This document shows positions 1 through 44,403 of a stretch of 44,403 bases of DNA, one piece after another; within the stretch, counting starts at the first letter, position 1; every line of letters starts with the position of its first letter. This DNA comes from Pannonibacter indicus (GTDB lineage: Bacteria; Pseudomonadota; Alphaproteobacteria; Rhizobiales; Stappiaceae): contig NZ_LIPT01000016.1 of the NCBI RefSeq assembly GCF_001418225.1, positions 17,861-62,263 of the forward strand, written 5' to 3'. The notes beneath the pieces were generated by a model. It saw only the letters and a list, made by a program, of their open reading frames with translations. It searched no databases and was not told the origin of the DNA. The position numbers and the translations under genes were made by a program.

Positions 1-823
1 GCGTTCCCCGCACACGCGGGGATGAACCGTGATCGTGCGGTTTGATCCCGACCGGCTGCACGCGTTCCCCGCACACGCGGGGATGAACCGGAGGGATACG
101 GCCAGCTGCACAGGAGGATCGGTGCGTTCCCCGCACACGCGGGGATGAACCGCGCGGCTGCAGCGAGTGACCGCAGATGCGGACGCGTTCCCCGCACACG
201 CGGGGATGAACCGGCCAGGCGTGCCGGGGCGATCACCGAGGAGCTGCGTTCCCCGCACACGCGGGGATGAACCGACAAGATGCGGCGCACCAGCGCCGCC
301 CCGACCGCGTTCCCCGCACACGCGGGGATGAACCGAGTCCATCGCAGCTATCACGGATGACGCAGCCGCGTTCCCCGCACACGCGGGGATGAACCGGCTG
401 TCAGTTGCTGCATTGATTTTCCTCACTTGCGTTCCCCGCACACGCGGGGATGAACCGCTGGCGCAGGGGGTCGGCAACGTCATGTGAAAGCGTTCCCCGC
501 ACACGCGGGGATGAACCGCCGGGGGGGGGCACCCACGAGCGCGAGCGGGTGCGTTCCCCGCACACGCGGGGATGAACCGGGCGCGGTCCAGATGGAAGAG
601 CTTCGGCAACAGCGTTCCCCGCACACGCGGGGATGAACCGTGGGACTTCGCGCGCAGCCTGACCTATCGGATGCGTTCCCCGCACACGCGGGGATGAACC
701 GTCATCGTCAGATTTGATCCCGACCGGCTGCACGCGTTCCCCGCACACGCGGGGATGAACCGCCCCCGATTGGTCATGAGTATTTTCAGGGCCTGCGTTC
801 CCCGCACATGCGGGGATGAAACG
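1..823 (+). CRISPR. Type I-E CRISPR array, leader-distal part (14 repeats, 13 spacers)
   Basis: A 29-base repeat (GCGTTCCCCGCACACGCGG then GGATGAACCG) starts at 1, 62, 124, 185, 246, 307, 368, 429, 490, 551, 612, 673, 734 and 795. Spacers are 32 bases, except the second (91-123), which has 33. The repeat is palindromic in its middle and closely resembles the E. coli type I-E repeat, including an ATGAACCG 3' end that would form the 8-base crRNA 5' handle. The last repeat (795-823) carries two changes (ACACG to ACATG, AACCG to AAACG). A degenerate terminal repeat marks the leader-distal end, so transcription should run left to right, and the leader, newer spacers and cas genes should lie left of position 1. 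The window starts exactly on a repeat, so the array is probably cut by the window edge. Minus-strand open frames inside the array are artefacts of the repeats. Confidence 0.98.
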
Positions 824-1294
824 AGAGGTTCTTGACTGGCGTAAATTCTGGCTTGAAGGCCGTTCTGGATTGCATTAAGCCTTAGATCAGGAATGGCCAG
901 CTCAGCTCCACGGGCGGGTGCATTTATCATGTGTCTGCTCAATCCTGCTGGAATTAGCCCAGGTGGACGTGAGCCAGAGGGCCATTCCGTTCTTCTCTCC
1001 CAAAGCTTGCATTGCCCGAGGTTCGCCGCTGTGGGGTTCTGGTCTGTTGCTGTGACCGGAGCTGAGCGGTTGTTTCCGGCAAGTGCCGGGAGCCTTGCTG
1101 CGGGCTGAGGCTGGAAGCCAGGTTTTCCGGCTGCGCATCTGCCTGTTCCAGCGCCAAACTGCGCTCCTCAACAGGGGATGGGGCGTAATCCGGGCTCGAC
1201 AGGGCGGGTGCGGCGCGGCAATGTCTGGCGCATGTGCCGGCGGGGTGATGCCTGATGCGGCGGTGATGACGTTGTTCCGGCGGAAAGTCCTGAC
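824..1294. other. Intergenic region between CRISPR array and trkH, no gene seen
   Basis: About 470 bases follow the terminal repeat without a convincing gene. Open frames exist on both strands but their translations are low-complexity or Arg/Gln/His-rich shadows. A small hairpin (CCGGC, AAGT, GCCGG) lies at 1076-1089. The trkH promoter is expected here, but no clear -35/-10 pair stands out. The stretch could be decayed DNA beyond the old end of the array. Confidence 0.5.
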
Positions 1295-2743
1295 TTGATT
1301 GCTCTGCGCCCAATCCTGAGTGTTCTCGGCTTTCTCTACGCCGCTCTTGCGACGGCCATGCTGGTGCCGGCCATGGTGGATGTGGCCAGCAAGAATGCCG
1401 ACTGGCAGGCCTTCGTCTTCTCGGCCTTTCTGACCAGCCTTGCGGGTACCCTGCTGGCCCTTGCCATGCGCGGCACGCTGAGCCGGGGGCTGAACATGCG
1501 CCAGACCTTCGTGCTGACGGTGATGGCCTGGGTGACGCTGCCAGCCTTCGGCTCGCTGCCGTTCCTGTGGCTCGGCATCGGCTATGCCGATGCCATGTTC
1601 GAGGCTGTCTCCGGCTTCACCACCACGGGAGCCACCGTTCTGGAGGGGCTGGATTCCCTGCCGCCGGGGCTGCTCGTCTGGCGCTCCATGCTGCAGTGGA
1701 TGGGCGGCGCCGGGATTGCCATCATGGCCGTGGTGCTGCTGCCTTTCCTGAGGGTTGGTGGCATGCAGCTGTTCCAGACGGAAGTGGCGGACCGCACCGA
1801 AAAGATCGTGGCGCGCTCCGTGCAGCATATCCGGCTGATCGCCGGCTGCTATCTGCTGCTCACCTTTGCCTGCGCGCTCGCCTATGCGGCGGCCGGCATG
1901 GAAGCCTTCGATGCGGTGAACCATGCCATGACCACGGTGGCCACCGGCGGCTTCTCAACTTACGATGCCTCCTTTGCCGCCTTTGCGGACATGCCGGCGG
2001 TGGTCTGGACCTCGATTGTCTTCATGATCCTTGGGGCGCTGCCTTTCGTGCTGATCGTCCAGGCGCTGCGCGGGCGGCCGCTGCAGCTCTGGAGCGATCC
2101 GCAGGTGCGTGCCTTCCTGCTGTTCATGGCCGTGGTGACGCTGGGCCTGACCGTGCATCTGGGCGGCACGCAGGATCTGGTTTTCCATGAGGCCCTCAGA
2201 AAAGCGGCCTTCACGGTGGTATCGATCACCTCCACCACCGGCTTTGTGCTGACCGATTATCAGGCCTGGGGCAGTGCGGTGGCCGGTCTCGTGCTGATGC
2301 TGTGCTTTGTCGGCGGCTGCACCGGCTCGACCTGCGGCAGCATCAAGTTCTTCCGCTATCAGGTGTTCTTCGGCACGGTGCGCTCGCATCTGCGCAAGAT
2401 GGTGCGGCCCAACCGGGTGACGCCGGAGTATTTCGGCCGCACCCGGCTGACGCCCGAGCTCTCCTTCTCGGTGCTGTCCTTTCTCATCGTCTATATCGGC
2501 GCAGTCGGTGCGGTTACTCTGGCGCTGTCCGTGTTTGATCTGGGCGCCATGACATCCTTCTCCGCAGCGGCCAGTGCGATCGGCAACATTGGCCCGGGGC
2601 TTGGCCAGGTCGCTGGGCCGGCCGGCAGCTATGCGGCGGTGCCGGACGGGGCCAAATGGGTGCTGAGCGTTGCCATGCTGCTGGGACGTCTTGAGCTTCT
2701 CACCGTGCTGGTGCTGCTTGACCGCGATTTCTGGGCAAACTGA
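1295..2743 (+). CDS. trkH: Potassium uptake protein, TrkH family
   Basis: A 482-residue integral membrane protein, the usual TrkH length, that takes up K+ in the inner membrane together with the NAD-binding subunit TrkA (not in this window). The four pore-loop repeats typical of the TrkH/KtrB family are visible: TTTGAT at 109-114, VATGGF at 215-220, STTGF at 313-317 and SAIGNIGPG at 427-435, each with the selectivity-filter glycine. About ten hydrophobic segments surround them. The start is a TTG preceded by a GGAAAG ribosome site at about the right distance; no nearby ATG gives a better start. sfsA follows after 11 bases on the same strand, so the two are probably co-transcribed. The N-terminus is somewhat uncertain because of the TTG. 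Confidence 0.95.
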
Positions 2744-2754
2744 AAGGCTGGACG

Positions 2755-3456
2755 ATGGACTTCGGCAAACCTCTCATCCGGGGGCGGCTGGTCAAGCGCT
2801 ACAAGCGGTTTCTGGCGGATGTGGTGCTGGACAGCGGCGAGGAGATCACCGCCCACTGCGCCAATCCCGGCTCCATGCTCGGCCTCAATGCGCCGGGCTC
2901 GCTGGTCTATCTGTCGCGCTCGGACAATCCGGCCCGCAAGCTGGCATGGTCCTGGGAGATCATCGAGGCAGACGGCGCGCTTGTCGGCATCAGTACGGCC
3001 CATCCCAACAAACTGGTGGAGGAAGCGCTGCTGGCCGGGCTCATCCCGGAGCTTTCCGGCTTTGCCGGCCTGCGGCGGGAGGTCAGATACGGCAAGAACT
3101 CGCGGATCGACATCCTGCTGGAAGAGGTGGACGGCGGGCTCACCTATGTGGAGGTGAAGAACGTCCATCTCATGCGCCAGGCCGGGCTTGCCGAATTTCC
3201 CGATTCCGTGACGGCACGCGGAGCCAAGCATCTGGTGGAACTGGAGGATATGGTGCGCGCCGGGCACCGGGCGGTGATGGTCTATCTGGTGCAGCGGCCC
3301 GATTGCAGCGAACTGGATTTTGCCGCGGACATCGATCCGGCCTATGTGGCAGCACTCAGACAGGCCATGGCTGGCGGCGTCGAGGCCTATGCCATCGGCT
3401 GCGAGGTGACACCGGAGTTCATCCGCGCCACCCGCAAGGTTGCAATCCGCGCCTGA
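2755..3456 (+). CDS. sfsA: SfsA family DNA/RNA nuclease-like protein (sugar fermentation stimulation)
   Basis: A 233-residue protein of normal SfsA length. The N-terminal half carries the conserved AHCANPGSM stretch at about 33-41 in the OB-like part. The C-terminal half shows a PD-(D/E)xK nuclease-like core with Asp119 (RIDI), Glu133 and Lys135 (YVEVKNVHL). SfsA was first named for an effect on maltose metabolism genes in E. coli; the family fold suggests a nucleic-acid-binding or nuclease role, and its exact job is unsettled. It lies 11 bases behind trkH, with an AAAGGCTGG ribosome site just before the ATG, so an operon is likely. It converges with the L,D-transpeptidase gene 18 bases downstream, with no obvious terminator between them. 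Confidence 0.93.
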
Positions 3457-3474
3457 GCGGGTAAGCCGGTTGTG

Positions 3475-4221
3475 TCAGCTCGGCAGGGCTAAACCCTGCT
3501 GCGCGCCGCCGGCGACTGGGGCATTGGCAGGGGCCTGCAGCACAACGATCTTCGTGCCGTTGGGCACGCGGTTGTACAGGTCGATCACGTCCTGATTGAT
3601 CATGCGCACGCAGCCGGAGGAAACGGCGGTGCCGATCGTCCAGTATTCTGCGGTGCCATGGATACGGTAGAGCGTGTCGCGGCCGCCTTCGAAGATATAG
3701 AGCGCGCGGGCGCCCAGCGGATTGGCGAGGCCCGGCTCCATGCCGTTCCGGTACTGCTCCAGTTCCGGCTGACGGGCGATCATTTCGGCCGGCGGCGTCC
3801 AGCGCGGCCATTCGCGCTTGTAGGCAATGCGGGCCGAGCCGCCCCAGGTGAAGCCGGCGCGGCCGATGCCCACGCCATACCGCATGGCCTGTCCGCCTTC
3901 CATGGTCAGATAGAGGTAGCGGTTGGGCGTGTCGACGATGATGGTGCCGGTCGGCTCTGGGCTCTGATAGGGCACGATCTGACGGAAATACTGCGGCTTG
4001 ACGCGGCGCAGATCCGCAGCCGGGATCGGGAACTGCTCGTTCGGCATCGGGCCGTACATCTGCAGATATTCCGGCGGAATGTGGCTGTAGGAGGGAGCTG
4101 CGCCCTCATAGCCATCACGGGCGAAACCGGGCGAGGGGACCGGCTGGACGTAGCGGGAGTTACAACCAGCAAGAAGGGTTGCCGAGGCAGCAACCAGAAA
4201 CCGGCGACGGGAAAGCAGCAT
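3475..4221 (-). CDS. L,D-transpeptidase lipoprotein (YkuD domain)
   Basis: A 248-residue protein with an Arg-rich, Tat-like N-terminus (SRRRFL at 4-9) that runs into a lipobox ending LLAGC, so Cys20 is the probable lipidation site. The C-terminal YkuD domain contains His188 (IHGT) and the catalytic motif SSGCVRM with Cys204. Enzymes of this family form 3-3 cross-links in peptidoglycan or attach proteins to it, and act in the periplasm. The start is supported by a GAGG ribosome site six bases before the ATG. The 3' end nearly meets that of sfsA. Which of these activities applies cannot be told from sequence alone; alphaproteobacteria usually have many paralogues. Confidence 0.93.
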   Translation of the reverse strand: MLLSRRRFLVAASATLLAGCNSRYVQPVPSPGFARDGYEGAAPSYSHIPPEYLQMYGPMPNEQFPIPAADLRRVKPQYFRQIVPYQSPEPTGTIIVDTPNRYLYLTMEGGQAMRYGVGIGRAGFTWGGSARIAYKREWPRWTPPAEMIARQPELEQYRNGMEPGLANPLGARALYIFEGGRDTLYRIHGTAEYWTIGTAVSSGCVRMINQDVIDLYNRVPNGTKIVVLQAPANAPVAGGAQQGLALPS

Positions 4222-4329
4222 TTAAGACCTCAATTCTGATCTGGAGCCGGCGGCATTGCGCTGCGCGGGCCAGGCTCCTGGCGACAAGCTCCCCGAATTA
4301 ACTTTCCGGGGGCTTAATCCGTTCCATTT

Positions 4330-4737
4330 TCACGAAAAGTTTGATGAACGGGGTTTCGGGGGCGGGTCGTCCAGGCGGGCGGGAGCATCGCCATAAGGCT
4401 CCGGCGCTCCCAGCAGCAGGGGTCCGGCGGGCACGCTCACCCGCTGCGGCTGTTCCTGCAGGGGAAAGCCCATGATGCCGGTGCACAGCATGATCTTGCA
4501 GGGCGCACCCTGACCGGGCAGCACCGGCGCCCCCTCGTCCGGGGTGCCGGCCTTGGGGGCCATGCTGGCGATGACGCTGTAGGAGGCAGGCTGAAAGGTC
4601 TCAAGGCTCACCAGTCCCGCTCTGACAAATGCGGAATGGGCTTGCGCCGGGCGCATCACGGCAAGTGCCAGCACCAGCATCACAAGTGCCGGAGCGAGCG
4701 CCAGAATCGCCAGATTTCCTCTCAGGGCCGTCATCAT
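4330..4737 (-). CDS. Small secreted protein of unknown function
   Basis: A 135-residue protein when started at the first of two adjacent ATG codons, which has an AGGGG ribosome site just upstream. An open frame 44 codons longer exists, but its extra part is Arg-rich and has no ribosome site. Residues 1 to about 33 form a signal peptide with a long hydrophobic core and an AQA-type cleavage site (RPAQAHS). The mature part is about 100 residues with two cysteines in CKIMLCTG, possibly a disulfide, and a Pro-rich C-terminus. I do not recognise a family. The phrase VSLETFQPASYSVIASM looks well ordered and coding-like. It stands alone, downstream of gpt on the same strand and behind a terminator-like hairpin. 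Confidence 0.75.
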   Translation of the reverse strand: MMTALRGNLAILALAPALVMLVLALAVMRPAQAHSAFVRAGLVSLETFQPASYSVIASMAPKAGTPDEGAPVLPGQGAPCKIMLCTGIMGFPLQEQPQRVSVPAGPLLLGAPEPYGDAPARLDDPPPKPRSSNFS

Positions 4738-4835
4738 GGTCCCCTCATTAAGGGGGAATGTGGCAGCGCGGGGGCGGGTCAGGCCAAATCGCCGTGACCA
4801 GCGGAGGAGGCGCAGCACGATCGCATCACTGTGGC

Positions 4836-4881
4836 AAAAAGGGCGCAGATACACTTGGGGCGCAGACACGTGCCTGCGCCC
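4836..4881 (-). terminator. gpt terminator with two alternative 3' arms
   Basis: Read on the minus strand after the gpt stop, one GGGCGCAG arm (4881-4874) is followed by two identical CTGCGCCC arms, at 4865-4858 and 4848-4841. Only the second is directly followed by a U-tract (4840-4836). The distal pairing looks like a Rho-independent terminator; the proximal pairing would compete with it. Confidence 0.65.
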
Positions 4882-4900
4882 TCATGCTATAAGCGGGAGG

Positions 4901-5410
4901 TCAGCCGGCAGTCGTCTTGGCCAGCGGCGGCTGGAACTGCCAGCCCATGTCCCAAGGGAAATAGATCCAGGTGTCCTGCGACACTTCCGTCACGAAGGTG
5001 TCGACCAGCGGGCGGCCCATCGGCTTGGCATAGACGGTGGCAAAATGCGCCTTCGGCAGCATCTCCCGGACAACGCGTGCGGTCTTGCCGGTGTCGACCA
5101 GATCATCGATCACGAGCACGCCGCTGCCTTCGCCCTCATCAAGGCCGATGACGCGCGGGTCGATTGGCTTGATCACCTGCAGCGAGCCCTGATTTTCGTA
5201 GTCGTGATAGCTGGCGACACACACCGTCTCGATGGTGCGGATGCCGAGCTCACGGGCCACGATGGCGGCCGGCACAAGGCCGCCGCGGGTGATGCAGACA
5301 ATCGCCTTCCATTCACCTTGACCGGACAGGCGCCAGGCGAGGGCGCGGGCGTCGCGGTGGAACTGGTCCCATGAGACGGGGAAGGCTTTCGGCTGGTCCG
5401 GGTTTTCCAT
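4901..5410 (-). CDS. gpt: Xanthine phosphoribosyltransferase (purine salvage)
   Basis: A 169-residue cytosolic phosphoribosyltransferase that joins xanthine and/or guanine to PRPP to give XMP/GMP. The PRPP-binding motif [13 protein letters not shown] is at about 98-110 of the chosen protein, and ITRGGLVPA near the N-terminus fits the pyrophosphate loop of the family. The ATG at 5410 is preferred because an AGGA site lies about ten bases upstream; an upstream in-frame ATG at 5434 would overlap the end of the CinA-type gene by eight bases and has a poorer ribosome site. The gene follows the CinA-type gene on the same strand by 16 bases, so they are likely co-transcribed. Substrate preference (xanthine versus guanine or hypoxanthine) is not decided by the sequence. 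Confidence 0.92.
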
Positions 5411-5426
5411 GGAGGTCTTTTCCTGT

Positions 5427-6176
5427 TCAGGCATTGCTGAGGGCGGCAGCGACGGCAGCTTCCACGGCCTCGGTTGCGCGGTTCAAGGGGGCTTCATCAC
5501 GGGCGCGGATCACGAGCTGGGTCGAGTAGCGGCCGTCCTGATTGCGGGGATAGGAGCCGATCACCGTCTCGGGATGGTCCTTCTGGATCTGGCGCAGGGC
5601 ATCGGCAATGCGGCTTTCGGGCAGGGCGGCATCGACGCTGCGCGACAGGATCTTGCGGCCGGTGCGCAGGGTGGGTACCACCGCGTCCAGCATGGCCTGC
5701 ATGATGTTGGGCACGCCGGCCATCACATGCACATTGCCGATGCGGAAGCCGGGAGCCTTGGACACCGGGTTTTCGATGAGGTCGGCGCCGGCCGGGATGC
5801 GGGCCATGCGCTTGCGGGCATCGGTGAACTGGCCAGGCGCGTAATGGGCTTCGAGAATGGCCATGGCGCGTGGATCGTAGTCAATGCTGACGCCGAAGGC
5901 CTTGGCGATGGAATCGGCCGTGATGTCATCATGGGTGGGGCCGATGCCGCCGGAGGTGAAGACGTAATCATAGCGGCTGCGCAGGGCATTGACTGCCTCG
6001 ACGATACGGTCTTCTTCATCCGGCACGACGCGCACTTCACGCAGCTCGATGCCGGTCATGGTCAGCACATCCGCCACATGGCCGATGTTCTTGTCCTTGG
6101 TCCTCCCGGAGAGGATCTCGTCGCCAATGACGAGAAAGGCGGCGGTCACGATGTCACTGGGCTTGTCGCTCTGCAT
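5427..6176 (-). CDS. CinA-type molybdopterin-binding domain protein
   Basis: A 249-residue protein with the MoaB/MogA-like fold found in the N-terminal half of CinA. Visible motifs are [17 protein letters not shown] at the start and the conserved [13 protein letters not shown] loop. It has no C-terminal nicotinamide-nucleotide amidase domain, which makes it the short form common in alphaproteobacteria. Family members have been linked to nucleotide or NAD-related pyrophosphatase activity; the exact reaction here is unknown. The ATG at 6176 is chosen because a GGAAAGG site lies upstream and the family begins close to this residue; the frame can be extended 19 residues to 6233. It precedes gpt by 16 bases. 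Confidence 0.88.
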
Positions 6177-6263
6177 GGCCTGTTGCCTTTCCGGGCCTTT
6201 TACCTTCAGGGTTTGCCCGGCTGCTGGCAGCATGCATGCCGGGAAAAACGCTTTATCTCAGGT

Positions 6264-7463
6264 TTACGGCGCGCTCAAGCATGTGCAGGGGCGCCAGCCA
6301 TAGATCCAGTCCATCCGCTGCAGCAGTGACTGCGGCGAGGACAGGCGCAGCACCGTGTCACGGGCCAGCGCTGCGGGCAGACCCAGATGATAGATGGTGG
6401 AGTTCGTGGCAGCCGTCTGCTGCACCTTGGCCGTGCGGGGCTGGCGCTCGCGCACATAGGCCTGAAGCGCGGCGGCGGGCTGATCCGGCCGCGCGGCCAG
6501 ATGCTGCGCGAGAACGATGCCATCCTCGATGGCCATGGCCGCGCCCTGTGCCGCGAAGGGCAGCATGGCATGGCAGGCATCACCCAGCAGCGCGATGCGG
6601 CCTTTCTGCCAGATGCCGCCTGCATCGACGGCCCGCAGCGCCCAGCGGAGCCATTCATCCGGCAGCCGCAGCAGGTTCAGGGCCGGTTCAGGCCATCCGG
6701 CAAAGCGCTGCAGCAGGTTTTCCTTGCTGGCCGGTTCCGACCAGCCCGGTGCATCCCAGTCTTCTTCCACCAGCGCGACCAGATTGAACTCCCGCCCCTG
6801 CCGCAGCGGATAGTGAACAAGATGCGCCTTCCGGCCGAACCAGATGCCGGATCCGGCCAGAAACTGCGGCGGGATCAGGCTGGCCGGAACGGTTGCCCGG
6901 TAGGCGGTGCGGCCGGAGAAGACGGGAGCAGGGCCGTTGAGGATCGTCTGGCGTATTGCCGAGCGCACGCCATCGGCGCCGATCAGGGCGTGAGCTTCCA
7001 GCGTTTCGGGGGGAGTGACCCCTTGTGCCAGTGTCACCTGCAGCTTGCCGCCTTCCTCGGAGACCGAGGACACGCGGGTGCCCAGACGCAGGGAAACCGC
7101 CGGCATGGCATGGACCGCGTCCAGCAAAGCGTGCTGGATATCGGCGCGGTGGACCAGCAGATAGGGTGCGCCGTAGCGGTCAGCGGCGGTGGCACCAAGC
7201 GGCACATGGGCGAGAGTGCCGCCATGCCTTGCGCTGCGGATCGTCAGTTCCTGCGGTTCGAAGGCATGGCTGCGCACCGCATCCAGCACGCCGAGCGCTG
7301 CGAGCACATGCGTGGCATTGGAGGAAAGCTGGATGCCGGCGCCCACTTCCTCGAGCCAGGCGGCCTTCTCGGCCAGGATGACGGAAAAACCTCTTTGTGC
7401 CAGCGCGAGGGCGGCGGTCAGCCCGCCGATGCCCGCTCCGGCTATGATGACGGGATGCGTCAT
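6264..7463 (-). CDS. FAD-dependent monooxygenase (salicylate hydroxylase-like)
   Basis: A 399-residue flavoprotein aromatic hydroxylase, the usual length for the group. The N-terminal Rossmann motif GAGIGGLTAALAL binds the ADP part of FAD. The mid-protein stretch ending GADGVRSAIR matches the conserved DG motif. The C-terminal GDACHAMLPFAAQGAAMAIE carries the GD motif for the ribityl chain of FAD. Members use NAD(P)H and O2 to hydroxylate aromatic acids such as salicylate or 3-hydroxybenzoate. No ring-cleavage genes are nearby, so the substrate is unknown. The start is well supported by an AGGAG site six bases upstream. The CinA-type gene follows after 87 bases on the same strand. Confidence 0.9.
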   Translation of the reverse strand: MTHPVIIAGAGIGGLTAALALAQRGFSVILAEKAAWLEEVGAGIQLSSNATHVLAALGVLDAVRSHAFEPQELTIRSARHGGTLAHVPLGATAADRYGAPYLLVHRADIQHALLDAVHAMPAVSLRLGTRVSSVSEEGGKLQVTLAQGVTPPETLEAHALIGADGVRSAIRQTILNGPAPVFSGRTAYRATVPASLIPPQFLAGSGIWFGRKAHLVHYPLRQGREFNLVALVEEDWDAPGWSEPASKENLLQRFAGWPEPALNLLRLPDEWLRWALRAVDAGGIWQKGRIALLGDACHAMLPFAAQGAAMAIEDGIVLAQHLAARPDQPAAALQAYVRERQPRTAKVQQTAATNSTIYHLGLPAALARDTVLRLSSPQSLLQRMDWIYGWRPCTCLSAP

Positions 7464-7544
7464 GGCCGCTCCTGTCCCGAAAGGGGACGCCGGATCAGCG
7501 GCGCCCGGCGGGCACCGCAGAAAGATACATCAGCCGGCCGGGAA

Positions 7545-7790
7545 TCAGGCGGCTGCCGGAACCCAGACGCAATCCGCCGGATTGGCTTCGGCGGGCTTCA
7601 GGGCCGGGTTGAACTTGTAGAGCGTCGAGCAATAGGGGCAGACAATCTGGTCTTCATCGCCCATGTCGAGGAACACATGCGGGTGATCGAACGGCGGATT
7701 CGCGCCGATGCACATGAATTCATGCGCACCGATTTCAATGCTTTCGTGGCCGCTGCTGTTCTGGAAATGCGGTACTACGTGATCCGCCAT
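7545..7790 (-). CDS. CHCC-type zinc-finger protein (NDUFS6-like)
   Basis: An 81-residue protein of the small alphaproteobacterial zinc-finger family related to the mitochondrial complex I subunit NDUFS6. The likely zinc ligands are Cys27 (FMCIG), a His at 36 or 38 (DHPHVF), and Cys51 and Cys54 (VCPYC). In mitochondria and some alphaproteobacteria this protein associates with NADH:quinone oxidoreductase; here that role is inferred from the family only, since no nuo genes are in the window. It begins with ATG behind ACAGGTGCC and lies upstream of the FAD monooxygenase on the same strand with an 81-base gap. It is divergent from the hydrolase pair. Confidence 0.88.
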   Translation of the reverse strand: MADHVVPHFQNSSGHESIEIGAHEFMCIGANPPFDHPHVFLDMGDEDQIVCPYCSTLYKFNPALKPAEANPADCVWVPAAA

Positions 7791-8018
7791 GGCACCTGTC
7801 CAAGATTGCTGTCCGGGTCAAAAGATGCGCGAACATACCGCCCCCGCGCCGGAAAGTGTAGGGGGCTTGGCGGATTTCCCGTGCGCAGCGGCGGCCCGCA
7901 GGTTCCCTGTCCCTGCATAAGCCAGATCAGCCATTCCGGGGAACTTCCAAGCGGCGGATCTTGCGCCTAAGGTATCGGACAAATTGTCTCTGCCTTTAAC
8001 GTAAACGTCAGGTCCCGC

Positions 8019-8771
8019 ATGCCCGTCTTCAGATCCGATATCGCCGACATTGCCTACATCGATGAGGGGGAGGGGGAGCCGATCCTGCTGATCCACGGCT
8101 TTGCCTCGAACAAGTCCGTCAACTGGGTCAATCCGGGCTGGGTGGATCTTCTGGTCAAGGATGGCCGCCGGGTGATTGCCCTGGATAACCGGGGCCACGG
8201 CGAAAGCGGCAAGTTCTATGATCCGGCGGACTATGGCGCGCCGATGATGGCCGAGGATGCCCGGCGGCTGCTGGATCATCTCGGCCTCTCCAGTGTTGAT
8301 GTGATGGGCTATTCCATGGGCGCCCGCATCACTGCCTTTCTGGCGCTCAATCATCCGGACCGGGTGCGCCGGGCAATCTTCGGCGGCTTGGGCTACGGCA
8401 TGATCACCGGCATCGGTGATGGCGAGCCGATTGCCCGGGCGCTGGAAGCCGAAAGCCTGCAGGACATTCCCGATCGCACGGGCCGGGCCTTCCGCGCCTT
8501 TGCCGAACAGACCGGAGCCGACAAGCGGGCGCTGGCGGCCTGCATCCGCTCGTCCCGGCAGAAGATTTCCGAAGAGGATGTCGCCCGCATCGCCCGCCCG
8601 GTGCTGGTGGCCGTTGGCACGAAGGACGACATTGCCGGATCGCCGCAGGCGCTGGCGGACCTCATTCCGGGCGCAAGGGTGCTGGAGATCCCCAACCGCG
8701 ATCACATGGTCGCCGTGGGCGACAAGGTCTACAAGCAGGGCGTCCTCGACTTCCTGGCGCAGACCGCATGA
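8019..8771 (+). CDS. Alpha/beta hydrolase 1
   Basis: A 250-residue alpha/beta-hydrolase fold enzyme. The oxyanion-hole motif HGF is at 26-28, the nucleophile elbow GYSMG gives Ser99, an acidic residue is at 203/204 (TKDD), and the catalytic His is 229 (RDHM). There is no signal peptide, so it should act in the cytoplasm on an ester, amide or similar bond; the substrate is unknown. Its stop codon overlaps the start of the next hydrolase gene in an ATGA, which implies translational coupling. A possible role in lipid or polyester turnover is speculation. Its promoter should lie in the 228 bases between it and the divergent zinc-finger gene, where I see no clear consensus. Confidence 0.9.
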   Translation: MPVFRSDIADIAYIDEGEGEPILLIHGFASNKSVNWVNPGWVDLLVKDGRRVIALDNRGHGESGKFYDPADYGAPMMAEDARRLLDHLGLSSVDVMGYSMGARITAFLALNHPDRVRRAIFGGLGYGMITGIGDGEPIARALEAESLQDIPDRTGRAFRAFAEQTGADKRALAACIRSSRQKISEEDVARIARPVLVAVGTKDDIAGSPQALADLIPGARVLEIPNRDHMVAVGDKVYKQGVLDFLAQTA

Positions 8772-9655
8772 GCGCCCCCGCAGCCACCAGCTTTACCGGT
8801 GCCGAGGGCAACCGGCTTGCGGCTGACCGTTTCGGCAGCGGGACAGGCCAGCCGGTGCTGCTGCTGCATGGCGGCGGGCAGACGCGCCACGCCTGGGCGG
8901 GCGCGGGTGTCCGTCTCGCCAGGGCGGGCTTCACCGCCTACGCCATGGACCAGCGCGGCCATGGGGACAGCGAGTGGGTGGCCTCCGGCGCTTATGATTT
9001 TGCCGATTTCGGCAGGGACCTCTCCGCCGTGGCAGCACAGGTGGCGGAGCGCCATGGCCGCCGGCCGGTGCTGGTCGGTGCGTCGCTTGGCGGGCTGGCC
9101 GGACTGCTGTCTGAGGGCGCGCAGACGCCGGGGCGGCTCGAAGCCATGGTGCTGGTTGATATCACCCCGCGCGTCGATGCGGGCGGCGTTTCGCGCATTC
9201 TCGACTTCATGGCCGAGAAGGTGGACGAGGGCTTTGCCACGGTGGAGGATGCGGCGGATGCCATTGCCGCCTATCTGCCGCACCGGCCGCGCCCGCGCTC
9301 TCTGGACGGGCTTGCGAAGAACCTGCGCCTTCATCCCGATGGCCGCTACCGCTGGCACTGGGACCCGGCCTTCATCGCTGCACGCCATGCAGGGGGCGAA
9401 GATCTGCGGGCAAAGGTGGAAGCCGAACTCGTCGCCGCTGCCGCCCGCCTGACTCTGCCGGTGCTGCTGGTGCGCGGCGGCCAGTCGGAACTGGTCAGTC
9501 AGGAGCATCTCGACGAATTCCGCCAGCTCGTGCCCCATGCCCGGCTGGCCGATGTGGCCGGGGCCGGGCACATGGTGGCCGGAGACCGCAATGACGTCTT
9601 CACCGGCGCACTGCTGGCGTTTCTGCAGGATCTGGCGGTGGAGGCCAAAGCCTGA
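8768..9655 (+). CDS. Alpha/beta hydrolase 2
   Basis: A 295-residue second alpha/beta hydrolase, overlapping the first by four bases (ATGA). It has HGGG at 34-37 as the oxyanion hole, a GASLGG nucleophile elbow with Ser106, and a catalytic His at 268 (GAGHMV). The acid residue after the penultimate strand (RGGQSELVS) is not a canonical Asp and is probably Glu241. Residues 150-220 form a helical cap. It differs clearly in sequence from hydrolase 1, so this is not a recent tandem duplication. The tight coupling suggests that the two enzymes act in one pathway, which I cannot name. It converges with the crotonase gene 107 bases downstream. Confidence 0.9.
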   Translation: MSAPAATSFTGAEGNRLAADRFGSGTGQPVLLLHGGGQTRHAWAGAGVRLARAGFTAYAMDQRGHGDSEWVASGAYDFADFGRDLSAVAAQVAERHGRRPVLVGASLGGLAGLLSEGAQTPGRLEAMVLVDITPRVDAGGVSRILDFMAEKVDEGFATVEDAADAIAAYLPHRPRPRSLDGLAKNLRLHPDGRYRWHWDPAFIAARHAGGEDLRAKVEAELVAAAARLTLPVLLVRGGQSELVSQEHLDEFRQLVPHARLADVAGAGHMVAGDRNDVFTGALLAFLQDLAVEAKA

Positions 9656-9762
9656 GTCGGATCAGGAGCTTGAGCCGTTTGGCTGAAGTTCTGATTCTGA
9701 TTCAACTGGGGCCCGAAAGCTGAGTCGTTTCAGGCCTCTGGCCCGTGCGGTTGAGGCGCTGT

Positions 9763-10566
9763 TCACGCTCCCTTGAATTCTGGAGTCCGCTTTTCGAGGA
9801 AGGCGGTTCTTCCCTCTGCGAAATCCGCGCTGTCAAAGCAGGCGATGGCAGCGGCTTCCGCCTTGGCAAAGTCCGGTGCGGAGTGGCCTGCCGGGATGAT
9901 GAGCGCCGCCTTGGTGGCGGCATGAGTCAGCGCTGCGTTTTGTGCAATCATGGCCGCCAGTTTCCGTGCCGCGGCCTCTAGTGCGCTGTCTTCCAGAAGC
10001 TGGTTGAGAAAACCCCAGTGCAGGGCCTCACCGGCTTCGATGCGCCGGGCGGTGAAGATCAGTTCCCTTGTCCGCGCCGGGCCGATGAGCGCGGCCACAT
10101 CCATCAGCGCCGCCGGGGGATAGGCGATGCCGAGCCGGGCGGCGGGGATGCCGAAGCTGCTGCCGTGGCTGGCAAGGCGCAGGTCGCAACTGGCGGCAAG
10201 ACCAAAGCCGCCGCCGAGGCAATGGCCGCGGATCATGGCAATCACCGGCTTGCGGCAGGCCTTCAGCGCCTCGAAGGCGGCGAGGTTGATGTCCTCATAG
10301 GCACGGGCGGCCTTCGCGTTCTTGCGGGTTTCCTCGAACTCGGAAATGTCCGCCCCGGCGCAGAAGGTTTCGCTGCCCGCACCGCGCAGGATGATGGCGC
10401 GCACATCGCGCTCGGCTTCAAGCGCAGACACGGCAGCGGGCAGGGTGCGCCACATCTCCAGCGTCATGGCGTTGCGGCGCTTTTCATTGGCGATCACCAG
10501 CCAGCCGGTGCTGCCTTCAATCCGGATCTCAAGTTCCGGCGGGGGAGTGTGCGATTGTCCCGTCAC
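9763..10566 (-). CDS. Enoyl-CoA hydratase/isomerase family protein (crotonase fold)
   Basis: A 267-residue crotonase-superfamily protein. The two oxyanion-hole stretches CAGADISEF and CLGGGFGLA are intact, so acyl-CoA binding is likely. At the position of the first catalytic Glu of enoyl-CoA hydratase (Glu144 in the rat enzyme) it has Ala in GIPAARLG, while the second Glu appears kept (TRELIF). It is therefore unlikely to be a standard hydratase and may be an isomerase, hydrolase or other family variant. The start is a GTG with a GGGAAG site upstream. It is divergent from cysE, with 163 bases between for both promoters. No fatty-acid oxidation operon surrounds it. Confidence 0.88.
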   Translation of the reverse strand: MTGQSHTPPPELEIRIEGSTGWLVIANEKRRNAMTLEMWRTLPAAVSALEAERDVRAIILRGAGSETFCAGADISEFEETRKNAKAARAYEDINLAAFEALKACRKPVIAMIRGHCLGGGFGLAASCDLRLASHGSSFGIPAARLGIAYPPAALMDVAALIGPARTRELIFTARRIEAGEALHWGFLNQLLEDSALEAAARKLAAMIAQNAALTHAATKAALIIPAGHSAPDFAKAEAAAIACFDSADFAEGRTAFLEKRTPEFKGA

Positions 10567-10729
10567 GTGATATCTTCCCTGTCTGGCGCCTTGATGGAAT
10601 GGCGTCCGGTGATGAGTTCTTTCCCTTTTGGCCGGGCTTTGTTATGGCTCGCTCCGGCCTATATGAGGACGGCATGACAGGTCCGGCGCGGCAGAGGCTG
10701 CGCACAGGGCCTGCGACAGGAGACGCGCC

Positions 10730-11563
10730 ATGGTGAACACCACTTTCAAGACGGCCAAGCCAACCGTGAGCTTGCATGATCCCGTATGGCATCAGCTTCG
10801 GGAAGAGGCCGAAAAGATGGTCATCGGCGAACCGGCCCTGTCGTCCTTCGTTTATGAGACCATTCTCAACCACGGGCGCCTTGAGGATGCCGTGATCCAC
10901 CGGCTTGGCGACAGGCTGGGCCGGGACGTGGTGTCCGCCTCCCTCATCCGCCAGACCTATTCCGAAGCCCTCAGCGACGAGCCGGAACTGGGCGAGATCT
11001 TCCGCGTCGACATGATGGCCGTGTTCGACCGCGATCCGGCCTGCGAACGGCTGCTGGAGCCGCTGCTCTATTTCAAGGGCTTCCATGCGCTGCAGACGCA
11101 CCGTCTTGCCAACTGGCTGTGGCGGCGCGGGCGCTCCGACTTTGCGCTGTATCTGCAGAGCCGCTCCTCCGAGATCTTCCAGGTGGATATCCATCCGGCG
11201 GTTCCTGTCGGCCGGGGCATCTTCATGGATCACGCCACGGGGCTTGTCGTTGGCTCCACGGCCGTCATCGAGGATGATGTCTCGATCCTGCAGGGCGTGA
11301 CGCTGGGCGGCACCGGCAAGGAGCAGGGCGACCGGCATCCGAAGATCCGCAAGGGCGTGCTCATCGGCGCGGGCGCCAAGATCCTCGGCAATCTTGAAAT
11401 TGGCCGCTGCTCGCGCATTGCCGCAGGCTCGGTTGTGCTTCAGGACGTGCCTTGCAACACCACCGTGGCCGGGGTTCCGGCGCGGGTCGTGGGGCAGGCG
11501 GGATGCGCAGAACCGGCCCGGTCCATGGACCAGCTGCTGGCGGATAAACAGCCTGAGGCGTGA
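10730..11563 (+). CDS. cysE: Serine O-acetyltransferase
   Basis: A 277-residue enzyme that acetylates serine with acetyl-CoA to give O-acetylserine, the direct precursor of cysteine. The N-terminal helical domain carries VFDRDPA and the catalytic-site stretch GFHALQTHR. The C-terminal left-handed beta-helix is visible as hexapeptide repeats from about 150 on, with HPAVPVGRGIFMDHATG and the acetyl-CoA loop TLGGTGKEQGDRHP. The length matches alphaproteobacterial CysE. A strong AGGAG site precedes the ATG. DUF3126 follows 117 bases later. The C-terminal tail could bind cysteine synthase and mediate feedback control, as is known for the family; it does not end in the classical Ile. Confidence 0.96.
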   Translation: MVNTTFKTAKPTVSLHDPVWHQLREEAEKMVIGEPALSSFVYETILNHGRLEDAVIHRLGDRLGRDVVSASLIRQTYSEALSDEPELGEIFRVDMMAVFDRDPACERLLEPLLYFKGFHALQTHRLANWLWRRGRSDFALYLQSRSSEIFQVDIHPAVPVGRGIFMDHATGLVVGSTAVIEDDVSILQGVTLGGTGKEQGDRHPKIRKGVLIGAGAKILGNLEIGRCSRIAAGSVVLQDVPCNTTVAGVPARVVGQAGCAEPARSMDQLLADKQPEA

Positions 11564-11680
11564 TCCCCCTGTGGGAAAGCCCATGATTCCGGGGAAAGGC
11601 GGTTCCGGCGGTTGGCTCACGGCGCTGTTCGTGTAGGTTCCGCACCCGTGAAATACGGGGACCCGAAAGGAGCGAAAGAC

Positions 11681-11905
11681 GTGAAAGCCGACGAAATCAA
11701 GAAGCTGGAAGCCTATCTGCAGCGCAAGTTCAACCTGCCGTCCATGAAGGTGAAGGCCCGTCCGAAGAAGGACGATTCCGCCGAGGTTTACATCGGCGAC
11801 GAGTTCATCGGCGTTGTCTTCCGTGATGACGAGGACGAAGATCTGAGCTGGAGCTTCCAGATGGCCATCCTGGAGATGGATCTCGAGGAAGACGGCGAGG
11901 ATTGA
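11681..11905 (+). CDS. DUF3126 family protein
   Basis: A 74-residue acidic cytosolic protein of the alphaproteobacterial DUF3126 family, function unknown. The start is a GTG (first residues VKADEIKKLE) with a perfect AAAGGAG site eight bases upstream; a longer frame from 11612 has no such site and adds residues foreign to the family. It shows an N-terminal helix (KKLEAYLQRKFN), a short beta-rich core (AEVYIGDEFIGVVFRD) and a C-terminal acidic helix ending EEDGED. It follows cysE on the same strand, an arrangement I recall as common in Hyphomicrobiales, but a functional link to cysteine synthesis is unproven. A terminator lies about 60 bases downstream. Confidence 0.9.
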   Translation: MKADEIKKLEAYLQRKFNLPSMKVKARPKKDDSAEVYIGDEFIGVVFRDDEDEDLSWSFQMAILEMDLEEDGED

Positions 11906-11966
11906 TCCGGCAAGCCGCCGCCGGAGCCATGAGCAAGCGGCACCGGCTGCCGGAACTGATCTGAAA

Positions 11967-12011
11967 GGGACGTGCCCTGCGCAAAGCTGCAAGGCGCGTC
12001 CCGTCTGTTTT
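11967..12011 (+). terminator. Rho-independent terminator after DUF3126
   Basis: Arms GGGACGTGCC (11967-11976) and GGCGCGTCCC (11993-12002) pair with one G-U wobble around a 16-base loop, followed by GTCTGTTTT. It closes the cysE-DUF3126 unit. Confidence 0.75.
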
Positions 12012-12046
12012 CCGGTCTGGCGTAGACGTCTGGGAGCGTCCAGGTA

Positions 12047-12760
12047 TCAGTGAGGCAGGAAACTCTCGAAAAGTGCGCCCATCTGCCGGTCCAGCCGGCC
12101 CCAGCTGCTGAGCAGCTTCATGTCGAAGCGGTAGCTGGCCACGAGATCCGGAGCGAGGCGCATGTCACGCAGGCAGCTTGCCGGTGCGTCTTTCGGCAGT
12201 CTGCAGCGGGCGGCAAATCCGGTTTCAAGCCCTGTGCCGTCATCCTCGTAGAACAGGACATCTTCGCTGGCGCCTGCCTTGCCGGACATGTCGAGCATGT
12301 AGAGCCCGCCTTGTCCCACCTGCGGCTTTCCGGCGGCAAGGCGCCGCAGCATGGTGTCCATCCGCTCCATGACCGTCTCGACCTTGCGGGACGCCATAAG
12401 TTCCACGGTGATTGGCATTTCCGCGGCGGTCCGGTTGCCCCTGTTCCCGCTGGTGCCTGCATAGCCGGTCATGGAGGGCCAGTTGACTTCCAGGGTCAGC
12501 CGCTCGTGGAACGAGCCTTCCTTGCGCTGCTCCGGCTTGGGCAGCATGTTCATGGGAACCGTTACCTTGCGGTCGCCAAGCCAGAGCGTGACAAGGCGGG
12601 CTTCGGCCGTGCGCAGCTCCGCCTGAGTGGCGGCCTGTTCAATCCAGCCGCCAATCATCTTTGCAATATAGGCAAGGGTCAGCAGCACCAGCAGCGTCAG
12701 AATCAGAGCGGAATGGAACGGCCGGTAACCTGTTGCCTTGGGTAGGGTGACCGGCATCAT
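12047..12760 (-). CDS. Membrane-anchored protein of unknown function
   Basis: A 237-residue protein from the ATG at 12760, which has an AAGGTGG site upstream; a GTG at 12769 would add three residues. One transmembrane helix at about 16-38 (FHSALILTLLVLLTLAYIAKMIGGW) anchors a periplasmic domain of about 200 residues rich in charged residues, with two late cysteines (AARCRLP, ASCLRD) that could form a disulfide. Phrases such as RLVTLWLGDRKVTVPMNML and GQGGLYMLDM are strongly coding-like and recall a conserved hypothetical family of Hyphomicrobiales, but I cannot name it. It stands alone, convergent with DUF3126 and divergent from the next small membrane-protein gene. Confidence 0.8.
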   Translation of the reverse strand: MMPVTLPKATGYRPFHSALILTLLVLLTLAYIAKMIGGWIEQAATQAELRTAEARLVTLWLGDRKVTVPMNMLPKPEQRKEGSFHERLTLEVNWPSMTGYAGTSGNRGNRTAAEMPITVELMASRKVETVMERMDTMLRRLAAGKPQVGQGGLYMLDMSGKAGASEDVLFYEDDGTGLETGFAARCRLPKDAPASCLRDMRLAPDLVASYRFDMKLLSSWGRLDRQMGALFESFLPH

Positions 12761-12982
12761 GGCCGCCACCTTTCGGCTCTGCGCGCAAAGCAGCCGTCAG
12801 CATTTCCGTGCCAAAGCAGGACAGATGTTCCAGAACGGTATGGGCAGACCTGTGATGGTTGCTGCATTCGCTTGGTTTCTGTTCCGTTCGTGACCGCCGG
12901 AAACCGGCATGCGGTTTGCACTTCCCCTCCTGTCTCCGTGAGGACAGACTCATGCCCCGATGGTTAACAAGAGGTTAATGCT

Positions 12983-13312
12983 GTGCTTCTTGAACTGCTG
13001 CTTGCCGTTTACATGGGCTGCGCCGGCTTCGTTGCAGCGGGCCTGGTTGGAAGCGCTTATCAACTTGTTACCGACTCGCCACCCAGTTTCCAGATCCCGG
13101 CGCACAGTATCGCAGGAATTCTGGGGGTTGTTCTGATCTGTGTCTTCGCCGGCCCCTTCATCATCATGCGCAATGCCATCCGTGGACGGCGGCTGGAAGG
13201 GCGCCCGGTCGGGTGGCTGGTTGCCTCCTCCACCATTGCAGGCATGTGGAGCCTGTGCTCTGGTGTCCTCTTAATGCATTTTGCGCTGGGGCTTGCCAAC
13301 TCATGGTCGTGA
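12983..13312 (+). CDS. Small membrane protein of unknown function (possibly DUF6949)
   Basis: A 109-residue protein with three hydrophobic segments, at about 1-28, 43-62 and 79-104. The start is a GTG behind AAGAGG. The sequence resembles, from memory, small Hyphomicrobiales membrane proteins filed as DUF6949, with the phrase [18 protein letters not shown]; this identification is uncertain. It lies just upstream of the carbonic anhydrase gene (28-base gap) on the same strand and is probably co-transcribed with it. No catalytic motif is visible. Confidence 0.75.
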
Positions 13313-13340
13313 TCCCGGTGTGACAGACCGGGAGGAAAAC

Positions 13341-13868
13341 ATGACGCTCTACCGCCTTGGAGACCGGATGCCGGAACTTGCTGCCGGTGGAGCCTGCTGG
13401 GTGGCGCCAACGGCGGTGCTGATCGGGGCGGTGCGGCTGGAGGAGGGGGCGAGCGTCTGGTTCGGCGCCGTGCTGCGCGGTGACAATGAACTGATCCTCG
13501 TTGGCAAGAACAGCAATGTCCAGGACGGCTGCGTGCTGCACACGGACATGGGCTATCCTCTGACCATCGGCGAAGGCTGCACCATCGGCCACAAGGCCAT
13601 CCTGCATGGCTGCACCATCGGCAGCAATTCGCTTATCGGCATGGGCGCGACGGTGCTGAACGGCGCGAAGATCGGCCGCAACTGCATCGTGGGCGCCAAC
13701 GCGCTGATCCCCGAGGGCAAGGAAATCCCGGACAATTCGCTGGTGGTGGGCATGCCGGGCCGTGTTGCACGGACGCTGGATGCTGCGGCGGAAGAAGGCC
13801 TGCGCAAATCGGCCGCAGGCTACGTGCGCAACTGGCAGAGGTTCAAGGCCGGGCTGGCACCTCTTTGA
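13341..13868 (+). CDS. Gamma-class carbonic anhydrase family protein
   Basis: A 175-residue left-handed beta-helix protein. The three metal-ligand histidines of gamma-carbonic anhydrases are present: His67 (VLHTD), His84 (IGHKA) and His89 (LHGC). The hexapeptide repeats run through most of the chain and the C-terminus forms a helix. The start ATG is fixed by a GGAGG site; an upstream in-frame ATG at 13281 overlaps the previous gene and has no ribosome site. Family members bind zinc or iron and may hydrate CO2, but many YrdA/PaaY-type members have unknown or thioesterase-linked roles, so activity is not certain. It follows the small membrane-protein gene by 28 bases. Confidence 0.92.
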
Positions 13869-13915
13869 ACTCACGACTGAATGATGATGGTCCGCCGGAA
13901 TACGCCTGAAAAGGC

Positions 13916-13948
13916 GGGAGCCGGTCTCGCGGGGGCGGACCGGCTCCC
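13916..13948. terminator. Strong hairpin between convergent genes
   Basis: Perfect 11-base arms GGGAGCCGGTC (13916-13926) and GACCGGCTCCC (13938-13948) with an 11-base loop, located between two convergent genes. There is no U-tract on either side, so termination would be weak or Rho-assisted. A perfect 16-base palindrome (TCCGGGAC, GTCCCGGA) follows at 14009-14024. Confidence 0.5.
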
Positions 13949-14043
13949 TGAACCCGGCCGTGGTTGGGATGGGGAGGGTGGGGACGCGGCCGGGCTGTTC
14001 TGTCGGGCTCCGGGACGTCCCGGAACGCTTCCGTATGCGGGTC

Positions 14044-14658
14044 TCAGTTTCCGATGCTGGCCACGGTGGTGACGCGGGTATCGGAAATGCTGGTCCAGGC
14101 GGCTGCCGATGTCGTGGCCTGCCGCTTCACGTAACGGTAGGGCGTCGAGTACCAGGGCAGCACGGCCTCGATCTGGTTGTCGAGGATCAGGTCGCCCTGA
14201 TCCGTGCGGACGGTGAGGACCGCATGGCCTTCGTTGTTGATGTCCTTCACCACCGTGATCAGCAGCGCGCTTGCGGGCCAGCCGGCCTTTAGCAGACGGC
14301 GCTGCTTTTCGATCACATATTCCTCGCAGTCGCCAATGCCATTGTCTGGAAAGGTCCAGTATTCTGGCACGCCGAACTGTTCCATGTCCGTCACGGGACG
14401 GATTTCCCGGTTGACGGTGGCATTGACCGAAAGCAGTTCCTCGAAGCGCTCTTCCGAGAGCTTCACGACAACCGGCTTGCTGGTGCGGGCCGCGCAGGCC
14501 GCCGGATGTTCCTTGCAGAAGACGAGATGTCCCTGCGGCGCTGCCGCAGCTCCGGCCATGGCCATATAGCGGCCGGGATTGGCGCTTGCTGCTGTGGCAT
14601 ACATGGCTGCCGCAAAGGCAGCGCATGCGATGATTGGCTTCCAGATCTTTATCTTCAT
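14044..14658 (-). CDS. Transglutaminase-like cysteine peptidase (BTLCP family)
   Basis: A 204-residue secreted protein with a signal peptide ending near ATAASANPG (about residue 26). The catalytic triad of the bacterial transglutaminase-like cysteine proteinases is visible: Cys111 in IGDCEEYV, His145 in EGHAVLTV and Asp160 in LILDNQ. Some family members (LapG) release biofilm adhesins in response to c-di-GMP through LapD. No LapD or large adhesin gene is seen here, so that role is only possible. The start is strongly supported by GGGGAGGG eight bases upstream. Its promoter side opens directly into the very AT-rich island at 14701-14870, an unusual control region for this genome. Confidence 0.92.
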   Translation of the reverse strand: MKIKIWKPIIACAAFAAAMYATAASANPGRYMAMAGAAAAPQGHLVFCKEHPAACAARTSKPVVVKLSEERFEELLSVNATVNREIRPVTDMEQFGVPEYWTFPDNGIGDCEEYVIEKQRRLLKAGWPASALLITVVKDINNEGHAVLTVRTDQGDLILDNQIEAVLPWYSTPYRYVKRQATTSAAAWTSISDTRVTTVASIGN

Positions 14659-14700
14659 GTCGTCGCCCTCCCCAAGGCTGACGACACCATTTCATCTGCA

Positions 14701-14870
14701 ATTTTATTTGCGTCTAAGTCGAGTGATTGCTTTTTCCATGATGTTTATCTGAATTTGAATTGAGTTTTTTATTTATTTTATTTGATTTTGATCTGAGTTT
14801 TATATTGATTTGAATAAAATTTTATATATCTTATTCAAGTTGCTGATTTAAAAGATAAATTTTCAGAAAT
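14701..14870. other. Very AT-rich island
   Basis: By direct count, 36 of these 170 bases are G or C (21%), against a GC-rich background on both sides. It contains repeated TTGA/GAATTT-like words and an inverted repeat TTGAATAA (14810-14817) / TTATTCAA (14831-14838). There is no open frame of note. It lies just upstream of the transglutaminase-like protease gene. From 14871 to 15083 composition returns to normal; that part holds nested hairpins (GTTTCAGC at 14920 with GCTGAAAC at 14950, and CCTCGC with GCGAGG inside) but no gene that I can support. Confidence 0.85.
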
Positions 14871-15083
14871 CGGATGGCTGCGGCGGAGGGCCTGTTCTCC
14901 TCAAGCCCATCAAAAAGCCGTTTCAGCCTCGCGTGGGCGAGGAAAGAAAGCTGAAACCATACGGGAATTTTCTGTGTTGCCGGCCGTATTGGCCCTGCCG
15001 GAGCCCCTCCCCGGGAGGCGGCCTCACTCCGCGGCAAGGCGGAGGCATGAGCCTTGAGAGGAAGGATTGGTTGCCTTCCGCAC

Positions 15084-15112
15084 AAAAAAATCCCGGCTTT
15101 GGGCCGGGATTT
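15084..15112 (-). terminator. Rho-independent terminator after the PilZ gene
   Basis: Perfect 10-base arms AAATCCCGGC (15088-15097) and GCCGGGATTT (15103-15112) with a 5-base loop. On the minus strand the hairpin is followed by a U-tract (15090-15084). It closes the PAS_5-PilZ unit. Confidence 0.85.
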
Positions 15113-15188
15113 CTTTGCGGTGTCATTCTGAAAGGCAATGCCGGTTTCCGGTGACTTCACCGGAAGGGCGATAGGGGCCACGCAGGCG

Positions 15189-15845
15189 TTATGCCGGCGG
15201 CGTGCTGCCGTCCTCCGGATCATCCGGTCTCATATGCTGTTCGAGCAGGGCCTGATTCTGGATCACGGCGAATTCGACCGCAATGCCACCTTCCAACTGA
15301 CGCACGACGCGTGCCCGCATCCGGCCGAGGGCGATCTCGGTGCCGATCGGCGGACGTGCCGGGCAGGAGAGCGCAGCGCCGGACAGTGATACGTCGATGA
15401 TGCGGCAGGTATAGGCGCTGCCATCGGGCAGAACGATACGGGTGACCGGGTTCTTCGGCACGAAACGCTCGTGGCGCCGGTCTTCCGGCAGGTTCAGCTC
15501 GTTGCGGTTGGCCAGCCAGGTCAGCACGCTGGCGATCTTGTCACGCTTGCGCGGCGTGTTGGCCAGCGCCACGGCAAAGCCGCCGTCGATCTCGCGTATG
15601 ATCGTCCCCTCCACCCGGCCGATATGGTCCAGATAGGCCACCACCTTTTCGCCCACACGTCCTGCCACAGGGGCAATGAGTGCCATGCCGCCGGGCGACA
15701 TGTTGACGACCTGACAGGGATATTCCTGCCGGTTTTCCAGCATGAAGCGGCCGAGGACGTTCACCTTCACGCGCTGGTGACGGCGCCGGTCCGTGCCCTT
15801 GGCGGGCAGACCGGGCGCGGGCCTGGCAGCTTCTGCTGCTGTCAT
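15189..15845 (-). CDS. Tandem PilZ-domain protein (c-di-GMP receptor)
   Basis: A 218-residue cytosolic protein with two PilZ domains. Domain 1 has the RxxxR motif at Arg21-Arg25 (RRHQR) and the second binding motif NMSPGG at 48-53. Domain 2 has RxxxR at Arg123-Arg127 (RRHER) and DVSLSG at 151-156. All key c-di-GMP-binding residues are kept in both, so each domain could bind the nucleotide. There is no other domain, so output must come through a partner. It lies downstream of the PAS_5 gene on the same strand (97-base gap) and ends in a clear terminator. Likely processes are motility, polysaccharide or cell-cycle control, but the sequence does not show which. Confidence 0.92.
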   Translation of the reverse strand: MTAAEAARPAPGLPAKGTDRRRHQRVKVNVLGRFMLENRQEYPCQVVNMSPGGMALIAPVAGRVGEKVVAYLDHIGRVEGTIIREIDGGFAVALANTPRKRDKIASVLTWLANRNELNLPEDRRHERFVPKNPVTRIVLPDGSAYTCRIIDVSLSGAALSCPARPPIGTEIALGRMRARVVRQLEGGIAVEFAVIQNQALLEQHMRPDDPEDGSTPPA

Positions 15846-15942
15846 GGATCTTGTTTCCCTATCTTATACGGGATGACTCTTGTTCTCCACGGACACGATA
15901 GGCGGGGACTATTAACATTGCGTAAGATCAGCCCATGACTTT

Positions 15943-16587
15943 TCAGATCTTGCCGCCGTCATAGACAGTCAGATGCCCGACGCGTCTCGTCCCTTCCATC
16001 GACGGGGCGGCAAGATGGGCCTGTCCGCCATTGATGATCTGCGGAACAGCCGTGCGGCGCGGGGCAGGGGTGCCTGTCAGGAAGGACGGGCGCTCATCAG
16101 GCCAGATCAGCCGCAGGCTGGAGATGGACTGGTTCAAAATGGGATGCAGGCCCAGCCAGTAGGGGCGCTCGAAGCTGGCGCTGGCGCCAAGGATGCGGCT
16201 GCGGCCTTCGCCCGGCATATGCAGGGGGAGAAGCAGCATCTCCATCTTCAGAACCTGATTGCGCTCGGTGTGCCCGTCAACGCCGATAACCGCCGCCGCA
16301 GCATCTTCAGTGATTGCGGCCATGACGGAGGCGAGGGCTTCCCGGTCCTCATTTCCCCAGCCACGCAGGAAATTGCGGCCTTTCAGCTCGCGGCAATGGG
16401 TGGAGCAAAGACGGGTTCCTGCGAGGCGGTAGCGGTAGGTGTCCTGATCGACAGCTTCCAGAATGAAGGTGTCGCCGAGCAGGCCGCGAATCCGGCCCGG
16501 GTCGATCTCCGACCGGTTCGGGGCGGTGCGGGTGCCGCGCAGTTCGTCCCAATACTGATAAAGGGTACGGTTCATACCATGCTTCAT
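15943..16587 (-). CDS. PAS_5 family PAS-domain protein
   Basis: A 214-residue protein of the alphaproteobacterial PAS_5 family. The typical stretch YRYRLAGTRLCSTHCRELKG is present near residue 50-70, followed by the family's long C-terminal tail. There is no kinase, cyclase or DNA-binding domain. The ATG at 16587 is chosen for the AAGGA site about nine bases upstream; a GTG seven codons earlier is possible. It precedes the tandem PilZ gene on the same strand, so the two may form a small signalling unit. Paralogues of this family often occur in several copies per genome and their ligands are unknown. Confidence 0.85.
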   Translation of the reverse strand: MKHGMNRTLYQYWDELRGTRTAPNRSEIDPGRIRGLLGDTFILEAVDQDTYRYRLAGTRLCSTHCRELKGRNFLRGWGNEDREALASVMAAITEDAAAAVIGVDGHTERNQVLKMEMLLLPLHMPGEGRSRILGASASFERPYWLGLHPILNQSISSLRLIWPDERPSFLTGTPAPRRTAVPQIINGGQAHLAAPSMEGTRRVGHLTVYDGGKI

Positions 16588-16981
16588 TTTGACCGGTCCT
16601 TCTGCCACTTGTGCGCCGCTGCGGCATGCGTGTCCTTATCTGGGACAGTTCTCCGCGCCTGCGCTGGTTCTGCCGGTTACAGAGCATTTACTATGCCAAA
16701 TGCGCCGGTGGGGGGGGAAATCACCGGCTTTCCTAAAGTTTGAACGGATTTTTAAGGTTACTCCAAGCTTGCGCTTGCTCGGGAAATTGCTTTGGCACAG
16801 GCTGATTGCAGCCAGGTGCAAGAGATCCGGACGGCCGGACCGGTCACACTGCGGCGCATTTATCCGGGCCTTGCGGCAGGTGCGGGGTCCGGAACAGGTC
16901 ATGAGGCGCCCGTTGCCGGCAAGGCGGCGGGCGCCTTGTCTTTGTCTTGTCTTTCCGGGGCAGATCCTTAAGTGTCTGGAC
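16588..16981 (+). other. Divergent intergenic region, possible leader or small RNA
   Basis: About 390 bases separate the PAS_5 gene (-) from the rhomboid gene (+). No convincing protein gene is present. The first part is AT-richer than its surroundings (around 16738-16770) and could carry promoters. The second part ends in a strong terminator-like hairpin at 16905-16935, pointing right. A short transcript starting near 16750-16800 and ending at the hairpin would be a small RNA or an attenuated leader of the rhomboid gene. I see no match to a known RNA class. Confidence 0.35.
16905..16935 (+). terminator. Terminator-like hairpin upstream of the rhomboid gene
   Basis: Arms GGCGCCCGTTGCC (16905-16917) and GGCGGCGGGCGCC (16923-16935) pair over 13 positions with two G-U wobbles around a 5-base loop, followed by a T-rich run (TTGTCTTTGTC). 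It points right but lies before, not after, a gene. Confidence 0.6.
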
Positions 16982-17818
16982 ATGAACCGGGCATCCTCAA
17001 TGTCCGCAAGTGAAACAGATGTCAGGATTGAACCGGTCAAAATGAACCAGCCCCAGCCGATCGGCCCGTCCAGTGGCCTGCCGCCGCAAGGCCCGCTCCC
17101 GCCAAGCCAGAAGGCCTTCAACATTCCTGCCGTGGTGGCCATTCTGGCCGGTCTCATGCTGGTGGTCCACCTGATCCGCACGGAGTTTCTGAGCGCGGAT
17201 GCCAATTACGAGATTCTGGTGCTGTTCGGCTTCTGGCCTGCCCGTTACAGCGCGGAGCTTTTCGGCGCCGGGCTCGTTCCGGGCGGATATGCGGCGGACG
17301 TCTGGTCGTTTCTGACCTATGCCTTCCTTCATGGCAGCTGGGCGCATGTGGGCATGAACATGGCCTGGATGATTGCCTTTGCACCGCCTTTGGCGGTCCG
17401 CCTAGGCACCGTCCGTTTTCTCGCCCTGAGCGCGGTGGCGGCCATTGCCGGCGTTCTGGTGCATCTGGCGCTGCATTTCGGCGAGGCTGTGCCGGTGATT
17501 GGGGCTTCTGCCGCCGTGTCCGGGCAGATGGCGGCGGTGTTCCGTTTCGCCTTCCAGCCGGGCGGGCCGATGGCCGGTGGCAACCGCAATGATCCGCGGG
17601 CCTATGAGCTGCCGGTTGCGCCCTTGCGCGACGCCCTGTTGAATGCCCGCGTCCGCAATCTCCTGATCCTGTGGTTCGGCATCAATCTGCTGTTCGGCGT
17701 GGCGGGCGGGGAACTTCTCGGTGCCTCCGGGGATATCGCCTGGGAAGCGCATGTGGGCGGCTTTCTGGCCGGGTTTCTCCTGTTTCCCTATTTCGACCCT
17801 GTCCGGCGGTTTCGATAA
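16982..17818 (+). CDS. Rhomboid family intramembrane serine protease
   Basis: A polytopic membrane protein of 278 residues from the ATG at 16982; an alternative start at 17042 (MNQPQP) would give 258 residues, and neither has a strong ribosome site. The N-terminus is a Pro-rich cytosolic tail. The conserved HGSWAHVGMNM loop leads into the catalytic Ser of GASAAVSG (GxSxxxG), and the catalytic His is in EAHVGGFLAGF of the last helix. Rhomboids cut single-pass membrane proteins inside the bilayer; the substrate here is unknown. About six hydrophobic segments are visible. The upstream region carries a terminator-like hairpin that may attenuate expression. Confidence 0.88.
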   Translation: MNRASSMSASETDVRIEPVKMNQPQPIGPSSGLPPQGPLPPSQKAFNIPAVVAILAGLMLVVHLIRTEFLSADANYEILVLFGFWPARYSAELFGAGLVPGGYAADVWSFLTYAFLHGSWAHVGMNMAWMIAFAPPLAVRLGTVRFLALSAVAAIAGVLVHLALHFGEAVPVIGASAAVSGQMAAVFRFAFQPGGPMAGGNRNDPRAYELPVAPLRDALLNARVRNLLILWFGINLLFGVAGGELLGASGDIAWEAHVGGFLAGFLLFPYFDPVRRFR

Positions 17819-17953
17819 TGTGACGTAAAGTGAAGCTCTCCGCCCAATGCAGGATTTGCATCCGCTGCGCTTTTGAGGGCATGATGAACGTCAGGTTACC
17901 GCCGGGAGGAGATGGGAGGTAGCCGGTGCCACGTCAGCTATCGGGAGAGCAGC

Positions 17954-18385
17954 ATGACAGTAGCTTCGATTCTCAATACCAAAGGCCGTGACGTGATCAC
18001 GGCGAGTTCGTCGGCCACGGCCGGCGACATCTGCAAGCTTCTTGCAGAAAAGCGGATTGGCGCGGTGGTGATCACTGATGCGAAGCGGCACATCGAAGGC
18101 ATCGTTTCGGAACGTGATATCGTGCGTGTCATCGGGGCGGAGGGGCCGGAAGCCCTGAACAAGCCGGTGACGGCCATCATGACCCGCACCGTGATCAGCG
18201 CATCTGAAGGCGATACGCTCAACAGCATCATGTCCCGGATGACATCCGGCCGCTTCCGCCACATGCCTGTGGTGTCCGGCGGCAAACTGACCGGCCTCAT
18301 CTCCATCGGCGACGTGGTCAAGCACCGCATCGCACAGGTGGAAGAGGAAGCCGAGCAGATGCGCAATTACATCGCCATGGCGTAA
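17954..18385 (+). CDS. CBS-domain pair protein
   Basis: A 143-residue cytosolic protein made almost entirely of two CBS domains, at about 5-65 and 75-130, each with the typical GxxPVVxxGKLxG-like or VVITDAKRHIEGIVSERDI pattern. Such stand-alone pairs bind adenosine nucleotides, NAD or similar ligands and act as sensors or regulators. The start is set by a GGGAGAG site just before the ATG. It ends shortly before a strong hairpin and converges with the CoA-binding protein gene. I cannot name its partner; the rhomboid gene 135 bases upstream is the nearest same-strand neighbour. Confidence 0.92.
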   Translation: MTVASILNTKGRDVITASSSATAGDICKLLAEKRIGAVVITDAKRHIEGIVSERDIVRVIGAEGPEALNKPVTAIMTRTVISASEGDTLNSIMSRMTSGRFRHMPVVSGGKLTGLISIGDVVKHRIAQVEEEAEQMRNYIAMA

Positions 18386-18397
18386 AGGCCTTGCGTG

Positions 18398-18419
18398 GCC
18401 CCGGCAGGCGTGCCGGGGC
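18398..18419. terminator. Hairpin between convergent genes
   Basis: Perfect 9-base arms GCCCCGGCA (18398-18406) and TGCCGGGGC (18411-18419) with a GGCG loop, 12 bases after the CBS gene and 20 bases beyond the end of the CoA-binding gene. It has no U-tract but its position suits a shared terminator. Confidence 0.55.
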
Positions 18420-18439
18420 TGCGAGTGCCAGCAGGATGT

Positions 18440-18874
18440 TTATCCGCCTGCAGGAAACAGGCGCGGATACTCGATCTTGGGGCAGCGGTTCATGATCACT
18501 GTCAACCCGGCAGCCTCCGCCTTGGCGGCCGCTTCCGCGTGCTCGACGCCGATCTGCATCCAGATCACCTTCGGACGGCTGGCCAGCGCCAGTGCCTCGG
18601 TGACGATGCCAGGCACCGCATCGGACGCGCGGAAAATATCCACCATGTCCACCGGCACGGGAATGTCCGTCAGGCTGGCATAGACCGTACGGCCCAGCAG
18701 CTCCTTGCCGGCAAGTCCCGGATTGACCGGATAGACCTCGTAACCCTGATCAATCAGGAATTCCATAACGTGGTGCACCGGCCGGTCCGCATTGGCGCTG
18801 GCGCCGATGATGGCGATGGTCTTCGTCTCTTCAAGGATCCGCCGGATCAGGCTGTCGGGATAGGCGGGCGTCAT
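18440..18874 (-). CDS. CoA-binding domain protein (YccU-like)
   Basis: A 144-residue single-domain Rossmann-fold protein of the CoA-binding family. The N-terminal IAIIGASANADRPVHHVMEFL carries the glycine-rich nucleotide loop, and YEVYPVNPG, VDMVDIFR and VIWMQIG are family hallmarks. The exact reaction is unknown. The start at 18874 is preferred because GGAG lies eight bases upstream; two codons earlier an ATG overlaps the crotonase stop as ATGA but lacks spacing to the same GGAG. It is translationally tied to the crotonase gene just upstream, a pairing I recall from other Hyphomicrobiales. Confidence 0.9.
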   Translation of the reverse strand: MTPAYPDSLIRRILEETKTIAIIGASANADRPVHHVMEFLIDQGYEVYPVNPGLAGKELLGRTVYASLTDIPVPVDMVDIFRASDAVPGIVTEALALASRPKVIWMQIGVEHAEAAAKAEAAGLTVIMNRCPKIEYPRLFPAGG

Positions 18875-18876
18875 GG

Positions 18877-19701
18877 TCATTCTCCGGTCCATTCGGGTTT
18901 GCGCTTCTGCAGGAAGGCGTTGATGCCTTCTTCCGCGTCGCGGGCCATCATGTTCTCCACCATCACCGACGCGGCATAGTCATAGGCCTCGCCCAGCGGC
19001 ATTTCGAGCTGGCGGTAGAAGGCCTCCTTGCCAATCTTCAGCGTCAGCGGCGGCTTGGAGGCGATGACCTCGGCATATTTCTGCACGACCTGTTCCAGAT
19101 AGTCGCCCGGAACTATGCGGTTAATGAGGCCAAAGGACTTGGCGGTGGAGGCATCGATGCTTTCCCCCGTCAGCAGCATCTCCATGGCCTGCTTCGGGCT
19201 GGCATTGCGGCTCACCGCCACCATGGGGGTGGAGCAGAACAGGCCGATGTTGACGCCCGGCGTGCAGAAGGTGGCCGTGTCCGTGGCCATCGCCAGATCG
19301 CAGGAGGCGACAAGCTGGCAGCCGGCCGCCGTTGCAACGCCCGTCACCACCGCAATCACCGGCTTGGGCAGGCGCACGATCTGCTGCATCAGGTCCGAAC
19401 ACTGGCGCATGATGGCTTCATATGTGGCCCGGCCGCCGTCTGCCTCGGCGCGGGCTGCCGTCAGCTCCTTCAGGTCATGCCCGGCGCAGAACACCTTGCC
19501 CTCGGCGCCTAGCAGGATGACCCGCACCGCCGGGTCATTTGCCGCCAGCTCCAGCTCGGAGGACAGCGCGGTCATCATCGCCCGCGACAGGGCATTCATC
19601 CTTTCGGGCTGCTGCAGCACGAGGCGCAGCACGCCATTGTGCAACAGCTTGCCGATCAGCGGGCGGGTTTCGGCTGCGGCGGTGTCTTCTGTCTTCTGCA
19701 T
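18877..19701 (-). CDS. Enoyl-CoA hydratase family protein (ECHDC3-like)
   Basis: A 274-residue crotonase-superfamily protein that resembles the ECHDC3 group. The oxyanion-hole stretches FCAGHDLKEL and VATAAGCQLVA are recognisable. At the first catalytic Glu position it has Gly in TPGVNIGL, while AMEMLLTG keeps the second Glu. It is therefore probably not an ordinary enoyl-CoA hydratase. The start ATG has GGGAAAG about seven bases upstream. Its stop is immediately next to the CoA-binding protein start, so both are one transcript. It is divergent from the thioesterase gene, with 176 bases between. Confidence 0.9.
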   Translation of the reverse strand: MQKTEDTAAAETRPLIGKLLHNGVLRLVLQQPERMNALSRAMMTALSSELELAANDPAVRVILLGAEGKVFCAGHDLKELTAARAEADGGRATYEAIMRQCSDLMQQIVRLPKPVIAVVTGVATAAGCQLVASCDLAMATDTATFCTPGVNIGLFCSTPMVAVSRNASPKQAMEMLLTGESIDASTAKSFGLINRIVPGDYLEQVVQKYAEVIASKPPLTLKIGKEAFYRQLEMPLGEAYDYAASVMVENMMARDAEEGINAFLQKRKPEWTGE

Positions 19702-19877
19702 TCTGCTTTCCCGGCATGGTCACGATGTGGCCGGAGCATACAGCAGCCGGGCCAGCGGGGAAGCAGGCAAAAGGGGCACATCTCTGGTGCTGCCTCCGTC
19801 ATTTGGCCGATGCCCCTCCTGGTTGGCAAGGGCCGTGTTTCCGGCAAGAGTGGTCCAGGAACGAGAAGGGGGACGCG

Positions 19878-20312
19878 ATGCTGCCGGTGATGAGCGTGGA
19901 CGAGGTGGAGGCGTTTCTGCGGGCCGAGTTTCCGCAGATCTATCTGGACGGGCCGCTCACCCGGGTGGAGGAGATCGCGCCGGGGCTCGCCACCCTGCGC
20001 TTCACCGCCAGCGAGCGGCACCTGCGGCCCGGCGGCACAGTGTCCGGCCCTTCGATGATGGCGCTGGCTGATCTTGCCGCCTATGTGGTGATCCTCGCCC
20101 ATGTCGGCCCGGTGGCGCTGGCGGTGACAACGAATCTCAACATCAACTTCCTGCGCAAGCCCGCGCCGGGCGATCTCATCGCCACCTGCCGGATTCTCAA
20201 GCTCGGCCAGCGGCTCGCCGTGGTGGATTGCGCCATCTGCGGGGACGGGGAGGGCGAAATGGCCGCTCACGCCACCGCCACCTACTCGATTCCGCCGCGC
20301 CGGCAGGGCTGA
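19878..20312 (+). CDS. PaaI-type hotdog thioesterase
   Basis: A 144-residue hotdog-fold protein of the PaaI/acyl-CoA thioesterase group. The central helix stretch GGTVSGPSMMALADLAAYVV and the following strand LAVTTNLNINFLRKPAPGDL are typical of the fold. Such enzymes hydrolyse acyl-CoA or aryl-CoA thioesters in the cytosol; the substrate is not evident. AAGGGGGA lies just upstream of the ATG. The gene directly precedes rplM-rpsI, a conserved order in many Hyphomicrobiales, but rplM has its own promoter in the 205-base gap. Longer frames from upstream are not supported by a ribosome site. Confidence 0.9.
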   Translation: MLPVMSVDEVEAFLRAEFPQIYLDGPLTRVEEIAPGLATLRFTASERHLRPGGTVSGPSMMALADLAAYVVILAHVGPVALAVTTNLNINFLRKPAPGDLIATCRILKLGQRLAVVDCAICGDGEGEMAAHATATYSIPPRRQG

Positions 20313-20401
20313 AACGGCAAGATTTATGCGGTATTTAGTTACCGTTTTTGCAAGTCATTGATTTATAAATCTAATTTGAGGCATGGTGCAAATGTTTCGC
20401 C

Positions 20402-20430
20402 TTGACGGTTTGCTGGCGAACGCGTATCAC
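20402..20430 (+). promoter_or_regulatory. Probable rplM-rpsI promoter
   Basis: TTGACG (20402-20407) and TATCAC (20425-20430) are separated by exactly 17 bases, a good sigma-70-type pair for an alphaproteobacterium. Upstream lies an AT-rich tract (20335-20380) with a perfect palindrome GATTTATAAATC at 20360-20371, which could act as an UP element or protein site. The predicted leader is about 80 bases. Confidence 0.7.
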
Positions 20431-20517
20431 CCTGCCCGAACACACGGTGTGCCGTGCGGGATCTCTATCCTGCCAAGCCGCCGTTCTGGTTTCACCGACG
20501 ATTCACGGATCAGACAC

Positions 20518-20982
20518 ATGAAGACCTTCTCTGCCAAGCCGGCTGAGGTCGAGAAAAAGTGGATCTTGATCGACGCTGAAGGCATGGTCGTAGGCCGTCT
20601 GGCTGCCTACATCGCCAGCCATCTGCGTGGCAAGCATCTGCCGACCTTTACTCCGCACGTTGACTGTGGCGACAACATCATTGTCGTCAACGCTGACAAG
20701 GTGGTGCTGACGGGCCGCAAGTACGAAAACAAGAAGTACTACTGGCACACCGGCCATCCGGGCGGCATCAAGGAGCGTACTGCACGCGCCATCATCGAAG
20801 GCCGTTTCCCCGAGCGCGTGCTCGAGAAGGCTGTCGAGCGCATGATGCCGGGCGGCCCGCTGTCCCGCCGCCAGCTCAAGAACCTCAAGGTTTACGCTGG
20901 CCCGACCCACCCGCATGAAGCTCAGACGCCGGTCACCGTCGACGTCAAGAGCCTCAACGAAAAGAACGCGAAGAGGGCTTGA
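20518..20982 (+). CDS. rplM: 50S ribosomal protein L13
   Basis: A 154-residue ribosomal protein that joins early large-subunit assembly. The family signature is clear: [15 protein letters not shown] near the start, [18 protein letters not shown], the [10 protein letters not shown] stretch, and [21 protein letters not shown] toward the end. Length and start agree with alphaproteobacterial L13; the frame is open further upstream but that part is the promoter and leader. rpsI follows two bases after its stop, the usual two-gene operon, driven by the promoter at 20402-20430. Confidence 0.98.
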
Positions 20983-20984
20983 GC

Positions 20985-21458
20985 ATGGCTGAGCTGCAAT
21001 CCCTGGACCAGCTGAAGGGCGCCGTTCCGGCAGCCGTCGAAGCTCCGGTTCATGTCCAGAAGCTGGACGCCCATGGCCGCGCCTATGCCACCGGCAAGCG
21101 CAAGGACGCGATTGCCCGCGTCTGGGTCAAGCCGGGCACCGGCAAGATCACCGTCAACGGCAAGGACTACACGGCATACTTCGCCCGTCCGGTCCTGCAG
21201 ATGATCCTGCGTCAGCCGATCCTGCTGACCAACCGCGATGGCCAGTATGACATCGTTGCCACCGTCACCGGTGGCGGCCTGTCCGGCCAGGCCGGCGCTC
21301 TGCGTCATGGCATCTCCAAGGCCCTGACCCACTACGAGCCGGAACTGCGCGGCATCCTCAAGAAGGAAGGCTTCATCACCCGCGACAGCCGCGTGGTCGA
21401 GCGCAAGAAGTACGGCCGCGCCAAGGCCCGCCGTTCCTTCCAGTTCTCCAAGCGCTGA
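20985..21458 (+). CDS. rpsI: 30S ribosomal protein S9
   Basis: A 157-residue ribosomal protein of the small subunit. The N-terminal ~35 residues form the extension common in alphaproteobacteria, followed by [29 protein letters not shown], the conserved [19 protein letters not shown] stretch and the basic C-terminus ending [17 protein letters not shown], whose tail contacts tRNA in the P site. The ATG is preceded by GAGGG inside the end of rplM. A strong terminator follows 30 bases after the stop. Confidence 0.98.
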
Positions 21459-21487
21459 TCTTTCAGCTGCTTGTCAGACGCAAAAAG

Positions 21488-21517
21488 AACCCGCTGGTGC
21501 GAACCGGCGGGTTTTTT
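21488..21517 (+). terminator. Rho-independent terminator of the rplM-rpsI operon
   Basis: Arms AACCCGCTGGT (21488-21498) and ACCGGCGGGTT (21503-21513) pair over 11 positions with one G-U wobble around a GCGA tetraloop, followed by six T residues. From here to 21753 no further gene is seen. Confidence 0.92.
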
Positions 21518-21753
21518 GTTGTGGGGGGAGAGGTTTTTCAGAAGGCGGCCACAGTGCTGTTGCCTGAAAATGATACTTGCAGCACTTTTTTGAACGAGTT
21601 TTCAAGGAGCATGATGTTTTGCCATTCCTGCGCGCAAAAAGCAGTTCTGCGGGTGCAGGAAAAATGCCTCTGAGCGTTGCGCTTGCCGAAAAACGCGTGG
21701 TTCCACAGGAAGCCAGCTTGGCCCCTGCGAGGCTGCGGACAGGAGATATCAGC

Positions 21754-22191
21754 GTGAAAAGCCTTTTTGCCAGCTGGCCATTCTGGGCGCTGCTTTCGGC
21801 CGGATTTGCTGCCTTGACGGCGGTTTTCGCCAAGGTTGGCGTGGAGAATGTCAATTCCGACTTCGCCACCTTCATCCGCACCATCATCATTCTGATGGCC
21901 GCCGGGCTGATGATCTACATCACGGGCAACTGGCAGGCCCCTTCCACGGTGTCTCCCCGCACCTGGCTCTTCCTCGTTCTGTCAGGGCTTGCCACCGGCG
22001 TCTCCTGGATCTGTTATTTCCGCGCCCTGAAGCTGGGCGACGCGGCAAGGGTCGCTCCCATCGACAAGCTGTCTGTCGTATTCGTCTCTGTCTTCGCCGT
22101 GCTTTTCCTTGGTGAGAAACTGTCCTTCCCCAACTGGCTCGGCGTCGCCATGATCGCAGGCGGTGCTGTGCTGGTGGCTTACAGGGGGTGA
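21754..22191 (+). CDS. Small EamA/DMT-superfamily transporter
   Basis: A 145-residue membrane protein with a single EamA repeat of about five transmembrane helices, roughly half the size of a normal 10-helix drug/metabolite transporter. Visible stretches are SAGFAALTAVFAKVGVENVNSDFATFIRT, GLATGVSWICYFRALKLGDAARVAPIDKLSVVFV and GVAMIAGGAVLVAYRG, typical of the EmrE/EamA half-size form, which probably works as a dimer. The start is a GTG with AGGAG nine bases upstream; an open frame extends 59 codons further but looks non-coding. The substrate is unknown. It stands alone after the rpsI terminator. Confidence 0.9.
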   Translation: MKSLFASWPFWALLSAGFAALTAVFAKVGVENVNSDFATFIRTIIILMAAGLMIYITGNWQAPSTVSPRTWLFLVLSGLATGVSWICYFRALKLGDAARVAPIDKLSVVFVSVFAVLFLGEKLSFPNWLGVAMIAGGAVLVAYRG

Positions 22192-22299
22192 GGGGCGGGA
22201 GGAAGGTCCCGCGATAGCTGTGTGCCGGGCACAAGATCTATGGCCGCCGGTTCTGTTGGAACGTGGCGGGAGCCGGGCGGAAAGGCTCAGGAAACGGAC

Positions 22300-22509
22300 C
22301 AGACCCCGGCACAAGGCCGGGGCGGCGCGGAGAGCGGGCGGGCGCTGGAAATCCCGTCTCACAGCCTGCGATCTGCACCCGTTATCACCGTTGTTACTAC
22401 GTAACGAAACGCGGCGCGTTCGCCACGGCAAAGTGCCGGATGCCCCCATGTTGGGGACGTCCGGTCCAAGCCCCTCCACCGCGCCGTCCCGGCCTTGAGC
22501 CGGGATCTG
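22300..22509. repeat. Inverted pair of 31-base palindromic units in a gene-free region
   Basis: Between the convergent EamA and guaD genes (22192-22605, no gene seen) two 31-base units lie in opposite orientation, at 22300-22330 (+) and 22479-22509 (-). They agree at 28 of 31 bases. Each unit contains a hairpin of the form CCCGGC-N5-GCCGGG (22304-22322 and 22488-22504) followed by CGGCGCGG. A smaller hairpin CCCCA-TGT-TGGGG is at 22444-22456. The arrangement looks like a REP-type doublet. The rest of the gap is plain GC-rich DNA. Confidence 0.8.
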
Positions 22510-22605
22510 TCAGGGACGCACAGCCTCAACACGGCAGCCTTGGGGCGGGACTTGTGTCACCATGCTGGTTGTAAAGAGATGATATTCACCTGACAGTGAC
22601 GCGCT

Positions 22606-23937
22606 TTAAATCAAGCTTGCCCCCTTCATTCCCACCCCCGCCACATAGGTCTCCACCACCGCCCTGTCGTCACCCAGCGTCTGCAGGATGAAAAGCTCAT
22701 CTGCCAGGGAGCGGGCGGTTTCGGCGCGCAGGGCCATTTCGCGGGTGGCGGCGGGGTTGAGGATGATGATGTCGGCTTCCGTGCCGGGCTCCAGCGTGCC
22801 GATCCTGTCTGCGAGGGACAGGCTTTCGGCATTGCCGCGGGTGGCCCAGTAGAAGGTCTCGAAGGGGTGGAGGCGCTGGCGCTGGAGTTGCAGCACCTTG
22901 TAGCCTTCATCCAGCGTGCGCAGCATGGAATAGGACGTGCCGCCGCCGATATCCGTGGCGATGGCGCTGCGCACGCCCGCGCTGTCCATGCGTGCCTTGT
23001 CGAACAGCCCGCTGCCGAGAAAGAGGTTTGACGTGGGGCAGAACACGGCCACCGAACCCGTCTCCCGCATCACGGAAAGCTCCCGGCCGTTCATGTGGAT
23101 GCAGTGGCCGAGCAAGGTCTTGCGGCCCAGCAGGCCATAGCGCTCATAGATGGCGAGATAATCCGCATCCTGCGGGTAGAGCTCCAGCGTGTAGCTGATT
23201 TCGTTGAGGTTTTCGTTGATGTGGGTCTGCAGGTGGCAGTCCGGAAACTCGCGCAGGAGCGTGCCGGCTGCCTCCAGCTGTTCCGGTGTGGAGGTGATGG
23301 CAAAGCGCGGGGTGATGACGTAGAGCGCGCGGCCCCGCCCGTGCCATTTTTCCAGCAGCGCCCGGCTGTCGTCATAGGCGCTCTGGGCCGTGTCGCACAG
23401 GGCAGCGGGGGCGTTGCGGTCCATCATGGTCTTGCCGCCCAGCATGCGCATGCCGCGCCGCTCCGCCTCCTCGAAATAGGCCTCGGCGGAATTGGGGTGG
23501 CTGGAGCAATAGGCCACCGCCGTGGTGGTGCCATGGGCGATGAGCGTGTCATAGAAGGTGCTGGCGATGCGCGCACCATGGGCCTTGTCGGCAAAGCGCT
23601 GTTCGGCGGGGAACGTGTAGTCGTTCAGCCAGTCCAGCAGCTGGTCCGCCCAGGAGGCGATCACCTGCGCCTGCGGGAAATGCAGATGCGTGTCGATGAA
23701 GCCCGGCAGGATCAGATGCGGGCGGTGGTCGGTGACGGGCGTCCCCTCGGGCGCCCTGGCGGCCACAGCGGCGAAATCACCCGCAGCGGTGATCAGCCCG
23801 TTCTCGATCAAGAGCCCGCCATCTTCATGCACCGCCAGCGCCCCCTCATCGCCCGCGCCCATGGGCCGGCGCAGAAACGAAACGGTACGGCCGCGCAGCA
23901 GCTTTGTGAGGGACTGAGGCAAGGGTCTGATCTCCAT
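22606..23937 (-). CDS. guaD: Guanine deaminase
   Basis: A 443-residue amidohydrolase that deaminates guanine to xanthine. The zinc and catalytic residues of the family are visible: HxH in PGFIDTHLHFPQ, His in THINEN, His in LLGHCIHM and Asp in ATDIGGGTSYSM. The PNSAEAYFEEAERRG and FYWATRGNAESL stretches are typical of bacterial GuaD. Its product xanthine could be reused through the gpt-encoded phosphoribosyltransferase in this window or oxidised. The ribosome site before the ATG is weak. The gene is single; no xanthine dehydrogenase genes are adjacent. Confidence 0.95.
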   Translation of the reverse strand: MEIRPLPQSLTKLLRGRTVSFLRRPMGAGDEGALAVHEDGGLLIENGLITAAGDFAAVAARAPEGTPVTDHRPHLILPGFIDTHLHFPQAQVIASWADQLLDWLNDYTFPAEQRFADKAHGARIASTFYDTLIAHGTTTAVAYCSSHPNSAEAYFEEAERRGMRMLGGKTMMDRNAPAALCDTAQSAYDDSRALLEKWHGRGRALYVITPRFAITSTPEQLEAAGTLLREFPDCHLQTHINENLNEISYTLELYPQDADYLAIYERYGLLGRKTLLGHCIHMNGRELSVMRETGSVAVFCPTSNLFLGSGLFDKARMDSAGVRSAIATDIGGGTSYSMLRTLDEGYKVLQLQRQRLHPFETFYWATRGNAESLSLADRIGTLEPGTEADIIILNPAATREMALRAETARSLADELFILQTLGDDRAVVETYVAGVGMKGASLI

Positions 23938-24029
23938 GTGAACGCGCCCGGAAGCAAGGACGGATTAGGCAGCCATCCGCCAAACCCTTCCCTTTTAATG
24001 AGGGGTAGGGGGCGGCACAAGGGTGGCGA

Positions 24030-24058
24030 TTGCTTTGCTGTCGTTTAAAGACTACATC
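24030..24058 (+). promoter_or_regulatory. Possible promoter/operator of the toxin-antitoxin locus
   Basis: TTGCTT (24030-24035) and TACATC (24053-24058) are 17 bases apart, a weak sigma-70-like pair. The imperfect palindrome GTCGTTTAAAGAC (24040-24052, five of six pairs) lies between them, where an HTH antitoxin could bind. The toxin ATG is only six bases beyond the -10, and there is no ribosome site, so the transcript might be leaderless. Confidence 0.35.
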
Positions 24059-24063
24059 TCATC

Positions 24064-24388
24064 ATGCTTGTCCTGAAGCAAACTGAGACATTTCGCAAAT
24101 GGTGGTCACGGTTGAAGGATGAGCATGCCCGAGGTGTAATTGCTTCCCGGCTGGACCGGCTTTCGTTCGGGCATGCCGGTGATTGTGCGTGCCGTGGGCG
24201 ATGGCATCAGCGAGCTGCGCATTCATCATGGCCGCGGTTACAGGATCTATTTCATCCGCAATGGCGATGAGTTCATTCTTCTGATTTGCGGTGGCGGCAA
24301 GGGATCCCAGGACCGGGATATCAAGGCGGCCAAACGGCTGCTTGCAGAGTGGAAGGCTGGAGATGGTTCGCCCGATCAGCACATTTGA
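24064..24388 (+). pseudogene. RelE/ParE-superfamily toxin, frameshifted (HI1419-type)
   Basis: Two overlapping frames together encode one toxin of the RelE/ParE superfamily found upstream of HI1420-type antitoxins. Frame one (from 24064) gives the N-terminal half, with KQTETFRKWWSRLKD and SRLDRLSFGHAGD (40 residues). Frame two continues from about 24185 with VRAVGDGISELRIHHG, YRIYFIRNGDEFILLICGG and KGSQDRDIKAAKRLLAEW. Removing one T from the GATTGTG at 24181-24187 fuses them into a protein of about 107 residues, the expected size. As the sequence stands, frame one runs on to a premature end at 24270. So the toxin is inactivated by a single-base insertion, unless this is a sequencing error or a programmed frameshift. 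The 3' end overlaps the antitoxin start by 26 bases. Confidence 0.85.
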
Positions 24389-24671
24389 TCCAGCAGAAGC
24401 CCTTGGTACTGATGAGGCAATTGCTGCTTTCATGGCAGAAGCCTTCGCATCGGGGGATCCCGCCTATATCGCTCATGCGCTGGGTGTCGTGGCGCGGGCC
24501 AAGGGCATGAGCCAGATTGCGGCGGAGACTGGCCTTTCCCGGCAGCAGCTCTACCGGTCGTTCAGTGCCAGCGGCAATCCGACATTGCGGACAACTCTGG
24601 CGGTGATGAAGGCGCTCGGCGTGCGGCTGACAGCCGAACCCCGGGATCCGGCGGAACGCCGGAGCGCCTGA
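24363..24671 (+). CDS. HTH antitoxin of the HI1420 type (addiction module antidote)
   Basis: A 102-residue DNA-binding antitoxin. The family N-terminus (FDPAEALGTDEAIAAFMAEAF) is followed by the helix-turn-helix KGMSQIAAETGLSRQQLYRSFSASGNPTLRTTLAVMKALG. It would neutralise the upstream toxin and repress the operon. A GGCTGGAG ribosome site lies just before the ATG, inside the toxin's 3' end, which indicates coupled translation. The antitoxin frame is intact although its toxin is broken, the order of decay expected if the toxin is lost first. The two genes are read left to right, between guaD (-) and speB (+). Confidence 0.93.
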   Translation: MVRPISTFDPAEALGTDEAIAAFMAEAFASGDPAYIAHALGVVARAKGMSQIAAETGLSRQQLYRSFSASGNPTLRTTLAVMKALGVRLTAEPRDPAERRSA

Positions 24672-24794
24672 AGGCTGTCCGGCACACGAAGATGTCTTGA
24701 TGCCCCGGCAAGGCCCTTGTTTTCCCGGATGGCTGGGCTAGGGTCGCGGGCGCGGGGTGTGTTGCCTCATATTTCTGACTTTCCCGGAGTTCCC

Positions 24795-25754
24795 ATGTCT
24801 TTCAAACGTCCCCGTCCGACCGACAATGCGGTGTTCGGCAAGAGCGTGACCGGCGGCTCGCATGAGCCTACATATGGCGGCGTGCTGTCCTTCATGCGCC
24901 GCCGTTACAGCCGTGATCTTGCGGGCGTGGATGCCGCGGTGCTGGGCATTCCCTTCGATGCTTCTGTGTCCAACCGTCCCGGTGCCCGCTTTGGCCCGCA
25001 GGGCGTGCGCCGCGCTTCGGCGATCTTTGACGGCGACCCTCAGTATCCGTTCCATGCTGACCCGTTCGAGGGGCTGGCCGTGGTGGATTATGGTGATGTC
25101 TCGTTTGACTATGGCCGCAACGCCGAAATCCCGGCCTGCATCGAGGCGCAGGCGCGCGAGATTCTGGATCAGGATGTGCATCTCTTCTCCATCGGCGGCG
25201 ACCACTTCGTCACGCTGCCGCTGCTGCGGGCGCATGTAGCCAAACACGGGCCTCTGGCGCTGGTGCAGTTCGATGCCCATCAGGACACCTGGCCGGATGA
25301 TGGCGGGCGCATCGACCATGGCACGATTACCGGCCGCGCCGTGCGTGAGGGGCTGATCGATCCGGACAAGTCGATCCAGATCGGCATCCGCACCCATGCG
25401 CCTGAAACCTGCGGCCTTGAAATTATCTATGGCGAGGAGGTCGAGATGCTCGGCGTCAATGGCGTGGTGGAAATGATCCGCGACCGGGTGGGCGATGCCA
25501 AGGCCTATATGACCTTTGACATCGACTGCCTGGACCCGGCCTTTGCGCCCGGCACAGGCACGCCGGTGGCGGGCGGGCTGACCTCGCGCGAGGCGCTGAT
25601 GATCCTGCGCCGCCTCGGGCCGCTCAATTTCATCGGCGGCGACGTGGTGGAAGTGGCCCCGGCCTATGACCACGCCGACATCACCTCCATCGCCGGCGCC
25701 AGCGTTGCCCAGCATTACCTTGGGCTGCTGGCTGAAAAGAAGCGGCAGGGGTGA
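24795..25754 (+). CDS. speB: Agmatinase (ureohydrolase family)
   Basis: A 319-residue manganese-dependent ureohydrolase, probably agmatinase, which splits agmatine into putrescine and urea. The metal ligands are seen in IGGDHFVTLP, QFDAHQDTW and TFDIDCLDPAFAPGTGTPVAGGL. A GGAG site precedes the chosen ATG; the frame is open further upstream without a ribosome site. Related enzymes act on guanidinobutyrate, guanidinopropionate or proclavaminate, so the substrate is not absolutely certain. It stands alone, with hairpins downstream. Together with the sox operon and guaD it suggests use of guanidino and methylamine compounds as nitrogen sources, which is inference. Confidence 0.92.
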   Translation: MSFKRPRPTDNAVFGKSVTGGSHEPTYGGVLSFMRRRYSRDLAGVDAAVLGIPFDASVSNRPGARFGPQGVRRASAIFDGDPQYPFHADPFEGLAVVDYGDVSFDYGRNAEIPACIEAQAREILDQDVHLFSIGGDHFVTLPLLRAHVAKHGPLALVQFDAHQDTWPDDGGRIDHGTITGRAVREGLIDPDKSIQIGIRTHAPETCGLEIIYGEEVEMLGVNGVVEMIRDRVGDAKAYMTFDIDCLDPAFAPGTGTPVAGGLTSREALMILRRLGPLNFIGGDVVEVAPAYDHADITSIAGASVAQHYLGLLAEKKRQG

Positions 25755-25849
25755 GGGGAGGCCATGGCGCGGCGGCGGTTCACGCCGGGACGGGGCGGAG
25801 AATGCAGCTGCGCAGATGGAAGCACCAGCGTGCCGCATATCCGGCGCCG

Positions 25850-25900
25850 CCCCGGGCGGAGCGAGGCGCAGACCCGGGGACCACTCGTTTGCTGAGTGGT
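25850..25900 (+). terminator. Two successive hairpins downstream of speB
   Basis: CCCCGGG (25850-25856) pairs with CCCGGGG (25873-25879), and directly after it ACCACTC (25880-25886) pairs with GAGTGGT (25894-25900). There is no T-run, so this is only a possible termination region. Confidence 0.4.
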
Positions 25901-25977
25901 GAGGTGAGCCGCAGCAGGCAGTACGGGCACATGAGATCTGCTAATGCCAGCTCTCGATGAGCTTGCCTCAGCGGGAG

Positions 25978-26040
25978 CTGGTCAAGCCCGTGCGGTGCTT
26001 GCGCAATTTCAAGCCGTGATGAGTCAGCATCCCGGCGCCT
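25978..26040 (+). repeat. Dispersed 63-base repeat, copy A
   Basis: This stretch matches the reverse complement of 29312-29374 at 49 of 63 bases by hand alignment, with solid blocks such as CAAGCCCGT, TTCAAG, CGTGATG and GGCGCCT. It lies in the gene-free 25755-26166 interval. The rest of that interval holds the hairpins at 25850-25900 and a weak GGGGC/GCCCC hairpin at about 26128-26152. Confidence 0.75.
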
Positions 26041-26166
26041 TGGTATGAGCGTCAGCTCCCGAGGGGGTGGCATCTCTCTGCGAGCGAGTAGGTCCGGGCT
26101 CAAAAGGCCGGGGTGGCGCAGCGGTGAGGGGCAATGCCGTGCGGAACGCCCCTGATCGCGCAGCTC

Positions 26167-26784
26167 TTATCCGTGCTTGCGGCTGAACAGGCCGGAGGGG
26201 CTGCTGTTGTCGTTTTGCGGGGTCAGGGACCAGGCCTTGTAGAGCGGGTGGCTGTCCTTCATCCGTGCGTACAGCTTTGTCATCTGATGCAGGAAGGCCA
26301 TCTTGCCGGCATAGGTGAGGGCCGCGCCGCCAAGCGTCAGAGCCAGCATGTTTTCCGCAGCGCCCCACAGCGCCAGAATGAAACCGGCGCCGGCCACCAG
26401 CGACAGGAGGAGGGCGGTGCGGGACATGTCCTGCGGAATGGGCACGAACATGCGGTTCAGCCAGATCCGCTCGCCAAAGGTGGCGCGCACGTGCCAGCGG
26501 TCCGTCCGGCGGGGCGGCGGGAACAGGCGGGGATTGAGCCAGAGCCATATCAGCACAAGGCCGGTGGCCGCCAGCGCGCCCGGCATGCCGATGATGGTGT
26601 GGCTCCAGATGGCCAGAAGCAGAACGGGCAGTGTGGCAAAACGTGTCCATACGCTCCAGCCGCTGGCGTGGCGCTGCCAGACCTTCGCATTCATGCCGAG
26701 CCAGCGGATCTGCCCGGCCGGCATGACGGCAGGACGGATGCGGGTGTTCCCTGCCTGCGGCCTCAATTGCCTCGCGTTTTCCAT
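26167..26784 (-). CDS. DUF6653 family membrane protein
   Basis: A membrane protein of 205 residues from the ATG at 26784; starts at 26835 (222 residues) or 26694 (175 residues, MNAKVWQRHASG) are also possible, and none has a clear ribosome site. The conserved part begins at WQRHASGWSVWTRFATLPVLLLAIWSHTIIG and runs through VLIWLWLNPRLFPPP, a pattern I recognise, without certainty, as DUF6653. There are four hydrophobic segments. The C-terminal part (KMAFLHQMTKLYARM) is amphipathic. Function is unknown. It follows phaC by 78 bases from the phaC stop to its chosen start, on the same strand, so it may be co-transcribed with the PHA synthase. Confidence 0.75.
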   Translation of the reverse strand: MENARQLRPQAGNTRIRPAVMPAGQIRWLGMNAKVWQRHASGWSVWTRFATLPVLLLAIWSHTIIGMPGALAATGLVLIWLWLNPRLFPPPRRTDRWHVRATFGERIWLNRMFVPIPQDMSRTALLLSLVAGAGFILALWGAAENMLALTLGGAALTYAGKMAFLHQMTKLYARMKDSHPLYKAWSLTPQNDNSSPSGLFSRKHG

Positions 26785-26862
26785 CGTCTTGACGGCGTGC
26801 CCCGAAACCGCTCCCTGAGTCTCTGCCGCGCCCATTGCGCGTCAGCAATCCGGTCCTCCGGA

Positions 26863-28686
26863 TCAGGCTTTCATCTTAACGTAAGTTCCCGGCGCGTCAC
26901 CCAGGATTTTCACCCGGTGCGCGCCCGGCTTGCGAGCCTTCACCGTGCTGCCGTCCTGCTGGCGCAGCCAGGCATCCCAATGCGGCCACCAGGAGCCGGG
27001 GTGTTCCTCCGCCGTTTTCAGCCAGTCCTCATAGGTACCTTCCGGCTTGCCGCCGGTCCAGTACTGGTATTTGCCGCGGGCCGGAGGGTTGATCACACCG
27101 GCAATGTGCCCGGAGCCGGAGAGGATGTAGTCCACCGGCCCGCCGAAGCAGGACGAGCCCTTGAACACCGAACGCGGCGGGGCGATGTGGTCTTCCTTCG
27201 TCGCCAGATTATAGACCGGAATGGTGACCTTCTTCAGGTCCAGCTTCTGGCCGCCGATCTCCATCTTGCCCTTGGAGAGGTTGTTCTCCAGATAGCAGTT
27301 GCGCAGGTAGAAGGAGTGGTTCGCCGCCGGCATGCGGGTGGAATCGGAGTTCCAGAACAAGAGGTCGAAGGGGAAGGGCTCCTTGCCGCGCAGGTAGTTG
27401 TTGACCACGTAGGGCCAGATCAGATCGTTGGAGCGCAGCATGTTGAAGGCGGATGCCATCTTCGAGCCGTCCAGATAGCCGCGCTCGGCCATCCGCTTTT
27501 CCAGAATGGCGATCTGCTCCTCGTCCACGAAGACCTTCAGATCGCCGGCATAGGTGAAATCCACCTGCGTGGTGAAGAAGGTGGCCGAAGCGATGCGGTC
27601 ATCACCGGTCGCGGCCATATAGGCCAGCGTCACGGCCAGCAGCGTGCCGCCGACGCAGTAGCCGATGGCGTTGACCTTGGTTTCCTTCGTGGTCTTGGCG
27701 ATCACGTCCAGCGTGCTCAGAATGCCTTCGCGCATGTAATGCTCGAAGCTCTTCTGCGCCTGATGCTCATCCGGGTTGATCCACGAGATGACAAAGACCG
27801 TGTGGCCCTGATCCACCGCCCATTTGATGAAGGACTTCTCCGGCGTCAGATCGAGAATGTAGAACTTGTTGATCCAGGGCGGTACGATCAGCAGCGGGCG
27901 TTTCAGCACGGTTTCCGTGGTTGGATCGTACTGGATCACCTCGCACACATCATTGCGGGCAATGACCTTGCCAGGTGTGAGGGCAAGGTTCTTGCCGAGC
28001 GCAAACTTGCTGGCATCGGTCTGGCGGATCTTGATGTCGCCGTGCCCGGCCTTGATGTCTTCGGCCAGAAGCTCCATGCCGCGGGCGAGGTTCTCGCCGT
28101 TGGAGGCCAGTGTTTCCTTCAGCAGCGCCGGGTTGGTCAGCACGAAATTGGACGGGGACAGCGCATTTGACAGCTGCTGGACGTAGAAATCGGCCTTGTG
28201 CTTCGTGTGCTCGTCCAGCCCCTCGGCTTCGCTCACCATGGACTGAGCCCAGTTGCTGGTGATCAGATAGAGCTGCTTGAGGAAATCGAAGAACTGGTTC
28301 TCGTTCCAGTCCGGGTCCTCGAAGCGCTTGTCGCGCGGCGGGGGCGTGACGGCGGGCTGCGAAGGCTCGCCCATCATGCGCTTGAGGGAGGAGTTCCACA
28401 GATTGATGTAACCGCCCCACAGCCGCGACTGGGCGTCGATGGCGCGCTGGGGATCGGACATCCAGTATTCGCCGACCTGCGCCAGCGTCTTGACGACGGA
28501 GGTCAGCTCGTCCGGGGTCTGGGGCGAGGCTTCCCCCTTCTCGCGGGGCTCCAGATAGGCGGCCAAAGCCTTGCCGCCGTTCTCCATCATCTTCGCCAGA
28601 TTCTGCGCAAAGGCTTCCGGATTTTTGACGATGTACTGCATGACCGGATTGTTCTGTTCATCTGCGTTCCGGCGGTCATCTGCCAT
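26863..28686 (-). CDS. phaC: Class I poly(3-hydroxyalkanoate) synthase
   Basis: A 607-residue PHA synthase that polymerises (R)-3-hydroxyacyl-CoA into storage polyester on the surface of granules. The lipase-like box GYCVGG gives the catalytic nucleophile Cys344. The alpha/beta-hydrolase core includes [16 protein letters not shown], the catalytic Asp is in ATKEDHIAP and the His in [12 protein letters not shown]. The N-terminal ~200 residues form the usual class I domain. The start is strongly supported by GGGAGGGGAACC upstream. phaA, phaB, phaR and phasin genes are not in the window. It is divergent from the lipoprotein gene. Confidence 0.97.
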
Positions 28687-28965
28687 GTCAGGGTTCCCCT
28701 CCCTATCGGACTGCTTTTCTCTGCTCGGCCGGCCTTCGGCGTTCTGCGATGCTTTGGCGCCTTCATTATCAATGTTGCCGTTCTGATTTATGACACGGAA
28801 TGAGGCGAGGGCGAACGCTGATTTCTAGCATAATCAACTGATGCTGGCGGGAAATCCGAAAAACACCGGATTGGCGAGTGACCGCATGCCGTTCGCGGGG
28901 TTATAAGCGGCCAGATGTTTCGCGCGCTGGCCCTGGTGCCGTGCGCCTTGCGGAGGTTTGAGACG

Positions 28966-29304
28966 GTGAGAGCGATTGCGGCTTTGGGGGTGGTGGTGCT
29001 GTTGGGCGGCTGTGCAAGCGAGCCGGATACATCTGTCTTCAGCATGGTGAGTGCCCCAATCACGGGGAAGCGCCCGCAGACCTCCCTGCCGCCGCTGCCG
29101 CCCACCATTGCGCAGGATGGCGAAGAGGTTTCTGGCGTTCTGGACGATCAGGCACGCGAGGCGAATCTGGAACGGCTGAAGAAACTGTCGGAGGCACGGG
29201 CCGCCGGGGCGGGACGCAATGGCACGTCAGCGTCCGCGGCCGAGCTGGCGCGCCTGCGCGATGCCCATGGCAAGGCGGCGCTTCAGGAAATTGAAGGGCA
29301 GTAG
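28966..29304 (+). CDS. Small putative lipoprotein
   Basis: A 112-residue protein from a GTG that has GGAGG nine bases upstream; an ATG at 28915 would add 17 residues without a ribosome site. The N-terminus VRAIAALGVVVLLGGCAS is a short lipoprotein signal with lipobox LGGC, so Cys16 should be lipidated. The mature chain is Pro-rich at first (SLPPLPPT) and then a charged helix with possible coiled-coil character (LDDQAREANLERLKKLSEARAAG and AELARLRDAHGKAAL). No family is recognised. It is divergent from phaC, and copy B of the dispersed repeat begins eight bases after its stop. Confidence 0.75.
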   Translation: MRAIAALGVVVLLGGCASEPDTSVFSMVSAPITGKRPQTSLPPLPPTIAQDGEEVSGVLDDQAREANLERLKKLSEARAAGAGRNGTSASAAELARLRDAHGKAALQEIEGQ

Positions 29305-29311
29305 GTCAGGA

Positions 29312-29374
29312 AGGCGCCAGGGTACTGACGCATCACGCCTTGAAGAGGTTCAGGCACCATACGGGCTTGGCCAG
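29312..29374 (-). repeat. Dispersed 63-base repeat, copy B (inverted)
   Basis: Reverse-complement match to 25978-26040 (49 of 63 bases). It sits at the beginning of the gene-free interval 29305-29614. The two copies face each other across the DUF6653, phaC and lipoprotein genes. Confidence 0.75.
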
Positions 29375-29500
29375 GTTCCGGGGAGGCCTGCGCATGGCGG
29401 GCTGTCGAGGGTACACTGTGATAAGCCACCAAAAAAACACGGCGCAGGCCCTTGAAGGTGCGTGCGCAAGTGAAGTGGTGCTGATAAGAAGAGCGCCACA

Positions 29501-29529
29501 CAGCAACAGGCCGCATGCGCCTGTTGCTG
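29501..29529. repeat. Perfect 11-base inverted repeat
   Basis: CAGCAACAGGC (29501-29511) and GCCTGTTGCTG (29519-29529) form a perfect hairpin with a 7-base loop in the interval upstream of alaC. It has no T-run and could be a regulatory hairpin, an attenuator or part of a mobile repeat. Confidence 0.6.
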
Positions 29530-29614
29530 CGTCTGACCAGGTGGTCAGCGAATCTGGCGGGAAACAGCCGCCGGATGTGTTCGGCTAGCAGCAGAGGAAC
29601 GCGAGGCCCGCGCC

Positions 29615-30832
29615 ATGGAAGAGTTTCACAAGACCCGCAGACTGCCCCCTTATGTCTTCGAGCAGGTCAACAAGCTCAAGGCGGCGGCACGAGCGCAGGG
29701 CGCGGACATCATCGACCTTGGCATGGGTAACCCGGATCTGCCGACGCCCCCGCATATCGTCGAGAAGCTGACCGAAGTGGTGCAGGACCCGCGCACCCAC
29801 CGTTATTCCGCCTCCAAGGGCATCACCGGCCTGCGCAAGGCCCAGGCTGCCTATTACGAGCGCCGATTCGGCGTGAAGCTGAACCCGAACACCCAGGTGG
29901 TGGCGACGCTCGGCTCCAAGGAAGGCTTTGCCAACATGGCCCAGGCGATCACCGCGCCGGGCGATGTGGTGCTGAGCCCCAACCCCAGCTACCCGATCCA
30001 CACCTTCGGCTTCCTGATGGCCGGGGCCGCGATCCGCGCGATTCCCGCCGAGCCGGGACCGGAAGTGTTCCATGCGCTGGAACGTGCGGTCATCCACTCG
30101 GTGCCCAAGCCGATTGCCGTGATCATGTGCTATCCGGCGAACCCGACTGCCTATATGGCGGATCTGGAATTCTACAAGGATGTGGTGGCCTTTGCGCGCA
30201 AGCACGACATCTTCATCCTGTCGGATCTGGCTTATTCCGAGATCTATTTCGGTGACACGCCGCCGCCTTCCATGCTGCAGGTCCCGGGCGCCATCGAGGT
30301 GACGGCGGAGTTCACCTCCCTGTCCAAGACCTTCTCCATGCCGGGCTGGCGCGTCGGCTTTGCCGTCGGCAACGAGCGGCTTCTGGCGGCGCTTGCCCGC
30401 GTCAAGTCCTACCTCGACTACGGCGCCTTCACGCCGATCCAGGTGGCGGCGACGGCTGCGCTCAACGGGCCGGAAGACTGCATCGTGGAGATGCGCAACA
30501 CCTACAAGCGCCGCCGCGATGTGCTGGTGGAAAGCTTCGGCCGGGCCGGCTGGAACATCCCGGCTCCCGAAGCCAGCATGTTCGCCTGGGCGCCGATCCC
30601 GGAGAAGTTCCGTGCGCTCGGCAGTCTCGAATTCTCCAAGCTGCTGCTGGAGAAGGCCGAGATCGCCGTCGCACCGGGCATCGGCTTCGGTGAATATGGC
30701 GATGACTATGTGCGCATCGGCCTCGTCGAAAACGAGAAGCGCCTGCGTCAGGCTGCACGCAATCTGCGCCGTTTCCTTGAAACGGCGGATGAAACGTTGC
30801 ACAACGTCGTGCCGGTCAGCGCGGCGCGCTGA
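29615..30832 (+). CDS. alaC: PLP-dependent aminotransferase, AlaC type (alanine/LL-diaminopimelate group)
   Basis: A 405-residue class I/II aminotransferase. The PLP Schiff-base lysine is Lys238 in SLSKTFSMPGWRVGF, and NPSYPIHTFG, CYPANPTAYMA and LSDLAYSEIYF are typical of the AlaC/LL-DAP aminotransferase clade. AlaC makes alanine from pyruvate and glutamate; related proteins are often annotated as LL-diaminopimelate aminotransferase, so the substrate is not sure. AGAGGAA precedes the ATG. hom follows after 93 bases, and alaC-hom-glpX-recJ is a conserved order in alphaproteobacteria, linking amino-acid supply to hom. Confidence 0.9.
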   Translation: MEEFHKTRRLPPYVFEQVNKLKAAARAQGADIIDLGMGNPDLPTPPHIVEKLTEVVQDPRTHRYSASKGITGLRKAQAAYYERRFGVKLNPNTQVVATLGSKEGFANMAQAITAPGDVVLSPNPSYPIHTFGFLMAGAAIRAIPAEPGPEVFHALERAVIHSVPKPIAVIMCYPANPTAYMADLEFYKDVVAFARKHDIFILSDLAYSEIYFGDTPPPSMLQVPGAIEVTAEFTSLSKTFSMPGWRVGFAVGNERLLAALARVKSYLDYGAFTPIQVAATAALNGPEDCIVEMRNTYKRRRDVLVESFGRAGWNIPAPEASMFAWAPIPEKFRALGSLEFSKLLLEKAEIAVAPGIGFGEYGDDYVRIGLVENEKRLRQAARNLRRFLETADETLHNVVPVSAAR

Positions 30833-30925
30833 CCCTCTCACAGGCCGGGGCTGCCCGGCACCCGGACTAAACCGGCTGGCGCCCCGCGGCGGGCGCTGGT
30901 CCTCATCAACCGGAACATATCGTCA

Positions 30926-32254
30926 ATGGCTTCAGCTTTGAGACTTGGTGTCGCGGGATTGGGAACGGTCGGAGCTTCGCTCATCCGTCTCCTGTCCAAG
31001 AATGGGGATGCATTGGCCCGCAAGTGCGGGCGTCCCGTTGTCCTGACTGCGGTGACCGCAAGGGACAAGACCCGTGACCGCGGCCTTGATCTCACTGGTG
31101 TCACCTGGTTCGACGATGCGGCCGAAATGGCGCGCTCGGCCGATGTGGATGTTGTGGTGGAACTGATCGGCGGCGCCTCTGGTGCGGCCGAAGCCTGCGT
31201 CCGTGCCGCGCTAACCTCCGGAAAGCACGTGATCACCGCCAACAAGGCGCTGCTGGCCGCCCATGGCGTGGAACTGGCCGGGATCGCCGAAAAGGCCGGT
31301 GTCTCGCTCAACTATGAGGCGGCGGTTGCGGGCGGCATTCCCATCGTCAAGACACTGCGCGAGGCGATGGCTGGCAATTCCGTCACCCGCGTCTATGGCA
31401 TTCTCAACGGCACCTGCAATTACATCCTGACCCGGATGGAGCGCGAGGGCCTGTCCTTTGCCGAGTGCCTCGCCGATGCACAGCGCCTTGGCTATGCGGA
31501 AGCGGATCCCACCTTCGACATCGAAGGCAACGACACGGCGCACAAGCTGGCGCTGCTGACGAGCCTCGCCTTCGGCTGCAAGATCAGCGCCGACGACATT
31601 TATCTGGAAGGCATCAGCTCCATCACCACCGCCGACATCAAGGCGGCCGACGAGCTCGGTTACCGGATCAAGCTTCTGGGCGTCGCTCAGGTGACCGAAA
31701 GCGGCATCGAGCAGCGCGTTCACCCGACCATGGTGCCGAAGACCTCGGCCATCGCCCGTATTGACGGCGTGCTGAATGCCGTTGCGGTGGATGGCGACTT
31801 TGTCGGCGGCGTCGTGCTGGTCGGTCCCGGTGCGGGCGGCAATGCCACGGCATCCTCCGTTGCCTCGGATATTGCCGACATCGCCCGCGGTGACATTGCC
31901 CCGGCGCTGGGGGCGCCGAGTAACGTGCTGACGGATTACAAGCGTGCGGGCATGCGCCTGCATGAGGGCGGCTATTACATCCGCCTGTCCGTGTTTGACC
32001 GTCCTGGCGCCTTTGCCACCATCGCGCGCTGCATGGCGGATGCGGATATCTCGCTGGAATCCATCGTTCAGCGCCGCCGCCGTGCGCCGGGCAGCCTTAA
32101 TGGTGCCGAAACTGAGGTGCATGAGGCTCAACCTGTCATACTGATCACGTATGAGACATCCGAAACGGCGGTCCGTCAGGCGCTGGAGGCCATCGAGGCC
32201 AAGGGTGTCGTGGCCGACCGGCCGCAGATGATCCGGATCGAGAAACTGTCTTAA
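30926..32254 (+). CDS. hom: Homoserine dehydrogenase
   Basis: A 442-residue enzyme that reduces aspartate semialdehyde to homoserine for threonine and methionine synthesis. The N-terminal NAD(P) loop is VAGLGTVGASLIRLL, the substrate region includes NGTCNYILTRM and GYAEADPTFDIEGNDTAHKLALL, and the C-terminal ~80 residues (YYIRLSVFDRPGAFATIARCMADADISLESIVQ) are an ACT domain, so allosteric control by threonine is likely. It lacks an aspartokinase domain. The ribosome site is weak (CCGGAA). It belongs to the alaC-hom-glpX-recJ row, with a 46-base gap to glpX. Confidence 0.97.
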   Translation: MASALRLGVAGLGTVGASLIRLLSKNGDALARKCGRPVVLTAVTARDKTRDRGLDLTGVTWFDDAAEMARSADVDVVVELIGGASGAAEACVRAALTSGKHVITANKALLAAHGVELAGIAEKAGVSLNYEAAVAGGIPIVKTLREAMAGNSVTRVYGILNGTCNYILTRMEREGLSFAECLADAQRLGYAEADPTFDIEGNDTAHKLALLTSLAFGCKISADDIYLEGISSITTADIKAADELGYRIKLLGVAQVTESGIEQRVHPTMVPKTSAIARIDGVLNAVAVDGDFVGGVVLVGPGAGGNATASSVASDIADIARGDIAPALGAPSNVLTDYKRAGMRLHEGGYYIRLSVFDRPGAFATIARCMADADISLESIVQRRRRAPGSLNGAETEVHEAQPVILITYETSETAVRQALEAIEAKGVVADRPQMIRIEKLS

Positions 32255-32300
32255 GACCATCCATTGCGGATGATCCCATTCATGTGTTCAGGGGATTGCA

Positions 32301-33299
32301 ATGCCGAAGAAAGAAGCCGCCGCCGCATCGAGCTCGCTTGATCGCATTCTGACGCTGGAGCTGGCCCGCGTGACCGAGCGTGCCGCTGTCGCCGCTGCCC
32401 GTCTGCGTGGCCATGGCGACGAAATGGCTGCCGACCAGGCCGCCGTGGACGCCATGCGCCGCGAGTTGAACAACCTGCCGATCGACGGCACGGTGGTGAT
32501 CGGAGAGGGCGAGCGCGACGAAGCGCCGATGCTTTACATTGGCGAGGAAGTCGGCACCAAGCAGGGCCCGAAGGTGGATATCGCCCTCGACCCGCTGGAA
32601 GGCACCACCATCTGCGCCAAGAACCTGCCGAACTCGCTGGCCGTGATCGCGCTGGCCCCGGCTGGTGGTCTGCTGAATGCGCCGGACAGCTACATGGAGA
32701 AGCTGGCCATCGGACCCGGCTATCCGGTCGGCATCATCGACCTTGATGCCCCGATTGCCGAGAATATCGCCAATGTTGCCAAGGCCAAGGGCGTGAAGAT
32801 CTCCGAAATCACCGCTTGCGTGCTCGACCGTCCGCGTCATGCCCGCCTGATCGAGGACATCCGCGCCACCGGCGCTGCGATCCGCCTGATCGGCGACGGT
32901 GACGTGGCTGGTGTCATCCACACCACCGACCCGGAAGAGACCGGCATCGACATCTACGCCGGTATCGGCGGCGCGCCGGAAGGCGTGCTGGCGGCTGCCG
33001 CGCTGCGCTGCATCGGCGGCCAGATGCAGGGCCGTCTCGTCATCACCCGCGACGAGCAGGTGGAACGCGCCCACCGCATGGGCATTTCCGACATCAAGCG
33101 CAAGTATCAGCTTGAGGAGATGGCTTGTGGCGACGTGCTGTTTGCCGCCACCGGCGTGACCGATGGCAACTTCCTGCAGGGCGTGCGCTTCGGCCGCGAA
33201 CGCATCACCACCCACACCGTGGTCATGCGCTCTTCGACAGGCACCGTGCGTTACATCAAGGCCCAGCATACCCAGGTCGAAAAGTTCCATCTGGGCTGA
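32301..33299 (+). CDS. glpX: Class II fructose-1,6-bisphosphatase
   Basis: A 332-residue GlpX-type phosphatase that removes the 1-phosphate from fructose 1,6-bisphosphate in gluconeogenesis. The metal-binding signatures IGEGERDEAPMLYIGEEVG and DPLEGTTICAKNLPNSLAV are present, and GGAPEGVLAAAALRCIGGQMQGRL is typical of the C-terminal part. AGGGGATT precedes the ATG. It lies between hom and recJ on the same strand (46 and 15 bases), so it is most likely part of one transcript. Some GlpX proteins also act on sedoheptulose bisphosphate. Confidence 0.97.
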   Translation: MPKKEAAAASSSLDRILTLELARVTERAAVAAARLRGHGDEMAADQAAVDAMRRELNNLPIDGTVVIGEGERDEAPMLYIGEEVGTKQGPKVDIALDPLEGTTICAKNLPNSLAVIALAPAGGLLNAPDSYMEKLAIGPGYPVGIIDLDAPIAENIANVAKAKGVKISEITACVLDRPRHARLIEDIRATGAAIRLIGDGDVAGVIHTTDPEETGIDIYAGIGGAPEGVLAAAALRCIGGQMQGRLVITRDEQVERAHRMGISDIKRKYQLEEMACGDVLFAATGVTDGNFLQGVRFGRERITTHTVVMRSSTGTVRYIKAQHTQVEKFHLG

Positions 33300-33314
33300 G
33301 CTGGAGGGCAGGGC

Positions 33315-35147
33315 GTGACAGGTGCCGGACCTATTGCAGGTGCCGCTTCGGAAACCGGGCGCACCGTGCTGGGCGTAACACGTTCTGCAAACGGACAGAT
33401 CTGGCGTGAGCGGTTGACACAGGCGCAGTCGCTCACCGCCCTTGCCATGGCGCAGCGCTTCGGCCTTGCCGATGTGATCGCGCGCGTCATGGCCGCCCGC
33501 GATGTGGCGCTGGAGGAGGCGGAAGCCTTTCTGGACCCGACTCTCAAGGCGCTGATGCCGGACCCTTCCAGCCTTGTTCACATGGATGAGGCTGTGGCGC
33601 GGGTGGCTGATGCCGTCCAGTCCGGCACCCGCATTGCCATCTTCGGCGATTATGACGTGGATGGCGCCACGTCTTCCGCGCTGCTCTCCCGCTATCTGGC
33701 CGAGGTGGGGCAGGAAGCGGTGATCCATATTCCCGACCGCATCATCGAGGGCTACGGCCCCAATGGCCCGGCCATCGAGGCGCTGCATCACGATGGGGCA
33801 CGGCTGCTGGTGACTGTCGATTGCGGCAGCACCTCCTTCGAGGCATTCGAGACGGCGGCGCGGCTGGGGCTGGATGTGGTGGTGATCGACCATCACCAGT
33901 GCGGCGTGGAATTGCCGCAGGTGCGCGCGCTGGTCAATCCGAACCGGCAGGATGACCTGTCGGGGCAGGGACATCTGGCCGCTGTTGGCGTCACGTTCCT
34001 TTTTCTTGTCGGCCTGAACCGCGAACTGCGGCGGCGCGGCGCCTTTGCCGGACGCCGGGAGCCGGATCTGCTGGCGCTGCTCGATCTCGTTGCCCTTGGC
34101 ACGGTCTGCGATGTGGTGCCGCTGAAGGGGTTGAACAGGGCCTATGTCACCAAGGGCCTCATCGCCATGCATGGCCGCTCCAATCCGGGCCTTGCGGCGC
34201 TGGCAGACGTGGCGCGGGTGGGGGGCAAGCCGTCCTCCTATCATCTGGGCTTCCTGCTTGGGCCGCGCATCAATGCTGGCGGGCGCATTGGCGATGCTGC
34301 CCTCGGTGCGCGCCTTCTGACCACTCGTGACAGCGCGCAGGCCCGTGCCATTGCCGAACAGCTGGACCGGCTGAATGCCGAGCGGCAGGCGATGGAAGCG
34401 GTGATGCTGGAAGAAGGCGATGCACAGGCCGTCATCCGCATCCAGTCGGAAGACCCGGCGGTGCTGCTGACAGGTTCCGATGGCTGGCATCCGGGCATCG
34501 TCGGACTGATCGCATCCCGCCTCAAGGAAAGCCACCGCCGTCCGGCCTTCGCCATCGCCTATGACGCCAGCGGCAAGGGCACCGGCTCCGGCCGTTCGAT
34601 CCCCGGCGTCGATCTTGGCCGGGCCGTGCGCAAGGCGGTGGAAGAGGGTCTGCTGGAAAAAGGCGGCGGCCATGCCATGGCAGCGGGCCTGACCGTGCGG
34701 CGCGAGCGGGAAGGGGAGCTGACCGCCTTCTTCAACGAGATGCTGCGCGAGGACGTTGAGATCGCCAGCGCCAGCCGCGAGATGAAGGTGGATGCGGCGC
34801 TGACGGCGGGCGGGGCAACGATCGAGCTGCTGAACAAGCTGGAACTGGCCGGACCGTTCGGTGCTGGCCATCCGGAGCCGGTCTTTGCCTTCCCCGCGCA
34901 CCGCATTTCCTATGCGGATGTGGTCGGCAACGGCCATGTGCGGGCAACGCTGGCCGGTGCCGATGGCCAGACGCTGAAAGGCATCGCCTTCAAGGCGGCG
35001 GAAAAGCCCTTTGGCGAGGCGCTGCTGGCCGGGCGGGGCAAGACGCTGCATGTGGCGGGCAGCCTGTCCATCGACACCTGGCAGGGCGCGCAGCGGGTGC
35101 AGCTGCGCATTCTGGATGTTGCGGACCCGCAGGTGAACCGGCTGTGA
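33315..35147 (+). CDS. recJ: Single-stranded-DNA-specific exonuclease RecJ
   Basis: A 610-residue 5'-3' single-strand exonuclease for recombination and mismatch repair. The DHH phosphoesterase motifs are visible: IFGDYDVDGATSSALL (motif I), the DCGS stretch, VVIDHHQCG (the DHH motif), GPRINAGGRIGDA and, in the DHHA1 part, GSGRSIPGVDLG with KGGGHAMAAGLTV. The C-terminal ~110 residues form the OB-like domain. The start is a GTG with GGAGGGCAGG just upstream, 15 bases after glpX, so the gene is the end of the alaC-hom-glpX-recJ row. A terminator-like hairpin follows the stop. Confidence 0.97.
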   Translation: MTGAGPIAGAASETGRTVLGVTRSANGQIWRERLTQAQSLTALAMAQRFGLADVIARVMAARDVALEEAEAFLDPTLKALMPDPSSLVHMDEAVARVADAVQSGTRIAIFGDYDVDGATSSALLSRYLAEVGQEAVIHIPDRIIEGYGPNGPAIEALHHDGARLLVTVDCGSTSFEAFETAARLGLDVVVIDHHQCGVELPQVRALVNPNRQDDLSGQGHLAAVGVTFLFLVGLNRELRRRGAFAGRREPDLLALLDLVALGTVCDVVPLKGLNRAYVTKGLIAMHGRSNPGLAALADVARVGGKPSSYHLGFLLGPRINAGGRIGDAALGARLLTTRDSAQARAIAEQLDRLNAERQAMEAVMLEEGDAQAVIRIQSEDPAVLLTGSDGWHPGIVGLIASRLKESHRRPAFAIAYDASGKGTGSGRSIPGVDLGRAVRKAVEEGLLEKGGGHAMAAGLTVRREREGELTAFFNEMLREDVEIASASREMKVDAALTAGGATIELLNKLELAGPFGAGHPEPVFAFPAHRISYADVVGNGHVRATLAGADGQTLKGIAFKAAEKPFGEALLAGRGKTLHVAGSLSIDTWQGAQRVQLRILDVADPQVNRL

Positions 35148-35150
35148 GGC

Positions 35151-35187
35151 ACCTGCGCGCAGCATAGGGCGCGCGGGGGCAGGTTTT
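35151..35187 (+). terminator. Probable terminator after recJ
   Basis: ACCTGC (35151-35156) pairs with GCAGGT (35179-35184), with GC-rich extra pairing possible inside, followed by TTTT and a further T-run at 35191-35195. It begins four bases after the recJ stop. Confidence 0.55.
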
Positions 35188-35278
35188 GCGTTTTTCTGCC
35201 CTATTCGCGTTGCATTAACCATGCCGTAAGAGGCACGCGGTAGAGTCATCTGGCTGAAGGATACAGCGCGGGGATCTG

Positions 35279-35482
35279 ATGAAGAGCCAGGACGAACTCA
35301 GAGCGGTGTTTGCGGAACTTGACCGTTCTGCCGATCGGGCGCTCGCTGGCCTTGCCAAGGTCCGCACTGGAGTGGATGCCGATCCTGCGCCGCTGCCGTC
35401 CAGCTTCATTCCCGTGCCCCTGCAGGAATGCCTGGCAGTCGCAGCCCTGCTCAGCCTGTTCAAGCTGGGCATCCCGGGCTGA
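35279..35482 (+). CDS. Small hypothetical protein
   Basis: A 67-residue open frame with an N-terminal charged helix (KSQDELRAVFAELDRSADRALAGLAKVR) and a hydrophobic C-terminus (QECLAVAALLSLFKLGIPG). GGGGA lies shortly before the ATG. The amphipathic pattern and natural residue use suggest a real gene, but no family is recognised and there is no other support. It lies between recJ and the nitrilase-family gene on the same strand. Confidence 0.45.
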   Translation: MKSQDELRAVFAELDRSADRALAGLAKVRTGVDADPAPLPSSFIPVPLQECLAVAALLSLFKLGIPG

Positions 35483-35577
35483 ACGCCAGCAGATCACGTT
35501 TCCGTCTCTTTACCAGCGCTCTTAAATCGGTCATGCAGAAGGGGTAAGTTTGCCCCGCAACAGCATATGGACCGGCC

Positions 35578-36483
35578 ATGACTGACTTTCCGATTGCCCT
35601 TTGCGCCTTCAATCTCGGCTTCGCACCGGCCTCACCGGCGGAGTATGTGGCCGCCATTGAAGCCCGCATGCAGCGGGCAAAGGAGGGCGGTGCAAGGCTT
35701 CTGGTGCTGCCGGAATATGCCATCGAGGCCTGCCTCTCGTTCAAGCCGGACGGACTTGCGCCAACATCCGAACTGGCCTTCATGGCAGGCGTTGCACAGG
35801 AAATTGCCCCGCTCCTGGCGGATCTGCCGCGCAAATACGGCCTTTCGCTTCTGGCTGGGTCAACTCCCTGGCCCGCCGAGGACGGCGGTTTCACCAACCG
35901 GGCCTGGCTTTACACCCCGGAAGGAGAGGCCCATTCCCACGACAAGCTGGCGCTGACGCCCTTCGAGAAGGATCCGGAGAGCTGGACGCTCAAGCCCGGC
36001 AAGCGGTTGAAGGTGTTCGAGCTGGAGGGCGTGCGCATGGCCATGCTGATCTGCCTTGATGTGGAAATGCCCGCATTGTCCTGTCTGCTGGCGCCGGAAA
36101 AGATCGACCTGTTGCTGGTCCCTTCCATGACATCGCAGCTGTCGGGTTATCACCGGGTGTTCGACTGTGCCAAGGCGCGGGCGGTGGAACTGATGACTTG
36201 TGTTGCCGTCTGCGGTGTGACGGGCGCCTCCACCGGCACGACGCAGAATGACACCAACATCTCCGGTGCGACGCTGTTTACCCCTTGCGAGGCGGAGCTG
36301 GGTTTCACCGGCATTGCAGCCACCCTGGCACCTACCGGCGGCACTGCCGGAGAAGAACCCTTCCTCATCGTCCATCCGCCGCTCGATGCAGTGCGCCAGT
36401 TGCGTGCCGGCGGAGCCGAGGTCTGGCCGGGCAGCTGGAGCGCGGAGGGAATCACGGTGGAACGCGAGGATCTGAACGTCTGA
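35578..36483 (+). CDS. Carbon-nitrogen hydrolase (nitrilase superfamily)
   Basis: A 301-residue amidase of the nitrilase superfamily. The catalytic triad is Glu46 (LPEYAIE), Lys123 (HDKLALTPFEKD) and Cys159 (LICLDVEMP), all in the expected contexts. Members hydrolyse non-peptide C-N bonds, for example in N-carbamoyl-putrescine, deaminated glutathione or omega-amides; the Cys context (CLDVEMP) fits the bacterial amidase branch. It has no signal peptide. The physiological substrate is unknown; the agmatinase gene is about 10 kb away and gives no firm link. The ribosome site is poor. Confidence 0.93.
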   Translation: MTDFPIALCAFNLGFAPASPAEYVAAIEARMQRAKEGGARLLVLPEYAIEACLSFKPDGLAPTSELAFMAGVAQEIAPLLADLPRKYGLSLLAGSTPWPAEDGGFTNRAWLYTPEGEAHSHDKLALTPFEKDPESWTLKPGKRLKVFELEGVRMAMLICLDVEMPALSCLLAPEKIDLLLVPSMTSQLSGYHRVFDCAKARAVELMTCVAVCGVTGASTGTTQNDTNISGATLFTPCEAELGFTGIAATLAPTGGTAGEEPFLIVHPPLDAVRQLRAGGAEVWPGSWSAEGITVEREDLNV

Positions 36484-36746
36484 CGCCAAGGCGCTCGAGA
36501 GGCAGAAAACCGGGTCTGCCGTGAGCCGGAAAGGAGCTTTTTGCAACTTAGCCGGCAAATTTTTCGGATTATCGAAGGTGACTTAACGGAATGTCGCATT
36601 ATGGACGTCATTCTGTCTGAGGATGCCTTGACTTGCCGGTTCGAATGAACATTTCTTAAGGGCGAGCGTTTTCATTTGAGCCTTTAAGGGTGGTGTTTCG
36701 TCCCTGTCAGGCCTCCTCTTTCACACGGTTGAGGAAAGGACGTCCG

Positions 36747-37265
36747 ATGGTGGACAGTGCGGCCTCATATCTGGACCCGGCAGTGACGTCCCAGTCTACC
36801 ACACAGCGTCTGTGGGGCCTTTTGCGCGGCCTCTTCCTGCGCCCGGCACGGCTGCAGATCGCGGCTCTGTGCCATCGTGTGCGCAACGGCCAGCTGGAGG
36901 TGCTGCTGGTCGCCTCACGCGGCACCAAGCGCTTGATCCTGCCGAAAGGCTGGCCGGAACTGGAACACCCCTCGCACCGCACGGCCATGATCGAGGCCTT
37001 TGAAGAGGCGGGCGTGACCGGAAAGGTTTCGCAGGAGCCCTATGGCCGTTTCCGTTCCACCAAGGGCCTCGACAGCGGCCTGCGCGTCGACACCGATGTG
37101 CTCGTCTTTCTGATCGAGGCGCAGGCACAGGCTGAGGACTACCCCGAGGCAGGCGAGCGGGAATGCCGCTGGCTGCCGGTTGCCGAGGCGATCAAGCTCG
37201 CCAGTGAGCCGGGTCTGGTGGATATTCTGAAGCGGCTTCAGAGTGATCGGGTTACAGCCGCCTGA
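36747..37265 (+). CDS. Nudix hydrolase (diphosphoinositol-polyphosphate-hydrolase-like)
   Basis: A 172-residue Nudix protein. The Nudix box runs from GWPELEH to EAFEEAGV. Against the consensus GX5EX7REUXEEXGU, the metal-binding EAFEEAG end is kept, but the first Glu is His and the Arg is Ile. This loosened box is, from memory, usual in the alphaproteobacterial group annotated as NUDIX hydrolase next to LPKGW. Substrates may be nucleoside or inositol diphosphates. The ATG at 36747 is chosen for the GGAAAGGA site upstream; a longer frame from 36690 is not supported. The 263 bases before it show an AT-richer stretch but no firm promoter. pit follows 101 bases downstream. Confidence 0.9.
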   Translation: MVDSAASYLDPAVTSQSTTQRLWGLLRGLFLRPARLQIAALCHRVRNGQLEVLLVASRGTKRLILPKGWPELEHPSHRTAMIEAFEEAGVTGKVSQEPYGRFRSTKGLDSGLRVDTDVLVFLIEAQAQAEDYPEAGERECRWLPVAEAIKLASEPGLVDILKRLQSDRVTAA

Positions 37266-37305
37266 AAATCTGCAATAACGGCGCCAATCCATAAAAAAAC
37301 CTGTC

Positions 37306-37327
37306 GCGGGTGCTCTTTTGCACCCGC
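37306..37327. promoter_or_regulatory. Perfect hairpin upstream of the phosphate transporter
   Basis: GCGGGTGC (37306-37313) and GCACCCGC (37320-37327) form a perfect 8-base stem with a TCTTTT loop, preceded by seven A residues. It lies between the Nudix gene and the pit start. It may end the Nudix transcript, or act in the pit leader; there is no T-run on the plus strand. Confidence 0.5.
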
Positions 37328-37366
37328 TTGAAGGACGTCACTGGGGACGCCGCGAGGCGCTGCACC

Positions 37367-38857
37367 TTGAAGAAACCGGAAACTCAATCTGCCCTCGACA
37401 AGGATCTCGACCGGATCGGTTATATCGAGGATGCAGCCGGAACGGCTGCGCGCCGTCTCGTTGCGCCCGGCCTCTCCTTTGTCTTCATCATGGTCTGTGC
37501 GCTCGCCGCCTGGCAATTCGTTGGTGGGGGCATGTCCGGTTCCATGCTGATCGCCGCTGCCGCGCTCGGCGCCTATATGGCACTGAACATCGGCGCCAAT
37601 GACGTCGCCAACAACATGGGGCCGGCGGTCGGCGCGCGCGCCCTGTCGCTGGGGGCGGCTCTCGCCATCGCGGCGGTCTGTGAAACGCTCGGCGCTCTGC
37701 TGGCGGGACGTGAGGTGGTGAACACCATCTCCAGCGGCATCATTCATCCGCAGGATCTCGCCAATCCGCACGCCTTCATGCTGGTCATGCTCTCGGCGCT
37801 TGTGGCTGCCGGTGTCTGGGTCAATCTGGCCACCTGGATTGGCGCGCCCGTCTCCACTACGCAGGCCATTGTCGGCGCCGTGGCCGGGGCAGGTGCGGCA
37901 GCTGCCGGCATTGCTGCGGTCAACTGGACGACGCTGGGGGGCATCGCCGTCAGCTGGGTTACATCTCCGGTGCTTGGCGGCATTCTGGCTGCTGTCTTTC
38001 TTGCCTTTGTCCGCAATGTAACGATCTACCAGCCGGACAAGATCGCTGCCTCCCGTGTCTGGGTGCCGGTTCTGATCGGCGCCATGGCGGGTGTTTTTTC
38101 CACCTATCTGGTGATGAAGGCCTTTCCGGCCTCCGGGCTCCGGCTGCCTGGGGCGATGCTTGCCGGACTTGCGGTCGCCGTTGTGTCCTGGCTGCTGGCC
38201 CGGCCCTATGTGCGCCGTCAGGCGCGGGGCATGGCGAACCGCAACCAGTCTGTCCGCCGCCTGTTTTCCCTGCCGCTTGTCTGCGCGGCTGCACTCATGT
38301 CCTTTGCCCATGGTGCCAATGATGTGGCCAATGCGGTGAGCCCGGTGGCTGCCATCGCCGGGGTTATCCGCTCCGGCCATATGGTGAGCCAGGTTGAGAT
38401 CCCGCTCTGGGTGATGCTCATCGGTGCCATTGGAATCTCGCTGGGGCTGGTGCTGTTCGGCCCGCGCCTCATCCGCCTTGTCGGCCAACAGATCACCAAG
38501 CTCAATCCGATCCGGTCCTATTGCGTGGCTCTGGCAACGGCCGTGACGGTGATCCTTGCCTCCGCTCTGGGCCTTCCAGTCAGCACCACCCATGTGGCTG
38601 TTGGCGGAGTCTTCGGCGTCGGTTTCTTCCGTGAATGGGAAACCCAGCGTTTCGGCACCCGTTTGAGCGTCATGGCCGATGGTGCGGGCAAGGGCAAGCG
38701 TCTGCGCCCGATCAAGAACCGCGAAGAGCAGAAGCGCCGCTTCCTCGTCCGCCGGGCCCATTTCATGACGATTCTGGCGGCATGGGTCGTGACAGTTCCA
38801 GGCGCTGGGCTGCTCGGCGCCGGCGTGCTTGTGGCCCTGTCCTTTCTGCTCGGCTGA
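37367..38857 (+). CDS. pit: PiT-family inorganic phosphate transporter
   Basis: A 496-residue polytopic membrane protein of the PiT family that imports phosphate (often as a metal-phosphate complex) with protons or cations. The duplicated family signature is present twice: NIGANDVANNMGPAVG near the N-terminus and AHGANDVANAVSPVAA in the second half, each followed by a G-PVSTT loop (GAPVSTTQA and GLPVSTTHV). The start is a TTG (first residues LKKPETQSALDKDLDRIG), with GAGG about ten bases upstream; the longer frame from 37310 reads through the hairpin at 37306-37327 and is less likely. It converges with soxG across a strong terminator. Confidence 0.93.
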   Translation: MKKPETQSALDKDLDRIGYIEDAAGTAARRLVAPGLSFVFIMVCALAAWQFVGGGMSGSMLIAAAALGAYMALNIGANDVANNMGPAVGARALSLGAALAIAAVCETLGALLAGREVVNTISSGIIHPQDLANPHAFMLVMLSALVAAGVWVNLATWIGAPVSTTQAIVGAVAGAGAAAAGIAAVNWTTLGGIAVSWVTSPVLGGILAAVFLAFVRNVTIYQPDKIAASRVWVPVLIGAMAGVFSTYLVMKAFPASGLRLPGAMLAGLAVAVVSWLLARPYVRRQARGMANRNQSVRRLFSLPLVCAAALMSFAHGANDVANAVSPVAAIAGVIRSGHMVSQVEIPLWVMLIGAIGISLGLVLFGPRLIRLVGQQITKLNPIRSYCVALATAVTVILASALGLPVSTTHVAVGGVFGVGFFREWETQRFGTRLSVMADGAGKGKRLRPIKNREEQKRRFLVRRAHFMTILAAWVVTVPGAGLLGAGVLVALSFLLG

Positions 38858-38874
38858 AGGCTCTCCGCCCCATG

Positions 38875-38912
38875 ACAAAAGCCCGGAAGCGGTGGCGCTT
38901 CCGGGCTTTTGT
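38875..38912. terminator. Bidirectional terminator between pit and soxG
   Basis: Perfect 17-base arms (38875-38891 and 38896-38912; core GCCCGGAAGCG) around a GTGG loop. An A-run on the left arm and a T-run on the right arm make it work in both directions. Confidence 0.92.
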
Positions 38913-38944
38913 GTTACTGCATCAGGCGGGCGTTGCGCGTTCTT

Positions 38945-39514
38945 TCAGACCGCAGCCTTTGCCCCAAGTTCCAGAGCTGCATCTTCCATGTGTTCCAGCA
39001 CGTAAGGCAGGAAGCTGCGCCAGGATTCCAGTACGAAACTGTCTTCGGCAATCCGCCACAGGATGACGTCAGCCTTGTGGTAGAGCGTGCGTGTGACCGT
39101 GCCCACCGGGAAGGCAGCGGGGCTCAGATCAAGGAAGACAGCGGTGTTGAGCAGCCAGACGGCCTTTGCGCCCGAAACAAGCACCGCGTCCTGCCGGTGC
39201 GAGATATCCGTGACCGACGCAGCAAGGCCCGAGACGGCGCTGTCTGCTGCCGCCAGAAAGGTGTCCAGCTCCGCTTCAGGGGCCAGCAGCAGCCAGTCAT
39301 CGGGGCCAAGCCACAGGGCCGCCTTGCTGCCGGCGGCAGCTGCCGTCAGCGGTGTCTGGGGCAGGGCAGTGCCAAGCACAGAGGCGATGGCCTCCTGCGC
39401 CGGGGCGCGGCCCCGGAAGGAGAGCCGGGCCAGCGGCGCGCAGCGCGAAACGCTCAGGCCTTCGTAACGCAGAACCGGGGTTTCGCCTGCGGCAGGGGTA
39501 TAGATCTCAGCCAT
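38945..39514 (-). CDS. soxG: Sarcosine oxidase, gamma subunit
   Basis: A 189-residue subunit of heterotetrameric sarcosine oxidase, the GcvT-like small subunit. WLGPDDWLLL near the middle, VTDISHRQDAVLVSGAKAVWLL and FPVGTVTRTLYHKADVILWR are typical of SoxG. The ATG at 39514 is chosen because an AAGGA site lies about ten bases upstream; it overlaps the end of soxA by eight bases. It is the last gene of soxB-D-A-G. SoxG is needed for assembly of the complex but carries no cofactor itself. Confidence 0.95.
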   Translation of the reverse strand: MAEIYTPAAGETPVLRYEGLSVSRCAPLARLSFRGRAPAQEAIASVLGTALPQTPLTAAAAGSKAALWLGPDDWLLLAPEAELDTFLAAADSAVSGLAASVTDISHRQDAVLVSGAKAVWLLNTAVFLDLSPAAFPVGTVTRTLYHKADVILWRIAEDSFVLESWRSFLPYVLEHMEDAALELGAKAAV

Positions 39515-42500
39515 CGAGACGGGTTCCTTCCGGGTCATACATCACAGGGTCTACGATCTTCACGGCAATGGCACCCGAGGGCATCGGCACCTGCAGAACT
39601 TCGCCCATGCGGCTGCGGCCATCCTTGACGACACCAAGACCAATGGTGCGGCCCAGTGCCTCGCTCCAGTAAGCCGAGGTCACATGGCCCAATGCAGGCG
39701 TGCCCTTGGCCGGGTTCGCCTCAGCGGTGATCTGCGCGCCCTCTTCCAGCATCCGCTTGGGATCAACCGGCTGCAGGCCCACAACTTGCTTGCGGCCCAT
39801 GGCCACCAGATCCGGCCGTGCCAGCGAACGTTTGCCGACGAAGTCGAACTTCTTCTTGCCGATGGCCCACTCAAGGCCCGCATCGGCAGGCGTTACGGTG
39901 CCGTCGGTTTCCTGGCCGACGATGATGTAGCCCTTTTCGGCGCGCAGCACGTGCATCGTTTCCGTGCCATAGACGCAGCCGCCGTGCTTTTCGGTTTCGG
40001 CCCAGATCATCTCCCACACCTTGGCGCCATGGCGGGCGGGGACATTCACTTCAAAGCCGAGTTCGCCGGTGAAGCTGACGCGGAACAGGCGGCAGGGCAG
40101 CCCGGCAAAGCGGCAGGTGGCAACGCTCATGTGCGGGAAGGCTTCAGCCGAAAGATCCAGCCCCTCGACGAAGGGGACAATGATCTGCCGTGCCTTCGGT
40201 CCCTGCACGGCGATGACGGCGAACTGTTCCGTGGTGGAGGTGATCCACACGTCGAGATCCGGCCACTCTGTCTGGAGATAGTCCTCCATCATGGCAAAGA
40301 CCCGCGCCGCACCGCCCGTGGTGGTGGTAACGTGGAACCGGTCCTCCGAAAGCCGGCCCACCACGCCGTCGTCAATGATGTATCCGGCCTCGTTGAGCAG
40401 CACCGCATAGCGGCAGCGGCCCGGCTTCAGACCCTTCCACGGATTGGTGTAGAAGCGCTCCAGAAACTCCGCCGCGTCCTTGCCCACCACCTCGATCTTG
40501 CCGAGGGTCGAGGCATCGAACTGGCCAGCTGCCTTGCGTGCCGTGCGGCACTCGCGGGCAACAGCGGCGTGCATGTCCTCGCCTGCCTTGGGGAAATACC
40601 AGGCGCGCTTCCATTGGCCGACGTCCTCGAAGACGCCGCCCTGCTTCACCACCCAATCGTGCGAAGGTGTGCGGCGGACGGGATCGAAGGCATCTCCGCG
40701 CGAAGACCCGGCGAAGGTACCGAAAGTCGTCGGCGTGTAGGGCAGGCGGAAGGTGGTGAGGCCCACTTGCGGCAGGGGCGTGCCAAGCGCGCCGGAGGCA
40801 ATCGCCAGCGCGTTGAGGTTGGACAGGCGGCCCTGATCCGTCGCCATTCCGGTGGTGGTGTAGCGCTTGATGTGCTCGATAGAATGCATGCCCTCGCGCA
40901 CGGCCAGTTCCACGTCCTTGGCGGTCACGTCGTTCTGGAAATCGACGAAGGCTTTCACACGGGAAGCATCACGGTCATGCGGCAGGGCGCCAAGGAAGCC
41001 GCCGGTGGCAGCATCCGCCCCATCGGCGCGGATGCTGCGGGCCTTCAACGGCGCACCCACGGCCTTGTGTGCTGCCTGCTCACCGGCGGCATAGCCATCA
41101 TTGAGGACAGCGGCAAGGCCGTTCACGCCCCGGCAGCTACCGGCGGACCGCTCGTTCTGGACGCTCACCCCTGGCAGGAAGGCCTGTATTTCGTCATTCC
41201 AGACCACCTTGCCACGGGACTGGGAATAGAGGCTGACGGCTGGCGTCCAGCCGCCGGACATGAGAATTGCGTCGCAACTGATGTCACCGGCGGCGGCCAC
41301 GCTGCCATCCTCGCGCAACCGGCCCAGCAGGGCCTTGCTGACGCGCAAGTGTCCGGAGGTACCGGTGACGGTGCAGCCCGTCTCGACCCGAATGCCGAGC
41401 CTTGCAGCTTCCGCGACCAGATGCTCCGGCGGGGTGCGGCGCAGGTCGGCGATGGCAGCGATATCCACGCCGGAGGCGGCGAGATCGAAGGCTGCCGTCC
41501 AGGCGCTGTCACAGGCCGCAGCCACCAGCACGTTGCGGCCAACTTTCGCGCCATAACGGTTGAGATAGGTCCGCCCTGCGCCGGCCAGCATGATGCCGGG
41601 GCGGTCGTTTTCCGGGAAAACGAGCGGGCGCTCATGGGCGCCAGCGGCAATGACGACTTCCTTCGCGCGCACCTGCCACATCCGCTCACGCGGCAAGGCC
41701 GGGTCGGGCTGCGCGATATGGTCCGTGACGCGTTCGGCCAGGGCGACGAAGTTCTGCACGAAATAGCCGAAAGCCGTGGTGCGCGGCAGCAGGGTAACGT
41801 TGCCGCGTGCGGCGAGGGTGGCGAGCGTTGCCGCCGCCCAGTCCGCCGCCGCATGGCCTTCGATGGTGGCGCCAGATTCTGCCAGCAGCGAGCCGCCCAT
41901 TTCCGCCTGCTCGTCGCACAGGATCACCCGCGCGCCGCTTTCGCTGGCGGCAAGAGCGGCGGCAAGGCCTGCGGGGCCAGCACCAATCACCAGCACATCG
42001 CAGTGCGCATAGGTGTTGGCGTAGCGGTCGGGGTCAGCCAGCTTTGGCGGCTTGCCGAGACCAGCGGCAGCGCGGATCACCGGCTCATACACCCGGTCCC
42101 AGAACGCCTTCGGCCACATGAAGGTCTTGTAGTAGAAGCCCGCCGGGAACAGCGGCGACAGCACATTGTTGACCGCCCCCACGTCGAAATCCAGCGAGGG
42201 GAAACGGTTCTGGCTGACGGCCTTAAGGCCTTCGTAAAGCTCCACCTGCGGGGCGCGCAGGTTCGGCGTCTGGTCGCCGTGCCGGTAGACGCCCACCAGC
42301 GCATTGGGTTCTTCCGAACCCGCCGTCACTATGCCGCGCGGGCGGTGATACTTGAAGGAGCGGCCGGTCAGATGCACCCCGTTGGCGATGAGGGCCGAAG
42401 CCAGTGTATCGCCCGCAAGACCGGTCATTTCCTTTCCATCGAAAGTGAAGCTGAGGTGGCGGGAGCGGTCAACCCGTCCGCCGTTGCCGGTACGCATGTG

Positions 42501-42527
42501 GCCGCCGCGCGTGCTGTGGCTGGTCAT
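39507..42527 (-). CDS. soxA: Sarcosine oxidase, alpha subunit
   Basis: A 1006-residue subunit, the normal size for heterotetrameric sarcosine oxidase. The N-terminal ~100 residues form the ferredoxin-like domain (SFTFDGKEMTGLAGDTLASALIANG). The dinucleotide-binding domain has LVIGAGPAGLAAALAASESG at about 180 and a second flavoprotein-like part. The C-terminal ~400 residues are the GcvT-like domain, which binds tetrahydrofolate and traps the formaldehyde unit as methylene-THF. The complex oxidises sarcosine to glycine. The start overlaps the soxD stop as ATGA, so translation is coupled. Confidence 0.97.
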   Translation of the reverse strand: MTSHSTRGGHMRTGNGGRVDRSRHLSFTFDGKEMTGLAGDTLASALIANGVHLTGRSFKYHRPRGIVTAGSEEPNALVGVYRHGDQTPNLRAPQVELYEGLKAVSQNRFPSLDFDVGAVNNVLSPLFPAGFYYKTFMWPKAFWDRVYEPVIRAAAGLGKPPKLADPDRYANTYAHCDVLVIGAGPAGLAAALAASESGARVILCDEQAEMGGSLLAESGATIEGHAAADWAAATLATLAARGNVTLLPRTTAFGYFVQNFVALAERVTDHIAQPDPALPRERMWQVRAKEVVIAAGAHERPLVFPENDRPGIMLAGAGRTYLNRYGAKVGRNVLVAAACDSAWTAAFDLAASGVDIAAIADLRRTPPEHLVAEAARLGIRVETGCTVTGTSGHLRVSKALLGRLREDGSVAAAGDISCDAILMSGGWTPAVSLYSQSRGKVVWNDEIQAFLPGVSVQNERSAGSCRGVNGLAAVLNDGYAAGEQAAHKAVGAPLKARSIRADGADAATGGFLGALPHDRDASRVKAFVDFQNDVTAKDVELAVREGMHSIEHIKRYTTTGMATDQGRLSNLNALAIASGALGTPLPQVGLTTFRLPYTPTTFGTFAGSSRGDAFDPVRRTPSHDWVVKQGGVFEDVGQWKRAWYFPKAGEDMHAAVARECRTARKAAGQFDASTLGKIEVVGKDAAEFLERFYTNPWKGLKPGRCRYAVLLNEAGYIIDDGVVGRLSEDRFHVTTTTGGAARVFAMMEDYLQTEWPDLDVWITSTTEQFAVIAVQGPKARQIIVPFVEGLDLSAEAFPHMSVATCRFAGLPCRLFRVSFTGELGFEVNVPARHGAKVWEMIWAETEKHGGCVYGTETMHVLRAEKGYIIVGQETDGTVTPADAGLEWAIGKKKFDFVGKRSLARPDLVAMGRKQVVGLQPVDPKRMLEEGAQITAEANPAKGTPALGHVTSAYWSEALGRTIGLGVVKDGRSRMGEVLQVPMPSGAIAVKIVDPVMYDPEGTRLDG

Positions 42528-42829
42528 TTCGCGGCCTCCCGGGCAAGGGCTTCAAGATCAGGCTTCGGTTCCCCGGTCTTGTAGGTGCAGATGAACTTGT
42601 CGCTCACCGTGTCGCGCACGGCATTGAAGAAGCGCCCACAGCCATGGGCGTGGCGCCAGCGCTCGGCATAGAGCCCGCGTGTGTTGGAGCGCATGTAGAG
42701 AAACTGGGCCCATTCCTCGTCATTGAGGGCGGAAGGATCGGCCGGGCGGGCGATATGCGCCTCGCCGCCGTAGCGGAATTCGGTCTCGGGCCGTTCGACG
42801 CCGCAACAGGGGCAGAAAATCAGCAGCAT
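42524..42829 (-). CDS. soxD: Sarcosine oxidase, delta subunit
   Basis: A 101-residue zinc-binding subunit. The N-terminus MLLIFCPCCG gives Cys6 and Cys9, and WRHAHGCGRFF gives His60 and Cys64 as the likely zinc ligands. The middle DPSALNDEEWAQFLYMRSNTRGLYAERW is the family signature. It starts ten bases after soxB and overlaps soxA by four bases. Its role is structural within the heterotetramer. Confidence 0.97.
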   Translation of the reverse strand: MLLIFCPCCGVERPETEFRYGGEAHIARPADPSALNDEEWAQFLYMRSNTRGLYAERWRHAHGCGRFFNAVRDTVSDKFICTYKTGEPKPDLEALAREAAK

Positions 42830-42839
42830 GGAGAAAGCC

Positions 42840-44093
42840 TCAGTGAGCCACGGCGGCAGCAGCCGCCTCGTCGATCAGGCGTCCGGTGCGGAACCTGTCC
42901 AGGGAGAAGGGGGCGTTGATGGGGTGCGGCGTGCCGGTTGCAATGGTGTGGGCAAACACATGGCCCGAGCCCGGCGTCGCCTTGAAGCCGCCCGTGCCCC
43001 AGCCGCAGTTGACATAGAGCCCCGGCACCGGCGTTAGCCCGATGATCGGCGAGCGGTCCGGCGTGTTGTCGACGATGCCGCCCCAGTTGCGCAGCATGCG
43101 CATGCGCCGGAACATCGGGAACAACTCGCAGATGGCATCGAGCGTGTGCGTGGTAATGTGCAGCCCGCCCGCCTGCGAATAGGAGACGAACTGGTCCGTG
43201 CCCGCGCCGATCACCAGCTCGCCCTTGTCGGACTGGGAGATATAGGCGTGGATGGTGTTGGACATGACCACGCAAGGGAAGGCGGGCTTCACCGGCTCGG
43301 ACACCAGCGCCTGCAGCGGATTGGATTCCAGCGGCAGCTTCAGTCCCGCCATGGCCATGACGACGGAGGTGTTGCCGGCCGCGACACAGCCGATCTTCTT
43401 TGCCCCGATGAAGCCGCGGGAGGTCTCCACGCCCGTGACCTCGCCGGAAGGCGCCCGGCGGATGCCGGTGACGGCGCAGTTCTGGATGATATCGACCCCC
43501 ATGGCGCTTGCCGCGCGGGCATAGCCCCAGGCCACGGCATCATGCCGGGCCGTGCCGCCCACCCGCTGCAGGGCCGCGCCCATCACCGGATAGCGGATGT
43601 TTTTTCCGATGTTGAGCGGCGGGCAGAATTCCTTCGCCTCTTCCGGCGTCATCCATTCGTTCTCGACCCCGGCCAGCCGGTTGGCGTGGATGTGGCGCTT
43701 GAACACCTGCACGTCATGTACCGTATGGGCCAGCATCATCACGCCGCGCTTGGAATACATGACGTTGTAATTGAGGTCCTGCGACAGCCCGTCCCACAGG
43801 TTCAGCGCGTGCTGGTAGAGAGCAGCGCTTTCCTCCCACAGGTAGTTGGAACGCACGATGGTGGTGTTGCGGCCCGTGTTGCCGCCGCCGAGCCAGCCCT
43901 TATCCAGCACGGCCACATTGGTGATGCCGTGCACCTTGGCCAGATAATAGGCGGTGGCCAGCCCATGGCCGCCGGCGCCGATGATGATGACGTCATAGGC
44001 GGCCTTGGGCTCCGGAGAGCGCCATTGGCGGCCCCAGTTCTTGTGCGCGCTGAAGGCGTTTTTCGCCAGTTCGAGAAGGGAATAGCGCGTCAT
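42840..44093 (-). CDS. soxB: Sarcosine oxidase, beta subunit
   Basis: A 417-residue flavoprotein subunit that carries the catalytic FAD and takes part in FMN binding. The Rossmann loop [18 protein letters not shown] is near residue 36, and [16 protein letters not shown] holds a His (184 from the chosen start) at the position I take to be the covalent FMN site of the family. The C-terminal [20 protein letters not shown] is typical. The ATG at 44093 ([14 protein letters not shown]) matches the family's usual N-terminus, with AAGGAG some 13 bases upstream; an upstream ATG at 44117 is less likely. It is the first gene of the sox operon. Confidence 0.96.
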
Positions 44094-44403
44094 GGCCGCC
44101 GGCAGGCTCCTTGTCATGATGTGCCGCTGCGCCGCCGCCGGGCAGGGCTTGTTGTCTCAGTGTGACTGACGCGGACGGCTGGGCACAAGGGAGCCTCACG
44201 TCAGAACAGGCCTCTCACTTTTGCCAGCAGCAGCGCAACATCCTAACCTCAGACAGTCCTGCAATGGTCAGAATCCGACATGTCCGCCGCACCGGCCGCA
44301 GAGACCGGAAAATTCTGATGGAACAGGGGGTGATCGGCCCCCACGGACGGGTCCAATTTGATTGTTAGTGCAATGATGGTCGTGGCGCCAGCGCGGGCGG
44401 CAT
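44094..44403 (-). other. Upstream region of the sox operon, possible end of another gene
   Basis: The 310 bases before soxB hold no complete gene. On the minus strand a frame entering from beyond the window ends at TAA (44367-44365), preceded by 12 sense codons; this may be the 3' end of an upstream gene, but it is too short to identify. A hairpin GGGGG/CCCCC (44326-44342) after it could be that gene's terminator. The sox promoter should lie between about 44100 and 44320; I see no clear consensus. Confidence 0.3.

Follow-up and report, generated by a model that had tools for sequence, protein, structure and literature searches.

Two spacers with apparently silent differences in a type I-E CRISPR array of Pannonibacter indicus suggest repeated capture of one site in a Mu-like phage transposase gene

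The stretch of Pannonibacter indicus DNA analyzed here (44,403 nt, hereafter the window) starts within a type I-E CRISPR array, array 2, which ends in a degenerate repeat at position 823 (Table 1). The same contig carries, to the left of the window, the leader of array 2 and the cas genes; the start of array 2 is found there beside cas2, and the cas operon, cas3 and array 1 are in this region too. Among nine proteins scanned in the cas locus, eight matched PADLOC-DB models and provided the set cas3, cas8e, cas11e, cas7e, cas5e, cas6e, cas1e and cas2e; the other one, a 357-aa ORF, had no match in PADLOC-DB. The cas operon is that of a complete type I-E system. The repeat of 29 nt, the spacers of 32 or 33 nt (mostly 32) and the period of 61 fit this type, and the repeats in the window are identical in 13 of 14 cases, with the terminal repeat differing at two bases.

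Table 1. Features of array 2 within the window.
Feature	Coordinates	Strand	Description	Sequence
Type I-E CRISPR array 2, trailer half	1..823	+	14 repeats of 29 nt, 13 spacers	
Spacer A1	30..61	+	newer of the A pair; IVRFDPDRLH of MuA C-terminal domain	TGATCGTGCGGTTTGATCCCGACCGGCTGCAC
MuB spacer	91..123	+	33 nt, adjoins A1, one step older; EGYGQLHRRIG of MuB-like ATPase	
Spacer A2	702..733	+	older of the A pair; second from trailer end	TCATCGTCAGATTTGATCCCGACCGGCTGCAC
Spacer B2	763..794	+	oldest in array; PPIGHEYFQG	
Degenerate terminal repeat	795..823	+	2 mismatches; mark of the trailer end	

In CRISPR arrays the newest spacers are located at the leader end, and the oldest ones at the trailer end with its degenerate repeat. 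A leader-like sequence, alike at 52 of 60 nt, was found upstream of both arrays; because of these similar pre-array sequences and the degenerate repeat on the opposite side, the oldest spacers are placed at the right end of the array in the window. The readable spacers were 22 from array 2, leaving out masked parts, and 30 from array 1, and these 52 spacers of the window genome (G000) are reduced to 48 once four exact duplicates are collapsed. At two places in array 1 (L009 6773-6987 and 7566-7780), a block of two spacers is duplicated exactly and in tandem. In E. coli, the last base of the PAM becomes the last base of the repeat. The leader-proximal repeat of array 2 (L009 16573-16601) has A as its final base instead of G, which would fit a last repeat base coming from the PAM of the new spacer.

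Ten other spacers separate A1 from A2. Aligned at shift 0, the two have 28 of 32 bases in common, including the last 21, and mismatches at positions 2, 8, 9 and 11. This likeness had been reported in the first-pass annotation and was confirmed here, in the same register and far beyond chance, as the expectation for pairs with at least 27 of 32 bases alike is 3.4e-7 (52 spacers, 17 shifts, both strands) under a simple model with 60% G+C. The next-best pair among 200 spacers of four genomes, excluding the exact pairs and the three diverged ones, scores 22. Read in frame +2, both spacers have ten complete codons that encode IVRFDPDRLH, and the three differences that fall in complete codons are all synonymous (GTG/GTC, CGG/AGA). 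The fourth, at position 2, affects a codon that is split by the spacer edge; the change is synonymous if the first codon base, outside the spacer, is G or C and nonsynonymous if it is A or T. With the terminal G of the repeat as this base, as would follow from the E. coli rule given above, the codon is valine in both spacers. The earlier reading of the differences as compatible with synonymous change is therefore upheld, with three of the four synonymous in frame and the fourth able to be so. In 40,000 trials, four random substitutions were silent in frame +2 in 0.6% and in any of the six frames in 2.7%. That all four differences fall within the first 11 bases (0.9%) is a post hoc observation and was dropped as evidence. 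Positions 2 and 8 are inside the type I-E seed; from mismatches at these positions, poor cross-protection of each spacer against the target of the other is predicted as likely.

The coding site was traced through homologous genes. In L079, the ORF around the IVRFDPDRLH site matches the Pfam families DDE_2, HTH_Tnp_Mu_1, HTH_Tnp_Mu_2 and Mu-transpos_C, as well as PHROG 310 (transposase), and the A site falls inside Mu-transpos_C (residues 502-561). A relaxed motif search of viral contigs returned 83 stretches, and since these contain the motif by construction, independent tests carry more weight. A MuA catalytic-domain profile, which has no knowledge of the spacer, found nine places in eight genomes among 101 relatives; eight places in seven genomes were compared together, and the eighth genome, G080, apart. 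The A site was present in register in L191, L199, L202, L204 and L206, with 24-27 of 32 bases matching A1, and in L201, with 24 of 32 matching A2, while two places in G004 reach merely 21-22 of 32 to A1 and A2. Given that reversed-spacer controls peak at 24 of 32, the matches of 26-27 are distinctive by their score and the others by their position. The same-genus transposases have VIVRFDPDHL at the A site. Based on the Pfam matches and on the in-register homologues in the same genus and the same family, IVRFDPDRLH belongs, by sequence, to the C-terminal domain of MuA, the transposase of Mu-like phages, and so what had been offered at first as a guess turned out to be right.

Searches of viral contigs, phage records, 101 relatives and 385 genomes of the class gave no exact protospacer for either A spacer, and the single match in the scan of genome contigs is a homologue and not an exact protospacer. 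The best E-value of A1 in a blastn search of phage records was 0.3, and the closest homologues of the A site agree at 29 of 32 bases. At 67 homologous A sites, the PAM position reads AAG in 7 and AGG in 24. Compared with same-genus prophages, A1 and A2 match at 26 and 24, 21 and 22, and 22 and 22 bases, A1 not being consistently the nearer. A spacer of G004, a genome of the same genus (L178, reverse strand, 17665), matches a Mu-like prophage of G001 (L191, 5205) at 31 of 32 bases after an AAG; the match falls in a 152-aa frame, which stops at the start of the MuA frame, and is thus outside MuA. This AAG is the sole clean PAM, and for the A pair the PAM evidence is indirect. In the stretches compared, the two Mu-like prophages of G004 itself showed nothing above 21 of 32 to the same spacer. 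The A pair ties the host to Mu-like phages, and the host's own genome has no match to Mu-transpos_C at an E-value of 10; the A site is found there in the array only, and self-targeting was rejected on these grounds.

The spacer adjoining A1 also points to this group of phages. All 11 residues of its peptide are identical to a MuB-like protein in G206, which matches Pfam Phage-MuB_C and AAA_22 and is encoded downstream of MuA. In a scan of 1.55 Mb, this peptide scored 61, against 49 for the best reversed-spacer control, and peptide scores of 49 or below in that scan were discarded because the control reaches this value. The best-scoring A and MuB sites are located 1.17-1.30 kb apart on one strand in nine of 11 loci; the other two, L171 and L175, had no usable MuB site. 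A spacer of array 1 encodes QTLNAANYAA, and all ten residues (10 of 10) recur in frame in the protein annotated as the major capsid protein of Rhodovulum phage vB_RhkS_P1; the DNA is alike at 28 of 32 bases, and the other genes of this phage are annotated as Mu-like. The capsid match, at the maximum possible score of 49, was retained since it arose in a smaller scan of six phages with controls at or below 44 and since 28 of 32 DNA bases agree in an annotated gene. From the MuA, MuB and capsid matches, several spacers of the host point to Mu-like phages; spacers against such phages in general are ordinary.

The window genome contains a second diverged pair. Neither this pair, which has one member outside the window, nor the MuB spacer and the published precedent discussed below figured in the first-pass annotation. 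Spacer B2 has a newer partner, B1 (L009 17464-17495, left of the window), with 27 of 32 bases alike at shift 0. In PPIGHEYFQ, three of the differences affect third codon positions silently, and the remaining two change the one residue that follows, which is G or N; silence of this degree is expected by chance in 1.3% of cases in frame and 8.6% in any frame. Searches for the target of pair B with degenerate patterns gave no match in two viral-contig scans, one and nine matches in the others, none in genome contigs, and four places beyond its own array in 397 genomes of the order. The lone viral-contig match and the four places in genomes of the order are not credible relatives. The nine viral-contig matches were also set aside, as a long ORF in the frame of the motif was present only in L207, with ORFs of 19-131 aa elsewhere, and the peptide did not continue. 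Peptide scans of the loci compared returned nothing for pair B.

Repeat matches were found in six other genomes. Stretches of four of these were examined, among which that of G008 had no array, and G001 (one match) and G052 (three matches) were left out. With G000 included, the spacers of four genomes were compared, 200 in total (G000 52, G002 66, G004 29, G090 53). Three diverged pairs, each at shift 0, occur among these spacers: G000 has two, G002 has one, and G004 and G090 gave none. The pair of G002, which is of the same genus, consists of two spacers in different arrays with 29 of 32 bases alike, and silent changes are not overrepresented in it (0.28 in frame). In that genome (L177 4907, 5029, 15311 and 15372), one spacer is identical across both arrays and a spacer nearby forms the 29 of 32 pair. 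It is as if both arrays of G002 had taken spacers from matching sites of related elements.

Here it is proposed that the A pair most probably arose because one protospacer was captured independently, at least twice, from Mu-like phages related to each other. The identical repeats between A1 and A2 argue for capture from outside instead of mutation within the array. In the proposed sequence of events, A2 would go back to an early capture and A1 to a later one, both of the same 32-nt protospacer in the conserved region coding for the MuA C-terminus, their sources presumably being successive related phages with silent differences at the site. Uniform sampling would seldom repeat a site, because two Mu-like phage genomes contain 1232 and 711 AAG sites; an exact re-capture would be favored if acquisition strongly prefers certain AAG-flanked prespacers, and prespacers are described as unequally used in E. 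coli (PMC6282206). The partial match of an older spacer may also have primed the later capture, which would update the array against a poorly covered variant. According to PMC5904413, some seed-mismatched targets in E. coli without detectable interference still prime.

For priming in type I-E systems, PMC6787059 describes spacers acquired on the PAM side of a priming site as having the same orientation as that site, and spacers acquired on its far side as reversed. The A1 and MuB sites share a strand and are about 1.2 kb apart, with A1 on the PAM side, and A1 was the next spacer added after the MuB spacer. The MuB spacer as a primer for A1 fits the rule as given in PMC6787059, an orientation which is expected by chance in half of the placements; A2 as a primer of the MuB spacer goes against it. 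Priming perhaps contributed to the pair. A broader proposal, that the type I-E systems of this genus act as site-specific updaters in which priming and hot spots re-record a conserved phage site for each silent variant, is doubtful at this stage. The observations that bear on it are the three register-exact pairs among 142 distinct spacers of the genus; two of these pairs each include one of the two oldest spacers of a single array.

Hot-spot sampling could account for the pair by itself, through two naive captures in which a few AAG-flanked prespacers dominate, without priming and with the new spacer owing nothing to the old one, and the chance of this is a little short of even. It draws on the unequal prespacer use in E. 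coli already cited (PMC6282206), on G002, where a spacer is identical in both arrays and its near neighbor belongs to a diverged pair, and on the shift of 0 common to the three diverged pairs; however, the published correlate of hot prespacers gives a mixed picture, internal AAG being clearly rarer than in shuffled sequences in G000 (6 counted, 14.0 expected), barely so in G002 (17 counted, 20.1 expected) and not rarer in G004 (10 counted, 9.4 expected). Recombination between the arrays of different strains could also have joined two independently acquired alleles with no double capture in one lineage. Arrays do rearrange, as seen in the exact two-spacer duplications of array 1, but the two pairs run in opposite order, A2 being newer than B2 and A1 older than B1, so that a single imported block is no simple fit, and this origin is considered improbable.

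The same exact duplications could suggest that a spacer was duplicated within the array and one copy mutated afterwards. The array-1 duplicates are, however, undiverged, and the 13 repeats from position 1 to 762 are identical although the A spacers differ at 4 of 32 positions, with differences that are silent for a gene outside the array. An origin by duplication is therefore hardly credible, in agreement with the first-pass annotation, which had already set it aside.

Repeated capture, the preferred reading, has a published precedent. Rao et al. 2016 (PMC5071653) described, for the type I-C system of Legionella pneumophila Toronto-2005, two pairs of older and newer spacers against LME-1, in which the older spacer was spoiled in its PAM or seed and primed re-acquisition was proposed. 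The likeness lies in older and newer spacers of one array with a common target region; as described there, the Legionella pairs are of type I-C and concern overlapping regions with the target element in hand, whereas the Pannonibacter pair is of type I-E, has an exact register and silent coding changes, and is known from its spacers. Nearly identical spacers in one genome, sp59 and sp63, were also described in Candidatus Methanomassiliicoccus intestinalis, which differ, unlike the A pair, by one mismatch and one extra nucleotide (PMC6336856). Within the text available in the open-licence literature, no register-exact silent spacer pairs in type I-E systems were found. The CRISPR system of Pseudomonas aeruginosa that faces phage DMS3 is of type I-F. 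In that different host, as described in PMC11406979, a Mu-like phage is likewise met by an imperfect CRISPR match. In light of the precedent described in PMC5071653, A1 and A2 are an unusually clean example of repeat capture.

Register-exact spacer pairs would be ordered allelic records of one phage site, and such pairs would allow memory updating and hot-spot sampling in type I systems to be tested against each other from genomes alone. They also indicate that a conserved stretch of a transposase gene can still vary silently where the guide reads first.

Another element of the locus is found between array 1 and cas8e, left of the window (L009 9669-9830), where two degenerate repeats enclose a short pseudo-spacer and form with it a mini-array. 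A mini-array of this form is also present in G002 (L177, about 8129-8290), likewise between array 1 and cas8e; the stretch of G004, which is partly masked, showed none. In G000 and G002, an AAG-flanked site lies shortly downstream of the mini-array and agrees with the pseudo-spacer at 12 of 15 and 14 of 15 positions, respectively, scored on the first 17 positions with every sixth omitted, a level reached in 0 of 5000 shuffles in either genome. Judged from these matches, the mini-array before cas8e looks like a CreTA module, in which a crRNA-like guide would act over a toxin promoter. It resembles in its type I-E locus and in its position the CreTA of Citrobacter rodentium, described as located between cas3 and casA of the type I-E locus (PMC12055562).
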